Source: Rhodococcus sp. ARC_M6 (lineage in GTDB: Bacteria > Actinomycetota > Actinomycetes > Mycobacteriales > Mycobacteriaceae). Taken from it: a stretch of 64,000 nt of DNA. The stretch is taken from assembly GCF_022810305.1 (NCBI RefSeq), contig NZ_JALGQH010000004.1:266690-330689 (forward strand), in the 5' to 3' direction. A program made the position numbers and the translations under genes. The first letter of the stretch is position 1, and the number at the start of each line of letters is the position of its first letter. Shown piece after piece: positions 1 through 64,000 of this stretch. Below the pieces are notes generated by a model. That model ran no database searches and had not been told where the DNA came from. It saw only the letters and a program-made list of their open reading frames with translations.

Positions 1-185
1 TAGATGCCGGAGATGCTGGCAACGTACAGTCCGGGCGCAGACGCGAAGATCAGAATCCACAGGGGGAGTGCAATTCGATCTCGGCGGAGGTACAAGCGCA
101 AGAAGTGAAGGGTTCCTGTGAAATTCGAGTTCGAGACTGGCTCGTGCTCGCTGAACTGTGGGCGAGAGATCGTGGGGGTGCTCAT
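1..185 (-). CDS. ABC-2 type exporter permease, N-terminal part (cut by window edge)
   Basis: Only the first 61 or so codons lie in the window. The ATG is at 185-183 and overlaps the stop of the upstream ATPase gene (ATGA overlap), so the two are translationally coupled. The visible protein begins [18 protein letters not shown], has a basic stretch ([15 protein letters not shown]), then enters a hydrophobic segment. This matches the N-terminus of the large permeases of polyketide-antibiotic-type exporters, which would sit in the cytoplasmic membrane and use the adjacent ATPase. The substrate cannot be told. The identity is inferred from the partner gene and the topology of a short fragment. 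Confidence 0.7.
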
Positions 186-1111
186 GCCTTCACCTCCTCC
201 ACTCGGTCGGGTGACGTCGACGTCGCGTCGTTGATCCCGTAGTGGCGCAGGAAGAGTTCCTCGAGAGTGGGCGGCGCACTGATGAGACTGCGAACACCGG
301 TATCTCCGAGAACACGGATCAGTGTTCCGAGATTCTCGCTGTCGACCTGACAATGCAGCATCGATCCATCGAGTTGGATGTCTTCCACGCCGTTGATTCG
401 GCTGAGATCGCCAGGGTCACCAAGGAGTTCGGCTGTGATGGAGGTGCGACTGAGATGTCTCATCGACTCGAGTGTTCCGGATTCGATAGTTCGCCCCGAC
501 CGGATGATGGTGACGCGTTCGCAGAGCGCCTCCACTTCGGACAGTATGTGGCTGGACAGCAAGACCGTCACGCCGCGACTGCTGGCTTCGACGACGCACT
601 CGCGAAAGACCTTTTCCATCAAAGGGTCCAGGCCGGAAGTCGGTTCGTCGAGGAGGAGCAGTCGGGCATTCGAGGAGAGCGCCGAGATCAGCGTGACCTT
701 CTGGCGATTGCCCTTGGAATACGCGCGGCCCTTCTTGCGCGGATCAAGGTCGAAACGCTCGATCAGCTCTTTCTTGCGGGCGCTGTCCAACCCGCCTCGC
801 ATTCGCGCCAGGAGATCGATTGTTTCCCCACCCGACAACGACGGCCACAGTGTCACGTCGCCGGGGACATAAGCCATGTCGCGGTGCAGTTCGACGGCAT
901 CTCGCCACGGGTTGCGTCCGAAAACGGTGGCCTCGCCGCTGTCCGGATGCAGGCTGCCGAGCAAGACACGGAGTGTGGTCGATTTACCAGCACCGTTAGG
1001 CCCGAGGAATCCGTGTACCTGCCCTTCGTCGACGGTGAGTTCGAGCTCGTCCAACGCCCGAGTTCGTCCGAACGTCTTCACCAACTTGTGAACTTCGATG
1101 ATCACGCTCAT
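182..1111 (-). CDS. ABC transporter ATP-binding protein (drug/antibiotic exporter type)
   Basis: This 309-residue ATPase has Walker [10 protein letters not shown] near residue 39, Walker [13 protein letters not shown], and the switch histidine in [11 protein letters not shown]. The signature motif is the variant YSKGNRQKV rather than LSGGQ, which is common in the DrrA/CcmA-like exporter branch. The C-terminal 90 residues ([10 protein letters not shown] onward) resemble the accessory domain of that branch. It energises the permease encoded immediately downstream with a 4-nt overlap. The intergenic stretch 1112-1241 separates it from the next minus-strand gene and could hold its promoter. Family assignment is secure; substrate is unknown. 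Confidence 0.93.
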
Positions 1112-1241
1112 TGCTACTCCTAGTTCGTGGAGTCTGTGGCAAAGCTGTGCGTACTGACTACGCTAAATGGCCGTTCACCTTTGGCACAGGGTTGGTGGGG
1201 GCCAACCGCTCACCTTCCGTTGCTTGTTCAGCCTTGCACGT

Positions 1242-2519
1242 TCACAGTCTGCGGGCGATCGATTCCGCCTGGGCGCCCAATTTGGCCAACCTCAGGTCGG
1301 CAAACGGAGTGAGGGCACCGCCCATTCGGTTGGTCACGAATGCCACCGACAAGCAGGTCTCAGGGTCCGCGAATGCCCCGGATCCACCAAGCCCGTAGTG
1401 TCCGAAGGCCTGCAGCGACGAATTTCGGCTGGCAACAAAGGCCGAGTGATAGCCGAGTCGCCAGTTCATGCGGATTCCGAGCACATAGTCGCGCGCCGTG
1501 GTCTGTACCTCGCCCATCTGTTCCAGGGTCTCTTCACTCAGGAATCTGTTTCCTCCCACCATTCCCTGGTTGGCAAGTGCTGCGTACATTCGGGCAAGGG
1601 CGCGAGCACTGAAAACGCCGTTCCAGCCGGGCATGACGTAATCGTGGATCGAGGGATTGCGGACCAACTGGTCGAACCCCGTCGGCATGCCGGCATCCGC
1701 GATATTCCTGAGCGCAGGCAACCGGGTCAACGCGAAGGAAGCGGTGTCCCACGGAACCTTGAACTGATTGATGCGGGGGAACAACTTTGCGATGCGATGG
1801 CGTTCGTCCTCGGGCACCTGGAACCAGAATTCCGGAATTCCGAGAGGATCCGCGATCTCTGTACGGACCAGGTCGGTAAACGATGAACCAGTTGCGCGAG
1901 TTGTCAGTTCGGCGACCAGCGAACCGAATGTGACTGCGTGATAACCGGGTGTGGTGAGGCGGCGACGGTCCGGTGTGGCCAATGCGAGGGCGCCGACGAT
2001 GCTGTCGTGATCGAGCAGCGCCAATCGGCCCGGAACCAGGCCGCGTACACGATGCAACCCGGCCTGGTGGGTCAACAGTTGCCGCACCGTCACAGTTTCC
2101 TTGCCTGCACTTGCGAACTCCGGCCAATACTCGGCGACCGGTGTGTCGTAATCGATCAGCCCACGTTCCACGACACGGTGCAAAACCGTACTGGCAACAC
2201 CCTTTCCGGTGGAGAAGGACACAGACACGGTGTCGGGTAGCCAGCGGGTATCCCGAGTCGACCACCCTGCCCAGATATCGACGACGGGCTCCCCGCCGAG
2301 ATAGACCGCCAATGCTCCACCGCCGCTGGAAGGGCGTTCGAAGAGGCGAAAGAATTGCCCGGCCAGCTGCCCGAACCGCGGGTCGACCAGCATGACACGT
2401 GGCGTGGAAACAGTGGGAATCACGGCTGAAGCGTCGCGACGGACCGTCGAAACATCGCGACGGACCGTCGGTGGAAGGTCGGTCGGAAGCAACCCCTCGA
2501 ACTCGGGGAGATTCGTCAT
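1242..2519 (-). CDS. Serine hydrolase of the beta-lactamase/esterase (EstB-like) family
   Basis: The protein is about 425 residues and carries the SxxK nucleophile motif in SFSTGKGVAST, followed by the helix typical of class C beta-lactamase-fold esterases. HYGLGGSGAF near the C-terminus fits the third active-site element. There is no signal peptide, so a cytosolic esterase or lipase-like role is likelier than cell-wall or drug hydrolysis. I chose the ATG at 2519 because GAGAAG lies 8 nt upstream; the GTG at 2528 would sit against that site. The N-terminal 40 residues are low in similarity to the fold and contain two copies of a heptad (TVRRDVS, TVRRDAS) encoded by a 21-nt tandem repeat. Confidence 0.85.
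   Translation of the reverse strand: MTNLPEFEGLLPTDLPPTVRRDVSTVRRDASAVIPTVSTPRVMLVDPRFGQLAGQFFRLFERPSSGGGALAVYLGGEPVVDIWAGWSTRDTRWLPDTVSVSFSTGKGVASTVLHRVVERGLIDYDTPVAEYWPEFASAGKETVTVRQLLTHQAGLHRVRGLVPGRLALLDHDSIVGALALATPDRRRLTTPGYHAVTFGSLVAELTTRATGSSFTDLVRTEIADPLGIPEFWFQVPEDERHRIAKLFPRINQFKVPWDTASFALTRLPALRNIADAGMPTGFDQLVRNPSIHDYVMPGWNGVFSARALARMYAALANQGMVGGNRFLSEETLEQMGEVQTTARDYVLGIRMNWRLGYHSAFVASRNSSLQAFGHYGLGGSGAFADPETCLSVAFVTNRMGGALTPFADLRLAKLGAQAESIARRL
2434..2470. repeat. Two-copy 21-nt tandem repeat inside the hydrolase N-terminus
   Basis: The 16-mer TCGCGACGGACCGTCG occurs at 2434-2449 and again at 2455-2470. Each copy contains the palindrome CGACGG-A-CCGTCG. On the coding strand it produces the repeated peptide VRRD(V/A)S in the poorly conserved leader of the serine hydrolase. 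Confidence 0.85.
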
Positions 2520-2808
2520 AATGTGCACTTCTCATTCAACCGGGGGTCGCTGATTACCACCCTGTTACTTCTCTGAAACACTCCGGAAACCGGCAGGATT
2601 CCACGGTTGGGGCTATTGGGGCAGATGGAGCAGAAGTGCCCTAAGACAAGGACTTGCGGCAGGACGGATGACACTTTTTTGCTCGTGGAAGTCGAGCAGA
2701 AAGACCCTGTGGATGTGTCGGGGAACAGCGCATCCTGAGGGAAGACGCGTGAGACGCCCCTTCGAGGGAGTGCGCACGGCCGCATGGAGAACTTGGAGGC
2801 CCGTTGTG

Positions 2809-3099
2809 ATGTACGACCATTATTCCGGTAGTTGGGGTTGGGGTTACGTACTGATGTTCGTTGGTATGGCCCTGTTCTGGGGCCTGCTGATCTTGGGGAT
2901 TTTTCTGCTGATTCGCTATGCCGGACACGGACCCGCGGAGTCTGGAAGTAGGTCGTCCGGAAGCAGTCCGTCGGCAAGTTTTCCGCCGCCGCATCACAGC
3001 GCCGAGCAACTTCTTGCTGAGCGTTACGCGCGTGGGGAGATCGACGAGGCCGAGTACAGGAGCCGCCTGACTGTTTTACGAACAGAGCCGTCCCCCTGA
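2809..3099 (+). CDS. Small membrane protein with C-terminal SHOCT domain
   Basis: A 96-residue protein: a short aromatic N-terminus (MYDHYSGSWGWGY), one hydrophobic transmembrane segment (VLMFVGMALFWGLLILGIFL), a Ser-rich linker, and a C-terminal SHOCT motif (AEQLLAERYARGEIDEAEY), a short oligomerisation motif common in actinobacterial and sporulation-associated membrane proteins. A GGAGG at 2795-2799 places the start at GTG 2806 or ATG 2809. It is divergent from the serine hydrolase, with about 280 nt between them that hold no other gene I can see. Function unknown. Confidence 0.85.
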   Translation: MYDHYSGSWGWGYVLMFVGMALFWGLLILGIFLLIRYAGHGPAESGSRSSGSSPSASFPPPHHSAEQLLAERYARGEIDEAEYRSRLTVLRTEPSP

Positions 3100-3147
3100 C
3101 TAATTCGCCGCGAATGAACTAATTCCCAGAGTGAGGAATCGAGTGAA

Positions 3148-4251
3148 ATGGTCAAACGCTGGCTGGTGACGGACGCGGAATGCGACGACACACGAGAGCC
3201 GTATCGAACGCGGGTGGCCGGGGCAGGTCGGCATTTTCCCGTCACACGACTCACGACCGAGGATTTGATGGCAACAACACGCCACGAAACTCATGTCGAC
3301 CTCGAACGACTGACTGGAATCCACGAGCGTCGGGTCAGTGTGGGCGACGAGGATTCCTACACACTTGGGATTGCAGCCGCGCAGGATGCATTGCGACGGT
3401 CGGGTTGTGCCGCCGAGTCGATAAACGTGGTGATCAGCTGCAGCATCACCAAGTTTCGTGGCGGCCTCACTCAGTGGCTCGAGCCGACAATGAGTAGTGG
3501 CGTTGCGCAGGCTCTCGGGGCCGACAAGGCTATGACTTTCGATTTGTCGAATGCTTGCGCTGGGATGCTCACCGGTGTGATGGTGGCCAACAACTGGATT
3601 CGTCAGGGCTTGATCGAGCGGGCGCTGGTCGTCAGCGGTGAGTACATCTCGCAGCTCGGTCAGAATGCCGCGAAGCATATTCACAACATCATGAGCAAAG
3701 AGTTAGCTTCCCTCACCTTGGGCGATGCGGGCGCGGCGCTCGTCCTCGAACGTGCGCCCGCCGGTGCGGCGGGGATCCGGCTCGCGGGATTTACGACTGT
3801 CGCCGACTACAGCCGGTTGTGCCTGGCTTACCCGAAGGGCAATGCGCCGGGTGCTCGCATGTTCACCAATTCGCGAGCCATTCAGAAGGCCGCTATCGCC
3901 GACACTCCGTTGCTGTTGCACGAGGTACTCGACACGCTCGGGCTGTCGATCCACGACATTGACCATGTGATCACCCATCAAACTTCGGCGCGGGCAATCA
4001 AGAAGGGTATGGCGCAGATGGAGGCGTCGTTCGGCGATAGTCCGCGGCACGACGCGGTCATAACCGTCGATCGATACGGGAACACGGCTTCGACAACCCA
4101 CACGGTGGCGTTGGTCGAAGAACTCGAGGCAGGCCATATCAAGCCGGGAGAGACCGTTGCGTTGATCTCTTTGGCCTCCGGGTTGGAGATCGGGGTAGTC
4201 CTGGTGGAAATCGACGAAGAACTGGTGGCGCGCTATGGGAACGATCATTGA
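3148..4251 (+). CDS. FabH-like (KAS III family) condensing enzyme with complete active site
   Basis: The 367-residue thiolase-fold protein has the full KAS III triad: Cys137 in SNACAGMLTG, His277 in ITHQTSARAI and Asn312 in RYGNTASTTH. The family takes an acyl-CoA or acyl-ACP onto the cysteine and transfers or condenses it. The substrate loops differ from housekeeping FabH, and it lies away from the FAS-II operon at 28-32 kb, so a role in a specialised acyl product is more likely than primary fatty-acid synthesis. The next gene overlaps it by 17 nt and encodes a second FabH-like protein, which suggests a heterodimer. The start ATG 3148 follows GTGAGG at a workable distance. Confidence 0.85.
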   Translation: MVKRWLVTDAECDDTREPYRTRVAGAGRHFPVTRLTTEDLMATTRHETHVDLERLTGIHERRVSVGDEDSYTLGIAAAQDALRRSGCAAESINVVISCSITKFRGGLTQWLEPTMSSGVAQALGADKAMTFDLSNACAGMLTGVMVANNWIRQGLIERALVVSGEYISQLGQNAAKHIHNIMSKELASLTLGDAGAALVLERAPAGAAGIRLAGFTTVADYSRLCLAYPKGNAPGARMFTNSRAIQKAAIADTPLLLHEVLDTLGLSIHDIDHVITHQTSARAIKKGMAQMEASFGDSPRHDAVITVDRYGNTASTTHTVALVEELEAGHIKPGETVALISLASGLEIGVVLVEIDEELVARYGNDH

Positions 4252-5158
4252 GCAGCTGTACGTCACTCGGGCTGGATGGCTGAGTCGGCACAGTGCACTT
4301 CACCTTGCGGTAGCGGCGGCGAAGTCTTGCCTCGAACAGGCCGGATGCCGCCCGGACGACTTGGATCTGCTCCTGAACGCCGGCCTGTATCGTGACCGCA
4401 ACCTTGGTGAGCCGGCCCTCGCTGCGCTGATCCAAGACGACATCGGGGCGCATCCGGAGGACCCGCACACCGGCGAGCACGGCACGTTCTCCTTCGATAT
4501 TGCGAACGGTACCTGTGGTGTCCTGACCGCACTGCAGATTGTCGACGGATTCCTTCGCTCTCACGTGATCGAACGTGCCCTCGTCGTTGCCAGTGATGCG
4601 GACCCGGGACATCGGCTAAGTGAGCGGTTTCCGTTTTCGGCAGTCGGGGGAGCCGCGTTGTGTCGTTGGACCGACGATGAGTACGGGCTCGGCCCAGTGC
4701 AGTGGCTGAATAATCTCGACGGTGGTGATTCTTTCCGGGCAACGGTCAGCCAAGCCGACAACCGAAACATTCTGCGTTTCAACGAGTCCAATTCACTCGA
4801 CGACGACTACGCCGCAGCAGGCTACGAAGCAGTAGCTGCCTGTCTGAAGCAGGCGGAACTCGATCTGGCGGCGGTCGATTCCATCGTGGCCGCTCCCGCC
4901 TGCCCAGGCTTTCGTTCGGCATTGGCAACAAAGCTGGGGATACCAAGCTCAGGCGTCACCGTTGCCGAAGACGAGCACATACATACCGCTGCACTGATCG
5001 CAGGTTTGGAGAGGGACGAACCCCGACGGTCTGCGGGAACACGGATAATTCTTGTAACAGTGGGAGCCGGCGTGACAGCCGGTGCCGCTCTGTACAACGT
5101 CCCGCCGAACCACGAAGCGCACACAGCGACAGGGCTTGACGGTGCCGGGTCGAACTAA
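4235..5158 (+). CDS. Second FabH-like protein, active site incomplete
   Basis: This 307-residue protein keeps the thiolase-fold pattern and a cysteine (Cys94, IANGTCGVLTALQ). The histidine motif is replaced by VAAPACPGF and no NxxA asparagine motif is seen near DEHIHTAAL. It is about 60 residues shorter than its upstream partner. Its ATG lies inside the preceding gene (17-nt overlap), so the two are translationally coupled. Pairs of one complete and one degenerate FabH-like subunit are known from PqsB/PqsC of Pseudomonas, where only the complete subunit is acylated. By analogy I infer a structural or partner subunit of a heteromeric condensing enzyme. It could also be an independent acyltransferase that uses only the cysteine. 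Confidence 0.75.
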   Translation: MGTIIEQLYVTRAGWLSRHSALHLAVAAAKSCLEQAGCRPDDLDLLLNAGLYRDRNLGEPALAALIQDDIGAHPEDPHTGEHGTFSFDIANGTCGVLTALQIVDGFLRSHVIERALVVASDADPGHRLSERFPFSAVGGAALCRWTDDEYGLGPVQWLNNLDGGDSFRATVSQADNRNILRFNESNSLDDDYAAAGYEAVAACLKQAELDLAAVDSIVAAPACPGFRSALATKLGIPSSGVTVAEDEHIHTAALIAGLERDEPRRSAGTRIILVTVGAGVTAGAALYNVPPNHEAHTATGLDGAGSN

Positions 5159-5215
5159 GTTGACTACAGGGGTTGCATGAGACGCGGTGTCACACTAAGT
5201 TTAGGCGCAATCGAG

Positions 5216-5237
5216 TTCGTTGATCGCGATCGACGAA
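5216..5237. promoter_or_regulatory. 22-bp palindromic operator candidate upstream of the AurF-like gene
   Basis: The sequence reads TTCGTTGATC then GCGATCGACGAA across 5216-5237. It is an inverted repeat that matches in all but one base pair of 11. It ends 22 nt before the ATG of the di-iron oxygenase gene and lies after the stop of the FabH-like pair. Size and symmetry suit a TetR-type dimeric repressor, but no regulator gene is adjacent. Confidence 0.5.
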
Positions 5238-5259
5238 CAGGCGCCTTGAGGAGACACCG

Positions 5260-6252
5260 ATGGTTCGGTCAACGTCTATTGAAATGGATCAGCCTTACCG
5301 CGAGTTGCTCGCAACACTCTCCGATGGTTCCGTTCACAAGCGGTTCGATCCCTACCTCGATATTGACTGGGATTCAACGGAATTCGCGATAGACCCGAAT
5401 GATCCGCGCTGGGTGCTCTCGGCGGTGTCGGATCCACTCGGCGCCACCCGTTGGTATCAGGATCAACCGCTGGAACGTCGTATCGCGATGGGAAAGTGGC
5501 GCCAGGCGAATGTAACCAAGGTGGGCTCGGCATTCGAGAGCATCCTGATCCGCGGGATGCTGCAGTACATCATGGCACTACCCAACCAATCTCCCGAGTT
5601 TCGGTACTGCCTTCACGAGATGACCGAAGAGTGCAATCACATCCAGATGTTCCAGGAATTCGTGAATCGGGTGGACGTCGACGTGCCGGGGATGCGTCCG
5701 TTATTCCGGCGTTTGTCACCGTTTGTGGGGTTGCTTGGCGCCAAGTTCCCGGTCATCTTCTTTATTGGCATCCTTGCCGGTGAAGAGCCTATCGACCATT
5801 TTCAGAAAGACCTTATCCGTGAAGGTAAGGATACGGTGCCGGTCATGCTGCGCACCATGGAGATTCACATTGCCGAAGAGGCGCGGCACATCTCCTTTGC
5901 TCACGATTTTCTGCGCCAGCGTGTTCCAGCGCTGAGTCCGTTCGGTCGAGCGATGACGTCCGTTGCCTTTCCCGGTGCCATGCGGTGGCTGTCCGGCGAA
6001 ATAATGTCACCGCCAAAGGAATTCGCGAAGAAGTTCGACATTCCCGAGTCGGTGATAAGAGAAGCGTTCTGGAGCAGTCCGCAGTCGCGTCGAATTCTGG
6101 GTAACTACTTTGGTGAAATGCGCACGCTGGCAGACGAACTCGGATTGATGAATCCTGTGTCGAGGCGGGCGTGGAGAAAGCTGGGTATTGCCGGCGACAT
6201 GGCCCGGTATCGCGGCGAACCGAGGCGCTCGGAGAAGGTGCGAGTCGCCTAG
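5260..6252 (+). CDS. AurF-like di-iron oxygenase (N-oxygenase family)
   Basis: The 330-residue protein shows the seven ligands expected for the AurF di-iron centre: Glu93 (AFESIL), Glu124 and His127 (EECNH), Glu175 or Glu176 (LAGEEPID), His203, Glu207 and His210 (EIHIAEEARH). AurF oxidises an arylamine to a nitro group; relatives act on other amines or carry out other oxygenations. The ATG at 5260 has GAGGAG about 6 nt upstream. Separated by 101 nt and a palindrome from the FabH-like pair, it may be a tailoring enzyme of the same pathway under its own control. The substrate is unknown. The assignment to the AurF family is strong, but N-oxygenation itself is inference. Confidence 0.87.
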   Translation: MVRSTSIEMDQPYRELLATLSDGSVHKRFDPYLDIDWDSTEFAIDPNDPRWVLSAVSDPLGATRWYQDQPLERRIAMGKWRQANVTKVGSAFESILIRGMLQYIMALPNQSPEFRYCLHEMTEECNHIQMFQEFVNRVDVDVPGMRPLFRRLSPFVGLLGAKFPVIFFIGILAGEEPIDHFQKDLIREGKDTVPVMLRTMEIHIAEEARHISFAHDFLRQRVPALSPFGRAMTSVAFPGAMRWLSGEIMSPPKEFAKKFDIPESVIREAFWSSPQSRRILGNYFGEMRTLADELGLMNPVSRRAWRKLGIAGDMARYRGEPRRSEKVRVA

Positions 6253-6328
6253 GGGGACAGGTGGCGGCGCTGCAACTACGGAGATCGTGTCGCAAGCGCT
6301 GCTTGTGATGTGTCCCTTGAGCAGTCAA

Positions 6329-6348
6329 CCTGGCCCTTCAGGGCCAGG
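6329..6348. terminator. Perfect 8-bp hairpin after the AurF-like gene
   Basis: CCTGGCCC-TTCA-GGGCCAGG forms an 8-bp stem with a tetraloop, 76 nt after the stop codon; weaker TCAAC/GTTGA pairing can extend it. No U-tract follows, so it is a terminator or attenuator of the intrinsic kind common in actinobacteria only by inference. Confidence 0.5.
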
Positions 6349-6462
6349 TAGTTGATAGTGATTCACCCCCGTCGCGGCCCTCGTGTTGATATCTTTCGCG
6401 TGACGCTATGCGCCACCGCACAAGGTTCGCCGATAAGGAGAACCTATACGAAGGAGCTTTCG

Positions 6463-6588
6463 ATGGGATCGATCACCAACATTATCGACGCCTTGCAACC
6501 CCAGATCCACGTCCTCCTCGGCTCGATGGACATCCTGCCCGGCATCCTGCTGATCAGCGTCGACCTCGGCAGTTTGCCCGATCTGTGA
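6463..6588 (+). CDS. 41-residue hydrophobic peptide gene, unknown function
   Basis: A short ORF with a very good ribosome site (AAGGAG at 6451-6456, 6 nt before the ATG). The product begins MGSITNIIDALQPQIHVLLG, is largely aliphatic, has no cysteines or lysines, and ends with the acidic LGSLPDL. It lies between two hairpins (6329-6348 and 6640-6674), so it may be a single-gene unit. It has no signal peptide in the usual form and could be a membrane-associated peptide. I do not recognise it. Its closeness to the condensing-enzyme/AurF cluster may or may not be meaningful. Confidence 0.6.
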   Translation: MGSITNIIDALQPQIHVLLGSMDILPGILLISVDLGSLPDL

Positions 6589-6639
6589 TCGGGACGGTGC
6601 AGTAGGTCCCGGTCCAGCAAGTCCTGACCCCGGATTCAC

Positions 6640-6674
6640 CGAAGTGTGAGGGCCGCTCGGCCCCCACCACTTCG
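6640..6674 (+). terminator. Hairpin downstream of the 41-residue gene
   Basis: CGAAGTG at 6640-6646 pairs with CACTTCG at 6668-6674, with an internal GGGCC/GGCCC stem. There is no long U-tract. The remaining bases to 6824 show nothing beyond the recO promoter region. Confidence 0.55.
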
Positions 6675-6824
6675 CGTGTCACGCGCACTGCTCGCGATTT
6701 TGTGTCAGCAAATAGGCGCGGACCTGTCGGTCCAAATTTTCGCGGCCGGCCAGCGGCACAGCTGCAGGCATGCGCGCAGCTAAGTTTGCGACGCCGCGTC
6801 GGTGCAACGTGGGACACTGGTTCG

Positions 6825-7640
6825 GTGAGGTTGTATCGAGACACAGCGGTGGTGCTACGCCTGCATAAGCTGGGCGAAGCTGACCACATCGTCACGTTGC
6901 TCACCAACCAGTTCGGGTTGGTGCGTGCCGTGGCAAAAGGTGTCCGTAGAACCACCTCCAAGTTCGGTGCCAGGCTCGAGCCCTTTGCCCACGTCGACGT
7001 CCAACTATTGCCGGGTAGAAACCTGGACATCATCACGCAGGTACAGACGGTCGACGCTTTTGCCACCGACATCGTCGACGATTACAGCCGCTACACCACG
7101 GCATGCGCGATCCTCGAGACTGCGGAGCGGTTGGCCGGCGAAGAACGTGCGCCGGCGCCTCAACTTCAGCGACTTACTGTCGGCGCCTTGCGGGCGATAG
7201 CCGAGCAGGGTCGTCCCGTCGAGTTTGTTCTCGATGCTTTCTTACTCCGAGCCATGGGCTACGCCGGGTGGGCGCCCGCCCTCGAAGAATGTGCCAAGTG
7301 TTCGGCTCCGGGTCCGCACCGTGCGTTCCACGTCGCGGCCGGTGGAGCAGTCTGCACGTACTGCCGACCACCAGGTTCGGCGACGCCGTCGCCCGGTGTT
7401 CTTGATCTCATGGACGCGCTCGTACGCGGTGAATGGGAGGGGACCGACGAGGCCCCGATGTCGCTGCGAACCCAGGCCAGTGGCCTTGTCGCAGCGCATT
7501 TGCAATGGCATCTCGAGCGGCAATTGCGCACGTTACCGCTCATCGAACGATCCAGGCCGCATGCGGCAGTCGAGGTTGCCGCGGCAGTGGGGCAGGATGG
7601 AACGCGTGATTCGACGACGCGAACCGCGCACTCTGCCTGA
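6825..7640 (+). CDS. recO: DNA repair protein RecO
   Basis: A 271-residue RecO of the zinc-containing type. The N-terminal OB fold begins [20 protein letters not shown] and the C-terminal half has four zinc-ligand cysteines at about 156, 159 (CAKC), 177 and 180 (CTYC). RecO loads RecA onto SSB-coated DNA and anneals strands in the RecFOR pathway. I chose GTG 6825 because the family starts just before the LYRD motif; upstream in-frame codons give a non-conserved basic leader. The 3' end overlaps uppS by 44 nt, and the order recO-uppS-conserved protein is the same as I recall in mycobacteria. Confidence 0.95.
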
Positions 7641-8415
7641 CTCCTCCGCAGATCGGGTGATCCGGCCCCCGGACCCCCATCCCTCCGGAGCCACACCGCC
7701 GATCCTGCAAACCGAACTGATCCCGCGCCACATCGCGCTGGTGATGGACGGCAACGGGCGCTGGGCGCAAGAACGCGGACTACCGCGAACCGCCGGTCAC
7801 GAGCGCGGTGAAGCCGTCCTGATGGACTCCGTCAACGGGTGCATCGAAATGGGCGTCGAGTGGCTCTCCGCATACGCCTTCTCCACCGAGAACTGGAAGC
7901 GAAGCCCCGACGAGGTGCGTTTCCTCATGGGCTTCAACCGTGACGTCATCCGTCGCCGACGCGATGAGATGAACGAGATGGGCGTGCGGGTCCGCTGGGC
8001 CGGCCGGAAGCCGCGGTTGTGGGCGAGCGTCATCAAGGAACTCGAAATCGCCGAAGAACTCACCAAAAACAACACGGTGATGAACCTGACGATGTGCGTC
8101 AACTACGGCGGACGAGCCGAAATCGCCGATGCAGTCAAGGAAATCGCTCGACGCGTCGCCGCCGGACAGATTAATCCCGAAAAGATCACCGAGGCAACAG
8201 TTGCCAAGTATCTCGACGAACCCGACATGCCCGACGTCGATTTGTTCCTGCGTCCGTCGGGGGAGCAGCGGACGTCGAACTTCTTGATCTGGCAGTCCGC
8301 TTACGCCGAAATGGTGTACCAGGACAAGCTCTTCCCGGATTTCGACCGCCGTGACCTCTGGGCTGCGTGTGTTGAATACGCATCCCGCGACCGCCGATTC
8401 GGTGGCGTGAAATGA
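7597..8415 (+). CDS. uppS: Polyprenyl (decaprenyl/undecaprenyl) diphosphate synthase, cis-prenyltransferase
   Basis: The cis-prenyltransferase signature [14 protein letters not shown] contains the catalytic Asp; [15 protein letters not shown] and the YAE motif complete the family pattern. The enzyme adds isopentenyl units to make the lipid carrier for cell-wall and arabinogalactan precursors. The 272-residue form starts at ATG 7597; GTG 7606 is an alternative, since the first 40 residues are a variable basic and proline-rich leader. It overlaps recO upstream and ATGA-overlaps the next gene. In mycobacteria the gene in this position is the long-chain synthase; product chain length cannot be read from sequence alone. 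Confidence 0.93.
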
Positions 8416-8849
8416 CAGAGCGTGAAATGACAGGTGAAGACATGACCGAGACAACCGACAATGCCGCGCGATTACAAGAACGTGCTGCCGAAGCGCTGTC
8501 GCATTTTGTGACCGTCGACGTAGCCGACGACGGCTCACTGGGTTTCCAGTACTCCGGTGCCTTGTGCTCCGTCCAGGCGATGAATCTTTCCGAAGGCCTC
8601 GATGTTTTGTCGATGACCTGTGTACTGGCGTGGGATCGCCCCGTCAGCGCTGCGCTGCATCGCAAGGTGGCCGAGCGCAATCGCACCATCCAGTTCGGTT
8701 CGATTGCCGTCTTCGCGCATGGCAGCCTGGCCGATGTGATTCTGCGCTATACCTTTCCGGCAGCCGGGTTGGCCGACGAGGCACTCACCACGATGCTGCT
8801 GTTGGCGCTCACCGGAGCCGACACAGCCCGGCAGGGACTACTTCCTTAA
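8412..8849 (+). CDS. Conserved actinobacterial protein, YbjN-like pattern
   Basis: A 145-residue soluble protein, translationally coupled to uppS (ATGA overlap). The first 25 residues are variable; a second start at MTETTDN (8442) is possible. The core ([20 protein letters not shown], then [25 protein letters not shown]) resembles the alpha/beta fold of YbjN and type III secretion-chaperone-like proteins, but no catalytic residues are evident. Mycobacteria have a protein of unknown function in the same place. It ends convergently with zur; the two stop codons overlap by 4 nt. Confidence 0.8.
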
Positions 8850-9295
8850 AGGGCAGCAGCGCAGTCGCGGCAGGTACCGAAAATCTCGACTGTGTGACTG
8901 ACGTCGGTGAAACCGTTGTCGTCGGCGATGGTCTGTGACCACTGCTCGACGATCGGGCCCTCGACCTCCACGGTGAACCCGCAGGTGCGGCAGACCAAAT
9001 GGTGGTGATGGCCGGAAGAGCAACGGCGATAAACGGATTCACCGCTGTCGGTACGCAAAACGTCGATGGTTCCGGCGTCGGAAAGGGCTTGCAGAGTTCG
9101 GTAGACGGTGGTCAGTCCGATGCCCTCACCGCGCTTACGCAGTTCGTCGTGAAGCTCCTGGGCCGACTTGAACTCGTCGATGTCGTCGAGCAGAGCGGAG
9201 ATCGCGCTGCGCTGCTTGGTGGAGCGAATGCCGACGGTGGCAGAGCTGCGCTTGACTGCTGTCGGTCCGATGTTGGTCATGGTGGTGGTGATCAT
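8846..9295 (-). CDS. zur: Zinc uptake regulator Zur (Fur family)
   Basis: A 149-residue Fur-family repressor: winged helix with LTTVYRTLQALSDAGTIDVL, the histidine-rich metal site SGHHHHLVC and two CxxC pairs (CRTC, CRDC) for the structural zinc. Zur represses zinc uptake and zinc-free ribosomal paralogues when zinc is plentiful. The start ATG overlaps the stop of smtB (ATGA), giving a co-transcribed smtB-zur operon as described in mycobacteria, where SmtB derepresses zur when zinc rises. The orientation relative to glyS and uppS supports Zur rather than FurA or iron Fur. Confidence 0.93.
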   Translation of the reverse strand: MITTTMTNIGPTAVKRSSATVGIRSTKQRSAISALLDDIDEFKSAQELHDELRKRGEGIGLTTVYRTLQALSDAGTIDVLRTDSGESVYRRCSSGHHHHLVCRTCGFTVEVEGPIVEQWSQTIADDNGFTDVSHTVEIFGTCRDCAAAL

Positions 9296-9675
9296 CCTTC
9301 TTCTGCGTGAGCGACGGCATCGACGACGATGTGAGCAAGGTGGTCGTCGGCTAGTCGGTAGAGAACTTCACGGCCATGCCGCTCGCCGCGGACTACTCCG
9401 GCAGCTTTGAGGACGCGGAGATGCTGACTGATGAGCGGTTGAGTAACGCCGAGTGCGCCTACGAGTTCATGAACACAGCGCTGCGATTCCTGGAGCTGGA
9501 GCACGATGGCGATGCGCACGGGGGCGGCGAGGGCGCGCAGGATCTCGCCTGCTGCAGCCAGGGTTTCCTTCGGGGGGACTACCGCCGGCGGGATGGCGTC
9601 GAAGGGACTGTGTGGGTGTCCGAGATCGGGATGATCCTTGGTGTTGTGGAGATCGCCGGTATCCGCAATGCTCAC
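9292..9675 (-). CDS. smtB: ArsR/SmtB-family zinc-responsive repressor
   Basis: A 127-residue winged-helix protein with CVHELVGALGVTQPLISQHL as the recognition region. The C-terminal alpha-5 metal site reads DDHLAHIVVDAVAHAEEG, which has the Asp-x-His ... His-x-x-Glu spacing of SmtB-type zinc sensors. The first 30 residues are histidine- and aspartate-rich and may add metal ligands. As the first gene of the smtB-zur operon it probably represses its own promoter when zinc-free. A candidate operator lies 79-102 nt upstream in the smtB/glyS divergent region. Confidence 0.92.
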   Translation of the reverse strand: MSIADTGDLHNTKDHPDLGHPHSPFDAIPPAVVPPKETLAAAGEILRALAAPVRIAIVLQLQESQRCVHELVGALGVTQPLISQHLRVLKAAGVVRGERHGREVLYRLADDHLAHIVVDAVAHAEEG

Positions 9676-9753
9676 AGCGAGGCTCCTTCGAGGGATCTGT
9701 CACGACGTTCCGGTGTGGCCATCAGACCACACTATTGCAAATCACATTCATTT

Positions 9754-9777
9754 TGATATGCATAAGTACGCATGTCA
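9754..9777. promoter_or_regulatory. Inverted repeat in the smtB/glyS divergent region (candidate SmtB or Zur operator)
   Basis: TGATATGCAT-AAGT-ACGCATGTCA is a 10-4-10 inverted repeat with 8 of 10 arm positions paired, in an AT-rich stretch (9735-9775) that contrasts with the surrounding GC-rich DNA. Position fits autoregulation of smtB-zur. Assignment to a specific regulator is inference. Confidence 0.5.
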
Positions 9778-9873
9778 ACCGTGGCGCGAGGGCCAGTTCT
9801 GCGGCCAGTTAGTCTAGGTAGGCAAAAAGCGCAGGAAAACCGTGCATCTATTACCCAGATGGAGAGCAATCCA

Positions 9874-11265
9874 GTGGCACCGAAGTCCAAGATCGAAGCC
9901 GTCGTCAATCTCGCCAAGCGGCGGGGCCTGGTCTACCCGTGCGGTGAGATCTACGGCGGTACAAAGTCCGCATGGGACTACGGCCCATTGGGTGTCGAGC
10001 TCAAGGACAACATCAAGCGTCAGTGGTGGCGCAACATGGTCACCAGCCGCGAAGACGTCGTCGGCCTCGACTCCTCCGTCATCCTGCCCCGCGAGGTGTG
10101 GGTCGCTTCCGGTCACGTCGGTGTCTTCAACGACCCGCTGGTCGAGTGCCTGAACTGCCACAAGCGTCACCGTCAGGATCACCTGCAGGAGGCGTACGCG
10201 GCAAAGAAGAAGATGGACAACCCGGACGACGTCACGATGGACCTCGTCGGTTGTCCCGATTGCGGCACCATCGGTCAGTGGACCGAACCGCGTGACTTCA
10301 ACATGATGCTCAAGACGCACCTCGGCCCCGTCGAGACGGAAGAGGGCATGCATTACCTGCGTCCCGAAACCGCGCAGGGCATCTTCGTGAACTTCGCAAA
10401 CGTACTGACCACGTCGCGCAAGAAGCCGCCTTTCGGCATCGGCCAGATCGGCAAGAGCTTCCGCAACGAGATCACGCCCGGCAACTTCATCTTCCGCACC
10501 CGCGAGTTCGAGCAGATGGAGATGGAATTCTTCGTCAAGCCCGGTGAAGACGACGAATGGCACCAGTACTGGATCGACTACCGCATGGACTGGTACACCG
10601 GCCTGGGCATCAACCCGGAGAACCTGCGTCTGTACAAGCATGCGCAGGAGAAGCTTTCGCACTACTCCAAGGGCACAACCGACATCGAGTACCGCTTCCA
10701 CTTCCAGGGCAGCGAATGGGGCGAACTCGAAGGCATTGCCAACCGCACCGACTTCGATCTCTCGACGCACTCCAAGCACTCGGGCACGGATCTGAACTAC
10801 TACGACCAGACGACCGGCGAGCGCTACACGCCGTACGTCATCGAGCCCGCAGCCGGCCTCACCCGTTCGCTGATGGCCTTCCTGGTCGACGCGTACACCG
10901 AGGACGAGGCACCCAACGCCAAGGGCGGCGTCGACAAGCGCACCGTGCTGCGTCTGGACCGCCGTCTGGCTCCGGTCAAGGCTGCAGTGTTGCCGCTCTC
11001 GCGTAACGCTGACCTCACGCCGAAGGCGAAAGACCTTGCGGCGCAGCTGCGTCAGAACTGGAACGTCGAATTCGACGACGCCGGTGCTATCGGTCGTCGT
11101 TACCGTCGCCAGGACGAGATCGGTACGCCGTTCTGCATCACGGTCGACTTCGACACCCTCGAAGACCATGCCGTCACCGTGCGTGAGCGCGATTCCATGG
11201 CACAGGAACGCGTCGCACTCGATCAGGTCGAAAGCTACCTGGCAGCACGTCTGATCGGCTCCTAG
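9874..11265 (+). CDS. glyS: Glycyl-tRNA synthetase (alpha2, class II)
   Basis: Class II synthetase with motif 2 in [20 protein letters not shown] and motif 3 in [14 protein letters not shown]; the N-terminal [14 protein letters not shown] is typical of the eukaryote-like dimeric GlyRS. It charges tRNA-Gly. GTG 9874 is preceded by GGAGAG at 7 nt and gives 463 residues, the length I recall for the mycobacterial enzyme. The in-frame ATG 9859 lacks a ribosome site. A zinc-binding insertion is visible (CLNCHKRHR ... CPDCG). A terminator follows. Confidence 0.96.
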
Positions 11266-11280
11266 CCGTAGGTGTAATCC

Positions 11281-11320
11281 GGGCGGCCTTCCTCTTGCCG
11301 AGGGAGGCCGCCCGTTTCCG
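11281..11320 (+). terminator. Intrinsic terminator of glyS
   Basis: A 14-bp stem (GGGCGGCCTTCCTC with GAGGGAGGCCGCCC, one G-U) with a 5-nt loop, followed by GTTTCCGTTT. Confidence 0.85.
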
Positions 11321-11360
11321 TTTCCTGGCGCGGCGGGTCGAGGTGGCGCAGGATCGAAGT

Positions 11361-11942
11361 ATGAGAAATCTGTCTGTGACCAACAGCGTGACTCTCGACG
11401 GCGTGATGCAAGCGCCCGGCGGACCCGAAGAGGACCGTCGCTGCGGCTTCGAACATGGCGGCTGGGCAGCGCCGTTCAGCGATCTGGTGATGGCCCGAAA
11501 AATGGGGGAGGGTATCGCCGCGAAATCGGATCTGCTTTTCGGGCGTCGCACCTACGAGCAGTTTGCATCGTATTGGCCGTTCCAGAACGACAATCCGTTT
11601 ACCGAGGTACTCGACAACACCCGTAAGTACGTTGCGTCACGCACCTTGACGGAACCGTTGCCGTGGAAGAACTCCACCCTCCTGTACGGCGACGCGGGCG
11701 ATACGGTCGCGGCTTTGAAGGAAGCTCCCGGCCCGAATGTGGTGATTCTCGGTAGTGGGGAACTGATTTCGGCGTTGGCGCGCCGCCGCCTCATCGACAC
11801 CTACATACTGCTCATTCATCCGTTGGTGCTCGGGACGGGACGAAAGTTGTTTCCCGACGGGTCAGCCCTGGCTCAGTTCACCCTGACCGAAAGTGTCTCC
11901 ACCACAACGGGAGTCATCATCGCGACGTATCAGCTGGTGTGA
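11361..11942 (+). CDS. Dihydrofolate reductase-like (RibD C-terminal domain) protein
   Basis: A 193-residue protein with the RibD-C/DHFR-like fold: N-terminal beta strand LSVTNSVTLDGVMQAPGG, central LLFGRRTYEQFASYWP, and C-terminal VILGSGELISALARRRLID followed by IHPLVLGTGRKLF. These proteins are NADPH-dependent reductases of uncertain substrate, widespread in actinobacteria. The ATG at 11361 comes 41 nt after the glyS terminator. The 3' end overlaps the convergent MepB-like gene by 26 nt. Confidence 0.9.
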   Translation: MRNLSVTNSVTLDGVMQAPGGPEEDRRCGFEHGGWAAPFSDLVMARKMGEGIAAKSDLLFGRRTYEQFASYWPFQNDNPFTEVLDNTRKYVASRTLTEPLPWKNSTLLYGDAGDTVAALKEAPGPNVVILGSGELISALARRRLIDTYILLIHPLVLGTGRKLFPDGSALAQFTLTESVSTTTGVIIATYQLV

Positions 11943-12345
11943 AGTGCTCGACCTGCCATTTTTGCGTTCTTGATGCTTGGGCGCTGGTAGTGGTGACCCA
12001 CGGCGGGTACACGCGGATGGCACGCTTACCGCCCACAAAATTTGTGGACACCACGCCGTGCTTCACGAGAGAGCCGACGGGAAAGATGAAGTGCCCGAAC
12101 TGTTCTCCGTCGCTGACCCGTACGATGAATATCTCGACGCCGTCGCTGGTATCGAACGGGCGGATGGGCCCGGCGTCGGAACGACGCCACAGTGTCACGA
12201 ACTGGCCGAGCTTGGTGGGCGTGGTTTTAGCGATTCGAAACACCGCGCTCGCCCCGTTGACTGTCAGGGTATGCGCGCCGTATTCCGCACCCTCGGGTTC
12301 AGGAACCGGTGTGGACCAAGTGCATTCGTGTGCGTTCATCGACAA
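11917..12345 (-). CDS. MepB-family protein
   Basis: A 142-residue protein with the family hallmarks GAHTLTVNGASAVFRIAKTT, TKLGQFVTLWRRS, FGHFIFPVGSLVKHGV and the C-terminal IRVYPPWVTTTS...RTQKWQ. MepB is encoded with the MepRA efflux system in Staphylococcus, but its biochemical role is not established. Here no MATE pump is adjacent, so nothing about drug export should be inferred. It ends inside the 3' end of the convergent reductase-like gene. Confidence 0.85.
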   Translation of the reverse strand: MSMNAHECTWSTPVPEPEGAEYGAHTLTVNGASAVFRIAKTTPTKLGQFVTLWRRSDAGPIRPFDTSDGVEIFIVRVSDGEQFGHFIFPVGSLVKHGVVSTNFVGGKRAIRVYPPWVTTTSAQASRTQKWQVEHFTPADTSR

Positions 12346-12403
12346 AAATCATTGCACACGCCACCGACAGCGCCCCGGCAAGGCGCCGCCGGTGCGGCAT
12401 CGT

Positions 12404-12769
12404 TCACGCAGACGGAACTTTATCGAGGAAGCCGAGAACGAGGGTTACCCGGCCGTCGTCGTTACGCTCGACCACATCGAAACCGTCGATCAGGGATTCG
12501 GACCCGGCCGGTCCCAGTGTCCAGCCGAATCGAGCCTGCTGATGGTGTGCATCGACGGGGCCTGCGAGCGTGAAGACCATTCCCGGAAACTGTTGCTGCA
12601 CAGCATTGATCATCGCGTCGATCTGGTCGTGGCCTGATACGTCGGCGAGGGGATCGGTGTAGCGGCCGTCGACGGTGAACAGTTGCTCGATCCGACTCTT
12701 GCGCGCGTTGGAGTCCGTCTCGTTCCACAGATCGATGTAGGCAGAGGCGATGGCGTCGAAGTCGCTCAT
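12404..12769 (-). CDS. SnoaL-like / NTF2-fold protein
   Basis: A 121-residue single-domain protein beginning MSDFDAIASAYIDLWNETD, followed by LFTVDGRYTDPLADVSGHDQI and the central FGWTLGPAGSESLIDGFDVV strand pattern. This is the NTF2/SnoaL cone fold seen in cyclases, isomerases and many orphan proteins. It is divergent from an XRE regulator (129-nt spacer), a pairing that suggests the regulator controls it. Substrate unknown. Confidence 0.87.
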   Translation of the reverse strand: MSDFDAIASAYIDLWNETDSNARKSRIEQLFTVDGRYTDPLADVSGHDQIDAMINAVQQQFPGMVFTLAGPVDAHHQQARFGWTLGPAGSESLIDGFDVVERNDDGRVTLVLGFLDKVPSA

Positions 12770-12897
12770 GATTAAATCCTGTCTCTGAGGTGTCCGGTGT
12801 TGTTTCCGGCTGAGACAACTGTGCAGCTGGAATCAGAGCCAGTCGATTACCTCAGAGGTCATGGCCGGGCAGTACCGCCGGTCGATATGTTGGGTAC

Positions 12898-13674
12898 ATG
12901 ACGCAGAAAGTAGATGTGGGAACGCAACTCAAAGCGTGGCGCGAGAGGCGGAGACTTACCCAGTTGGGGCTTTCGTCGGCGGCCGGCGTTTCGACGAGGC
13001 ATCTGAGTTTCATCGAAACCGGCCGATCGAAGCCCAGTAAGGACATGATCATTCATCTGTCCGAATGTCTGGATGTGCCACTACGTCAAAGAAATTCGTT
13101 GCTATTGGCCGGCGGTCATGCGCCGGCATACTCGCAGAGCGCATTGGCCGAGGCGCCGATGGCTGCGGTCAGCGATGCCATCAATCGCATTATCGACGCG
13201 CACGACCCATTTCCTGCCGTCGTGGTCGATCACCATTGGGATTTGATCGCCGGCAATCGTGCAGTCGGCATCCTGACCGAGGGGTCGGCGCCGTTTCTCC
13301 TGGAACCACCGGTGAATGTGCTGCGTCTGAGCTTGCATCCCGAGGGGATGGCGCCGCGCATTGTGAACTTGGCGCAATGGCGAACCCATGTGATTGCCAG
13401 GCTACGACGCGAAGTCGAGGTGACGGCGGACGCGCAACTGGGCGGGTTGCTCGAAGAACTACGGACCTACCCCAGCGGGGGCGAATGGCATGAAGACGAG
13501 ATGAGTTCACTGCTGGTGCCGTTGCGGATTCGCGCCGGCGATACCGAACTGGCGATGTTCAGTACCACCACCGTGTTCGGTACGCCGCGCGACGTCACCT
13601 TGGCCGAGATCGCGATCGAGTCTTTCTATCCCTCGGATCCCGCGACCGCAGAGTTCTTCAGATCTGTCGGTTAG
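12898..13674 (+). CDS. XRE-family regulator with MmyB-like ligand domain
   Basis: A 258-residue regulator. Residues 8-62 form a Cro/C1-type helix-turn-helix (LKAWRERRRLTQLGLSSAAG ... STRHLSFIETGRSKPSKDM). The remainder matches the MmyB-like PAS-type ligand domain (FPAVVVDHHWDLIAGNRAVG). This class in actinobacteria typically represses a divergent oxidoreductase or SnoaL-like gene and may bind fatty-acid-like ligands. It starts 129 nt from the divergent NTF2-like gene and ends 2 nt before the convergent mannosyltransferase. Confidence 0.9.
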   Translation: MTQKVDVGTQLKAWRERRRLTQLGLSSAAGVSTRHLSFIETGRSKPSKDMIIHLSECLDVPLRQRNSLLLAGGHAPAYSQSALAEAPMAAVSDAINRIIDAHDPFPAVVVDHHWDLIAGNRAVGILTEGSAPFLLEPPVNVLRLSLHPEGMAPRIVNLAQWRTHVIARLRREVEVTADAQLGGLLEELRTYPSGGEWHEDEMSSLLVPLRIRAGDTELAMFSTTTVFGTPRDVTLAEIAIESFYPSDPATAEFFRSVG

Positions 13675-13676
13675 AT

Positions 13677-14414
13677 CTACCGGGACTTCTTGCCGAACTT
13701 CAGCTTCCACGGAACCAGTGCCGACTCGATCTGAACGCTCAGGCTCATCTTGGAGACACCCTCGGTGCGCTCCTCGAAACGAATCGGAGTTTCGGCGATC
13801 TTCATGCCGCGCTGCACAACTCGGTAGTTCATTTCGACCTGGAATGCGTAGCCGTTGCTCTGTACCGATTCCACGTCGATGGCACGCAAAGTCTTTGCAT
13901 GCCATGCCTTGAATCCGGCAGTCGCGTCCTTGACGTGCAGTCGCAGGATCGCGTTGACGTAGAAGTTGGCCCACGCCGAAAGTGCCTTGCGGTGCCACGG
14001 CCAGTCTCCGGCCACTGCGCCGCCCTCGACGTAGCGTGACCCGAGCACGACAGCAGCGTCCGTTGTGGTGAGGATCTCGATCATCGAGGGGATTACCTCG
14101 GACGGATGCGAGAGATCGGCGTCCATCTGAATGACGATGTCCGCGTTCTCGGCGAGAGCGCGGGTCATTCCGGCGACGTAGGCGCGGCCGAGTCCGTCCT
14201 TGACGGTGCGATGCAGAACACCTACCGGGATGGGTCCATCGATGCCCAATTTGTCCGCAACGTCACCCGTTCCATCGGGAGAGTTGTCGTCCACCACGAG
14301 GACATGCAGGTTCGGGATCTTCAACGCGGCAAGGCGATCGACGAGCTTGGGCAGGTTCTCACGCTCGTTGTACGTCGGTACAACCACGGTTATCTGCGGG
14401 GCAACGCTGTTCAT
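13677..14414 (-). CDS. ppm1: Polyprenol-phosphate mannosyltransferase (Ppm1 catalytic domain, GT2)
   Basis: A 245-residue GT2 enzyme: VVVPTYNERENLPKL, the DDNSPDGTGD donor site and QMDADLSHP with the metal-binding aspartates. It transfers mannose from GDP-mannose to polyprenol phosphate, the donor for periplasmic LM/LAM and glycoprotein mannosylation. In M. tuberculosis this domain is fused to an apolipoprotein N-acyltransferase; here it is a free-standing gene, as known in several other actinobacteria. No partner Lnt gene lies beside it in this window. Confidence 0.9.
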   Translation of the reverse strand: MNSVAPQITVVVPTYNERENLPKLVDRLAALKIPNLHVLVVDDNSPDGTGDVADKLGIDGPIPVGVLHRTVKDGLGRAYVAGMTRALAENADIVIQMDADLSHPSEVIPSMIEILTTTDAAVVLGSRYVEGGAVAGDWPWHRKALSAWANFYVNAILRLHVKDATAGFKAWHAKTLRAIDVESVQSNGYAFQVEMNYRVVQRGMKIAETPIRFEERTEGVSKMSLSVQIESALVPWKLKFGKKSR

Positions 14415-14513
14415 AACACCTTCGTATGATCTGTGATCCCGACTTGCCGGATGGAGCGTACGACGAGGTCGGTCGCGAACAAAGTCAGAATTTTACTACC
14501 TCGAGTGCTGGCC

Positions 14514-16580
14514 TCAGAACCGGCCGCCGCCGCCGCCCCCGCGACTGCCCCGTCCGCCGCCCCCGCCGCCGCCGAATCCGCCGCCTCGACCGCTACTGCT
14601 CGGGCCACCGTACGACCGCGGACCGCCGCCGCCACCGCGCAGAACACTGTTGATCAGAATTCCGCCGAGGATCGCGCCGGCAGCGTTGTTGCCGCCACCC
14701 CCGCCGCGGGGGCGCTGGCTCGCTTCCCAGGCGCTGACGTCGTTCTGAGCGGCACGCAAAGCATGTGTAGCCAGCGTGGTAGCCGCCTGCGCATGTTGCA
14801 GGGCCGTCGACGGATCGGAGGCCTGCAACTGCTGAGCCGCTTGCAGGTGGCGCTGAGCCTCGGCGTAACGAGTACGTGCCTCGGCGCCGATCGCACCGCG
14901 ACGGGTATTGAGGAAGTCGCCGGCAGCGGTGATCTGGGCCTGCGCAGCCAACATGTCCTGCGCGAGCCGCTGCTGCGCACGTTCGAGTTGCTGTTTCTGT
15001 TCCTGGGCTGCTGCGAGAAGTGCGTCCAACTGTGCGTCTGCCGCCACGACCTGGTTGAAGGCCCCGAGCGGGTCGGAGTCCTTCGACGCCTGGGCATGAG
15101 CCAGCGCTGCCTGCGCCGCGGCCTTCGCTGAGGCCAACTGCTCCCCGCCCTGGGCCAGATACGAATCCGCCGCCGTGATTCCCTGCTGCACATCTTCCAT
15201 GGCGGCAGGCAAGGTTGCGATGGCATTGCGGATGTCGTCGGCCGCGTGATCCACACCGTCGAGCAGCTTGCGCGCCTGATCCAGTGCGGCTTCAGCAGTC
15301 CGAATCGCTGTGACAGCGCCGCCCTGCTTGCCGGCCGGCAAGGCGACGGCGTCGCGACCAGCCTCGATGGATTGTTCGGCAAGAGTCAACCGTTCACCGG
15401 CCATCGTCACGTTGCCGACCACCGGCGCCAGCGTCGGAGCGGGGAATTGGCTCTTGAGAGTTGTCAGGACTGCCTCGGACTCAGGCAGACGGACACTGAG
15501 TGCTACGACGCTTTGTGTCAGAGCGTCCAACCTCGCGGGCGCATTGATAAGGAGGTCACGCATTGCGTCGAACTCTTCGACCCGCGCTTCCAATTCTTGG
15601 TCGGCACGACCACAGGAAGAAATGATGTCGATCAGCATCTGACGCCGCTGCTCCGGTGACTCCGGGATGGCGTCGTCAAGCTTCTGCCTGATCCCGAAGG
15701 CCCCGGCGAGCGTCGACCTGGCTTTGTCGAACGCCTGGGCAAAAGGTGCGACGGCGGCGTCACCGAATTCGCTCCGTGCAAGTTCGAGTTCTTCCTGGCT
15801 AGCCGAGATCGCATTGTCGGTCTCGACGAGAATCGCCTTGGCCCGGTCGTCGAGCGTCGGCAAGGGAAGTGCATTCAGTCCGGCAATGTCGTCGGGCGCG
15901 ATGTGCTTGGCGGCCTCGAGGCTTGCCTTGTTGTGATCGGACTTGCGTTTGCGTGAGTACAGAACCACGCCGCCGGTTCCAACGATTACCGCACCACCGG
16001 CGATGAGGAGTGTGCTCGCGGACATGCCGCCGCTCTTGGAGTTCGCGTCACCGAGGGCGCCGGCGGTGGCGATCGCTGCGCCGGCCCAATCGCCGTCGGC
16101 GAGAGCGGGTTCCAAGGCGTCACCCGTGATGGAGTCGATGTCGGACTGTGTGATGTTCTTCAATCCCGGTGGAACATCGAGGTAGTAGGCGCGTTCCGTT
16201 GTTGCGACTGCGAGCAGTACGGCATTGTTGCGAAGAGTCGACTTGGTGGCTGTCTGCTCCGCCCAGGCCTGACCGCCCATCTCGTTGAAATCGGGAACGA
16301 ATGCGACCCACAGATCGATTTGATGGTCTTCGCTGAGTTGGTCGATTGCAGTCTGGATGTCGTTCTTCTGACCACTGTTCAACACGCCGGACGTATCGGT
16401 GATCTGGTTGGGAAGCACCAACGGCGGATCTGCCGACGCGGCCGCCGGGCTGAAAATCAGCGCGAGAATGGCGAAGAGCGCCGCGACTGCTGACATAGCG
16501 CCCCAGCGCCGAATCGGACGGAGATACGCCCGGCCGCGATCCGTCGGGGACGACTGCTCGATGTGTGCTGCGAAGGCCAT
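14514..16580 (-). CDS. TPM-domain membrane protein with coiled-coil and Gly-rich tail
   Basis: A 688-residue protein. A basic N-terminus leads into a signal/anchor segment (MSAVAALFAILALIFSPAAA), then a TPM domain (IDLWVAFVPDFNEMGGQAWA; ERAYYLDVPPGL), a second membrane segment near residue 205 (TLLIAGGAVIVGTGGVVLY), a long Ala/Gln/Glu-rich coiled-coil region, and a C-terminus made almost only of Gly, Arg and Ser. TPM domains occur in proteins linked to photosystem repair and to membrane quality control; the role in actinobacteria is unknown. The gene is conserved near dgt-dnaG in mycobacteria. Divergent from the DUF218 gene, 45 nt away. Confidence 0.85.
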   Translation of the reverse strand: MAFAAHIEQSSPTDRGRAYLRPIRRWGAMSAVAALFAILALIFSPAAASADPPLVLPNQITDTSGVLNSGQKNDIQTAIDQLSEDHQIDLWVAFVPDFNEMGGQAWAEQTATKSTLRNNAVLLAVATTERAYYLDVPPGLKNITQSDIDSITGDALEPALADGDWAGAAIATAGALGDANSKSGGMSASTLLIAGGAVIVGTGGVVLYSRKRKSDHNKASLEAAKHIAPDDIAGLNALPLPTLDDRAKAILVETDNAISASQEELELARSEFGDAAVAPFAQAFDKARSTLAGAFGIRQKLDDAIPESPEQRRQMLIDIISSCGRADQELEARVEEFDAMRDLLINAPARLDALTQSVVALSVRLPESEAVLTTLKSQFPAPTLAPVVGNVTMAGERLTLAEQSIEAGRDAVALPAGKQGGAVTAIRTAEAALDQARKLLDGVDHAADDIRNAIATLPAAMEDVQQGITAADSYLAQGGEQLASAKAAAQAALAHAQASKDSDPLGAFNQVVAADAQLDALLAAAQEQKQQLERAQQRLAQDMLAAQAQITAAGDFLNTRRGAIGAEARTRYAEAQRHLQAAQQLQASDPSTALQHAQAATTLATHALRAAQNDVSAWEASQRPRGGGGGNNAAGAILGGILINSVLRGGGGGPRSYGGPSSSGRGGGFGGGGGGGRGSRGGGGGGRF

Positions 16581-16625
16581 GACGCAAATCTAACCGTTGT
16601 GGCGAGTCGGCAGCGCAGGTGACCG

Positions 16626-17342
16626 ATGCGAACTGGCACAATTGCGGGAGTGAAACCAGCTTTCGGCAACCGATCCCGCAACTCCACGTCCTCACGGGCC
16701 GGTGGCGGCTTCGGTGAGGGTTTGGCGCGATGGACCCGACGGTTCATCGTCGGGGCCATCCTCATGACGTTTGTTCTGATCGGTGGGACGGCGGCGCGGG
16801 TGTGGCAGGTTGCACGAATCGACGACACCACCCCCGCCGACGCGATTGTCGTTCTCGGGGCGGCCCAGTATTCGGGAACTCCGTCGTCGGTATTCGAAGC
16901 CAGGCTCGAGCAGGCGTACAAGCTGTACAAGCGAGGCGTCGCTCCCCAGATCATCACCGTCGGCGGCAAGCAGGAAGGTGACGAGTACACCGAAGCTGCC
17001 TCGGGCAAGATGTATCTGAGCGACCGGGGGATACCGTCCAGCGCGATCACCGCAGTCGAAACGGGTTCCGATACCCTGCTCAGTATCGACGCCGTCAGTG
17101 CCGAAATGTCTTCACAGGGAATCAATTCCGCAGTTCTGGTCAGTGACCCCTGGCATTCGCTACGCACCCGAACGATGGCCCGCGACACCGGCCTCGAGGC
17201 CTGGACAGCTCCCACCAGGCAAGGCCCCGCTGTATTCACCCGCGAATCTCAGCTGCACGGAATCGCCCGCGAAACCGGCGCGCTGCTCTGGTACCAGCTC
17301 ACACATTTCTCCGCTGACTTCCCCTACACGGCAGGGCAATAG
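16626..17342 (+). CDS. DUF218 (YdcF/SanA-like) membrane protein
   Basis: A 238-residue protein with an N-terminal membrane anchor ([20 protein letters not shown]) and a DUF218 domain: [23 protein letters not shown], and [13 protein letters not shown], where the conserved His/Asp/Arg pattern is visible. Members are implicated in envelope integrity and vancomycin sensitivity (SanA) but lack a settled activity. An alternative start is GTG 16650. It is followed 11 nt later by dgt, so the two probably share a transcript. Confidence 0.87.
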
Positions 17343-17353
17343 GAGCATCCATC

Positions 17354-18652
17354 ATGACGGCACACACCACCTACGGCGGCGGAACCTACTCCGAGCACGA
17401 TCTGGAACGTCGCGTCGTCGAAACTCCGAAACGAGCGGGGCTACCGGGCTCGCAGATCGCTGCGGCGCAACACCGTTCGGACTTCTCGCGCGACCGCGCC
17501 CGCGTGCAGCACTCCGCAGCGCTACGACGCCTCGCCGACAAGACGCAGGTCGTCGGACCTCGCGACGGCGACACCCCACGCACCCGACTCACACACTCGA
17601 TGGAAGTTGCCCAGATCGGCCGCGGGATCGCCGATGGACTCGGCTGCGATCCTGACCTCGTCGACCTTGCGGGTCTGGCACACGACATCGGGCATCCGCC
17701 ATACGGACACAACGGTGAGAAGGCGCTCGACGAAGTCGCTCACAGTTGCGGCGGTTTCGAAGGCAACGCCCAGAACCTGCGCATTCTCACCCGCCTCGAA
17801 CCCAAGATTCTGCGACCCGACGGGTTCAGCGCCGGCCTCAACCTCACCCGCGCGGCCCTCGACGCCGCGATCAAATATCCATGGACGAGGCCCGAACCCG
17901 GCGCCAAATTCGGTGCCTACGACGACGACGCCGACGTGTTGGCCTGGGTACGCGAAGGCGCCCCCGAGCGTCGGCAAGCACTGGAAGCGCAGGTCATGGA
18001 CTGGGCAGACGATGTCGCCTATTCAGTGCACGACGTCGAAGACGGCGTTATTGCCGGCCGTATCGACCTGCGTTCACTCGCCGACCCGATTGAACAGCGG
18101 GCTCTCGCCGAATTGGGTGCGTCGGAGTTTCGGGGCCTCGTCGTCGATGATCTGATCGAAGCGGCGCAACGCCTGTCGGAACTGCCTGTAGTCCAAGGCG
18201 TCGGAAGCTACGACGGGACCCTGCACAGTTCCGTCGCACTGAAGAACTTGACCAGCGAACTGGTTGGACGCTTCGCAACGGCGGCCATCGCCGAGACTCG
18301 GTTGACCAACGGGGATCGTCCGCTCACTCGCTACCAAGCAGATCTCGACGTTCCCGAAGCCGTTGCCTCCGAAGTCGCGCTCCTCAAAACCGTTGCGCTG
18401 TATTACGTCATGTCCGACGCCGGGCACAAAGCACGCCAAGACCGTCAACGTGACCGAGTACACCGAGTCGCGGAATGGCTACTGGCAACTGCGCCGGCGG
18501 GATTGGACCCGATCCTGGTTCCGGCCTGGGAACACGCCGACAGCGACAGCGCCCGCACCCGAGTGGTCGTGGATCAGATCGCGTCGTACACGGAAAGTCG
18601 CCTCGAGCGCGTCGACAAAGCCAGCCTCGGCGCCCAAGCAAGCTGGGGCTGA
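17354..18652 (+). CDS. dgt: Deoxyguanosinetriphosphate triphosphohydrolase-like HD protein
   Basis: A 432-residue HD-domain dNTPase. Metal ligands appear in [13 protein letters not shown] (His) and [15 protein letters not shown] (HD pair plus the downstream His), and the last Asp in [16 protein letters not shown]. The protein hydrolyses dNTPs to deoxynucleosides and triphosphate, limiting nucleotide pools. The position beside dnaG matches mycobacteria, although here a kinase-like gene on the opposite strand is inserted between them. It ends 4 nt before the stop of that convergent gene. Confidence 0.93.
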
Positions 18653-18656
18653 CGCT

Positions 18657-20090
18657 TCAGCAGGTGATGAAGCTGCTCGGATCGGTCGAGCGGTCCAGCC
18701 ACTTGCCGTAGGCATCGCCGTCGGCGGCCTGAACGTCGGCGCAGATCTCAGCACGTGTGGTTCCCGAGGGGCGAAAGACTGCATAGATTGCTGTGCCGGA
18801 GTCCGAAACCTGGCGCAACGACGAGCAGGACTGGTCGGTGCGCAGGTACTGCGAACCCGGAAACATGTCGAGATAACGCTGGATGTCATTCGCATACGTT
18901 GCTGGATCAGTGGCATTGGCCAGCACGACAATTCCGGAACCGTTGCACGACGGAACCGTCATCAACTCACTCAATCCGAGGTCCCCGAACCGGGCGACTG
19001 CGGCCACCGTGGTGGTGAGCGGTGCGGTGGTGGTGAGCGGTGCGGCGGTGGCTCTCGGTGTTGTTACTCGGCTTGTAGTCGGTGCTGGGGTGGTTGTAGT
19101 TGCCGGCGTGGTGGTTGTTGCCACCGCGGCAACAGCAGTCGGAGCTTCCTCGGAGGATCGCGACATCAGCCAGATCGCGGTGCCTCCGGCGGCCAGTAGG
19201 ACAGCAGCCGCGGCAGCGCCGAGAATGATCGGCACTGTGCGCCGGGTTGCCGGCGCTACCGGTGGCGGCGGGGGAAGGGTGGTGAATCGAACAGGCTCGC
19301 GAGGAGGCGCCGGCGGCGGGGGTTGCATCGGGCGTGGAGCTATCGGCACCAATTGCTCCGGAGCATCGGGCATCGAGAGCGCCCGAGTCGCGTCCTGAGT
19401 GAACTCGCGAGCCGACGAATAGCGTCGGGTGGGGTCGACGGACATTCCTCGGGCGACGACTGTGTCGAAATGCCGTGGGAGCGAGCGAATAACGGAACTC
19501 GGTGGCGATTCTTCCGAAAATGTCGTTCCGGTCAGCGATTCGTTCAAGACTGCAGCCAGTGCGGTGACGTGGGCGATGTTCTCCCCGGTCGAATCGGGGA
19601 TACCGAAATCAGCGAGATACACGAAATCCGTCGACGTGATGATGACGTCGTGCGGTGTGACGGTCCGATGGATGAGACCAGCCGCGCGTGCCGCATCCAA
19701 TGCTTCGGCGAGTTGGGAAACGATGTGCACGGCGCGGGCAGGTTCGATTCGGCCGTTCGTGGCCAACTCGCTGCTCAGAGTGTGCCCCTCGATCAGACGC
19801 ATATCCATGAAAGGGACACCGCTGACGGTCCCGGATTCGTGGACCGGGATGACGTGCGGGTCGCTCACGCCGGCGCTCGATCGGGCCGAAGCGAGAAATC
19901 GCTCGACAATTTCCGGATTGTCGGCGGCCTGCCCGTTCAGGAGTTTGAGTGCGACCACCCGACTCTTGGATGTGTCGTAAGCCTCGTAGACCTCGCTGGT
20001 ACGGCCGCGGCCCAGTAGCCGGCGTAGTTCGTACACTCCGAAGTGCGTGCCCACACGGTTGTCAGGGGAGTTGTCGCCACTCTGTGTCAT
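18657..20090 (-). CDS. Transmembrane Ser/Thr kinase-like receptor, probably a pseudokinase
   Basis: A 477-residue protein with a kinase fold at residues 18-235, a Pro-rich linker, one membrane helix at about 285-308, a Thr/Pro-rich stalk and an extracellular domain with four conserved-looking cysteines (PSCNGSG, SCSSLR, ICADVQ, FITC). The glycine loop GRGRTSEV, Lys49 (VALKLL) and DFG (Asp161) are kept. However, the HRD aspartate is Thr143 (HRTVTPHD), the following Lys and Asn are Thr145 and Asp148, and the helix-C glutamate position reads Ser68. It should therefore have little or no phosphotransfer activity. ATG 20090 gives the usual Pkn-like N-terminus (NRVGTHFGVYELRRLLGRG); ATG 20102 is an alternative. 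Confidence 0.85.
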   Translation of the reverse strand: MTQSGDNSPDNRVGTHFGVYELRRLLGRGRTSEVYEAYDTSKSRVVALKLLNGQAADNPEIVERFLASARSSAGVSDPHVIPVHESGTVSGVPFMDMRLIEGHTLSSELATNGRIEPARAVHIVSQLAEALDAARAAGLIHRTVTPHDVIITSTDFVYLADFGIPDSTGENIAHVTALAAVLNESLTGTTFSEESPPSSVIRSLPRHFDTVVARGMSVDPTRRYSSAREFTQDATRALSMPDAPEQLVPIAPRPMQPPPPAPPREPVRFTTLPPPPPVAPATRRTVPIILGAAAAAVLLAAGGTAIWLMSRSSEEAPTAVAAVATTTTPATTTTPAPTTSRVTTPRATAAPLTTTAPLTTTVAAVARFGDLGLSELMTVPSCNGSGIVVLANATDPATYANDIQRYLDMFPGSQYLRTDQSCSSLRQVSDSGTAIYAVFRPSGTTRAEICADVQAADGDAYGKWLDRSTDPSSFITC

Positions 20091-20173
20091 TGTCGGTCTC
20101 ATCGCTCCCGTTCGGAATGAGCATTCAACATATCGTTGTCCGGCGGTATCGCCGGACCACCTAGACTGGTGGC

Positions 20174-22105
20174 GTGGCGGGCCGAATTTCTGACAGAGAC
20201 ATCGCGGCCATTCGCGAACGCACACGAATCGAAGACATCGTCGGTGAGTACGTCTCGCTCAAGCGCGCTGGTGGCGATTCCATCAAAGGTCTGTGCCCGT
20301 TCCACGACGAGAAGTCCCCGTCGTTCCACGTGCGTCCCAACCACGGGCTCTACCACTGCTTCGGCTGCGGTGAGGGCGGCGACGTCTACTCGTTCCTTCA
20401 GAAGATGGATCACATCAGTTTCGTCGAGGCCGTCGAACAGTTGGCCGACCGACTGAACTACTCGATTTCCTACGAGGGCGGCGGTCCCTCGGTTCAGCGC
20501 GATCGCGGGACGCGGGCACGATTGATCGCAGCCAATGCGGCCGCTCAGGAGTTCTACGCTGCCAGGTTGAAGGAACCCGACGCGCAAGCTGCGCGCGATT
20601 ACCTGACCGAGCGAAATTTCGACGGTGCGGCTGCCCTGCAATTCGGCTGCGGTTACGCGCCCGACGGCTGGGATATTCTTACAAAACACTTGATGGCCAA
20701 GGGATTCGAGTTCAAAGAGCTCGAAGCTGCCGGGTTGTCCAAGGAAGGTCGACGCGGCCCGATCGACCGATTCCATCGTCGTCTGCTGTGGCCTATCCGC
20801 AGTGTCGCCGGCGACGTCATCGGCTTCGGTGCGCGCAAACTATTTGACGACGACACCATGCCGGGCAAATACGTCAACACCCCGGAAACCATCCTGTACA
20901 AGAAGTCTCAGGTCCTATTCGGTCTCGATCTAGCCAAACGTGATATCGCCAAGGGCCACCAGGCGGTCGTCGTCGAGGGATACACCGATGTGATGGCGAT
21001 GCATCTGGCCGGCGTCAAGACCGCCGTCGCATCCTGCGGCACCGCATTCGGTGAGGAGCATCTTGCGATGCTGCGCCGACTCCTGATGGACGACAGCTAC
21101 TTTCGTGGCGAGATCATCTACACCTTCGACGGCGACGCCGCGGGACAAGCTGCTGCGATGAAGGCCTTCGAGGGCGACCAGAAGATGGCCGGGCAGACCT
21201 TTGTCGCCGTCGCCCCGGACGGAATGGATCCGTGCGATCTCCGTCTTGCATCCGGCGACGCGGCCGTCCGTGACCTTGTAGCGCGCCGCACCCCGATGTT
21301 CGAATTCGTCGTCAAATCCATCCTCACCGAACACGATCTCGAGACCGCCGAAGGTCGCGTCGAGGCCTTGCGTCGGACTGTTCCCGTCGTCGCGCAGATC
21401 AAGGAATCGACACTGCGAGACAGCTACGCGAACCTCCTGTGCGGGTGGGTCGGTTGGGACGATCTTCCATCCGTGCGCCGACGCGTACGTGACGAAGCTC
21501 GCAAGCGGGCAGCCATGCGTGGTTCGTCGCCCGCACCCAAGCGTCGTCAAGTTATCGCGGAACCGAGCGACGACGCTTTGGCGCTGCCGATCGGCATCTC
21601 GAGGCCTCGCCCCAACGACCCGGCGCTCTCTACCCAACGAGCCGTCTTGAAGGCGGCCCTGCAGTATCCCGGGATCGCCGGAACAGTATTCGACTCCCTG
21701 CCCGCCGAAACGTTCACGCATCCGGCCTACGTGGCAATCAGGCAATCAATGGCCGACGTCGGAGGAACCAGCAAGGGGCTCGGCGGCGCCGAATGGATCG
21801 ACGTCGTCACCAAGGGCGTCAACGACGTGACGGTTGCCTCGGTAATCTCGGAATTGGCCGTAGAACCGATGCCCTGCGACGAAGAGACCGTTCCGCGGTA
21901 CATCACCGGCGTGCTCGCCCGACTGCAAGAAGCCTGGGTCGGCGAACAGGTCGCGGACCTCAAATCGAAGCTTCAACGTATCTCGCCGGCCGCAGCACCC
22001 GAGGAATACAACTCACTGTTCGGCGACCTCGTCGCACTCGAGCAGTATCGCCGACAACTGCGTGAACAAGCTGTCGGCGATACCAGCGCCGGATTGCCCG
22101 GCTGA
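20174..22105 (+). CDS. dnaG: DNA primase
   Basis: A 643-residue primase. The N-terminal CHC2 zinc finger is in CPFHDEKSPSFHVRPNHG then YHCFGCGEGGD; the TOPRIM domain has VVVEGYTDVMAMHLAG and YTFDGDAAGQAA with the metal-binding Glu/Asp residues; a C-terminal helicase-binding domain follows. It synthesises RNA primers at the replication fork. The start is GTG 20174. It begins 84 nt from the divergent pseudokinase gene, and its stop lies 1 nt from that of the convergent small membrane protein. Confidence 0.97.
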   Translation: MAGRISDRDIAAIRERTRIEDIVGEYVSLKRAGGDSIKGLCPFHDEKSPSFHVRPNHGLYHCFGCGEGGDVYSFLQKMDHISFVEAVEQLADRLNYSISYEGGGPSVQRDRGTRARLIAANAAAQEFYAARLKEPDAQAARDYLTERNFDGAAALQFGCGYAPDGWDILTKHLMAKGFEFKELEAAGLSKEGRRGPIDRFHRRLLWPIRSVAGDVIGFGARKLFDDDTMPGKYVNTPETILYKKSQVLFGLDLAKRDIAKGHQAVVVEGYTDVMAMHLAGVKTAVASCGTAFGEEHLAMLRRLLMDDSYFRGEIIYTFDGDAAGQAAAMKAFEGDQKMAGQTFVAVAPDGMDPCDLRLASGDAAVRDLVARRTPMFEFVVKSILTEHDLETAEGRVEALRRTVPVVAQIKESTLRDSYANLLCGWVGWDDLPSVRRRVRDEARKRAAMRGSSPAPKRRQVIAEPSDDALALPIGISRPRPNDPALSTQRAVLKAALQYPGIAGTVFDSLPAETFTHPAYVAIRQSMADVGGTSKGLGGAEWIDVVTKGVNDVTVASVISELAVEPMPCDEETVPRYITGVLARLQEAWVGEQVADLKSKLQRISPAAAPEEYNSLFGDLVALEQYRRQLREQAVGDTSAGLPG

Positions 22106-22106
22106 G

Positions 22107-22358
22107 CTAGCGGTTCTTCTTCAACTGGTCGTGGGGGACCAGGATCGTCGTTTCCTCGTTGAGCGGCTTCATGGGCTCGAGCTTTGGCTGCGTGCTCAAT
22201 GAGTCCGCCAACTTCTGACGCGACGCGTCCAGCACCTTCTTGGTGGCCGGACTGGTCGCCACAGCCTTGGCTGCCCGGCTGATCTGTTCGTATCGTGCGC
22301 GGCCTGCCTTCGTTCCCAGGACGTACCCAGCTGCAACACCGATCAACAAACGCATCAT
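22107..22358 (-). CDS. Small membrane-anchored protein, YtxH-like
   Basis: An 83-residue protein with a short N-terminal hydrophobic segment (MMRLLIGVAAGYVLGTKAGR) followed by a basic helix (ARYEQISRAAKAVATSPATK) and a charged tail. The GYVLGTKAGRxRYEQI pattern recurs in actinobacterial YtxH-like proteins of unknown function. The start could be either of the two adjacent ATG codons. It is convergent with dnaG and lies upstream of the tRNA-Asn genes on the other strand. Confidence 0.8.
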   Translation of the reverse strand: MMRLLIGVAAGYVLGTKAGRARYEQISRAAKAVATSPATKKVLDASRQKLADSLSTQPKLEPMKPLNEETTILVPHDQLKKNR

Positions 22359-22494
22359 TCCTGCTTCCCTCCAGCACCGATCGTCCTGTCTCCATCCTGC
22401 CTGATGACTCGCTGGGCAGGCGATTTGGTACTTCGGTCATGCGTTCGCTAGAGTTTCTCAAGCAACGCCGGAACGGGCGTTGCAAGCAAGATAA

Positions 22495-22567
22495 TCCCCT
22501 GTAGCTCAATTGGCAGAGCTTCCGACTGTTAATCGGACGGTTACTGGTTCGAGTCCAGTCGGGGGAG
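22495..22567 (+). tRNA. tRNA-Asn(GTT), copy 1
   Basis: A 73-nt cloverleaf: acceptor TCCCCTG/CGGGGGA with discriminator G, T arm ACTGG-TTCGAGT-CCAGT, anticodon GTT in GACTGTTAATC. CCA is not encoded. Confidence 0.96.
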
Positions 22568-22572
22568 CGTGT

Positions 22573-22608
22573 AACCCCCATTCGGAGTAATCCGGGTGGG
22601 GGTTTTTC
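22573..22608 (+). terminator. Intrinsic terminator of tRNA-Asn copy 1
   Basis: ACCCCCA...CGGA-GTAA-TCCG...TGGGGGT hairpin at 22573-22603 followed by TTTTTC. Confidence 0.88.
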
Positions 22609-22727
22609 GCTTTTCTGTGTGTCGAACAGGCGCACGATGGGGGCTGTAGTGCCGTATTGGTACTTCGGCGATGCATTGGGTAATGTTGCTGTCAGCAACG
22701 TCGTGATCGGCGCTGTCGGCAAGATAA

Positions 22728-22800
22728 TCCCCTGTAGCTCAATTGGCAGAGCTTCCGACTGTTAATCGGACGGTTACTGGTTCGAGTCCAGTCGGGGGAG
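22728..22800 (+). tRNA. tRNA-Asn(GTT), copy 2
   Basis: Identical in every base to copy 1, 233 nt downstream, with the same leader but a different terminator. Confidence 0.96.
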
Positions 22801-22812
22801 CAGCAATGAAGG

Positions 22813-22852
22813 TGTCCCTGATCCGCAATCGCGGGTCGGGGACATTTTTTTT
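22813..22852 (+). terminator. Intrinsic terminator of tRNA-Asn copy 2
   Basis: TGTCCCTGATCCGC-AATC-GCGGGTCGGGGACA hairpin at 22813-22844, then eight T residues. Confidence 0.92.
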
Positions 22853-22926
22853 GTTGTCCGGGCTGAATTGAGGCAGGCACGAGCCGGAGTGCGAAAAGTG
22901 CTCCGCCCGTGGTGAATCGAGAGCAA

Positions 22927-22964
22927 GAAAAACCCCGACGCAGTGATGCGCCGGGGCTTGACTT
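22927..22964 (-). terminator. Intrinsic terminator of the Hfq-like gene
   Basis: Read on the minus strand, CCCCGGCGCA-TCAC-TGCGTCGGGG is followed by TTTTTC, just after the stop of the gene at 22976-23173. Confidence 0.88.
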
Positions 22965-22975
22965 GAAAAGAGCGA

Positions 22976-23173
22976 CTACTTCGCTGCGCGGTCCGAGGGC
23001 TCGAACAGGCGCACGATGTGGGCCGGGTTGATGTAGTAGACCCCGTTGGGGGAGTGGAGGACCAACGTGTCCTCCGTGAAGTCCTGGACGGTGCCGTTGA
23101 GCTTCGCGCCATCGGACATGATGATGCGGATAGTGGCCTTGGAGTTCTTGAATTCAGAGAGTGCAAGCTTCAT
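22976..23173 (-). CDS. 65-residue Hfq/Sm-like protein (candidate)
   Basis: The protein starts MKLALSEFKNSKATIRIIMS. From residue 14 the pattern is I-x-I-x-x-x-x-G-x-x-L-x-G-T-V-x-x-F-x-x-x-T-L-V-L, then NGVYYINPAHIVRLF. This parallels the Sm1/Sm2 layout of Hfq (hydrophobic strand, NG or DG turn, L-x-G, F, T-V-L-L, G-x-x-x-x-x-Y-K-H-A-I), although the Y-K-H motif is replaced by N-P-A-H. Length 65 is close to short Hfq proteins. Starts at ATG 23173, with AGGA about 9 nt upstream, and has its own terminator. I cannot confirm the fold from sequence alone; a generic small beta-barrel is the alternative. Confidence 0.6.
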   Translation of the reverse strand: MKLALSEFKNSKATIRIIMSDGAKLNGTVQDFTEDTLVLHSPNGVYYINPAHIVRLFEPSDRAAK

Positions 23174-23352
23174 GTGATGATCCTGTTCCGTGGGGTGTGC
23201 TCTCCAACGGTATCGGGTTCACGCGCCAATGCCGACCAAGTCGATATCTCGTGCACTCAGGTGAGGTGGACCAGTCACAACCTGCCCGGTTGTGATGTGC
23301 GTCGGATGGGCCGGTAACATTCGGACGCGCCGAGATGCAGTGCATTTCGGAT

Positions 23353-23426
23353 GGGGCGGTAGCTCAGTCGGTTAGAGCCGTGGACTCATAATCCATTGGT
23401 CGTGGGTTCGAGCCCCACCCGCCCCA
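23353..23426 (+). tRNA. tRNA-Met(CAT), elongator type likely
   Basis: A 74-nt cloverleaf: acceptor GGGGCGG/CCGCCCC, discriminator A, T arm GTGGG-TTCGAGC-CCCAC, anticodon CAT in GACTCATAATCC. The paired first acceptor base pair excludes initiator tRNA. A lysidine-type tRNA-Ile2 with the same anticodon cannot be fully ruled out. Confidence 0.9.
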
Positions 23427-23445
23427 CAATTAGTTTGCAGTTCAG

Positions 23446-23479
23446 AGGCCCTTTCGGAGAAATCCGTGAGGGCCTTTTT
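23446..23479 (+). terminator. Intrinsic terminator of tRNA-Met
   Basis: AGGCCCT...CGGA-GAAA-TCCG...AGGGCCT hairpin followed by TTTTTG. Confidence 0.88.
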
Positions 23480-23530
23480 GCATCTCTGCCCACATTTTGC
23501 CGCCACACCTGGAACTAAGCACGCTGCGAA

Positions 23531-23870
23531 TCAAGCCTGGTGACGCCACTTCGGCCAGCGCGGCAGCATCGAATCCAGAGTCTCGTCACTGCCTTGTGTC
23601 CGAGCATCGTCGGAATGCCCCTCAGATTCGTCCCAATGGACGCCGCAGAGAGTGCCTACGGTCATCTGGTGTTATCTCCGGCACGTTCGATTTTTTGACC
23701 GCATCATCAAACCGCTGGTGACGTGCACCTCTATTCAGGATCACACCGCCACCAAACGTAGGGCACACAAGGCCGATCGGATCCTTGCCGAGGCATGCGG
23801 CATTGATTTGATCGGCCACGAACCGAGACGCCGACACTGAGCTTGCCTGATGATTTTCACAGGCTCCCAC
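23531..23870 (-). pseudogene. Decayed tyrosine recombinase (phage-type integrase), C-terminal part
   Basis: Minus-strand conceptual pieces match the integrase C-terminal domain in the right order but in three frames. First, LVCPTFGGGVILNRGARHQ, then RFDDAVKKSNVPEITPDDRRHS, read from 23831 to 23622; the family has PHDLRHT where this has PDDRRHS. Then ASIGTNLRGIPTMLGHKAV (from 23643), the LGHK box. Then TLDSMLPRWPKW ending at the TGA at 23531. Two frameshifts and the missing N-terminal half make it non-functional. It lies 105 nt after tRNA-Met, the usual place for an element that integrated into that tRNA gene. Confidence 0.75.
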
Positions 23871-24018
23871 TTCAACTTCCCGTCAATCTCGCTACCTGTT
23901 CGACGAGCAGTCAACGGCGTTTCTCATCTCAGCGGTGAACATTGAATGGGGCCATCTCGCCCCAGCACAGTAGCCCGATCGGAACCAGTGGCGAACCTAG
24001 CCAGTCAATGCAGAAGAG

Positions 24019-24621
24019 CTAGCTTGGACATGAGTCCACATCCTTGCCTCCCAAGCTAATGGACGACGACCAGTGCCAGTTTTGTCCTAGCGCGTCTGCT
24101 GGCGCACTAGGCAAGACTGCTGAGATCTGACCGGGGACACTAGTGTCGGGTAAGCCAGACAGGTTTTGCTGCTTGCCGGACTGGTCCGCCACAAAGTATG
24201 CAATCTGATCACCGTCAAGAGTCTTGTATCCCAACTGTTTGACAACGGTTCCGCTTTGGTTGGCGCCCGACAGTGAAAATAGAACTGTGCCAGAGGTTGG
24301 CAACTGGCCTGAGTAGGTCCACGTCACCCGTACAGCGTCTCCGGCATAACCTCCGACGCCGAGTTCCGTCGATGTCGAAACCAGTCCCACCGGTGAAGCT
24401 GGATTCGCGTTGGAACAGGAGCTGGCATCTCCGCGCACCACAACTTTGCCTGGAAGATCCGGGGCCACGGCGACTGCAACTGGAATAGTCGAGGTTGGCT
24501 GAGTGGCCGACTTGCCGACCGAAATTGAAGCTGTGGACGCAGTAGGCGCATCGGAACTCTCGCCACATCCAGCAAGTATTAGTGGTGCGGCCAGAATGGC
24601 AAGTGCCAGTTTTGTTTTCAC
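24019..24621 (-). CDS. Lipoprotein of unknown function
   Basis: A 200-residue protein with a lipoprotein signal peptide (MKTKLALAILAAPLILAGCG; lipobox LAGC, Cys19). The mature part has a Ser/Thr-rich linker, two cysteines in SSCSNANPASP and DSCPS that could form a disulfide, and beta-rich stretches (VRVTWTYSGQLPTSGTVLFS). Base composition is visibly lower in GC than the neighbours, and the gene lies next to the integrase remnant, so it may have arrived by transfer. I recognise no family. The stretch 24622-24909 upstream contains no gene I can support. Confidence 0.75.
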   Translation of the reverse strand: MKTKLALAILAAPLILAGCGESSDAPTASTASISVGKSATQPTSTIPVAVAVAPDLPGKVVVRGDASSCSNANPASPVGLVSTSTELGVGGYAGDAVRVTWTYSGQLPTSGTVLFSLSGANQSGTVVKQLGYKTLDGDQIAYFVADQSGKQQNLSGLPDTSVPGQISAVLPSAPADALGQNWHWSSSISLGGKDVDSCPS

Positions 24622-24830
24622 GCCCGAATGGTCTCATGTGACCTGTAGTGCTACATCGATTAATTTAGTATTGCTGCATGTCAGTTTGGCAGCCAAGTAG
24701 CTTCTTAACGCGGCGCGGCAGCGTTCACGGTCCGGCAGAACGGCCAGAGACAACCTCGTTTTCTGGCCGGGGTATGGTCGGTGGCCAGTGTGGCTTTGGC
24801 CATTTCGGGTTCTGGGCACCAGTTCCCGAT

Positions 24831-24840
24831 CCGCCCCACA
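24831..24840 (+). repeat. 10-bp copy of the tRNA-Met 3' end (possible att remnant)
   Basis: CCGCCCCACA here equals 23419-23428, which is the last 8 bases of tRNA-Met plus 2 flanking bases. Upstream, GTTCCCGATCC resembles a T-loop (GTTCGA-xTCC). The two copies enclose the integrase remnant and the low-GC lipoprotein gene. A 10-bp match can arise by chance in GC-rich DNA. Confidence 0.3.
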
Positions 24841-24855
24841 TTCGCCCTGCGATTC

Positions 24856-24892
24856 TGAAGGATTTCACTCGCTCAGCGAACGAAATCCTTCA
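24856..24892. repeat. Inverted repeat with 11-bp arms
   Basis: TGAAGGATTTC at 24856-24866 pairs with GAAATCCTTCA at 24882-24892; CGCT/AGCG in the loop adds a second short stem. It lies downstream of the minus-strand gene at 24910 and has no U-tract on either strand. Confidence 0.75.
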
Positions 24893-24909
24893 CAATCACT
24901 TCATCCCAC

Positions 24910-25281
24910 TCAGGTCGAGTAGTCGCGCAGCGTGAACACGAATCCGACTGCAATTGTCACTACCGCGGCGATGTAGACCGTGAACCGCAACCACACCGGC
25001 CCGACGTAACTGACTGTGATCGCGGCAGCCAGGGCGACGATGATCATGACCACGCCGTAGGCCGGTGTGCGTTGCGGATGTTCTCCGTGCCGATTCCCGG
25101 AAGTTCCCATCATCAAAGTCTGCTCTGCGTCGGAAGGCGGGGGCAATGGCTGGAGCGAACGGTCCGAAAATCTGGTTGTCCCACTCAGTGGGTCATTCGG
25201 AAGTTGGGCGCCGCGCCGAAAGTGCAGCTCAATAGCGCGTCTGACCTGCGAATCTAAATCTTTCGTTAGAACACGTTCCAA
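24910..25281 (-). CDS. Small protein with two membrane segments, start uncertain
   Basis: The frame is open from 25365, but that would run into the divergent adh gene. I place the start at TTG 25281, giving about 123 residues: a basic soluble part (LTKDLDSQVRRAIELHFRRG), a polar linker and two C-terminal hydrophobic helices (VVMIIVALAAAITVSYVGPV and FTVYIAAVVTIAVGFVFTL). No clear ribosome site supports any start; the internal MMGTSGNRHG start is also possible and would leave mainly the membrane part. Family unknown. Divergent from adh. Confidence 0.55.
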   Translation of the reverse strand: MERVLTKDLDSQVRRAIELHFRRGAQLPNDPLSGTTRFSDRSLQPLPPPSDAEQTLMMGTSGNRHGEHPQRTPAYGVVMIIVALAAAITVSYVGPVWLRFTVYIAAVVTIAVGFVFTLRDYST

Positions 25282-25346
25282 TTTCGGCCATTTGTGGCTA
25301 TGGTCACAAAGAAAGATGCGGGTGTGCGAATGAAAGGTGAAGTGAC

Positions 25347-26474
25347 GTGAAGACCAAGGGTGCAATCCTGTGGGGCCTGGGCGAGAAGTGGTCCGTCGAG
25401 GAGATCGAGATCGGCGAGCCGGTAGCCGGTGAAGTCCAGATCCGCATGGAAGCGGCCGGAATGTGCCACTCCGACCACCACATCGTCACCGGCGCAACGC
25501 CGATGGCGTCGTTCCCCGCAATGGGCGGACACGAAGGTTCCGGTGTGATCACCAAGGTCGGCGCGGAGGTCCACGGCCTCGAGGTCGGCGACCACGTCGT
25601 GCTGTCCTTCATCCCCGCGTGTGGAACCTGTCCGGCATGTTCGGGCGGGCACCAGAATCTCTGCGACCTCGGCATGGGACTGCTCAGCGGCCAGGCGATC
25701 AGTGACGGCACGTACCGAATCCAGGCTCGCGGCGAGAACGTGATCCCGATGTGCCTGCTCGGAACATTCTCTCCGTACATGGTTGTCAACCAGTCGTCCG
25801 TCGTGAAGATCGACAAGGACATTCCGTTCGAGGTTGCCGCGCTGGTCGGTTGCGGCGTTCCTACCGGTTGGGGATCGGCAACGCACATAGCCGACGTCAA
25901 GCCCGGTGAAGACGTTGTCATCATGGGTGTCGGCGGCGTTGGCATCAGCGCGCTTCAGGGCGCTGTGGCCTCCGGTGCGCGCAAGATCTTCGCCATCGAC
26001 CCGGTGCCGTGGAAGCGTGAGCAGGCTCTCAAGTTCGGTGCCACTCACGTCTACGAAAGTGCTGCGGCGGCAATCGAACCGATCATCAACGAAACTCACG
26101 GCCGCATGGCACAGAAGACCATCATCACGGTCGGTGAGATGAAGGGTGAGTACGTCGAAGAAGCGATGATCCTGACCGCCAAGGCCGGCCGAGTTGTCGT
26201 CACGGCGATGGGTCACCTCGTGGATATGGACGTCAAGCTCAACCTGTTCCTGATGTCCATGCTGCAGAAGGATCTTCAGGGCAACATCTTCGGCGGCGGC
26301 AACGCTCGTCAGGACGTTCCGAACCTCCTTGCCATGTACAAGGCAGGCAAGCTCAACCTCGACGACATGATCACCCGGACGTACAGCCTCGAAGAGGTCA
26401 ACGAGGGCTACCAGGACATGCTGGACGGCAAGAACATCCGTGGCGTCATCCGTTACACCGAAGCTGACTGGTGA
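25347..26474 (+). CDS. NDMA-type nicotinoprotein alcohol dehydrogenase, paralogue 1
   Basis: A 375-residue zinc-dependent MDR enzyme: catalytic zinc region GMCHSDHHIV and GGHEGSG, structural zinc cysteines in CGTCPACSGGHQNLC, and a Rossmann motif GVGGVGISAL. The N-terminus (VKTKGAILWGLGEKWSVEEI) is typical of the NDMA-dependent (Rxyl_3153-type) group, which keeps its NAD(H) bound and passes electrons to an external acceptor; in actinobacteria that acceptor is thought to be mycofactocin. No mycofactocin genes are in the window. A close paralogue lies at 60024-61151. Start GTG 25347 with GGTGAAG upstream. Confidence 0.9.
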   Translation: MKTKGAILWGLGEKWSVEEIEIGEPVAGEVQIRMEAAGMCHSDHHIVTGATPMASFPAMGGHEGSGVITKVGAEVHGLEVGDHVVLSFIPACGTCPACSGGHQNLCDLGMGLLSGQAISDGTYRIQARGENVIPMCLLGTFSPYMVVNQSSVVKIDKDIPFEVAALVGCGVPTGWGSATHIADVKPGEDVVIMGVGGVGISALQGAVASGARKIFAIDPVPWKREQALKFGATHVYESAAAAIEPIINETHGRMAQKTIITVGEMKGEYVEEAMILTAKAGRVVVTAMGHLVDMDVKLNLFLMSMLQKDLQGNIFGGGNARQDVPNLLAMYKAGKLNLDDMITRTYSLEEVNEGYQDMLDGKNIRGVIRYTEADW

Positions 26475-26511
26475 TCAGTTAACTGAAATCAGGGGCCAGT
26501 AGTCTGATCGA

Positions 26512-27336
26512 GTGCACAGTCTTGACGTAATCGATCAGTGGCCGGTCGACCATGCGGTAGCGGTCGTCCTCTCGGGAAAGAATTCCGACGAGGGCGGCCG
26601 CTTTCCTGCGTTCCACGGCGATCAGCACCGAGTATTCCCCTTGGCGTCGGTGACAAAACCGTTGTGTGCGTACGCAATTCTTGTTGCCGTCGAAGAAGGT
26701 GCAGTCGAGCTTGATCAGCCGGCGGGTCCCGAAGGTTCCACCGTTCGCCATCTGCTGGCGCACGCGTCGGGGTTGGCTTTCGGGGAGCGGAAGGTCCAGG
26801 CGCCCGTCGCATCGAAGCGCATCTATTCGAGTGCGGGGTTCGAGGTGCTCGCAGAGTTGATCGAGAGCGAGACGGCGATACCTTTTGCCGACTATCTGGC
26901 CGAGGCAGTCTTCGAACCGTTGCAGATGACCACGGCAGAATTAGTGGGACCGGCGGGGCACGGAGCCCAGGCGTCGGCCGAGGATCTGTCGAAGTTCGCT
27001 GCAGAGCTACTCGCTCCGACGCTGATTTCGACGCAGACGCACAAAGCGGCGACTTCGGTGCAGTTTCCTGGCCTGAACGGAATTTTGCCGGGATACGGCT
27101 CCCAGCGTCCCAACGACTGGGGTTTGGGTTTCGAGATTCGAGGTCACAAGAATCCGCACTGGACCGGTCTGGCGAATTCCGAGGCCACGTACGGTCACTT
27201 CGGTCAGTCGGGAACTTTCCTGTGGGTGGATCCGAGTATCGACCTGGCGTGCGTCGTTCTTACCGATCGACCATTCGGAGACTGGGCCAAGCCGTTATGG
27301 ACCGAAGTGTCCGATCGCGTAATAGCGGGGAAATAG
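26512..27336 (+). CDS. Serine hydrolase of the beta-lactamase superfamily
   Basis: A 274-residue protein with the SxxK motif in FPLASVTKPLCAY, YSSAG as the second element and HFGQSGT as the third. There is no signal peptide. Compared with the 425-residue hydrolase at 1242-2519 it is short and close to the minimal domain. Start GTG 26512, 37 nt after adh, so co-transcription is plausible. Substrate unknown; esterase or peptidase activity is more likely than beta-lactam hydrolysis. Confidence 0.87.
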   Translation: MHSLDVIDQWPVDHAVAVVLSGKNSDEGGRFPAFHGDQHRVFPLASVTKPLCAYAILVAVEEGAVELDQPAGPEGSTVRHLLAHASGLAFGERKVQAPVASKRIYSSAGFEVLAELIESETAIPFADYLAEAVFEPLQMTTAELVGPAGHGAQASAEDLSKFAAELLAPTLISTQTHKAATSVQFPGLNGILPGYGSQRPNDWGLGFEIRGHKNPHWTGLANSEATYGHFGQSGTFLWVDPSIDLACVVLTDRPFGDWAKPLWTEVSDRVIAGK

Positions 27337-27474
27337 CAGACAAATAGGGAACAATTTTCTCTCGTTTCACTAGCGCAACATGGGCATCACAGGCACACTG
27401 TTCAATCGAGCCTGCTTCACAAACTCGGCAGAGGTCGTTGGGGAAGACGTCCCTCGTCGAAGCAGGAGGCTCGT

Positions 27475-27981
27475 GTGCAACCGAATCACCTCGCGGATCT
27501 GACGGCTGGTGTGGTCTACATCCACTCGTCACCCGCTGCGTTATGCCCGCACGTGGATTGGGCCTTGTCCGCCACGTTGGCAAGTCCTGCCAAGTTGAGG
27601 TGGACTTCTCAGCCGGCAGACAACGGACTGCTTCGTGCAACAACGGATTGGTCCGGTCCCGTCGGAACCGGTGCCAGACTGGTTGATTCGCTGCGCGTGT
27701 GGCCGATGCTCAGATTCGAGGTCACCGAGGACGCCAGCAGCGGGGTGGACGGCGAACGCTACAGCCATGTACCTGGGCTTGGGCTGTGGCGTGGGTCCAC
27801 CAGTGCAAACGGTGATGTGATGGTCGGTGAGATGCGACTGAGATCCATCATGAAAGCGGGCGGCGACATCGTGGCCGAGATCGATCGCGCGATGGGCGCG
27901 CCCTGGGATGAAGAGTTGGAACCGTACCGAAGCTCCGGTGAGGGCGCAGAGGTGATGTGGCTACACCGTCGAGTGAGCTGA
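27475..27981 (+). CDS. DUF3145 family protein
   Basis: A 168-residue actinobacterial protein with the family pattern TAGVVYIHSSPAALCPHVDW and ADNGLLRATTDWSGPVGTGA. The GTG start at 27475 has AGGAGG 5 nt upstream. There are no membrane segments or catalytic signatures that I can name. It sits convergent with the FAS-II operon, separated by a strong palindromic terminator. Function unknown. Confidence 0.85.
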   Translation: MQPNHLADLTAGVVYIHSSPAALCPHVDWALSATLASPAKLRWTSQPADNGLLRATTDWSGPVGTGARLVDSLRVWPMLRFEVTEDASSGVDGERYSHVPGLGLWRGSTSANGDVMVGEMRLRSIMKAGGDIVAEIDRAMGAPWDEELEPYRSSGEGAEVMWLHRRVS

Positions 27982-27986
27982 TGTGA

Positions 27987-28028
27987 ACGTGGAGGGCGGG
28001 CCGCTGATCAGCGGCCCGCCCTCCACGT
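27987..28028. terminator. 42-nt perfect palindrome, bidirectional terminator
   Basis: From ACGTGGAGGGCGGGCCGCTGA the sequence continues into its exact reverse complement, with no unpaired loop base. It lies between the stop of the DUF3145 gene and the stop of accD6 (28032). TTTCTC follows on the plus strand; the minus strand has TTCACA. Confidence 0.85.
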
Positions 28029-28031
28029 TTC

Positions 28032-29465
28032 TCACAACGGAATGTTCTTGTGGCTTCCACGTACGTTCGGTGCGGCAGCAAGAGCCGCCGTGACAATGCT
28101 GCGAGTCTTGGCGGGATCGATTTCTCGATCGACCACACCGATTTCGACGGCCCGATCCACGCCACCGGCAATGGCTTCGTGCTCGGCTGCGAGTCGATCG
28201 TGCAAGGTCTCACGCTCGTCGTCGGGTGTGGCGGCCAGGGCACGCTTGTGCAGGATCCCCACAGCGGCCTTGGCTCCCATGACAGCAACTTCGGAATTCG
28301 GCCACGCAAACACGGCGGTTGCGCCGAGTGCGCGGGAATTCATCGCGATGTAAGCGCCGCCGTAGATCTTTCGGGTGACCACAGTGACGCGGGGAACTGT
28401 GGCTTCAGCGAAGGCGTGCAATAGTTTTGCGCCGCGTCGGACAACGCCTTCCCATTCCATCGACACACCCGGCAGGTAGCCCGGGACATCGACGACAACC
28501 ACCAGCGGAACTCCGAATGCGTTGCACAAGCGTACGAACCGCGCCGACTTCTCAGCACTCTCGGAATTGAGGCATCCGCCCAGACGCAGCGGATTGTTGG
28601 CGATGACGCCGACAGTGCGGCCGGCCATCCGGCCGAATCCGGTCACGATGCTGCGTGCGTAATTACCTTGCAGCTCTTCGAAACTCGACTCACCCTCGAC
28701 GTTGTCGAGTAGTTCGTGGACGATCGGGCGCACGTCGTAGGCGCGTTTCGCCGACGCCGGCATCATGGCCCGCAGATCGGAATCGCCGAGTTCGGCAGCA
28801 CGCTGATCGAACGTGCCCTGCTCACAAAGCATGGAGACGAGTCGTCGGGCACGGTGTAGAGCGTCGGACTCGTCGTGTGCGGCGATGTGTGCGACACCGG
28901 ACTTCTTGGTGTGGGTGTCGGGTCCGCCGAGTGAGACCATGTCGACCTGTTCGCCGGTGACGCTGCGTACGACGTCGGGGCCGGTGACAAAAACTCGACC
29001 TTCGGGCGCCATGATGACGACGTCGGTCAACGCCGGACCGTAGGCGGCTCCGCCGGCGGCAAAGCCCAGAACTACAGAGATTTGGGGGATCAGGCCCGAC
29101 GCGCGGACCATCGCCTCGAAAACAAGTCCGACGGCATGGAGGGCTTCGACGCCCTCGGCCAGACGGGCGCCACCGGAATGCCAGAGGCCCACGATGGGAG
29201 TCTGCTCGTCGATGGCGGTATTGATCGCGCTGACAAGATGTTTGCATCCATCGACGCCCATAGCGCCGCCCATGACGGTGGCATCCGAGCAGTAAGCGAT
29301 AGTGCGAATACCGTCGATCATCCCGGATGCCGCGAGGACACCGGATTTGTCACGGGGGTGGAGAGGAACGGTAGTTCCCGGATCGAACAGATTCTCCAGG
29401 CGCGCAAGGGGATCGCGTGGGTCTGTCGACGATTCGGACTTTGTCACGGGGGCCAGAATGGTCAT
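28032..29465 (-). CDS. accD6: Acyl-CoA carboxylase carboxyltransferase beta subunit AccD6
   Basis: A 477-residue carboxyltransferase: crotonase-like halves with GAYIAMNSRALGA and GYLPGVSMEWEGVVRRGA, and oxyanion-forming glycines in GGAAYGPAL. With a biotinylated AccA3 subunit it makes malonyl-CoA for FAS-II. I chose ATG 29465 because GGAGG precedes it; 29480 would add five residues with no site. Last gene of fabD-acpM-kasA-accD6, 103 nt after kasA. Confidence 0.92.
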   Translation of the reverse strand: MTILAPVTKSESSTDPRDPLARLENLFDPGTTVPLHPRDKSGVLAASGMIDGIRTIAYCSDATVMGGAMGVDGCKHLVSAINTAIDEQTPIVGLWHSGGARLAEGVEALHAVGLVFEAMVRASGLIPQISVVLGFAAGGAAYGPALTDVVIMAPEGRVFVTGPDVVRSVTGEQVDMVSLGGPDTHTKKSGVAHIAAHDESDALHRARRLVSMLCEQGTFDQRAAELGDSDLRAMMPASAKRAYDVRPIVHELLDNVEGESSFEELQGNYARSIVTGFGRMAGRTVGVIANNPLRLGGCLNSESAEKSARFVRLCNAFGVPLVVVVDVPGYLPGVSMEWEGVVRRGAKLLHAFAEATVPRVTVVTRKIYGGAYIAMNSRALGATAVFAWPNSEVAVMGAKAAVGILHKRALAATPDDERETLHDRLAAEHEAIAGGVDRAVEIGVVDREIDPAKTRSIVTAALAAAPNVRGSHKNIPL

Positions 29466-29568
29466 CGCGTCCTCCTTCAATTACGTGCCTTCGGGTTAAT
29501 TGCCGATCGGTGTGCCCGCGGGCGACGCTGTGATCGTGGCGTCACCCGCGGACAGGTGCAACGACTGG

Positions 29569-30819
29569 CTATGCCCGGCCGAAAGCGAGCGCAACATTGT
29601 GCCCACCGAAACCGAACGAGTTGTTCAGTGCGAAATCGAAGCTGCCGGTTCGGGCTTCGCCCTTGACGACATCGAGATCGATTTCTGGATCCTGGTTGTC
29701 GAGATTGAGCGTCGGCGGAATGATTCCGTCGCGCACAGCCAGAACCGTCAGGACAGATTCGAGAGCGCCGACAGCGCCGATCGAGTGTCCCAGCGCGGAT
29801 TTCGGTCCGTACACCGCAGCGTGATTGCCCACTGCGGAATTGATTGCCGCAGCCTCTGCGATGTCGCCGATCGGCGTCGCAGTGGCGTGAGCATTGATGT
29901 GCTTGATATCCGACTTCGTCAGACCCGCCATCTCGATCGCGCGAGTCATCGCTCGCGCCGCGCCCAGCCCTTCGGGATGTGGTGCCACGATGTGATAGCC
30001 GTCGGAAGTGATTCCGGAGCCCAACAGGCGAGCATGAATCGTAGCTCCACGTGCCTTGGCATGTTCCTCGGTTTCGAGGATCATGAGAGCGCCGGCTTCT
30101 CCGAACACAAAACCGTCGCGGTCCTTGTCGAAAGGACGTGAAGCCGCAGTCGGGTTCTCGTTGTTGGTGCTCATCGCGCGCATCATGGCAAAGCTCGCGA
30201 TGGGCACGGCGTCGATGAAACTCTCGACACCGCCGGCCACCACCATGTCCACGTCACCCATGACCAGCATGCGGTGAGCGTGAGCGATGGCTTCGGAACC
30301 GGACGAGCAGGCGGAGACGGGAGTGATGACGCCGCCGCGAGCGCCGAGTTCGAGGCCCACTGTCGCAGCCGGTCCGTTAGGCATGACCATCTGCACCGAG
30401 AACGGGGACACCTTTCGGTAGCCTCCGCTTCGGAGCTTGTCGACCGCGTCGATCAGCGTGTCGCCGCCGCCGAGTCCGGTGCCGATAACAACCGCGAGGC
30501 GGTCCTTGTCGACCTCGGGACTACCGGCGTTGCTCCACGCTGTGCGGCCGAGGGTGAGCGCGAGGCGCTCGACCCAGCTCATCCGTCGGATTTCAACTCG
30601 CGAGAGGCCCTCGTCCGGTGAAACTTTGAGGTGCCCGCCGATGCGAATCGGAAGATCGAATTCTTCGATGAACGGATCGTCGAGGACTCCGATGCCGCTT
30701 TCGCCGGCGAGCAGTGCCTTCCACGTGCCATCCACATCACCAGCCACCGACGTCGAAGTCGCGAGGCTCGTGACTACGATGTCGGGAAATTTCCCCCTGC
30801 GGGTAGAAGCGGAAGTCAC
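29569..30819 (-). CDS. kasA: Beta-ketoacyl-ACP synthase KasA (FAS-II)
   Basis: A 416-residue KAS I/II enzyme with the catalytic Cys in [16 protein letters not shown], His in [16 protein letters not shown] [13 protein letters not shown], and the second His in [13 protein letters not shown]. It elongates acyl-AcpM chains toward meromycolate. The frame is open far upstream across acpM, but the real start is GTG 30819, 7 nt after the acpM stop, giving exactly the length I recall for mycobacterial KasA. Only one kas gene is present, whereas M. tuberculosis has kasA and kasB side by side. Confidence 0.94.
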
Positions 30820-30826
30820 GGTCGGC

Positions 30827-31102
30827 TCACTCTGCGTTCTTGGCTTCGGCGCCTTCGGCTTCGAGCTTCTGAATGTAGGCAACGATGTCGCCGACGGTGC
30901 GCAGGCCTGCAAGATCCTCATCCGGAACCTTGACGCCGTACTTGTCTTCGGTCTGGACAGCGATCTCGACCATGGACAGGGAATCAATATCGAGGTCGTC
31001 CACGAAGGACTTGTCAGCGGTGACCTCGGAAGGCTCGATACCGGTGACCTCCTCGACGATCTGGCCGAGTTCCGCGATGATTTCTTCCTGAGTGTGGGCC
31101 AC
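30827..31102 (-). CDS. acpM: Acyl carrier protein AcpM
   Basis: A 91-residue acidic protein; the phosphopantetheine site is the serine of [13 protein letters not shown]. The C-terminus extends past the four-helix core ([12 protein letters not shown]), shorter than the tail of mycobacterial AcpM. It carries the growing meromycolate chain. Start GTG 31102 with AAGGGAGCC upstream. Confidence 0.95.
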
Positions 31103-31183
31103 TGGTGTGGCTCCCTTCTTGATCGATTGAGGTAGTGCGCCACGTTCAGCGTTAGGCAGCTGAACGTGGGTGGAGCGCTCGGA

Positions 31184-32092
31184 CTACGGCTGTCCGGGCA
31201 GTTCGGAGATATCCTCCGGGTTCTTGAGGGCCAACGTCGGCGTGCCACGCATTTCACGCTTGGCGATACCGACGAGGGCTCCAGCAGGCGGCAACTCCAC
31301 GACCAGGGTGACTTCGGCAGACCGCAGCGATGCGGAGCAGAGTTCCCAGCGGACGGGGCGGGTTACCTGAGCAGCAAGTTTGGCAAGTGCATCGGCACCG
31401 GAGGTGACCGGCAATCCGTCCGAATTGGAGAGCAAAGTCCTTATCGGATCGGAAGGCGTGACCTTGGCGGCAGCGGCTGCGACTGCGTCCTGAGCCGGAG
31501 CCATGAACCGCGTGTGGAACGCGCCGGCGACGGGAAGCGCGCGCACCCGAGCTTTGGCGGGCGCGTTGGCCGCGAGTTCTGCCAGTGCAGTGAGAAGACC
31601 TGCTGCGACGATCTGACCAGCGGCATTGCGGTTGGCTGCCTCCAGGCCGAGTTCCTCGATGCGTGCCAGAACTTCAGCTTCGTCGCCGCCGAGAACGGCT
31701 GACATACCCGTCGGTTCGAGGGCGCAGGCCTTGGCCATCTCGGCACCGCGAACGGCAGCGAGTGCGACGGCATCGTCAGCGGAGATGACGCCGGCGATAG
31801 CGGCTGCGGCGAGTTCGCCCACGGAGTGGCCGGCTGCGATCACATCGGAGCCGAGCAGGCCCCGTGATTCGATTTCCTCGTAGGCGAGGAGGGCAGCTGC
31901 AACGACGAGCGGCTGAGTGACCGACGTATCGGTGATCTCCTCGGCTGTTGCGGTAGTGCCGAGGCGGACGAGGTCCAAGCCCGCGGCTTTCGACCACAGT
32001 TCAAGACGGTCTTGCGCGCCGGGCAGCGTCAACCATGGGCTGAGCATGCCGGGTGTCTGAGAGCCCTGTCCTGGGGCGAGCAACGAAATCAC
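31184..32092 (-). CDS. fabD: Malonyl-CoA:ACP transacylase
   Basis: A 302-residue acyltransferase: [13 protein letters not shown] at the N-terminus, the active-site serine in [13 protein letters not shown] and the histidine in [12 protein letters not shown]. It loads malonyl onto AcpM for KasA. First gene of the FAS-II operon; start GTG 32092. The 142-nt upstream region contains an inverted repeat that may bind the PucR-type regulator encoded next. Confidence 0.95.
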
Positions 32093-32157
32093 TTACTAAG
32101 AGAACACTGCGCGGAGCCGCCTGCGAGATGTCGGTCGCGATGAACTCTGCTGGCACG

Positions 32158-32178
32158 TTTTGTAGGTTTCCCACAAAT
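32158..32178. promoter_or_regulatory. Inverted repeat upstream of fabD (candidate MabR operator)
   Basis: TTTTGT-N9-ACAAAT, arms matching 5 of 6, lies 66-86 nt before the fabD start and downstream of the regulator gene. Mycobacterial MabR controls the fasII promoter, so this is the obvious site here. Confidence 0.5.
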
Positions 32179-32234
32179 TCCCACGTCGCGGTCCGCCATC
32201 GGAATTGGACGCCGAAGAGTTACATCCCGGTTCG

Positions 32235-33578
32235 TCACACTGTGAAGGTTGTGACCGGAGTTACCAATTTGTCCACTTTGTTGTCGATTTGCGTCAATCG
32301 GCCCACGGTAGCTGCTATACGCAATACGTATGCATCGCGCGGATTTGTAGGATCCCGACCGGTCACCTCGGTAATTCTTTTGAGTCGATACCGAACGGTA
32401 TTTGGATGAACAAACAGCTGACGTGCGCAAGTCTCAACCGCACCTCCACAGTCGAGATAGGTGTCCAAAGTGTCGGTCAAGACGGTGCCGCTCGCAGCTA
32501 AAGGCGTGACGAGATGATCCTGCAGGGCATCGACCGCGGCCTGGTCGCCCAACAGTGCGCGTTCGGGCAGTAGCTCCGTCGCAAACACGGGGCGTGGAGC
32601 ACCCCGCCACCCGGCGACAGCCTTGATTCCGGCCAGCGCCTCGGACGCACTGAAATGTGCAGCGCTCAACGTCGGTGTGGTCGGGCCGATCACGACAGGT
32701 CCGTCGGCGAAGTTCTTCAACAGATCCTGAATAAATTCACTCTCTTCGGATTTACTGCTGACGTCGCCACTGACAATCATCACGAGGCGACTGCCCTGAA
32801 CGACAGCGAGCACCGCGCGACCATGAGTTGCGGCAGTGGAGTGAACATTTCCAGCGACCGATACCCGTTCATCCGGCGGCGGCGACCCGACAATGACGGT
32901 GGCAGGAGCTGTTGCGTCCCAATTGAGAGTTGCTGCTCGCGAAAGCATGTCCGAACCGGTATCGCCCCGGACAACGGCGTCGACGACCAACGCTTCCAAT
33001 CGGGTATCCAGAGCGCCACGAGATTCGGCAGCGCTCGCGTACACGGTCGCAGCCGCGAATCCGAGCTCGCGGCCGTATCTCAGGACAGCTTCCGTCAAAG
33101 CAATGAGTTGCTGGTCGTTGCGGGCGAGCGCCGGCAGCCACTTCTCGAAGAATTCCATCGCGACTCGGACCATGTCGACGGTCTGCCGCAGAGTGAGGCG
33201 GCGTGCCAAATCCTGGGGGATGACGGGAAAGGACTCGTACCCGAAGCTGATCTCCGAATCCAACTGCTTGAGCCACTCCAGGAAATTTACCACCGACGTT
33301 TGCACCAGCAACTGAACATCGGCGCGCTGGGATGCGTCGAGACTGTCGAAGAATGGAAGTTCCTCTTCCATCACCGTCACAGCCTCGGTGGCCAGACGGC
33401 CGGAAAACTGCTTGACGCGGCGCAGCAATGCGTCCGGCAGTGGATCACGAACTTGGCGACGCTTGGACAGCGAAGCCTGCAAACCGGAAGTAGACGGACG
33501 AATTCTCCGTACCCCGACTTCAGGCACGCCGGCTTCGGCTGCTGCGACTCCAGATTTAGGGGAATCAGGTTCGTGCAT
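32235..33578 (-). CDS. mabR: PucR/CdaR-type regulator, likely MabR (FAS-II regulator)
   Basis: A 447-residue protein. The N-terminal two thirds are a regulatory domain (LLRRVKQFSGRLATEAVTVM ...), the centre has a GGDEF-like CdaR region, and residues 385-440 form the PucR helix-turn-helix (CARQLFVHPNTVRYRLKRIT). It sits directly upstream of fabD on the same strand, as MabR does in mycobacteria, where it binds the fasII promoter and responds to acyl-CoA. The specific name rests on position and family. Confidence 0.87.
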   Translation of the reverse strand: MHEPDSPKSGVAAAEAGVPEVGVRRIRPSTSGLQASLSKRRQVRDPLPDALLRRVKQFSGRLATEAVTVMEEELPFFDSLDASQRADVQLLVQTSVVNFLEWLKQLDSEISFGYESFPVIPQDLARRLTLRQTVDMVRVAMEFFEKWLPALARNDQQLIALTEAVLRYGRELGFAAATVYASAAESRGALDTRLEALVVDAVVRGDTGSDMLSRAATLNWDATAPATVIVGSPPPDERVSVAGNVHSTAATHGRAVLAVVQGSRLVMIVSGDVSSKSEESEFIQDLLKNFADGPVVIGPTTPTLSAAHFSASEALAGIKAVAGWRGAPRPVFATELLPERALLGDQAAVDALQDHLVTPLAASGTVLTDTLDTYLDCGGAVETCARQLFVHPNTVRYRLKRITEVTGRDPTNPRDAYVLRIAATVGRLTQIDNKVDKLVTPVTTFTV

Positions 33579-33675
33579 GCTGCAAAACTTACGCCCATCG
33601 CTGTGGATGTCGCGAGGCTGTAGATGCCTCGAGGAAACCCGCAGCGATGGGCGCTGGTAGTTCGAGCGGTGAAAC

Positions 33676-36531
33676 TTACGCGCTACCGGTGTCCCCGGTC
33701 TGCTCGGGTGCAGCGTTCACGTCGTCGATGCGGTAACGCGCCGCAGCCTCCACGGCCTGGGTGCGATCGATCGAGCCTTCCTTCGCCAGTCCGTTCAGAA
33801 CTGCGACGGTGATGGACTCGGCATCGACATTGAAGAAACGACGAGCCGCGGTGCGTGTATCCGAGAAACCGAAGCCGTCGGTGCCGAGCGTGGTGAAGTC
33901 GCCCGGTACCCACTGGCGGATCTGATCGGGAACTGCCCGCATCCAGTCGGATGCAGCCACAAGGGGGCCCTGCGCCGCTGACAACGCGGTGGTGACAAAG
34001 GGAACCGGTGCGTCCTCGGCCGGGTTGAGCAAAGCCTGACGCTCGCACTCGACACCCTCGCGGCGCAATTCGCCCCACGACGTGACCGACCAGATATCTG
34101 CGGAGACACCCCACTCGTCGGCCAGCATCTGCTGAGCCCGCAGACCTTCCGGCATTGCCACGCCGGAAACCAAGATCTGAGCCTTCGGACCTGCCGAGTC
34201 GGAGGTCTTGTAGAGGTAGATGCCCTTGAGCAGACCCTCGACATCCAAACCGGCAGGTTCGGCCGGCTGAACATACGGCTCGTTGTAGATGGTCAGGTAG
34301 TAGAAGATGTTCTCGCCGCCGAAACCGGCCACGCCTTCCGTACCGCCGTACATACGACGCAGACCGTCCTTGACGATGTGAGCGAGCTCGTAGGAGAACG
34401 CCGCGTCGTAGGTGACCGCTGCCGGGTTGGTCGACGCCAGGAGAAGCGAGTGACCGTCGGCGTGCTGCAAACCTTCACCGGTCAACGTGGTTCGGCCGGC
34501 TGTTGCGCCGAGAACGAATCCGCGAGCCATCTGGTCGGCAGCTGCCCACAGGCCGTCGCCGGTGCGCTGGAAACCGAACATCGAGTAGAAGATGTACAGC
34601 GGGATCATCGGCTCACCGTGCGTGGCATACGACGTGCCGACCGCGGTGAACGACGCCGTCGAACCCGCTTCGTTGATGCCCTCGTGCAGGATCTGACCGA
34701 CCGAGCTTTCCTTGTAGGCAAGCATCAGGTCGGCGTCGACGGACGTGTAGAGCTGTCCGTTGCGGTTGTAGATCTTGAGCGACGGGAACCACGAGTCCAT
34801 ACCGAACGTGCGGGCCTCGTCGGGGATGATCGGCACGATGCGCTTGCCGATCTCCTTGTCGCGCAGCAGTTCCTTGAGGATGCGGACGATGGCCATGGTG
34901 GTGGCCACTTGCTGCTTACCCGAGCCCTTGCGGATGACGTCGTACGTCTTGTCGTCGGGCAGCTTGAGCGGAGCGGCGTCCGTATTACGGGACGGCAGGA
35001 ATCCGCCCAGAGCCTTACGACGAGCCAGCATGTACTGGATTTCCGGTGAGTCGTTACCGGGGTGGTAGTACGGAGGCAGGTACGGGTCCGCTTCGAGTTG
35101 TGCGTCCGTGATCGGCATACGGGTGGAGTCGCGGAAATCCTTGAGATCCTGCAACGTCAGCTTCTTCATCTGGTGCGTCGCATTGCGCGCCTCGAAGCCC
35201 TTGCCCAGCGTGTAGCCCTTGATGGTGTGCGCAAGGATGACCGTCGGCTGACCCTTGTGGGCCATGGCAGCGGCGTAGGCGGCGTGAACCTTGCGGTAAT
35301 CGTGGCCACCGCGCTTGAGGTTCCAGATTTCCTGATCGGTCAGGTCCTTGACCAGATCCTTCGTGCGCGGATCGCGACCGAAGAAGTGATCACGAACGAA
35401 CGCGCCGTCGTTGGCCTTGTACGTCTGGAAATCGCCGTCCGGTGTCACGTTCATCAGATTGACGAGCGCACCGTCCTTGTCGGCGTGCAGCAGTGAATCC
35501 CACTCGCGTCCCCAGACGACCTTGATGACATTCCAGCCGGCGCCGCGGAAGAACGACTCCAACTCCTGGATGATCTTGCCGTTACCGCGCACCGGTCCGT
35601 CGAGGCGCTGCAGGTTGCAGTTGACGACGAACGTCAGGTTGTCGAGGCCTTCGGTGGCCGCCACATGAGCGAGACCGCGTGACTCCGGCTCGTCCATCTC
35701 GCCGTCGCCGAGGAATGCCCAGACATGCTGATCGGTGGTGTCTTTGATGCCGCGATCATTCAGGTAATGGTTGTATCGCGCCTGGTAGATAGCATTCATC
35801 GGGCCCAAGCCCATGGATACCGTCGGGAACTCCCAGAAATCGGGGAGCAAACGCGGATGCGGGTACGAGGGGAGTCCGCCGCCGAAATCAGCGTGGCTCT
35901 TCTCCTGACGGAACCCGTCCATCTGCTCGGCCGGGATGCGGCCCTCGAGGAATGCGCGGGCGTAGATGCCGGGGGAGGCGTGACCCTGAATGAAGATGTG
36001 GTCGCCGCCGCCCGGGTGTTCCTTGCCGCGGAAGAAGTGGTTGAAGCCGACCTCGTACAGCGCCGCGGAGGACGCGTAAGTCGAGATGTGGCCGCCGACG
36101 CCGACGCCCGGACGCTGCGCGCGGTGCACCATGATGGCGGCATTCCAGCGGATCATGGCGCGGTAACGACGCTCCACATCCTCGTCACCGGGGAACCAGG
36201 GCTCGTTCTCGGTGGGGATGGTGTTGACGTAGTCGGTCGATGTCAGCGCAGGCAGTGCAACATGCTTCTCGCCGGCGCGTTCGAGCATCCGCAGCATCAG
36301 ATAGCGGGCGCGGGTGGGGCCGGACCGGTCCAGGAGTCCGTCGAACGACTCGAGCCATTCGGTGGTCTCGTCGGGGTCGATATCCGGAAGGTACGACGCA
36401 ACGCCTTCACGGATGACGCGTACTCGGCCATCCGTTCCGGGCGTGGGATTGGGTGACGGTGACCCCGCCACTCCCGTTCCGCCGGATTCGGCGTTGGGCT
36501 GCGACGCGGGACCCTGGATCAGGTCAGACAA
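33676..36531 (-). CDS. aceE: Pyruvate dehydrogenase E1 component, homodimeric
   Basis: A 951-residue E1. The ThDP motif is [10 protein letters not shown]...[32 protein letters not shown] and the C-terminal [11 protein letters not shown] complete the AceE pattern. It decarboxylates pyruvate and transfers acetyl to the E2 lipoyl domain. The start is TTG 36531, supported by GAGGAG exactly 6 nt upstream; an N-terminal extension of about 35 residues (Pro/Gly/Ser-rich) precedes the conserved domain. Genes for E2 and E3 are not in the window. Confidence 0.96.
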
Positions 36532-36860
36532 CGTTTGCTCCTCATTGGGTTTGGGGACGCATGGTTGGGCGTCCTCTGCAGGTGATCGAGACCTTGTTAG
36601 GCCCGATCCACTTCCATGATGAATATGGCGCGTACCTCAATCTTTCACCATCCCGGTCGGCCCGGCACACTGTGGCCCTGGTTACCGTCGGGTAGCCTTT
36701 TTCAGTTCGGCGCCCGTCGGCGATCGTTGCCGGTGGCGACAGGGAGGGTGGGCCCTCGCGAGTTGCTGCCATTGCGGTTTGTCGGCGACAGTGTTTGTGG
36801 CGCCAGTGATTGGTGGCGCCAGTGGTTTTGGCGGCAGTGAATTTCTAGGGGAGGCGGATC
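36532..36860. other. Divergent promoter region between aceE and a lipoprotein gene
   Basis: No gene seen. It must contain the promoters of aceE (minus) and the lipoprotein (plus). Near 36797-36840 a short motif TGGCGCCAGTG occurs twice with a third degraded copy (TGGCGGCAGTG), spaced about 15 nt. Confidence 0.6.
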
Positions 36861-37412
36861 GTGGGACCGAAAACAAGTGAGGGCAGGGCTCGTCGTAGCG
36901 CCCTCGCCCTCGCGCTCGGAGCAGTGGCGGTGGGTTCGGTTGCGATTGTCGGCTGCTCCGGTGCTGTCGAAGGATCACCGAAGCCCAACGCGGCTCAGGC
37001 TGCCGACTATCAGGCAGAGGTGACGTCGTCGGTGGTCGCAGTCTCGTCGTCGAAGGCAGCTGCGGCTGCAGCCGACAACGCCCTCGCGATTTGCGAAGGG
37101 ATGGTGGCCCGATCGAAGGAAGACGTATCTACGTTCAACGCGTATATCGATGCCAATAACAACGATGCTTCCGACGTCAAGGCCAAAGGGCGCGCCGCGG
37201 TTTCTTCGGCCGACGAGATGGCGTCGTGGCTCGATGAGGTTGCCGGAGACCTTCCATCGGTGCTGTCCGGACTCTTCTCGGACCTTGCGGACAGCTTGAG
37301 TGAAACGGCCCGCGTCGTCGAACGTGACCACACGGCCTCTGAAATCAACTCAATCACCGATACAAATAATTCGATTCGAGATTCGATCCGCAGCGAATGT
37401 GGAGCCCTGTGA
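36861..37412 (+). CDS. Helical lipoprotein
   Basis: A 183-residue protein. After a charged start (VGPKTSEGRARRSAL) comes a hydrophobic signal and lipobox (VAIVGCSG). The mature part is Ala/Ser-rich and predicted helical (SSKAAAAAADNALAICEGMV), with one further Cys pair candidate (ICEGM, SECGAL). No family is recognised; mycobacteria have an envelope protein of unknown function in the same position. GTG start with GGGAGG upstream. Confidence 0.8.
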   Translation: MGPKTSEGRARRSALALALGAVAVGSVAIVGCSGAVEGSPKPNAAQAADYQAEVTSSVVAVSSSKAAAAAADNALAICEGMVARSKEDVSTFNAYIDANNNDASDVKAKGRAAVSSADEMASWLDEVAGDLPSVLSGLFSDLADSLSETARVVERDHTASEINSITDTNNSIRDSIRSECGAL

Positions 37413-37589
37413 CCTGCGTAAATTCGAAGGCGTAAGGTTCCGAGAGCGTCAGGAGGCGCAGATTGGCAAAAGTTTTCGGCGTGGTCGGCTTGCGCTAACG
37501 CCTCCGACCCTGTTCGCTTTCCCTAACCGAACAACAAACGTTAGGTGTGCGGGGACTCCGCACGCCATCAACAAAAGGAGGACCTCACC

Positions 37590-38015
37590 GTGGTCGCCGC
37601 GGCGGATGCCCAGAACTACGCTCAGAAACTAGGGATTACTGCCGACATGGTGGTGCAGGAACTGGGCTGGGACGAGGATACCGACGACGGCATTCGTGCC
37701 TCGGTTGAGGAAACCATCGGCGGGGAAATGCTCGACGAGGACTCGGACGAGGTCATCGATGTCGTGCTGCTGTGGTGGCGCGACGAGGACGGAGACCTTG
37801 TCGACGCCCTGATGGATGCCATCGGTCCTCTCGCAGACGAAGGTTTTGTCTGGATTCTCACACCCAAGACAGGCCTCGACGGTCACGTCGAGCCCAGTGA
37901 GATCGCTGAATCTGCACCTACAGCCGGTTTGACTCAGACTTCGGCCGCGAACCTCGGTGATTGGTCGGCCAGCCGACTAGTTCAACCGAAGGCTCGTCCG
38001 GCCGGCAAGCGCTGA
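37590..38015 (+). CDS. DUF3052 family protein
   Basis: A 141-residue very acidic protein (YAQKLGITADMVVQELGWDE; EDSDEVIDVVLLWWRDEDGD) of a family restricted to actinobacteria. The start is GTG 37590, 7 nt after AAAGGAGG. A C-terminal RLVQPKARPAGKR tail is basic. The order DUF3052-ahpE is conserved in mycobacteria. Function unknown. Confidence 0.9.
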   Translation: MVAAADAQNYAQKLGITADMVVQELGWDEDTDDGIRASVEETIGGEMLDEDSDEVIDVVLLWWRDEDGDLVDALMDAIGPLADEGFVWILTPKTGLDGHVEPSEIAESAPTAGLTQTSAANLGDWSASRLVQPKARPAGKR

Positions 38016-38040
38016 CCAGGACTTCTTCTGTAAGCAGTAG

Positions 38041-38078
38041 TGCATCGGACGGCGCAAGCGCGGCGTCCGATGCATTTT
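38041..38078 (+). terminator. Intrinsic terminator between DUF3052 and ahpE
   Basis: An 11-bp perfect stem, TGCATCGGACG (38041-38051) with CGTCCGATGCA (38064-38074), followed by TTTTC. Confidence 0.8.
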
Positions 38079-38150
38079 CAGTTTCCAGCGCATTTTCAGT
38101 TTCTGAGGCACCGTCAGTTTCCGATGCACTGTCCAGTTAAGGAATCGCTC

Positions 38151-38615
38151 ATGCCTATCGAAGTTGGTGCCCAGGCACCGGAATTCACGTTGAAGGATCA
38201 GAACAACCAGGAAGTCTCACTTTCCGACTTCCGTGGCAAGAAGAACGTTCTGCTCGTCTTCTACCCGCTGGCCTTCACCGGCACCTGCCAGGGTGAGCTC
38301 TGCAAGGTTCGTGACGAACTACCCACGTTCGAAAACGACGACACTGCAATCCTGGCCATCTCTGTCGGTGCTTCGCCGACGCACAAGATCTGGTCGGCCG
38401 AGCAGGGCTACACCTTCCCGTTGCTGGCTGATTTCTGGCCGCACGGTGACGTTGCGCAGAAGTACGGCGTGTTCAACGACAAGTTGGGCTTCGCGAACCG
38501 TGGAACATTTGTCATCGACAAAGACGGCATCGTCCGCTTCGCTGAGATGAATGGTCCCGGAGAGGCCCGTGACCACGGGCTTTGGGCAAACGCCATCGCT
38601 GCGTTAGAGTCTTAG
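38151..38615 (+). CDS. ahpE: Peroxiredoxin AhpE
   Basis: A 154-residue peroxiredoxin: peroxidatic Cys46 in PLAFTGTCQGE, then ISVGASPTHKIWSAEQG and FANRGTFVIDKDG. Mycobacterial AhpE is a 1-Cys enzyme; this one has an extra Cys51 (CQGELC), the i+5 spacing of the resolving cysteine in BCP-type peroxiredoxins. It reduces hydroperoxides and peroxynitrite with thiol or mycoredoxin electrons. ATG 38151 has AAGGAAT upstream. The leader 38072-38130 contains imperfect repeats of GCATTTTCAGTTTCC. Confidence 0.94.
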   Translation: MPIEVGAQAPEFTLKDQNNQEVSLSDFRGKKNVLLVFYPLAFTGTCQGELCKVRDELPTFENDDTAILAISVGASPTHKIWSAEQGYTFPLLADFWPHGDVAQKYGVFNDKLGFANRGTFVIDKDGIVRFAEMNGPGEARDHGLWANAIAALES

Positions 38616-38647
38616 AGCACTCCCGGTGAGGTTCTCGCCGGGAGTTC

Positions 38648-38719
38648 GGGCGTGTAGCTCAGTGGTAGAGCTCTGGTTTTACACACCAGCGGTCGGGGGT
38701 TCGAAACCCTCCGCGCCCA
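38648..38719 (+). tRNA. tRNA-Val(TAC)
   Basis: A 72-nt cloverleaf: acceptor GGGCGTG/CGCGCCC, discriminator A, T arm GGGGG-TTCGAAA-CCCTC, anticodon TAC in GGTTTTACACACC. It follows ahpE by 32 nt and could be co-transcribed. Confidence 0.95.
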
Positions 38720-38730
38720 CCGAAGGACGA

Positions 38731-38769
38731 AGCCCCGGCCCGCATGTACATGCGGGCCGGGGCTTTTTC
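38731..38769 (+). terminator. Intrinsic terminator of tRNA-Val
   Basis: A 34-nt perfect palindrome beginning AGCCCCGGCCCGCATG and centred on TACA/TGTA, then TTTTTC. Confidence 0.95.
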
Positions 38770-38824
38770 TATGCCCGATTGGCGGCAACTTCTCGCATTC
38801 TGCCCACATCAGTCTTCGCTCAAC

Positions 38825-38846
38825 GGCCCCACCAAACGGTGGGGCC
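38825..38846 (+). terminator. Second hairpin after tRNA-Val
   Basis: GGCCCCACC-AAAC-GGTGGGGCC, 9-bp stem, then TTCTGC. A weak or backup terminator. Confidence 0.55.
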
Positions 38847-38914
38847 TTCTGCAACTCGCCCGACGTCAGTCAGATCAGCTTGGCCGGGAGTCCGACCTCT
38901 CGAACCGGAAATGC

Positions 38915-38934
38915 CACGTCCCCGCGGGGACGTG
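38915..38934. repeat. 20-bp perfect palindrome upstream of cobD
   Basis: CACGTCCCCGCGGGGACGTG, self-complementary without a loop; may be an operator or a hairpin in the cobD leader. Confidence 0.8.
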
Positions 38935-38971
38935 TGGACGGACTGCCGTTCGACCAACGCGCTGACTCAGG

Positions 38972-39001
38972 GTGGCACTTGATAGAACTATCAAGTGCCA
39001 C
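38972..39001. promoter_or_regulatory. 30-bp palindrome covering the cobD start codon
   Basis: GTGGCACTTGATAG-AA-CTATCAAGTGCCAC has 14-bp perfect arms. The proposed cobD GTG (38995-38997) lies in the right arm. In RNA the stem would bury the start codon; in DNA it has the form of a repressor operator. Confidence 0.7.
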
Positions 39002-39996
39002 GCCCATCGAATTGTTCTCCGTCCACTGCACGCGCAGTCGGCCTGCTACTCGGCTTTGCCGCCGACCGTTGCTTCGCGGACCCGGCACGATTTCACCCCG
39101 TCGCCGGTTTCGGGACGAGCGCTGCTGCGCTCCAGCAGGTTTTGTACCGCGACAACAAGATCGCCGGAGTTGCCCACGTCGCGGTGCTGATTTCCGGGGT
39201 TGCGGCGCTGGGCACCGTGAGCAGTCGAGTAGCGGTTCGAGCTGGGTGGCTTGCAGAGGTGGGCGTGACGGCAGCGGCAACGTGGGCCGTGCTGGGCGGG
39301 ACGTCGCTCGCCCGCACCGGGAACGACATGGCGGTCCGGCTGGAGACCTCGCGTACGACTGGCGACCTCACCGCTGCGCGTGAGCTACTTCCGTCGCTGT
39401 GCGGTCGCGATCCGTCGGTACTCGACGAGGAAGGGCTCACGAGAGCGGCACTCGAATCCGTCGCCGAGAACACCTCCGACGCCACAGTCGGCGCATTGTT
39501 CTGGGGTGCTGTCGCGGGAGTTCCGGGCCTGTTTGTCTACCGTGCTGCAAACACCCTCGACGCGATGATCGGCTATCGGTCGGAGAAGTATCGAAACTTC
39601 GGGTGGGCTGCCGCGAGGTTCGATGATCTGGTGAACATCGTGCCGGCCCGGTTGACGGGCGTCCTCACAGTCGGGTCGGCGCCGCTGGTCGGAGGTTCGT
39701 CAAGAGAGTCGCTGGAGGCGTGGAGGCGTGACGCGTCCGCGCATCCGAGTCCCAATGCCGGTGTTGCCGAAGCCAGCGCGGCAGGTGCTTTGGGGATTTC
39801 GCTCGGGGGGCGTACCCAATACGCGCATGGCGTCGAGCAACGCCCGGTACTCGGAAACGGGCCAGCCCCGACGCCGACGGATTTACGTCGGGCATCGAGG
39901 CTGTCCTCGGTGGTTCAGATCGGTGCGGCGGCAGTGTCAGCGGGCATTGCCGTAGCGATCGGCAAGTCTGGCTTCCTTCGCCGTTCGCGGTACTGA
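38995..39996 (+). CDS. cobD: Adenosylcobinamide-phosphate synthase CobD/CbiB
   Basis: A 333-residue membrane protein of the CobD family: GLLLGFAADRCFADPARFHP, DLTAARELLPSLCGRD, SVAENTSDATVGALFWGAVA and the DAMIGYRSEKYRNFGWAAAR loop. It attaches aminopropanol phosphate to adenosylcobyric acid in B12 synthesis. GTG 38995 is the best start near the conserved N-terminus; GTG 38972 and others lie in the palindrome. Its 3' end overlaps the convergent SURF1 gene by 60 nt. cobC lies 2.1 kb downstream. Confidence 0.92.
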   Translation: MPRPSNCSPSTARAVGLLLGFAADRCFADPARFHPVAGFGTSAAALQQVLYRDNKIAGVAHVAVLISGVAALGTVSSRVAVRAGWLAEVGVTAAATWAVLGGTSLARTGNDMAVRLETSRTTGDLTAARELLPSLCGRDPSVLDEEGLTRAALESVAENTSDATVGALFWGAVAGVPGLFVYRAANTLDAMIGYRSEKYRNFGWAAARFDDLVNIVPARLTGVLTVGSAPLVGGSSRESLEAWRRDASAHPSPNAGVAEASAAGALGISLGGRTQYAHGVEQRPVLGNGPAPTPTDLRRASRLSSVVQIGAAAVSAGIAVAIGKSGFLRRSRY

Positions 39997-40857
39997 CACG
40001 GGCTCGGGTTTGCGGAGCCGACTGCTTCGGGCCGGTGCTGGCGTTGCTTCGGGGGTCGAGTCGTCGGGAGTTGTCCCGGCTGTCACATCGTCGGGAGTTG
40101 TCCCGGCCTCGGCCAGTGCCTTCTCCTTGCGGCGCTCACGCCATTCGGCCCGAATGAAGTAGGCGAGTCCGAGCGGCGCCATGATGCCGAACGCGAGCCA
40201 CTGGAAACCGTAGGAAAGGTACGGACCGGCGTCGAGCTGGGGGAGCGGAATCGTACCCAGGCCACCCGGCTGATCGGGTTCGAGCTGGATGTACGCGTCG
40301 ACGAGGTCGGTGCCGATGAACTCGCCGATCGGTCGGGCATCGATCGAGTAGACCTGTTTCGCTCCGTCTTCGACCATCGGAACTCGGCCGGGCGCTGTGC
40401 CTTCGGAGAGACGAACACGACCGTTCAAGGTGACGGGATCGGTCGGCGGGGCCGCGATCGGAGGTGCCTCGGCGCCGTTGATCGGGCGTACATAGCCGCG
40501 ATTGACCAGGATGGTTCGGCCGTCGTCGAGGAGGAACGGTGTCAGTACCTCGTACGACGGGGCGCCCTCGATGGACTGGAGGCGGACGAGGATATCGGCA
40601 TCGGGTTGGTATGACCCGGTGGCCGTGATGTTTCGCCACTCGTCGTCGGGAGCGATGGTTCCGTCGGCAATGACCTCGCCGACGGGCACTGTCCCCGCGT
40701 TGATGGAATTGGAGATCAGATCATTGCGATGCTCGGTCGAGGTGTTCTTGCCGAGTTGCCACGGCGCCAGCACCGTGAAGCAGAGGTAAGCGAAGATGCC
40801 GACCACAGCTGCCAGTACCAACCAACCGGGCCGCAACATGAATTTGAGTCTTCGCAC
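39937..40857 (-). CDS. SURF1 family protein (cytochrome oxidase assembly)
   Basis: A 306-residue protein with the SURF1 plan: an N-terminal transmembrane helix (WLVLAAVVGIFAYLCFTVLA) then PWQLGKN, a large extracytoplasmic beta domain (ATGSYQPDADILVRLQSIEG; LVNRGYVRP), a second helix (FQWLAFGIMAPLGLAYFI), and a charged cytosolic tail of 70 residues with two TTPDD repeats. It assists insertion of haem a into subunit I of aa3 oxidase. Start GTG 40857. Overlaps cobD at the 3' end. Confidence 0.9.
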   Translation of the reverse strand: MRRLKFMLRPGWLVLAAVVGIFAYLCFTVLAPWQLGKNTSTEHRNDLISNSINAGTVPVGEVIADGTIAPDDEWRNITATGSYQPDADILVRLQSIEGAPSYEVLTPFLLDDGRTILVNRGYVRPINGAEAPPIAAPPTDPVTLNGRVRLSEGTAPGRVPMVEDGAKQVYSIDARPIGEFIGTDLVDAYIQLEPDQPGGLGTIPLPQLDAGPYLSYGFQWLAFGIMAPLGLAYFIRAEWRERRKEKALAEAGTTPDDVTAGTTPDDSTPEATPAPARSSRLRKPEPVSVPRTAKEARLADRYGNAR

Positions 40858-40906
40858 GACTACTACGGTATCCGTTCTCGTGTGATGAGTGAATTCGCTC
40901 CGGCGA

Positions 40907-41380
40907 TTACAGCCGTTCTCGGATCCAGACCAGGATGTCGGGAATCGCCGCTTCGATCTGATCTCGGACCAATTCGAAGCCGTCGAAGTCGCCGTAGTAG
41001 GGGTCCGGCACCGAACTCCCGTCCGCGTCGCGGTCGAAGGAACGCAGGAGGCGCCTTCGCTCGGTTGGGACGCCGAGATGCGCAAGCTCACGATCGTGGC
41101 CGGTGTCGAGGGGGATGACGAGGTCTGCCGACAGGTGGTCAGTATTTACCTGGGCTGCACTGTGGCCTGTTGGGTACAACGCTGTGCGGAGCACGATGTT
41201 GGTGCGCTCGTCAGCTTCTTTGCCGCTGTGCCAGTTCTCGATCCCGGCGCTGCTCACACGGACCCGATCGTCGAGTCCTTGGCGCTGCAGATGTCCGAGA
41301 AGGATCTTCTCCGCCATCGGCGAGCGGCAGATGTTTCCGGTGCACACAAAGGTGACGTGGAGGGCTTCAGACGCGGCCAT
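40907..41380 (-). CDS. ptpA: Low-molecular-weight protein tyrosine phosphatase
   Basis: A 157-residue LMW-PTP: P-loop CTGNICRSPMAEK near the N-terminus and the general acid in PDPYYGDFDG. ATG 41380 has GGGAGG 8 nt upstream; the longer frame has no site. It overlaps the HAD gene by 14 nt. In M. tuberculosis PtpA is secreted and acts on host proteins; in a rhodococcus a role in bacterial phosphotyrosine signalling is the better guess. Confidence 0.95.
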   Translation of the reverse strand: MAASEALHVTFVCTGNICRSPMAEKILLGHLQRQGLDDRVRVSSAGIENWHSGKEADERTNIVLRTALYPTGHSAAQVNTDHLSADLVIPLDTGHDRELAHLGVPTERRRLLRSFDRDADGSSVPDPYYGDFDGFELVRDQIEAAIPDILVWIRERL

Positions 41381-42050
41381 CGAGGAGTCCTCCCAATTCG
41401 GATGTCGACGCGACGGAGCAGTGAGCGCCGTGGGCTTCGGATGTGCTGCCGTAACCCCATTCGACAAACAGCGCGGGAATTCCGAACTTGGCTGCGCCGA
41501 GAACATCGTGGTCTCGATCGCCGATCATCAGGACGTCCGGGGTGCCGCCGTCGGCCGCTGCCACCGGGGTGAGTCCGAGTGAGGTCAGTGAGTGCGCAAT
41601 CACATCAGGCTTGGCCCGACGGACGCCGTCGTTGCTCGCGCCGCCGATGAACTCGAAGTGCTCGGCGAGTCCGAAATGCTCGAGGATGCGGACGGCAAAC
41701 CGCTCGGACTTCGATGTCGCGACGCCCAGGCGAGTCCCGTTGGCCTTGGCACGCGCAAGGACCTCGTCCATACCGTCGAATACGGAATTCTCACTCCAGC
41801 CGATGGCGTCGTAGCGCTCGATGTACGTGTTGATTGCCGTCTCTACCTCGGTATTTGTCATTCCCAGCGACCGAAATGTATCGATCATCGGTGGCCCGAT
41901 GACGGCGGCCAGCATTTCCTCCGTCGGCTCCGGGTGTCCGACGGCAGCGAGGGCGTGCCGAAATCCGGCGTGAATGCCGGGCGCCGAGTCGGTGATGGTG
42001 CCGTCGAGATCGAAGAGAACTACGGGGAAGGCGTCGAGAGTTTGAGTCAC
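41367..42050 (-). CDS. HAD-superfamily hydrolase (Gph/PtkA-like)
   Basis: A 227-residue HAD protein: motif I VVLFDLDGTITDSA, motif II GVATSKS, motif III and IV around KPDVIAHSL and MIGDRDHDVLGA. The mycobacterial protein in this position (PtkA) was reported as a tyrosine kinase acting on PtpA, but the sequence is that of a phosphoglycolate-phosphatase-type hydrolase. Divergent from cobC with 56 nt between starts. Co-transcribed with ptpA. Confidence 0.9.
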   Translation of the reverse strand: MTQTLDAFPVVLFDLDGTITDSAPGIHAGFRHALAAVGHPEPTEEMLAAVIGPPMIDTFRSLGMTNTEVETAINTYIERYDAIGWSENSVFDGMDEVLARAKANGTRLGVATSKSERFAVRILEHFGLAEHFEFIGGASNDGVRRAKPDVIAHSLTSLGLTPVAAADGGTPDVLMIGDRDHDVLGAAKFGIPALFVEWGYGSTSEAHGAHCSVASTSELGGLLDGRV

Positions 42051-42106
42051 AGAAGGTCATTGTCCCCGACTGAGCGAGCGGTGTCCGCGCCCGTAGGCTT
42101 TGGTGC

Positions 42107-43141
42107 GTGAGTATCGGAACGGGCAACTTGGACAGTCTGCGTCATCACGGGGACGTCGACGCTGCGCCGGGTCTCCTCGATTTTGCCGTCAACGTTCAGG
42201 GTGAGGGTCCGCCGGCTTGGCTGCGGGAACGTCTTGCCGGCGAGCTGTCGACGCTCGGTTCGTACCCGTCGGCGACGGCGGAATTGCGGGCTCGAGAAAC
42301 GGTTGCGGCGCGGCACGGGCGTCGCGTGGACGAGGTGTTGTTGCTGGCTGGTGGGGCTGAGGGGTTCGCGATGTTGCCGCGGCTCGGATCGGCGTTCGCT
42401 GCCTTGATTCATCCTTCTTTCACCGAACCGGAATTGGCGTTACGGGAAGCCGGTGTGCCGGTGACGCCGGTGATTCTCGACCCTCCGTACACACTGCGAA
42501 CAGCAGTTATGCCTGATGAAGCGGATCTTGTGGTGGTGGGAAACCCAACAAATCCGACCTCGGTACTGCATCCGAAAGCGGACGTCCTGGCCCTGCGTCG
42601 TCCCGGCCGGATTCTTGTGGTTGACGAGGCCTTCGGCGACGCGATACCGGGCGAAACCGAGAGCATCGCCGACTTGTCGTTGCCGGACGTGTTGGTGTTG
42701 CGCAGTCTGACCAAGACCTGGGCGCTGGCGGGATTGCGCTGCGGATACGCGCTCGGTGCACCCGACGTGCTCGAGAAACTGGCGCACGGACGCGCGCATT
42801 GGCCGCTGGGAAGCCTGCAAATCGAAGCAATCAGAGCGTGCTGCGAACCGTCGGCGGTGGCGGAGTCACAGACGAAGGCTGCCATCATCGCGGGTCAGCG
42901 CGCCGCACTGTGTGGAAAACTGCGTGCCATCGGTGTGGCTGTCCACGAACCGGCGGCAGCGCCCTTTGTTCTCATCGAGCTTCCCGACGGCGAAGCGATG
43001 CGGACTCACCTGCGGACTCGCGGTATCGCCGTGCGTCGGTGCGATACGTTTCCGGGACTCGGCCCGAATCACTTGAGACTCGCTGTCCGCCCGCCGCAAC
43101 AGGTGTCGATATTGATCGATGCAATGAAGGAGTTTCTGTGA
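42107..43141 (+). CDS. cobC: Cobalamin biosynthesis aminotransferase CobC (PLP, class I/II)
   Basis: A 344-residue PLP enzyme: [27 protein letters not shown], the PLP aspartate in [14 protein letters not shown] and the Schiff-base lysine in [18 protein letters not shown]. The family includes L-threonine-O-3-phosphate decarboxylase, which supplies aminopropanol phosphate to CobD. Start GTG 42107. Its stop overlaps the next gene (GTGA). Histidinol-phosphate aminotransferase is a less likely alternative because of the truncated N-terminus and the context. Confidence 0.88.
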
Positions 43142-44268
43142 ATACGACACTTGCCGACGTCATCGCGGCCCTCGAAGCGGCCTATCCCACAGTTCTGGCT
43201 GAATCCTGGGATTCCGTCGGACTGGTGTGCGGGGATCCGGCAGATTCCGTGAGCCGAGTCGTCTTCGCCGTCGATCCGACTGAAGCCGTGGTCGACGACG
43301 CCATTGCTTCGGGTGCCGATCTGTTGGTCGTGCATCATCCGCTGCTTCTGCGCGGGGTGGATACCGTCGGCGCGCACACGCCGAAGGGCGCACTGGTGCA
43401 CAAGCTGATCAAGGCGGGATGCGCGTTGTTCTCCGCGCATACGAATGCAGATTCGGCAGATCCCGGAGTTTCCGACGCTCTCGCTGACGCTCTCGGACTG
43501 AAGGTATTGCGTCCGATCGAACCGAAACCGTCTGCGCCGCTTGACAAGTGGGTGGTGATGGTGCCGGCCGGTAACACCGCCGCTGTACGGGAAGCGCTGT
43601 TCGTGGCCGGCGCCGGCCGGATCGGTGACTACAGCAAGTGCAGTTGGACGGTGACGGGCACCGGCCAGTTCGTTCCCGGAGACGGGGCGAATCCGGCGAT
43701 CGGCAGCGTCGGTGCGATCGAGGAGGTAAGCGAAGATCGTGTCGAGGTCATCGCGGCGCGAAACAAGCGCGGGGCCGTGCTCGAGGCATTGCGCACGGCG
43801 CACCCGTACGAGGAACCGGCCTTCGATGTATTCGAACTCGCCGCCTTCCCGAGTTCATTGGGTTTGGGCCGCATAGGTGAGCTTCCGCACCCCGAAACTC
43901 TGCGTGAGTTCACCGCGCGTGTCGCCAAGGCATTGCCGTCGACGGAATGGGGCGTCCGCGCAGCGGGTGACCCCGACGCGATGGTGCGCACCGTCGCTGT
44001 CTGCGGCGGTTCCGGAGATTCGTATCTCGCGACGGTGTCGGCATTGGGCGTCGACGTGTATGTGACGTCCGACCTGCGGCATCACCCCGCCGACGAGCAT
44101 CTGCGGGCTGGGGGACCGGCCTTGGTCGACGTCGCGCACTGGGCCAGCGAGTTTCCGTGGTGCGGCCAGGCAAAGTCGGTGGTCGACGCCGCCTTCGGGT
44201 CCGTTCCCGGATGGGAGAGTCGGGTATCGACAATTCGCACGGATCCGTGGTGCCTGAGTGCGTCGTAG
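43138..44268 (+). CDS. NIF3/DUF34 family protein with PII-like insert
   Basis: A 376-residue protein starting at the GTG that overlaps the cobC stop. The N-terminal NIF3 half has [15 protein letters not shown] and [14 protein letters not shown] with metal-binding histidines; residues 130-230 form the inserted PII-like domain; the C-terminal half closes the di-metal site ([28 protein letters not shown]). Members have been linked to GTP cyclohydrolase I-like and metal-chaperone roles, with no settled function. Coupled to the zinc-ribbon protein downstream. Confidence 0.9.
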
Positions 44269-44361
44269 GTCGGCCCCGATCAAGGTACGGTTGCACGAAC
44301 ATTTCAACAGCAGTTTTCATGAGTCGTGCCGACCTCGGACATACAGCAGGAGTTACACAGC

Positions 44362-45099
44362 GTGAACGTCCAACCACAGGTGCAAGCCAAGCTTCTCGAC
44401 CTCGCCGGCGTGGATGCGGAGCTCACCCGGATCGCACACCGTCGCAACGCGCTTCCCGAGCAGCAGGAAGTGGACAGTCTCGAGGCTGAACGCATCAGCC
44501 GCAAGGACGCGTCGGTTTCCGTCGAGATCCAGATTGATGACATCGATCGCGACATTCGCAAGCTCGAGGGCGAGATCGACGCAGTTCGTCAGCGTGAAGA
44601 CAAAGACCGAACTCTTTTGCAGAGCGGCAGCGTGGGCGCCAAGCAGCTCACCGAACTCGAACACGAACTGGGCAGCCTCGTCCGTCGGCAGGGAATCCTG
44701 GAAGACGAGTTGCTCGAGATCATGGAACAGCGCGAGGCGCTGCAGGCAGATCACGATCACGCCGGTGCGCAGCTTTCGCAGGCAGAAGACGAGTTGGTCG
44801 ATGCGAAGCGTCGTCGCGACGATGCCGTCGCCGATCTGAACAAGGCGCAGGAGCGTTGCCTCGCGGATCGCGAACGCCTGATCGGTGAATTCCCGGCTGA
44901 TTTCCTGGCCGTGTACGAGAAGCAGCGCGCTCAAGGCGGACCGGGTGCAGCGCTCCTTCAGGCTCGCCGCTGTGGTGCGTGCCGGATCGAAATCGACCGT
45001 GCCGAGATTTCGCGCATTGCAGCTGCCCCGTCCGATTCTGTTGTCCGCTGCAACGAGTGCGGCGCAATCATGGTTCGTACCAAGGAGTCCGGTCTGTGA
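44362..45099 (+). CDS. Coiled-coil protein with C4 zinc ribbon (Rv2229c type)
   Basis: A 245-residue protein: long coiled coil (residues about 20-170, e.g. LEAERISRKDASVSVEIQID) and a C-terminal zinc ribbon RRCGACRIEIDR...VVRCNECGAIMV. GTG 44362 preceded by AGGAG gives 245 residues, the length recalled for mycobacteria. The family resembles the CT398/CdsZ group, proposed to bridge nucleic acid or secretion partners. Its stop overlaps the next start (GTGA). Confidence 0.9.
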   Translation: MNVQPQVQAKLLDLAGVDAELTRIAHRRNALPEQQEVDSLEAERISRKDASVSVEIQIDDIDRDIRKLEGEIDAVRQREDKDRTLLQSGSVGAKQLTELEHELGSLVRRQGILEDELLEIMEQREALQADHDHAGAQLSQAEDELVDAKRRRDDAVADLNKAQERCLADRERLIGEFPADFLAVYEKQRAQGGPGAALLQARRCGACRIEIDRAEISRIAAAPSDSVVRCNECGAIMVRTKESGL

Positions 45100-46223
45100 G
45101 TTCGTCACAGGTCATCATCGAGGCTGATGGTGGATCGCGAGGCAATCCGGGACCCGCCGGGTACGGCGCCGTCGTTTTCGACGAGGCTCGCACTGTGCTC
45201 GCGGAGCGCAAGGAGAGCATCGGGACAGCTACCAACAATGTGGCGGAATACAGCGGACTCATCGCCGGATTGACCGCTGCGGGTGAACTCGGAGCGACCG
45301 ACGTGGACGTCCGGATGGACTCTAAACTTGTGGTCGAGCAGATGTCCGGACGCTGGAAGGTCAAGCACCCGGACATGATTCCGCTTCAGCGGCGCGCCGC
45401 GGAGTTGGCCAAGCAGTTTTACCGCGTGACGTACACCTGGATCCCTCGGGCCGAGAATTCGCACGCGGATCGCCTGGCAAACGAGGCGATGGATGCTGCG
45501 GCCGGCATTGAAACAAAGACGGCACCGGTTGCCGCTCCGGTGGACGCACCCTCCGAGTCGACATCAGAACCGCAGATCGCCGGTTCGCCGGGTTGGGTTG
45601 CCACCACCGGCAAGCCGACGCGAATGTTGTTGCTACGTCACGGTCAGACCGCGATGTCGGTAGATCGTCGTTACTCCGGCCGGGGCAATCCGATCCTGAC
45701 CGCCTTGGGCCGCGCCCAAGCTGCCGGGGCCGCCGCGCGATTCGGAAGCCGCGGCGGTATCGACGCCGTAGTCTCGTCGCCGTTGGGTCGGACTCGTGAG
45801 ACCGCCGAGGAATCGGCGCGTGTTCTGGGACTGCCGGTGATCGAGCACAAAGGTTTGATCGAAACCGATTTCGGCGACTGGGACGGTCTGACGTTCAGTG
45901 AAGCGGCCGAGTGTGATCCGGAACTGCACCGTCAGTGGCTGTCCGACACGTCGGTGAAGCCGCCCGGAGGCGAGAGCTTCGACGAGGTCCGTGATCGTGT
46001 GATTGCCGCGCGTGACGATTTGATCGCAACGTACGGCGGCGCAACTCTTCTCGTCGTTTCGCACGTGACGCCGATCAAGACTCTCGTGCAGTTGGCTCTC
46101 GATGCCGGTCCGTCGTTGCTGTACCGCCTGCATCTGGATTTGGCGTCGTTGAGTATCGCCGAGTTTTATCCCGATGGGGGAGCGTCCGTTCGGCTTGTGA
46201 ACGACACGTCGCACTTGCGCTGA
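45096..46223 (+). CDS. Bifunctional RNase HI / histidine phosphatase fusion
   Basis: A 375-residue fusion. Residues 1-135: RNase HI with EADGGSRGNPGPAGYGAV, catalytic acidic residues in AEYSGLIAGL and DVRMDSKLVVEQMSG, and SHADRLANEA. A Pro/Ser/Glu linker follows. Residues 175-375: phosphoglycerate-mutase-like domain with LLLRHGQTAMSVDRRYSG and VVSHVTPIK. In mycobacteria the homologue has RNase H activity and CobC-like (alpha-ribazole) phosphatase activity, fitting the neighbouring cob genes. Ends head-to-head against the permease stop. Confidence 0.95.
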   Translation: MSSSQVIIEADGGSRGNPGPAGYGAVVFDEARTVLAERKESIGTATNNVAEYSGLIAGLTAAGELGATDVDVRMDSKLVVEQMSGRWKVKHPDMIPLQRRAAELAKQFYRVTYTWIPRAENSHADRLANEAMDAAAGIETKTAPVAAPVDAPSESTSEPQIAGSPGWVATTGKPTRMLLLRHGQTAMSVDRRYSGRGNPILTALGRAQAAGAAARFGSRGGIDAVVSSPLGRTRETAEESARVLGLPVIEHKGLIETDFGDWDGLTFSEAAECDPELHRQWLSDTSVKPPGGESFDEVRDRVIAARDDLIATYGGATLLVVSHVTPIKTLVQLALDAGPSLLYRLHLDLASLSIAEFYPDGGASVRLVNDTSHLR

Positions 46224-47459
46224 TCACAGCACGAGCCACAATGCGCTTACCGCCGTAAACAGGGTGAGCGGCGTTGTGGCAAGGCCGAGCTTCGTGAAGG
46301 TTGCCAGCGTGGGCGCAGCGCCCGCGCTGGTGGCCACGCGCCGCCACAGCATCGTCGCCAGTGAGCCGACATAGGTCAGGTTGGGTCCGAGGTTGACTCC
46401 GATGAGCATGGCCAGCAGCAGTCCCGGTGGCGCCGACGGGCCGAGTGCCGCGATCATCAACAGCGTCGCCGGCAGATTGTTCACCAGATTCGCGGCGAGT
46501 GCCGCCACCGTCGCAACAACGAGCAGGGAGACGAAGCTCGTGTCCGACGGCAGTATCCGTCCGATCCAGTCTCCGATCGGTCCGTGTGCGACGCCCGCGA
46601 CGACAATGCCGAGCACCAGCACAAAAGCGCAGAACCACAGGTCTGCGGCGTAAAGAATTCTTGGTAGATCGGTTCTGCGTCGACGTAAAGCCACACTGCC
46701 AAGCACGCCGGCGCCCGCAACCGCGACCCAGGCGGGCTCGATACCGACAAAACCTGAAGCGGCAAAGCCGACGAGTGTTGCTCCGATGACAACCAGCGGC
46801 AGGGTCGGTGCATGCAAGCGCGGGCTCGGCGGAGCAGGCTCGGCGTGGTTGGTCGCTTTCAGCTCGGTCCGAAAGAACAGCCGGAAAATCAGGTACTCCA
46901 TCACGATCGTCACAACCCATGGCAGGGCCATCAGCGCGGTGAAATGCAGGAAGGTCAGGCCGGTGGCCGAGAAGGCGATGAGATTTGTCAGATTGGAAAC
47001 CGGCAGTAGCGTCGACGCCGAATTGGAGAGGTGCGCAGCAGCATACGAGTGTGGGCGCGGACTTGCCGCCACGGCTCGGGCTGCCCCGATCACTGCCGGC
47101 GTCAGAAGGACGACGGTCGCGTCGAGGCTCAGGGCTGCGGTTGTCGCGGCGGCTGCGACGAACACGTAGGTCAGGAGTCGCCGTGGGTCGCGCCGTGATT
47201 GTTTCTGCAGGACTTGGCTTACCCAACCGAAGACACCCAATGCATCGGCGGCGTGCGCGAGTATCAGCACCGCCACCAGGAAGACGACGGTCGGAGTCAT
47301 CGTCGCTACTTCGGTGCGGGCCTCGGTGAGGCTGACCGCGCCGGTCAGTACGACTATCAGCGCGGCGGGGCCGGCGACAACGATTTCGGGAAGACCACGC
47401 GGGCGGGCGATCGCGAAGATCAGAACCGCGGCGACCAGGATGATCGGAATCAGATTCAT
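46224..47459 (-). CDS. ArsB/NhaD-type anion permease
   Basis: A 411-residue integral membrane protein with about 11-12 hydrophobic segments. Two half-repeats show LDATVVLLTPAVIG, HLSNSASTLLPVSNLTNLIA and LVNNLPATLLMIAAL...GVNLGPNLTYVGSLATMLW, the ion-transporter (IT) superfamily pattern of arsenite/citrate permeases. No arsenic regulator or reductase is nearby, so the substrate is not assigned. The stop codon abuts that of the RNase H fusion without a gap. Confidence 0.88.
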   Translation of the reverse strand: MNLIPIILVAAVLIFAIARPRGLPEIVVAGPAALIVVLTGAVSLTEARTEVATMTPTVVFLVAVLILAHAADALGVFGWVSQVLQKQSRRDPRRLLTYVFVAAAATTAALSLDATVVLLTPAVIGAARAVAASPRPHSYAAAHLSNSASTLLPVSNLTNLIAFSATGLTFLHFTALMALPWVVTIVMEYLIFRLFFRTELKATNHAEPAPPSPRLHAPTLPLVVIGATLVGFAASGFVGIEPAWVAVAGAGVLGSVALRRRRTDLPRILYAADLWFCAFVLVLGIVVAGVAHGPIGDWIGRILPSDTSFVSLLVVATVAALAANLVNNLPATLLMIAALGPSAPPGLLLAMLIGVNLGPNLTYVGSLATMLWRRVATSAGAAPTLATFTKLGLATTPLTLFTAVSALWLVL

Positions 47460-47479
47460 GAGCGGCTGGCCGGCGAGTT

Positions 47480-48007
47480 CTATCGCAGCAGTTTGTTGAG
47501 GGTGTTGAGGTTGCGGGTGGTGGTGAACGCCTTGAACTTCGGCTTACCGGTGTATTTGCCGACGACGCTCTTGAGCGTCATACCCTTTTCGACCTCCCAG
47601 TACAGAACGCCGTCGCCAACGCCGATCTGCTCGAGGTTGGGATCGAGTTGGTCTGACAGCGAAGCTAGTTCGTCAAGTACAGCAGGTTCGGACGCGATGA
47701 TCGCGTAGGAGTGCCAGCCCTCATGGTCGGGATCGAACGGATAGTTCTCGACGATAGCCTTCAGTGCCGGGGTGTCCAGCACAAAAACCCACGCCTCGTA
47801 GCCGAACTCCGTGTTCAATGCCGTCTCGATCCGTTTCTTCAGTGCCGCCACATTTGTGCTGTCACTGTCGAATAGAACGTTGCCGGATGCGAGGACCGTC
47901 TTGACATTCTCGAAATCGAGTTGAGTGAAGACGCGTGCCAGGTCCACCATCTTGATGTTGATACCGCCGACATTGATTCCGCGTAGCAGGGCAACGTACC
48001 GAGTCAT
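47480..48007 (-). CDS. DUF1697 family protein
   Basis: A 175-residue protein beginning MTRYVALLRGINVGGINIKM, the strongly conserved start of DUF1697, with the SGNVLFDSD strand and VLYWEVEKGM later. Start ATG 48007. A widespread small alpha/beta protein of unknown activity. Its 5' end is 46 nt from the start of the RNase P RNA on the other strand. Confidence 0.92.
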   Translation of the reverse strand: MTRYVALLRGINVGGINIKMVDLARVFTQLDFENVKTVLASGNVLFDSDSTNVAALKKRIETALNTEFGYEAWVFVLDTPALKAIVENYPFDPDHEGWHSYAIIASEPAVLDELASLSDQLDPNLEQIGVGDGVLYWEVEKGMTLKSVVGKYTGKPKFKAFTTTRNLNTLNKLLR

Positions 48008-48053
48008 ACCGAGACCATAGTGTGGGTCACCGACAGGGACCCGGTAACCTACT

Positions 48054-48479
<426 letters not shown>

Positions 48480-48490
48480 CAGACTGAAAA

Positions 48491-48528
48491 GAAACCCCCG
48501 TCGACCGAAGTCAACGGGGGTTTCTTGT
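48491..48528. terminator. Intrinsic terminator of rnpB
   Basis: GAAACCCCCGTTGAC-type stem (GAAACCCCCGT with ACGGGGGTTTC) followed by TTG; it also has an A-rich left flank and so can act from both sides. Confidence 0.85.
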
Positions 48529-48547
48529 TATAGATCTGTGGGATGAC

Positions 48548-48640
48548 TTAGAGGGGCTTGATGACCAGCAAGGTCGCCCAGTAGGTCGCCGCGTCATGGC
48601 CCATGAGCGGGAGGAGGTAATCGTAGAGAATCGCGGACAT
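48548..48640 (-). CDS. 30-residue peptide gene, unknown function
   Basis: An ORF too short for most gene finders: MSAILYDYLLPLMGHDAATY, then WATLLVIKPL and stop. AGGAG lies 6 nt before the ATG at 48640, a strong site. The peptide is aromatic and hydrophobic, could span or lie on the membrane, and ends at the rnpB terminator, which would serve it from the other strand. I do not recognise it. Base usage is codon-like, but 31 codons are too few to prove coding. Confidence 0.5.
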   Translation of the reverse strand: MSAILYDYLLPLMGHDAATYWATLLVIKPL

Positions 48641-48817
48641 TGTGCGCTCCTAATTTCTTTTCGTAGCTCGTCGAGGGCGATCAAGCAGAACTCACCGTTC
48701 GAATGTCCGGTTCTCACCTGCCAGGCCGTCGAAAGAATAGCAGTCTTGCGACGATCTACAAGCGCGACTCCCATCGGAATGTCACCCGCGGGTCGCCGGG
48801 AATGCCACACTGTATTC

Positions 48818-49003
48818 ATGACTGATGAAGATCGACTCTGGTACTTCGATGTGTCCGATGGATCTGTGTCCCAAGGGAAGGGGCCTTCGTCCCTGACAAG
48901 GATGGGGCCGTACCCTGATCGGGAGTCGGCAGAGCATGCATTGCAGATCGCGGCCGAACGCAACAAAGCTGCTGATCGGGCCGACGACGACTGGAACAAC
49001 TGA
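48818..49003 (+). CDS. Small SPOR-like repeat protein
   Basis: A 61-residue protein: DRLWYFDVSDGSVSQGKGPS then RMGPYPDRESAEHALQIAAERN. The MGPYxxRExAExAL pattern is that of small actinobacterial proteins annotated as SPOR-domain-like. Start ATG 48818. It is soluble and acidic, with no signal peptide, so a peptidoglycan-binding role is doubtful. Confidence 0.75.
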   Translation: MTDEDRLWYFDVSDGSVSQGKGPSSLTRMGPYPDRESAEHALQIAAERNKAADRADDDWNN

Positions 49004-49039
49004 GTTCGGTTTCGCCGCCGAACCGAAGGTGGAGGACGA

Positions 49040-50464
49040 GTGCCGGCAAGTCGAATGATGGTGCAGGGAATCGACTTCGGGATGATCCGGGCGGAGTTCG
49101 CGCTACCCGACGCGTTCTGTAGCGGGGCGTTGGCAGAAGCCGACAATGCTCGAGATCGATTGACCGACGGCCGTCTCGACGCCACTGACATTCCGTTTGT
49201 CACCATCGACCCGCCCGGGTCGATGGATCTCGACCAGGCAGTGCACCTGACGAAGTCGGTCGACGGTTTTGTCGTTCACTATGCAATCGCGGATGTTGCT
49301 GCGGTGGTGAACCCTGGTGGGGCGCTGGACATCGAAACGCGCAAGCGAGGCCAAACCTTCTACCTACCGGACGGTTCTGTTCCGCTGCATCCTCGTGCTC
49401 TGTCCGAAGGTTCGGCCAGCCTGCTCCCGGATCTGGTTCGACCCGTAGCGCTCTGGCGAATCGAGCTCGACGGTAATGCCGAGCCGACGTCGTGGACGGT
49501 GACACGCGCGCTCGTGAAATCAGTGGCGCGTCTGGATTATTCGACGGTCCAGCGTGACGCCGACGCCGGCACCTTGCATCCGTCCATTGCGGCGCTCCCC
49601 GAATTCGGCCGTCTGCGCGGTATCTCTGCTGTAACCCGCGGGGCGATCGAGCTGAAACTGCCCGAGCAGTCCGTGGTTCGGGAGGATTCGGCTGCTGACG
49701 GTTCGGGGCAGTGGCACATCGTGCTGGAACCGCGCACCGAGGCCGACGACTGGAATGCCGAAGTATCGCTACTGACCGGAATGTGCGCCGGAAAAATGAT
49801 GATCGACGCCGGTGTCGGATTGCTGCGCACCTTGCCGCCGGCCGAGAAGTCTGCGGTGGACGCTCTGCGCAGAACTGCGCTCGCGTTGGGGATTGTGTGG
49901 CCCCAAGACAAATCGGTGGGGCAAATCCTTGCCGGACTCGATGCGCAGGCGCCGTCCACGATGGCTCTGATGTCGGTTGCCCCGTCGCTGCTACGTGGCG
50001 CGGACTACGCGGCCTTCGACGGGCAATTACCGGACCTGACAGTGCATTCAGGGATCGGTGCGCCGTACGCCCACGTGACGGCACCGCTGCGAAGGCTCTC
50101 CGATCGATTCAGCACCGAGGTCTGCCTGGCGATCAGTGCCGGTGCAGCGATACCGGAGTGGGCGCGCACGGCACTGCCCGAGTTGCCTCCGATCATGAGC
50201 GGCTCGGATTCCTTGGCAAACAAGGTGGATCGTGCGTGCATCGATCTGACTGAGGTCACGTTGCTCGAGGGCCGCGTCGGAGAGGTGTTCGACGCGGTGG
50301 TGATGCGCGCCAAGGACGGGAAGCGCGCGGCTGAGGTTTTCATTCCGTCGGTCACGGTGATTGCCAAGTGCGTCGGCACTCCCGACGACGGGGAGCGGGT
50401 CAAGGTCCGCCTCACCGCCGTCGACATGGCCAAGCGGACAGTGGAGTTCACTTTCCCAGCGTGA
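49040..50464 (+). CDS. RNB-domain (RNase II/R family) exoribonuclease
   Basis: A 474-residue protein centred on an RNB domain: TIDPPGSMDLDQAVHL carries the metal-binding aspartates, then VVHYAIADVAAVVNPGGALD and YLPDGSVPLHPRALSEG; YAHVTAPLRRLSDRF is the conserved C-terminal RNB block. It lacks cold-shock and S1 domains, so it is a minimal form typical of actinobacteria. It should degrade RNA 3' to 5'. Start GTG 49040 after GGAGG. Confidence 0.93.
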   Translation: MPASRMMVQGIDFGMIRAEFALPDAFCSGALAEADNARDRLTDGRLDATDIPFVTIDPPGSMDLDQAVHLTKSVDGFVVHYAIADVAAVVNPGGALDIETRKRGQTFYLPDGSVPLHPRALSEGSASLLPDLVRPVALWRIELDGNAEPTSWTVTRALVKSVARLDYSTVQRDADAGTLHPSIAALPEFGRLRGISAVTRGAIELKLPEQSVVREDSAADGSGQWHIVLEPRTEADDWNAEVSLLTGMCAGKMMIDAGVGLLRTLPPAEKSAVDALRRTALALGIVWPQDKSVGQILAGLDAQAPSTMALMSVAPSLLRGADYAAFDGQLPDLTVHSGIGAPYAHVTAPLRRLSDRFSTEVCLAISAGAAIPEWARTALPELPPIMSGSDSLANKVDRACIDLTEVTLLEGRVGEVFDAVVMRAKDGKRAAEVFIPSVTVIAKCVGTPDDGERVKVRLTAVDMAKRTVEFTFPA

Positions 50465-50482
50465 TCGAGCCACCGAATCGAG

Positions 50483-51445
50483 TTACCGATAAGCGTCGGT
50501 TGCCTCGAGGAGGTGATGCATGATGCCGGGTTCCATTGCGGAATGTCCGGCGTCGTCGACGATCACGAGCTTGGACTCCGGCCACGCGTTGTGCAGGTCC
50601 CAGGCACTGGTGGCCGGGCAGACGACGTCGTAGCGTCCCTGCACGATGGTGCCGGGAATGCCGTGGAGTGCCGAACTCTGGTGCAGGAGTTGGGCTTCGT
50701 CGAAGAATCCGCCGTTCACGAAGTAATGGTTTTCGATGCGCGCGAATGCCAGGGCGAACCGGATCTCCGAGTTCTCCTCGACCTTGTCCGGTTGGGGGAG
50801 CAGGTAGCTGGTCGACCCTTCCCACGCCGACCACGCGACGGCGGCGCGGGCGGCGACCTCGGGGTCGTCGGACTGCAGCAGTCGGTGGTAGGCCGCCACC
50901 AGATCGTGGCCGCGCTCATGTTCCGGAACGGGTTCGAGGAACTGAGCCCACCGTTCGGGGAAGATGTTGCCGGCCCCGCCGTTGTAGTACCAGTCGATTT
51001 CGCGTCGGCGCAGGAGAAAGATCCCTCGCAGGACGAGTTCGGTGACGCGAGCCGGAAATGTTTCGGCGTACGCGAGTGCCAGCGTTGATCCCCAGGATCC
51101 GCCGAACACCATCCACCGCTCGATGGCGAGGTGCTCACGTAGAGCTTCGATATCGGAGAGCAGTTTGTCCGTCGTGTTCACCGACAGATCGGCGCCGTCG
51201 GCAACATGGGGTGTGGACCGTCCGCAGCCACGTTGATCGAGAAGGACGATCCGGTAGGCCGTGGGATCGAAGAACTGGCGGAACGACGGATGCGTGCCGC
51301 CGCCGGGGCCACCGTGCAGGAACACGACCGGTTTCCCGACCGGGTTGCCGCTGGCTTCCCAGTACAGGCGCTGACCGTCACCGACATCGAGGAACCCACT
51401 GGAAAACGGTTCGATCGGCGGATAGAGAGTGCGCAGCTCTGCCAT
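50483..51445 (-). CDS. pip: Proline iminopeptidase
   Basis: A 320-residue alpha/beta hydrolase: oxyanion region VVFLHGGPGGGTHPSFRQFF, nucleophile in VFGGSWGSTLALAYA, Asp in VVCPATSAWDLH-type loop and the catalytic His in VDDAGHSAMEPG. The RGCGRSTPH motif is a hallmark of family S33. It releases N-terminal proline from peptides in the cytosol. Convergent with the RNB gene; 13 nt after the lipoprotein gene on its own strand. Confidence 0.95.
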   Translation of the reverse strand: MAELRTLYPPIEPFSSGFLDVGDGQRLYWEASGNPVGKPVVFLHGGPGGGTHPSFRQFFDPTAYRIVLLDQRGCGRSTPHVADGADLSVNTTDKLLSDIEALREHLAIERWMVFGGSWGSTLALAYAETFPARVTELVLRGIFLLRRREIDWYYNGGAGNIFPERWAQFLEPVPEHERGHDLVAAYHRLLQSDDPEVAARAAVAWSAWEGSTSYLLPQPDKVEENSEIRFALAFARIENHYFVNGGFFDEAQLLHQSSALHGIPGTIVQGRYDVVCPATSAWDLHNAWPESKLVIVDDAGHSAMEPGIMHHLLEATDAYR

Positions 51446-51458
51446 TAGAGGCTGACCA

Positions 51459-51899
51459 TCAGAACCCGACCATGCCCGAGGCTAGATCGGGGATCTCGAG
51501 GGCGTACAGGGCACCGTCACGGACCTGTGGGCAGCTGGCAGCCATGGCGGTGTCGATGCGATCGCGGTGCTGGGCGAGATCAAGAAGATTGATGCCGTTC
51601 GCGGTTGCCCACGAACCGACAAGAATGTTTAGCCCGCCCTTGCCGAGCGTCGGCGTGACCGTGCGCCAATTCTGAAGTTCCGCTTCCATATCCGAGCACA
51701 ACTGCTGGATCTGAGCGTCGGTGAAGGTCCCCGGTGCGGCGGTCGTCGTGGCTGATTTTGCCGCTGCCGAGGTGGTCGGTGCGGTCGAACCGGAAGACGC
51801 GGGAGAGACCGTTGTCCCTCCCGCGCATCCACTCAGAACCGTCACGAGAGCTGCGCCGCCGACGGCGGCAGCAGTGAAAGTACGACGGTTGCCCATCAT
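51459..51899 (-). CDS. Small lipoprotein of unknown function
   Basis: A 146-residue protein: MMGNRRTFTAAAVGGAALVT signal, lipobox LSGC, a Ser/Thr/Ala-rich linker and a C-terminal domain with two cysteines (QLCSDMEAELQNW; AASCPQVRD). ATG 51899 follows AGGGG by 8 nt. It starts 55 nt after the panB stop on the same strand and may be co-transcribed with pip. Family not recognised. Confidence 0.8.
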   Translation of the reverse strand: MMGNRRTFTAAAVGGAALVTVLSGCAGGTTVSPASSGSTAPTTSAAAKSATTTAAPGTFTDAQIQQLCSDMEAELQNWRTVTPTLGKGGLNILVGSWATANGINLLDLAQHRDRIDTAMAASCPQVRDGALYALEIPDLASGMVGF

Positions 51900-51954
51900 T
51901 GAACGCACCCCTGAATCTTCTTTCGAGAGACAGGCGGCGTTCGCCGGTCTCGGA

Positions 51955-52803
51955 TCAGAAACTGTGCTCTTCGGCCGGGAATGCGCCTGTGCGAACTTCT
52001 GACGCATAGGCTGCGGCCGCGGAGCGCAGTTCGTCACCGACGTTACCGAAACGTTTGACGAACTTGGCTGTCTTGCCGCTCGTATAACCGGCCATGTCCT
52101 GCCAGACGAGAACCTGGGCGTCGCATTCGTTGCCGGCACCGATGCCGACCGTGGGGATGGTCAACTTGCGGCTGACCTGGCCCGCAATGTCTGCCGGAAC
52201 CATTTCCATGACAACGGAGAACGCTCCGGCTTCCTGGACGGCAATGGCGTCCGCCACAAGTTGCTCGGAAGCGTCGCCGCGGCCCTGGACGCGGAATCCG
52301 CCGAGCGAGTTGACGCTCTGCGGGGTGAATCCGACGTGAGCCATGACGGGGATGCCGGCAGCGGTGATGGCCGCGATCTGCTTGCTCATCCGCTCGCCGC
52401 CTTCGATCTTGACGGCGTGCGCGAGGCCCTCCTTCATGAAGCGCGTCGCGGTGGCCAGTGCCTGTTCGGCTGAGCCCTCGTAGGTACCGAAAGGCAGGTC
52501 GGCGACAACCAGGGCGTGGGGAGCGCCGCGAACGACTCCACGAACCAGTGGGAGCAGTTCGTCGATCGTGATCGGCACTGTCGTGTCGTAGCCGTAGACC
52601 ACGTTGGCGGCTGAATCGCCGACGAGGAGTACCGGAATGCCGGCGTCCTCGAAGATGCGTGCCGTCGAGTAGTCGTAGGCCGTGAGCATCGACCAGCGCT
52701 CACCGCGCTGCTTCATCTCGGCGAGGTGGTGAATGCGGGTCTTGCGCTTGGGTGCTGCAGACGTGGTTGAAGGTGCAGAACCGTAAAGCGGAGTTTCGGA
52801 CAT
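51955..52803 (-). CDS. panB: 3-methyl-2-oxobutanoate hydroxymethyltransferase
   Basis: A 282-residue TIM-barrel enzyme: [67 protein letters not shown] and [19 protein letters not shown]. It makes ketopantoate for pantothenate and CoA. The first 25 residues are a basic leader. Divergent from the lipoprotein hydrolase gene, as in mycobacteria. Confidence 0.96.
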
Positions 52804-52996
52804 CGTTGTCCCTTTCGTGCCTCGAGGCCCTTGTCGGGTCCCCGGGTTTGGGTGATGACACGCTCAGTCTGCCACCGGGAACCGTCGGAGCGAATAGCTG
52901 ACGCAGGTGCGTTGGGTCACATCGCAGCAGTCGCTGTGGGGCAGGCGAATGGCTGGTTACCGGCCGTCCCGGGCGTCTCCTGGCACTATCGGTGGC

Positions 52997-54565
52997 ATGT
53001 CGAAGTCTTCTCGCCTCGCCGGTGCCTTGGCCGGAAGTGTCGCAGTCCTCCTGCTGGTCGCTGGTTGCACCACGTCCGGGGGTGAGACTCCGACGCCGGA
53101 GACCACCGGTGTGCCGTCGACGGGTGCGATTCCGGCAGGCTTGGAGAAGTTTTACGAGCAGAGTCCGGACTGGGGTCCGTGCGACCGATTTGCCACCGAT
53201 TCTCCGCTCTCGAGCAGTATCGACTGTGCCGCGATCCAAGTCCCGATCGACTACGCACATCCGGAGGGGGACACCGCGAAGGTTGTCATCTCGCGAGCGG
53301 AGGCGACGGGGGAGCGCATCGGATCCCTTCTGATCAACCCCGGGGGACCAGGCGGATCAGGACTGTCGATGGCATCCGAGGGTTCGGGGACGCAGTTGTC
53401 GGAGCATTTCGACCGGATCGGGTTCGATCCGCGCGGTGTGGGTGCGTCGACGCCGCAGGTGCGTTGTCTGACGCCGGCCGAATTCGATGCCGACCGCGCC
53501 GAGGTCAACGTCGATATGACTCCCGCGGGCATTGCTCGCGCAGAGCAGGAGAGCAAGGACTACGCCGCTGCGTGTGTCGAGCACACCGGCACCGAATTCC
53601 TCGCCCACGTCGGCACGTACGAAGTGGTGCGCGATCTGGACGTGATCCGCGGCGCGCTCGGGGATTCGACGATGAACTTCCTCGGGTTCTCGTACGGAAC
53701 GCGAATCGGTTCCACTTACGCTGAAACTTTCCCGCAGAACGTCCGGTCCATGGTGCTCGATGGTGCGCTGGATCCGAATCAGAACGTCGTCGACGAGGTT
53801 GTCCTGCAGGCCAAAGGCTTCCAAATTGCGTTCGATGCTTTTGCCGCGGACTGTGTTTCGCGGCCGCAGTGCCCGCTCGGGGATGATCCGGCGCAGACTC
53901 AGGCGCGTTTCAAGGAATTGGTCGAGCCGATGATCGAGAAGCCGGCAGCAACTACAGATCCGCGTGGACTCAGCTACGAGGATGCGTTGACCGGGGTGCA
54001 GCAGGCGCTGTATTCACCGCAACTGTGGACTTCGTTGCGCGGCGGATTGACCAGCCTGGCCGACGGTTACGGTGACTCGCTTCTGAATCTGGCTGACCAA
54101 TATCAAGGGCGCGAGTGGGACGGCACGTACTCCAATCTCAACGACGCCTTCAATGCGATCAGGTGCGCGGACGATCCGGCGATGACCGATCGCGCGGAAG
54201 CAGGGGAAGCCGATACCCGGTACCGCGAAGCAGCCCCGTTCCTCGACGACGGTCGTGGAACCGGTCAGGCATCGTTGGATCTCTGCGCCTTCTGGCCCGT
54301 TCCGGCGACAGGCGCCCCGCACCAACTCGATCCACAGGCACTGGCCGACGCCGGTCTGCCGACGCTTGTCGTCGTATCGACTACCGAGGACCCGGCGACG
54401 CCGTACGAGGCCGGCGTGGACCTGGCCAAGCAGCTGGGCGCAGCGCTCATCACGTTCGACGGAACCCAACACACCGTGGTCTTGGACGGCAATTCTTGCG
54501 TCGACGACGCGGTGATCGACTACTTCGTCTACCTGAAAGTTCCGGAAGAGGGCCTGACATGTTAA
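52997..54565 (+). CDS. Secreted lipoprotein alpha/beta hydrolase (CaeA/TAP-like)
   Basis: A 522-residue protein: lipoprotein signal with VAGC lipobox, then an S33 hydrolase with NPGGPGGSGLSMASEG oxyanion loop, the GFSYGTRIGSTYAE nucleophile and a C-terminal TAP-like domain bearing FDGTQHTVVLDG (His) and a terminal Cys pair (NSCVDD, GLTC). Mycobacterial CaeA (Rv2224c) has this length and position and acts as a cell-envelope carboxylesterase or protease. ATG 52997 chosen for the signal peptide. Confidence 0.92.
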   Translation: MSKSSRLAGALAGSVAVLLLVAGCTTSGGETPTPETTGVPSTGAIPAGLEKFYEQSPDWGPCDRFATDSPLSSSIDCAAIQVPIDYAHPEGDTAKVVISRAEATGERIGSLLINPGGPGGSGLSMASEGSGTQLSEHFDRIGFDPRGVGASTPQVRCLTPAEFDADRAEVNVDMTPAGIARAEQESKDYAAACVEHTGTEFLAHVGTYEVVRDLDVIRGALGDSTMNFLGFSYGTRIGSTYAETFPQNVRSMVLDGALDPNQNVVDEVVLQAKGFQIAFDAFAADCVSRPQCPLGDDPAQTQARFKELVEPMIEKPAATTDPRGLSYEDALTGVQQALYSPQLWTSLRGGLTSLADGYGDSLLNLADQYQGREWDGTYSNLNDAFNAIRCADDPAMTDRAEAGEADTRYREAAPFLDDGRGTGQASLDLCAFWPVPATGAPHQLDPQALADAGLPTLVVVSTTEDPATPYEAGVDLAKQLGAALITFDGTQHTVVLDGNSCVDDAVIDYFVYLKVPEEGLTC

Positions 54566-54633
54566 TGCCCGCACACTCGTACGCTGCGCAGATGCGAGGG
54601 TGACAAATCACTCGGACAACTCCGACCACTGAT

Positions 54634-54649
54634 GTAACACAGATTTAAC
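54634..54649. promoter_or_regulatory. Possible GlnR-type site upstream of glnA2
   Basis: GTAAC-ACAGAT-TTAAC, 24 nt before the glnA2 ATG, resembles the gTnAc-N6-GaAAc layout of actinobacterial GlnR boxes; one half-site is imperfect. Confidence 0.3.
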
Positions 54650-54672
54650 GTGGCTTGCTTACTCTCGCGGAC

Positions 54673-56013
54673 ATGGATCGCCAAAAAGAATTCGTGCTTC
54701 GTACCCTGGAAGAGCGCGACATTCGGTTCGTCCGCTTGTGGTTCACCGACGTTCTCGGTTACCTCAAATCGGTGGCGATCGCCCCCGCCGAACTCGAAGG
54801 TGCCTTCGAAGAGGGAATCGGTTTCGACGGTTCTGCCATCGAGGGATTCGCCCGAGTCTCCGAAGCCGACACCGTTGCCCGCCCGGACGCGTCGACATTC
54901 CAGGTTCTTCCCTGGGCCCACAAGGACGGTGCGCAGCATTCCGCGCGCATGTTCTGCGACATCACGAACCCGGACGGTTCGCCGTCGTGGGCGGATCCTC
55001 GCCACGTGCTGCGTCGCCAGCTGAGCAAGGCCAGCGATCTGGGCTTCAGTTGCTATGTGCATCCGGAGATCGAGTTCTTCCTCCTCGAGAACGGCCCGAT
55101 GGACGGCACACCGCCGATCCCGGCTGATTCCGGTGGTTACTTCGATCAGGCCGTACACGATTCGGCGCCCAACTTCCGTCGTCATGCGATCGACGCTCTC
55201 GAATCGATGGGCATCTCCGTCGAGTTCAGCCACCACGAGGCCGCGCCCGGCCAGCAGGAGATCGATCTCCGCTACGCCGACGCACTGTCGATGGCCGACA
55301 ACGTGATGACGTTCCGCTACGTCGTCAAGGAGGTCGCGATCGGTGAAGGTGTGCGGGCGAGCTTCATGCCCAAGCCGTTCAGCGATCAGGCCGGTTCGGC
55401 CATGCACACTCACATGAGCCTCTTCGAAGGCGACACCAACGCATTCCACAATCCGGATGATCCGATGCAGCTCTCGGAAACTGGCAAGGCATTCATCGCC
55501 GGCATCCTCGAGCACGCCAATGAGATCAGTGCCGTCACCAACCAGTGGGTCAACTCCTACAAGCGTCTCGTGCACGGCGGAGAGGCACCCACGGCCGCGT
55601 CATGGGGCCCGTCCAACCGCTCGGCACTGATCCGCGTTCCGATGTACACGCCGAACAAGGCGTCGTCGCGTCGCGTCGAGATTCGCAGCCCAGACTCGGC
55701 GTGCAACCCGTACCTCGCTTTCGCGGTATTGCTCGCAGCCGGTCTGCGCGGAATCGAGAAGGGCTACACCTTGCCGCCCGAGGCTGAGGACGACGTGTGG
55801 TCGTTGACCTCCGCCGAGCGTCGTGCGATGGGTTACAAGGAACTTCCGAGCGACCTGGACGGCGCGCTACGCGAGATGGAGAAATCCGAACTCGTGGCCG
55901 AAGCGCTCGGCGAGCACGTGTTCGACTACTTCCTCCGCAACAAGCGTCGTGAGTGGGAGGAATACCGGAGCCACGTGACGCCGTTCGAGCTCAAGAACTA
56001 CCTCGGTCTGTGA
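54673..56013 (+). CDS. glnA2: Glutamine synthetase, type I-alpha (GlnA2)
   Basis: A 446-residue [51 protein letters not shown], the ATP site [17 protein letters not shown] and [13 protein letters not shown]. The adenylylation loop tyrosine of the beta type is missing ([12 protein letters not shown]), so it should not be a GlnE target. In mycobacteria GlnA2 is non-essential and may act on polyamines or D-isomers. ATG 54673. The next gene overlaps its stop (GTGA). Confidence 0.94.
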
Positions 56014-59000
56014 CGGTGAAGCCGCCATCTGCTCGAGCAGTAGTTCCGGGACCAGGTCGGCTAGGGCTGGTCGAGTCCACGGCCGCCGACGAACTCCGCC
56101 AGCTTGGATGGGTCGACGCCGACAGCATCGAACTTCTCTGGTCGCTTTCGCGCGCGGCAAATGCGGACCTCGCGTTGCGCACACTGGTGCGCATCAAGGA
56201 GTCCCTGGGCGACGGCTGGCGTGAGCTCGATGCCGCGCTGCGCACGAACAAGAGTGTCCGCGGTCGCCTCCTGGCGTTGATCGGTGCGTCGGCCGCGTTC
56301 GGCGATCACCTGGTTGCCGATCCGATCGGGTGGAAACTCCTCGACGGTTCGTCATTGCCGAGTAAGGACGAAGCCACGTCTGCGCTGCTCGATTCTGTCG
56401 GGGCGAGTCTCGACGATGGTGCCGGGCCGGGGTCGCAGACGTACCGCGCCACCGTCACTGGTCCGGAAGCCGTTGCAGCGCTGCGTAAATCGTACAAAGA
56501 TCAGCTGATGCTGCTGGCTGCCTGCGATTTGGCGGCCACGGTCGAGGACGAGCCGGTCGTTCCGTATCAGACTGTCGGCCATCAACTTTCGGACCTGGCA
56601 GATGCCGCACTGACCGCTGCGCTGTCGGTAGCCATCGCCACAGTGTGCCCCGAAGGTAGCTGTCCGATCAGGCTTGCCGTGATCGCGATGGGCAAATGTG
56701 GTGCCCGTGAACTGAATTACGTCTCCGACGTCGACGTCGTCTTCGTTGCGGAACCGGCCGATGCCACAGCCAGTCGGGTAGCCGGTGAAATGATGAGGAT
56801 CGGCACCTCCGCATTCTTCGAAGTTGATGCCGCATTGCGCCCTGAGGGCAAGCGCGGAGAACTGGTGCGCTCACTCGACTCCCACCTCGCGTACTACAAG
56901 CGGTGGGCCAAGACGTGGGAGTTTCAGGCGCTACTGAAGGCTCGGCCGATGACCGGCGATATGGAACTCGGTCGTCAGTACGCCGAGGCCATGAGTCCGA
57001 TGGTGTGGACTGCGTCCGAACGCGAAGACTTCGTCCCCGAAGTGCAGGCCATGCGCCGCCGCGTCGAGGAGATGGTTCCGGCCGAGATGCGTGAGCGTGA
57101 GCTCAAACTCGGCCGCGGAAGTTTGCGCGACGTCGAATTTGCCGTCCAGCTCCTGCAATTGGTGCACGGCCGAGCCGATGACGCCCTTCATGTTCAGAGC
57201 ACCGTCGATGCGTTGACTGCGCTCGCTGCCGGTGGGTACGTGGGCCGGGACGACGCCGCAAACCTCACGGCGTCGTACGAATTCTTGCGACTTCTCGAGC
57301 ATCGTCTGCAGTTGCAGAAACTCAAGCGCACGCACACGTTGCCGCCACCGGACGACGACGAGGCATTGCGCTGGTTGGCCCGCGCCGCGCACATGCGTCC
57401 CGACGGACGTCTGGATGCGCTCGGAGTGTTGCGTGCCGAAATCAAGCGGAACTCGCATCGGATCCGCCGACTCCACGCCAAGTTGTTCTACCGCCCACTG
57501 CTCGAATCGGTGGCTCGGATGGACAAGGAAGCCATGGTTCTCGGACCGGACGCTGCGATCCGTCAGTTGGCGGCGTTGGGGTACACCGCCCCCGAAAATG
57601 CGCTGGGTCACCTCACCGCATTGACCAGGGGCGCTTCCCGCAAGGGCAGGATTCAGGCGCTACTGCTGCCGACACTGCTCGAATATCTTGCTGACACACC
57701 GGATCCTGATGCCGGACTGCTTGCGTATCGACGGTTGTCCGATGCCTTGGTCGATCAGACCTGGTTCCTCCGGTTGCTCCGCGACGAGGCTGCCGTTGCC
57801 GAACGCCTGATGCGGGTGCTGGGTTCCTCGGCCTACCTTCCCGATCTGCTCGTCAAGGCACCCGATGTGATCCGTCTGTACGCGGATTCACCCAGCGGCC
57901 CACGCCTGATCGAACCGAAGCCCGAGGACGTCTCCCGCGGAATCCTCACGGCCTCCGGGCGACATAGTGATCCGAATCGCGCTGTCGCTGCGGCACGTTC
58001 GTTGCGTCGGCATGAATTGGCTCGGATCGCCTCGGCCGACATCCTGGGCATGCTCGATGTTCCCGCGGTATGCAAGGCGTTGTCCTCGGTGTGGGCCGCA
58101 GTACTCAATGCGTCCCTGTCTGCCGTCATCAAGGCCAGTGTTGCGGAAATGGGCGCACCGGCACCGGCAGCCTTCTCCGTCATCGGCATGGGTCGCCTCG
58201 GCGGCGGCGAACTCGGATACGGATCCGACGCGGACGTCTTGTTCGTGTGCGAGCCCCTCGAAGGCGTCGACGAAACCGTTGCAGTCAAGTGGGCCAACAG
58301 TATTGCGGACAAGGTACGCAAACTTCTCGGTGCTCCGAGTACTGATCCGCCTCTCGAAGTCGATACCGGACTGCGCCCCGAAGGCCGAAACGGTCCGATG
58401 GTCCGCACCCTCGAGTCGTACGACGCCTACTACTCGAAGTGGGCGCAGGCGTGGGAAATCCAGGCGCTGCTACGGGCTCACCCCGTTGCGGGCGATCCCG
58501 TGCTCGCGCTGCGGTTCCTGCACATGATCGACAAGACTCGATACCCCGAAGGTGGTGTCGACGACGCAGCTGTTCGCGAGATCCGGAGGATCAAGGCTCG
58601 TATCGACTCCGAAAGGCTCCCTCGCGGAGCTGATCCCGCAACGCACACCAAACTGGGGCGCGGCGGACTGGCCGACATCGAGTGGACGGTGCAACTGATT
58701 CAACTGCGCCATGCCGACAAAATCCAGTCCCTGCACAACACCTCGACGTTGGAAACTCTGGACGCCATCGGCGCGGCCGAGTTGCTCAGCGAAGAAGATG
58801 TGGAACTGCTACGCGACGCCTGGATTACCGCGACCAAAGCACGGAATTGCCTTGTACTGGTTCGTGGTAAGCCGACGGATCAGTTGCCTGGGCCCGGACG
58901 CGTCCTGGCTGCCGTGGCGCAGGTCGCCGGGTACGGAGATGATGCGGGAGAGTTCCTCGACAACTACCTGCGCATCACGCGTCGGGCAAAGGCTGTGGTG

Positions 59001-59024
59001 GAGAGGGTTTTCGGCGGCGAGTAG
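56010..59024 (+). CDS. glnE: Bifunctional glutamine-synthetase adenylyltransferase/deadenylase
   Basis: A 1004-residue two-domain nucleotidyltransferase. First catalytic motif [20 protein letters not shown] near residue 225, second [20 protein letters not shown] near residue 730, each followed by a GlnD-like helical domain. It adds or removes AMP on GlnA1 according to nitrogen status. The start is GTG 56010, overlapping glnA2. glnA1 itself, the target, is not in this window, although in mycobacteria it lies next door. Confidence 0.96.
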
Positions 59025-59031
59025 AGCTGGT

Positions 59032-59892
59032 TCAGTCCTGCAAGGCCGACCCGGTTGCCGCGAACTTCCGAACCTCCGCGTCGCCCCACACGTGGGCTGG
59101 AACACCGCCGCCGAGTAGTTCGCGTGCAAGCGCCGGAGAATTGGCGATGGGAACATCGCTGCCCGCGATGATCATGTTGCCGTAGCGTCGGCCCTTGAGC
59201 ATCGCGGGATCGGCGATGATCGCCAGGTGTTCGAATTGTGCACCGATAGTTGCAGCTTCGGCCCGTGCTCCCTGCAGGTCGGGGGTGTCGCCGCAGTTGA
59301 CGAGGTAGATGCCGCCGGGCGCGAGGACGCGTCGCACGTGGGCGGTGAACTGGGCCGTGGTCAGCGGTACCGGAGTCTTGCTGCCGGCGAAGACATCTCG
59401 GATGATGATGTCGCGCGTGGATTCGGTGAGGGTTTCGGTGACGGCCCGAGCCTCGCCCACGCGGATGCGGAGCAATGGTGCCCGCGGAAGATCGAACCAG
59501 TTGCGGACCAATTCCGCCAGCGCGCCGTCGATCTCGACCACAACCTGCCGCGCATCGGGATAGATGGCCGCGAAGTACCGAGCCATCGAACACGCCCCGC
59601 CGCCCAAGTGGAGTACGCGCAGCCGCTCTGCTCGATCGCGTTCGGAATCGACGAGGTGCGCAATCCACCTCATGTACTCGAAATCCAGAATCTTCGGATC
59701 GGCAAGATCGATGTGCGAGCTGGGGACGCCGTTGATCTGCACTATCCAACCGGTGTCGGAGTATTGATCGCGAACAAGTTCGCAGGTCCCGGTGTCGATC
59801 GGGAAGATTCCGGGGACGGGGCCGGTCTCTCCTTGTTCGGGAGCGGTGCTGCGATTCTTGGTCTTCCGAGTTCCTTTGGCCACTGCGCCCAT
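59032..59892 (-). CDS. Spermidine-synthase-like methyltransferase-fold protein
   Basis: A 286-residue protein: MRWIAHLVDSERDRAERLRV, the SAM-type motif VLHLGGGACSMARYFAAIYP and VVEIDGALAELVRNWFDLP, then IIIRDVFAGSKTP. It has the Rossmann fold of spermine/spermidine synthases, but the polyamine-specific gate-keeper loops are not evident, and no SAM decarboxylase lies near. Convergent with glnE. A basic N-terminal tail (KGTRKTKNRSTAPEQ) precedes the fold. Confidence 0.83.
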   Translation of the reverse strand: MGAVAKGTRKTKNRSTAPEQGETGPVPGIFPIDTGTCELVRDQYSDTGWIVQINGVPSSHIDLADPKILDFEYMRWIAHLVDSERDRAERLRVLHLGGGACSMARYFAAIYPDARQVVVEIDGALAELVRNWFDLPRAPLLRIRVGEARAVTETLTESTRDIIIRDVFAGSKTPVPLTTAQFTAHVRRVLAPGGIYLVNCGDTPDLQGARAEAATIGAQFEHLAIIADPAMLKGRRYGNMIIAGSDVPIANSPALARELLGGGVPAHVWGDAEVRKFAATGSALQD

Positions 59893-60023
59893 TCTAGGCG
59901 CACGGAGCAGCGGTATTTTCGCTTCGTTTCAGGCACACTCATGGGTGGAGTGTGATCGGAGACACATGATTCCGGTTCGGTCCGTCGTCGTCCGTGCGTC
60001 ACGAAGAATTTCGAGGAGTGCAG

Positions 60024-61151
60024 GTGAAGGTCAAAGCAGCAGTAGTGAAGGCACCCGGCCAGGCATGGGAGATCGAGGAAGTCGAACTGGGAGATCCGGT
60101 CGCCGGTGAAGTCCAGGTTCGACTTGCCGCGTCCGGGTTGTGCCATTCGGACGAGCACTTACGCACAGGCGCAACTCCGCTGCCTTTCTATCCAGCTCTC
60201 GGTGGCCACGAGGGTGCCGGTGTGGTGACAAAGGTGGGTGCTGGCGTCACCAATATCGAAGAAGGCGATCATGTGGTGCTCGCGTTCATCCCCGCCTGTG
60301 GACGGTGTCCATCGTGTGCCAAGGGGCTCCAGAACATCTGTGACGAGGGCGCGGGCCTGCTGACCGGCCAGGCGATCTCGGACAAGACGCATCGTGTGAC
60401 ATTGAACGGAGAACCAGTCGTCCAGATGTGTTTGCTGGGTACCTTCTCGCCGTACGTCACGGTCAACGAGGCATCGGTGATCAAGATCGAGAAAGACATA
60501 CCTCTCGACAAGGCCGCTCTGCTCGGCTGCGGCGTTGCGACGGGCTGGGGCTCGGCGACGGCAATCGGCGGCACCAAAGTAGGTGACACTGTGGTTGTTA
60601 TCGGCGTCGGCGGCGTCGGCATCAACTCGGTGCAGGGTGCCGCGGCGGCTGGGGCGCGCTTCGTCGTTGCCATTGATCCGGTCGAGTTCAAGCGACAGAA
60701 GGCCAAGGAATTCGGTGCCACGCACACCTTTGCTTCGATCGAGGAGGCACTCCCGGCGATCGGCGAAATCACCTGGGGGAAGATGGCCGACGTCACGGTC
60801 ATTACGGTCGGTGAGATCCACGGCGACATGATCCAGCCCGCACTCAGTGCAACAGGCAAGGGTGGGCAGGTCGTCGTCGTCGGTATGGGCCACTACGCTG
60901 ATTCTCAGGTGACGCTGAGTCTGTTCGAGCTGACACTTCTGCAGAAGCGCTTGCAGGGAGCCATCTTTGGTGGAGTGGGACCGCGTTCCCAGATTCCGAA
61001 GCTCCTCGACCATTACCGCAGTGGCGCACTCAAACTCGACGAGTTGGTGACCAAGACCTACAAGTTGGAGGAAATCAACGAGGGGTACGCGGACATGCTG
61101 GCCGGAAAGAATCTGCGCGGAATGATCGTCTACACGGAGGACGATTACTGA
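60024..61151 (+). CDS. NDMA-type nicotinoprotein alcohol dehydrogenase, paralogue 2
   Basis: A 375-residue MDR dehydrogenase, same length and plan as the gene at 25347: GLCHSDEHLRTG, GGHEGAGVVTKVG, structural zinc CGRCPSCAKGLQNIC, Rossmann GVGGVGINSVQG. Differences cluster around the catalytic loop (DEHL for DHHI) and the substrate loops, so substrates probably differ. GTG 60024 has AGGAG upstream. It ends with its own strong terminator. Confidence 0.9.
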   Translation: MKVKAAVVKAPGQAWEIEEVELGDPVAGEVQVRLAASGLCHSDEHLRTGATPLPFYPALGGHEGAGVVTKVGAGVTNIEEGDHVVLAFIPACGRCPSCAKGLQNICDEGAGLLTGQAISDKTHRVTLNGEPVVQMCLLGTFSPYVTVNEASVIKIEKDIPLDKAALLGCGVATGWGSATAIGGTKVGDTVVVIGVGGVGINSVQGAAAAGARFVVAIDPVEFKRQKAKEFGATHTFASIEEALPAIGEITWGKMADVTVITVGEIHGDMIQPALSATGKGGQVVVVGMGHYADSQVTLSLFELTLLQKRLQGAIFGGVGPRSQIPKLLDHYRSGALKLDELVTKTYKLEEINEGYADMLAGKNLRGMIVYTEDDY

Positions 61152-61183
61152 TCGCCTTCAGTCTCAGCGTGACGGATTTGATT

Positions 61184-61218
61184 CCGGCCCTCCGGCGTAC
61201 GTGCCGGAGGGCCGGTTT
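61184..61218 (+). terminator. Intrinsic terminator after the second alcohol dehydrogenase
   Basis: CCGGCCCTCCGGC-GTACGT-GCCGGAGGGCCGG, a 13-bp perfect stem, then TTTCGTTTC. Confidence 0.9.
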
Positions 61219-61275
61219 CGTTTCGGTGGCAGATTTCGGGCGCCGGTGAACGTAGGTACACAGAATTGATTCTAG

Positions 61276-61294
61276 TTAAGCTAGGCTTACCTCG
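61276..61294. promoter_or_regulatory. IdeR/DtxR-type iron box 1
   Basis: TTAAGCTAGGCTTACCTCG matches the consensus TTAGGTTAGGCTAACCTAA at about 14-15 of 19 positions, with the AGGCT core and ACCT arm intact, 35 nt before the transporter start. Confidence 0.75.
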
Positions 61295-61295
61295 C

Positions 61296-61314
61296 TAAGG
61301 TAATGCAGACCTAA
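61296..61314. promoter_or_regulatory. IdeR/DtxR-type iron box 2
   Basis: TAAGGTAATGCAGACCTAA matches the same consensus at about 14-15 of 19 positions, one base after box 1 (centre spacing 20 nt, two helical turns), so two dimers could bind side by side. Confidence 0.72.
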
Positions 61315-61328
61315 CTAGAAAGATCGTG

Positions 61329-62981
61329 ATGGGCCTTCCCAACTTTTCCCGGCGGCGTGTGTGCGGCGTCTCCGCTCTTGTACTGACTCCCGTGATGTTG
61401 GCGACTGCATGCGGCTCGAGTATCGACGAGGCTGATTCACTGTCCGGTCCCGCCACGGCGACGTCATTGACCATTGCCACGGACAAGGATTCGGGTCCAC
61501 TCAATATCTTTGCCGGACAGACGGATCAGATGACGGAGATGATCTATGACAAGTTGCTGGCGCCGTCGCCGTATGTCGACGACCCGCAGCCCTGGCTGGC
61601 AACGTCTGTTGAACAGGTAAGCCCCACCACGTGGGAAGTGAAGCTACGCGATGACGTGAAGTGGCACGACGGCGAGGCGTTTGCAGCTGACGACGTCGTC
61701 TTCAGTTTCCACTACATGCATTCGGCGCCGACCGGCCGTTTCACCCATCATGTGAACGACACTCCGTCGATCTCCACTGTCGAGGCCACCGCCGACGGGG
61801 GTGTGCGGTTTGTCTGTGATTACGCGTGCCCTGAACTCGGAACGGTGACGCTCGCAGATCTTCCCGTTCTGCCGGAACATTTCTGGTCCAAGGTTGATCC
61901 CGCCAAGGCCAAGGAAGTCACCGACCTCCCGATCGGAACCGGCCCCTACAAACTCGTCGACTACAGCCCCACCTCGGGCTACCGACTCGAAGCCAACGCG
62001 GATTACTTTGCCGGCGCACCGACCGTCGACGAGATCATCGTGCCGGTGATCGCGGATTCCTCCGCTACGTTCACTGCACTACGTTCGGGTCAGATCGATG
62101 CCACGACAAGAGCTTTGACACCTGAGCTGATTGCCGAGTTCGAAGGTTCCTCGGAGATCTCGGTGATCAAGACCTCGCCGTTGCGTTACCCCGAGTTGAA
62201 GTTGAATTTCCTCGAAGCTCCGTTCAGTGACGCGAAGTTCCGCACAGCCATGAACCAGGCCGTTGATCGCGATCAGCTTCTCGAGATCGTCGGATTAGGT
62301 CAGGGCCGGCCGGCAACTCAGGGTTACGTCCACCCGGATGCGCCCTATGTAAACCCGACCGAGGATCCATATGACGTCGAGGCTGCGAACAAAACTCTCG
62401 ACGAGATGGGCTTTGTCGACAAGGATGACGACGGTATTCGTGAGACTGCGGCTGGGGAGAAGTTGACCTTCGGTATTCATGTCAACGGTGGACTTTCGCC
62501 GGACGTGCGCGCCGCCGAGTTGCTCACCGAGGACTTCGCCGAGATCGGCATCGAAACCAACGTGATCGCTGTCGACACCGGAACTCTGTCCGACATCGCG
62601 ACGAAGAAAACCTACGATCTCTACATCACCATGAATTCGCCTCACGCAGTGGCGGATTCCACCCAGTTCATCATGTCGCACCGCTCGGGCAACTTGTGGA
62701 AGGCGCCGTCGGTGGCGTACCCCGAATACGATGCGCTGTACGAGAAGTGGAAAGCGACCGAGACCAACGATGCGCGTCTCGCGGTGCTCGACGAGATTCA
62801 GGATCTGTTCAACCGTCAGCCCACCGTCATTGGCTTGTACTACCCCGACGAGTACTTCGGCGTCCGCTCCGACACGTTCGGGGGCTGGGTCGAAACTCCC
62901 GGCTACGGCATCGTGCACAAGTGGTCGTTCCTGCCCCGCGAGGTAGCGGAGACCGCCAACGCTATCGCGCCGGTGCGCTGA
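61329..62981 (+). CDS. Family 5 (dipeptide-type) ABC substrate-binding lipoprotein
   Basis: A 550-residue solute-binding protein. The N-terminus is a lipoprotein signal with three arginines (FSRRRVCGVSALVLTPVMLA) and a Cys at LATAC. Family 5 pattern: MTEMIYDKLLAPSPY, WEVKLRDDVKWHDGEAFAAD, GTGPYKLVDYSP, FRTAMNQAVDRDQLLE. Most relatives bind peptides, nickel or sugars, but the two iron boxes directly upstream suggest a ferric-siderophore or metallophore substrate. ATG 61329 preferred over GTG 61326. Permease follows after 7 nt. Confidence 0.92.
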   Translation: MGLPNFSRRRVCGVSALVLTPVMLATACGSSIDEADSLSGPATATSLTIATDKDSGPLNIFAGQTDQMTEMIYDKLLAPSPYVDDPQPWLATSVEQVSPTTWEVKLRDDVKWHDGEAFAADDVVFSFHYMHSAPTGRFTHHVNDTPSISTVEATADGGVRFVCDYACPELGTVTLADLPVLPEHFWSKVDPAKAKEVTDLPIGTGPYKLVDYSPTSGYRLEANADYFAGAPTVDEIIVPVIADSSATFTALRSGQIDATTRALTPELIAEFEGSSEISVIKTSPLRYPELKLNFLEAPFSDAKFRTAMNQAVDRDQLLEIVGLGQGRPATQGYVHPDAPYVNPTEDPYDVEAANKTLDEMGFVDKDDDGIRETAAGEKLTFGIHVNGGLSPDVRAAELLTEDFAEIGIETNVIAVDTGTLSDIATKKTYDLYITMNSPHAVADSTQFIMSHRSGNLWKAPSVAYPEYDALYEKWKATETNDARLAVLDEIQDLFNRQPTVIGLYYPDEYFGVRSDTFGGWVETPGYGIVHKWSFLPREVAETANAIAPVR

Positions 62982-62988
62982 GCTTTCA

Positions 62989-63996
62989 ATGACGGCGCTT
63001 CGACGTATCGGGCAGTACCTACTGGTCCTGTGGGCTGCGGTAACAATCAATTTTGCACTGCCGTACCTCGCACCAGGAGATCCGATCACTTTCCTCTACG
63101 GGGGCGAGGACGGAAACCTGGCGCCCGAGTACGTCGAGCAGATGCGCTCCGCAGCAGGTCTCGACCGGTCTATCGTGGAGCAGTACTTCTCATTCTTGGG
63201 AGGACTGCTCCAGGGGGACCTGGGGATGTCGATTCAACACAATCGGCCCGTCGTGGATCTGCTGATGGAAAAGCTCCCGTGGACCCTCGTTCTGGTCGGG
63301 ATGGCGATGCTGATTGCCGCGGTGATCGGCACGTTGCTGGGTACCTGGGTGGCCTGGCATCGCGGGACGAACCGTGAAACCGCAACTGTCGCCGGAGTTC
63401 TCGTTGTCGACTCGATGCCGGGATTCTGGGTGGGCATGATCTTGATCGCGGTATTCGCCGTGCAGCTGGGTTGGTTTCCTTCTTACGGCGCCGTACCGAT
63501 CAATGTCAGCGGATGGGATTGGTTCACCGCAGTTGCCCTCAGGTTGGTGCTACCGGTCGCGACGCTGGTCATCGCCAGTGTCGGCGGATTCTTCCTCCTG
63601 GCCAGAGCATCTATGACGGGAGTACTCGACGAGCCTTTCATCAGGCTCGCTCGGGCCAAGGGGCTCACCGAAAAGCGGGTTGCGCTCGGGCATGCACTGA
63701 GAAACTCTCTGCTCCCCGTTTTCACGAGTCTGACTCTGACAGTGGGAACCCTGCTATCGGGCGCTGTGGTGGTGGAAAGTGTCTTCGCCTACCCCGGATT
63801 GGGCAAGCTCACCTACGACGCGGTGACAACGCGTGATTACCCCTTGCTGCAAGGGGCATTCCTGCTGGCAACGCTAGTAGTACTTTGTTACCTCGGCGTG
63901 TCCGCTCGAGTTTCGACGGATTTCTCGAGACCATGCCCACATGGATGCACACACCCTCAACCGCGTCGGAGAATCGATGGATACGTTTGTCGGTGA
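62989..63996 (+). CDS. DppB-type ABC transporter permease
   Basis: A 335-residue inner-membrane protein with six hydrophobic segments. The EAA-like loop is FIRLARAKGLTEKRVALGHALRN and the family N-terminus is RRIGQYLLVLWAAVTINFAL...PGDPI. Up to YPLLQGAFLLATLVVL (residue about 303) it is normal; the last 30 residues (from VSARVSTDFSRPC) are Cys/His/Arg-rich, do not resemble the usual D-x-x-Y-x-x-x-DPR ending, and overlap the likely next permease. A late frameshift is possible. Confidence 0.88.
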   Translation: MTALRRIGQYLLVLWAAVTINFALPYLAPGDPITFLYGGEDGNLAPEYVEQMRSAAGLDRSIVEQYFSFLGGLLQGDLGMSIQHNRPVVDLLMEKLPWTLVLVGMAMLIAAVIGTLLGTWVAWHRGTNRETATVAGVLVVDSMPGFWVGMILIAVFAVQLGWFPSYGAVPINVSGWDWFTAVALRLVLPVATLVIASVGGFFLLARASMTGVLDEPFIRLARAKGLTEKRVALGHALRNSLLPVFTSLTLTVGTLLSGAVVVESVFAYPGLGKLTYDAVTTRDYPLLQGAFLLATLVVLCYLGVSARVSTDFSRPCPHGCTHPQPRRRIDGYVCR

Positions 63997-64000
63997 AGTG
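63945..64000 (+). CDS. Start of a probable DppC-type permease (cut by window edge)
   Basis: ATG CAC ACA at 63945 (or ATG 63933 in the same frame) opens a frame MHTPSTASENRWIRLSVK that runs to the window end. Dipeptide-type importers have a second permease here, with a short polar then basic N-terminus. Only 18 codons are visible. Confidence 0.4.
   Translation, partial: MHTPSTASENRWIRLSVK

Follow-up and report, generated by a model that had tools for sequence, protein, structure and literature searches.

A coupled KAS III-like gene pair of Rhodococcus sp. ARC_M6, probably an LstAB-like condensing heterodimer in dormancy-type gene islands

Introduction

Which reaction would be carried out by two overlapping KAS III-like genes of Rhodococcus sp. 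ARC_M6, and does the AurF-family gene that follows them take part in it? The three genes, A, B and C, lie in a 64,000-nucleotide stretch of contig NZ_JALGQH010000004.1 (hereafter the window). The initial annotation had read them as one small biosynthetic cluster, in which a coupled FabH-like pair reminiscent of PqsBC would act together with an N-oxygenase.

Two condensing systems offer points of comparison; their chemistry is familiar from the biosynthesis of membrane olefins and of beta-lactone natural products. In LstAB, the catalytic triad resides in LstA, Glu60 of LstB is essential, the two proteins are soluble only together, and the product, an alpha-branched beta-keto acid, is retained (PMC12141560). 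In OleA, each subunit receives its base from its partner, as the glutamate of a Glu117-Pro motif, and this Glu-Pro is said to occur in OleA homologues alone (PMC7064751).

Results

The three ORFs are real, but they represent two unrelated pieces, A-B and C (Table 1). Both A and B miss the NCBIfam fabH cut-off of 292.1 bits (131.2 and 46.3 bits, respectively), and the PF08541 and PF08545 matches present in B remain under both family cut-offs.

Table 1. Positions of the features of the A-B-C region in the window
Feature	Position	Strand	Description
LipL-like serine hydrolase	1242-2528	-	upstream of the SHOCT-domain ORF
SHOCT-domain ORF	2668-3099	+	immediately 5' of A; true start perhaps near 2809
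Gene A	3148-4251	+	367 aa, KAS III-like subunit; PF08541 3.9e-17, PF08545 4.1e-12
Gene A, Glu112 codon	3481-3483	+	
Gene A, Cys137 codon	3556-3558	+	
Gene A, His277 codon	3976-3978	+	
Gene A, Asn312 codon	4081-4083	+	
A/B overlap	4235-4251	+	17 nt
Gene B	4235-5158	+	307 aa, triad-less partner subunit; predicted KAS III fold
Gene B, Glu59 codon	4409-4411	+	
Gene C leader	5168-5259	+	common to AurF locus L104, which is without A-B
Gene C	5260-6252	+	330 aa, AurF-family di-iron protein; PF11583 4.1e-101, residues 11-295

We compared the distribution of A-B and C among 28 genomes of the genus. A-B orthologues (B at ≥63% identity) are present in 12 genomes and a C orthologue (≥83%) in 10, with both in five, A-B without C in seven and C without A-B in five. 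The two are adjacent in 2/28 genomes, that of the window and G004; in the other three genomes with both, A-B and C are separated by ~26 kb, 426 kb and 717 kb. From the side of A-B, C is found in one of 80 named loci (L109, whose contig is that of G004), and from the side of C, 9 of 12 listed C loci have a UppS-GlyRS region 3' of it. C keeps a leader common to an AurF locus without A-B; here the A-B block meets the AurF locus.

The neighbourhood search, set in advance as the refutation test of the cluster, thus found the three genes mostly not to be neighbours in relatives, and the comparison supports neither a single A-B-C cluster nor a small pathway in which it would make an acylated, N-oxidised amine. 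The adjacency and common strand of A, B and C in the window and G004/L109, and the complete di-iron ligand set of C, speak for such a pathway; set against the separate occurrences, the adjacency in only two of the five genomes with both, and the leader, we consider it extremely improbable. We reject membership of C in the pathway on the basis of the neighbourhoods, from which we take C to be a neighbour of A-B in this lineage only, outside the A-B system. The annotation of C itself was correct: E93, E124, H127, E176, H203, E207 and H210, which we take to be the AurF di-iron ligands, are each invariant in 121/121 sequences of an alignment of C with the best 120 of the relatives listed. With its full-length PF11583 match, C resembles the AurF-family N-oxygenases and putatively shares their activity, but it is unlinked to A-B.

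In contrast to C, A and B stay together. A lies immediately 5' of B in 79/80 named loci, and 77 of these 79 have the identical 17-nt overlap, which was already noticed in the initial annotation; its conservation is far above chance and suggests translational coupling. The order SHOCT-A-B also occurs on a R. qingshengii plasmid, and a LipL-SHOCT-A-B block is common to the window and dormancy-type loci. The coupling of the genes in 79/80 loci is consistent with an obligate A-B complex. Of the original proposal, the coupled KAS III-type condensing pair is supported, and its heterodimeric form is probable.

We then considered the residues conserved in each subunit. In A, which had rightly been described as KAS III-like with a full catalytic triad, Cys137, His277 and Asn312 are invariant in 83/83 orthologues. 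B retains no triad residue when aligned with A. Cys94 of B had been regarded as its one remaining catalytic residue; this is ruled out by a gap-free stretch anchored on FD..N..G, in which A-Cys137 pairs with B position 93 (T in 42, A in 26 and S in 16 of 84 sequences) and Cys94 falls one residue after that column. Cys94 is replaced by V in 2/13 more distant B proteins. Both subunits have an invariant Glu-Pro, a feature overlooked in the initial annotation: E112-P113 in 83/83 A orthologues and E59-P60 in 84/84 B orthologues, and each in 13/13 more distant loci as well. Glu112 and Glu59 fall in one alignment column, occupied by T in three outgroup KAS III-like proteins. In the predicted monomer of B, the low-confidence internal stretch corresponds to a loop of residues 53-59, ending in Glu59.

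The A-B pair is in places joined to a wax ester synthase/DGAT-type acyltransferase (WS/DGAT). In six mycobacterial loci the WS/DGAT and B genes share 13 nt, and in 7/82 loci WS/DGAT lies immediately 3' of B. Four proteins, 67-84% identical, are B-WS/DGAT fusions that keep both the Glu-Pro and the HHxxxDG motifs. The fusion suggests long acyl substrates. More widely, WS/DGAT is found in 50/80 loci, the other 30 being without any in the stretch compared. An ADH follows A-B-WS/DGAT in L005 and an SDR precedes A in L089. A reductase is not a constant neighbour; in L090, one of the fused loci, a hydrolase takes its place, and in L120 GNAT and amino-acid-type genes follow WS/DGAT.

Sequence searches against solved proteins gave, for A, B. 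subtilis FabHA (1.9e-31), OleA (5.2e-23) and PqsC (3.2e-15), and for B, a FabH (3.3e-9), PqsB (0.0083) and OleA (0.02). In structural comparisons, OleA chains head the matches of the predicted A model (pLDDT 79.1), with others within 1-2 Z; the predicted B model matches FabH-type, BioZ and PqsD chains first, with PqsC and OleA tied ~2 Z lower. These matches bear on a decarboxylating, PqsBC-like heterodimer that would join an acyl group to malonyl or to a small-molecule acceptor, with B structural only. Among solved proteins, both subunits have their best sequence match in FabH; PqsC and PqsB are weak matches of A and B, the best for neither, and PqsBC is a heterodimer of KAS III-like subunits, one of them degenerate. 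No quinolone genes were seen. Against this reading, the WS/DGAT fusion points to long acyl substrates, and both subunits have the Glu-Pro called unique to OleA homologues (PMC7064751); we regard it as unlikely. LstAB/OleA, whose Glu-Pro is invariant in A and B, offers a better model than PqsBC. The Cys-His-Asn and Glu-Pro of Xanthomonas campestris OleA align with A, although OleA is a homodimer.

In a tree of 43 proteins, from which one outgroup candidate was omitted for length, all A-type proteins from dormancy-type and lipstatin-like loci form one group (98/98), as do all B-type proteins (100/99), the lst-type B branches being long. LstA and LstB are represented there by proteins from lipstatin-like loci, not by the authentic proteins; as judged from these sequences, A has a common ancestry with LstA-like proteins, and likewise B with those of the LstB type. 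The lipstatin-like proteins align at ~31-35% identity to A and B. A and B further resemble LstA-LstB in being an adjacent KAS III-like pair with a triad in just one subunit and a glutamate at the same motif of the triad-less partner (LstB Glu60, B Glu59).

This kinship raises the question of whether A-B opens a route of the Lst, Nlt or Ole type towards a beta-lactone or an olefin, with an LstC/OleC ligase and a reductase encoded elsewhere. The nearest paired relatives outside the group do reside in lipstatin-like clusters, accompanied by ligase and NRPS genes, and the conserved residues are identical. Unlike these, however, A-B has no ligase or NRPS neighbours in the 80 loci, where it lies among stress and storage genes and can be fused to WS/DGAT. 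An LstC-type ligase (E 1e-15, half the query) was found at 0/80 named A-B loci, the loci being the whole extent of the search, and OleB, OleC and OleD were absent from the neighbour families found around A-B. Such a pathway therefore appears improbable.

A-B lies mostly within dormancy-type islands. The families near it include Usp, Acg-type nitroreductase, WS/DGAT, OtsB, PfkB and PpsA, and members of the Usp, Acg, sensor kinase and PNPOx families are repeatedly found close by. Of 11 dormancy families, picked for their recurrence, at least one is found in 74/80 loci, related to each other, versus 1/20 control regions from one genome, and at least three in 62/80 versus 0/20; the remaining 6/80 loci have none.

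We also searched upstream regions for DosR-type sites. The 20-mer that we take to be the canonical DosR consensus occurs with up to seven mismatches in 29/79 upstream regions versus 141/790 random windows; the best upstream sites have six mismatches, and eight random windows reach five. The looser box GGGNC-N4-GNCCC is present exactly in 9/79 upstream regions (43/1580 random windows, 52/1580 shuffles) and with one mismatch in 40/79 (393/1580 and 643/1580, respectively). No DosR-like box was found near A in the window, and boxes elsewhere are weak. A weight matrix built on 21 upstream sites, 19 of them different, found sites for Acg in 6/46 cases, WS/DGAT in 4/41, CBS-BON in 3/8, Usp in 1/86, Hsp20 in 0/15 and other genes in 20/777, and hence no general regulon signal.

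In M. avium, DosR is required for expression of the Usp, Acg-type nitroreductase, sensor kinase and PNPOx families (PMC11876180), and the M. tuberculosis DosR regulon includes triacylglycerol synthases (PMC10034137). The A-B neighbours share gene families with the DosR regulon, and DosR control of A-B is a candidate; unlike the A-B islands, that regulon showed no KAS III pair in the portion consulted, and M. avium DosR controls no triglyceride synthase.

Discussion

What we observed, namely the order and overlap of the genes, their conserved residues, neighbourhoods and fusions, and the folds predicted for their proteins, leads us to propose that A-B is probably an LstAB-like heterodimer joining two acyl-CoAs head to head and feeding WS/DGAT in a dormancy-type metabolism. 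A would carry an acyl group on Cys137, helped by His277 and Asn312, and Glu59 of B, by analogy with LstB and OleA, would cross the dimer interface and abstract the alpha proton of the second acyl chain. The non-decarboxylative Claisen condensation of two fatty acyl-CoAs would then release a beta-keto product, and the free beta-keto acid would shed CO2 to give a long-chain ketone. The two least certain steps come last: a neighbouring reductase (SDR or ADH, in some genomes) would yield a secondary alcohol, which WS/DGAT would esterify as a storage lipid. The product is likely a head-to-head ketone, or an alcohol stored as ester; the dimer, its activity and substrates, and hypoxic expression are likewise predictions.

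Several observations weigh against the Claisen reading: FabH is the best overall solved sequence match of both subunits, A keeps Glu112, which would serve the dead site of B, WS/DGAT is missing in 30/80 loci, reductases are inconstant, 6/80 loci are without dormancy families, and DosR-like boxes are weak.

The same first reaction could also lead elsewhere, if the alpha-alkyl beta-keto acid escaped decarboxylation to a ketone and its reduction gave a short hydroxy acid resembling a mycolate. LstAB does retain its alpha-branched beta-keto acid (PMC12141560), and an SDR adjoins A in L089. In the clusters examined, however, no constant thioesterase, ligase or carrier lies beside A-B, and we give this outcome a small probability.

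A dormancy-linked KAS III/OleA pair was not reported in the literature searched, the scope of which took in a minority of subscription journals, nor in the portions of PMC6292918 and PMC2667194 consulted. OleA with a wax ester synthase was likewise not reported among the 12 of 268 matches listed, mostly off topic. The A-B pair is a possible new condensing enzyme for oleaginous Rhodococcus. If the Claisen reading is true, the new part would be the heterodimeric form in dormancy-type islands and its fusion with WS/DGAT, and long-chain Claisen condensation would enter the storage and persistence lipid metabolism of rhodococci and non-tuberculous mycobacteria alongside the known triacylglycerol route. 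As a more tentative and rather doubtful extension, rhodococci and many of these mycobacteria may possess an unrecognised dormancy pathway in which the A-B ketone is reduced and converted by a coupled or fused WS/DGAT into secondary-alcohol wax esters. Such esters would store carbon and dispose of electrons once oxygen is exhausted.

A, B and C do not form one unit

The three open reading frames of the initial annotation, the KAS III-like genes A and B and the AurF-family di-iron protein gene C, were borne out in position (table below), A and B overlapping by 17 nt according to their ORF coordinates in the window. Its proposal that the three act together did not hold. Among 28 genomes of the genus, with orthologue thresholds of at least 63% identity for B and at least 83% for C, A-B orthologues are present in 12 and a C orthologue in 10; five genomes have both, seven have A-B without C, and five have C without A-B. 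A-B adjoins C in two of the 28, the window's genome and G004, in which B is 96% identical to the window B and separated from C by 397 nt, while the A-B to C distance is ~26 kb in G003, ~426 kb in G017 and ~717 kb in G008. AurF relatives more distant than the C orthologues were found in 28/28 genomes. In the collection scan, C was observed in one of the 80 named A-B loci (the best 80 of 123 relatives), and this locus, L109, is the same contig as that of G004. A, B and C thus do not form one unit.

Genes A, B and C (window coordinates) and natural fusions of B to a wax ester synthase/diacylglycerol acyltransferase-type (WS/DGAT) protein (locus coordinates)
Feature	Position	Strand	Family assignment
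Gene A	3148-4251		KAS III (Pfam)
Gene B	4235-5158		same Pfam families as A, weak, under cut-off
Gene C	5260-6252		AurF PF11583, 4.1e-101 (Pfam)
B-WS/DGAT fusion	L089:9172-11433	+	
B-WS/DGAT fusion	L090:7741-10020	-	

C belongs, as an ordinary member, to a large AurF family of actinobacteria, for which 6244 candidates yielded 4058 proteins at E 0.001; the window's genome has four AurF matches, C included. C has no NCBIfam family at E 0.01, and neither A nor B scores above the cut-off of an NCBIfam KAS III model. Of the 12 C loci listed, nine, the window among them, have a UppS-GlyRS region (names assigned by eye) 3' of C; the exceptions are L096 (G003), L105 and L106. L104, an AurF locus without A-B, aligns to window 5168-6237, and C therefore retains its own leader. 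Similarity to A-B loci extends to window 5096-5111, and to 5245 in G003; the ends of the A-B-type versus C-type alignments therefore place the joint close behind the B stop.

In the close relative G003 (C1:4971523-4999867; L076, L096 and L097), which has the ~26-kb spacing, BLAST alignments at either end include window 5168-5245, a pattern that a duplicated C leader would give; close to C there is also a short B-like remnant. One of three exact 20-mers tried is present in L096 and none of the three in L076.

In sequence, A-B resembles the Claisen enzymes LstAB and OleA

In the lipstatin heterodimer LstAB, changes at LstA Cys128, LstA His271 or LstB Glu60 abolished activity, and LstA and LstB were soluble only when together (PMC12141560). 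In the homodimeric OleA, the base in the active site of one subunit is a glutamate that the other subunit contributes and that precedes a proline; PMC7064751 describes this feature as found in OleA homologues only, and in the assay the beta-keto acid loses CO2 to give a ketone. The window A-B pair shares these features of LstAB and OleA at the sequence level. In B, His250 (window 4982-4984; HTA/HTS motif), two alignment columns away from A Asn312, is invariant in 84/84 B orthologues and in 13/13 further loci.

In a tree of 43 proteins (20 A-type, 20 B-type and three other KAS III-like rows), one branch sets off all 20 A-type proteins (support 98/98) and another all 20 B-type proteins (100/99), the three other rows lying outside both groups. 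The lipstatin-type B rows, which are long-branched, fall within the B group, next to L090 and L091.

Distant A and B matches occur in lipstatin-like clusters on a Rhodococcus plasmid and a Streptomyces plasmid, with A-type, B-type, acyl-CoA ligase, epimerase, NRPS and formyltransferase genes, and ligase and NRPS matches lie beside distant A-B pairs in G007, G048, G002, G027 and G017. Lipstatin-like gene sets were seen at L007, L008, L092, L093, L094, L107 and L108 (these plasmids and five family genomes). At L095 (G063), where the A-B pair is lipstatin-type by sequence, neither a ligase nor an NRPS match was found within the 19-kb stretch. An LstC-type ligase was found in 0/80 named A-B loci. 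In Mycobacterium sp. 4858, an NRPS module (condensation, adenylation, carrier) has a KAS III domain fused behind it that is 39% identical to A; the fusion gene (L214:7018-12297, minus strand) adjoins an AMP-ligase/PKS gene.

Most A-B loci lie among dormancy-type genes

Neighbour families were defined by clustering the called genes around A-B and scanning representatives with Pfam and NCBIfam; OtsB, PpsA and hydrogenase were named from record annotations. Recurrent neighbours are Usp, an Acg/Rv3131-type FMN protein, WS/DGAT, an AAA protein, OtsB, PpsA, a GAF-HisKA_3 kinase, PfkB, Hsp20, a LuxR-type regulator, NiFe hydrogenase and CBS-BON. By tblastn, the 80 named loci contain Usp (51), Acg (50), WS/DGAT (50), OtsB (36), PpsA (35), kinase (21), Hsp20 (20), PfkB (14), LuxR (11), hydrogenase (11) and CBS-BON (6). 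At least one of these 11 families, which were selected for recurrence in the same loci, themselves related by ancestry, is present in 74/80 and at least three in 62/80 (WS/DGAT counted once). Control regions, 20 evenly spaced 19-kb stretches of one Rhodococcus genome (G003) set beside A-B loci that are mostly mycobacterial, gave at least one family in 1/20 (WS/DGAT) and at least three in 0/20. None of the 11 was found in six of the 80 loci (L118, L123, L124, L142, L150, L170).

The 20 kb preceding the window (L189) match WS/DGAT (two places), NiFe hydrogenase, PfkB, PpsA and CBS-BON, followed into the window by ABC, LipL-like hydrolase, SHOCT, A and B. The LipL-SHOCT-A-B block also occurs on an R. 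qingshengii plasmid, followed there by Usp, OtsB, WS/DGAT and hydrogenase genes.

For M. avium, PMC11876180 gives Usp, Acg-type nitroreductase, sensor kinase and PNPOx genes as dependent on the dormancy regulator DosR, and no triglyceride synthase as such; for M. tuberculosis, PMC10034137 names heat shock proteins, triacylglycerol synthases, Usp and nitroreductase. Kinase and LuxR regulator are both present in 10/80 loci. Evidence for DosR boxes at A-B loci is weak, and no DosR-like box was found near A in the window.

In some loci B overlaps or is fused to WS/DGAT

Within 400 nt 3' of B on the same strand, Usp is found in 8, WS/DGAT in 7 and Acg in 3 of 82 loci; the corresponding interval 5' of A holds Acg (31), PpsA (7), WS/DGAT (3), AAA (3) and PNPOx (1). 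In six mycobacterial loci, the B end and the WS/DGAT start overlap by 13 nt, with HHxxxDG kept in WS/DGAT. Each of the two genus g2 genomes encodes a protein in which B is joined to a complete WS/DGAT (754 and 760 aa), and the proteins P0241 and P0242 have the same fused architecture (two of three matches, among long proteins only and scored on the B part). The four fusions share 67-84% mutual identity with Glu-Pro and HHxxxDG present, and the fusion has therefore persisted.

Gene order is WS/DGAT-A-B-WS/DGAT-ADH at L005 and SDR-A-(B-WS/DGAT) at L089. Against a constant reductase neighbour count L090, with a hydrolase 3' of the fusion, and L120, with GNAT, semialdehyde dehydrogenase, kinase and aminotransferase genes.

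A route from ketone to alcohol to ester after A-B, suggested by the fusions and neighbours, is possible but tentative; the condensation step by A-B is better supported, and is probable. In the most economical view, A-B would be a heterodimer of the LstAB kind, joining two acyl-CoAs by condensation and acting together with a WS/DGAT in dormancy-type metabolism.
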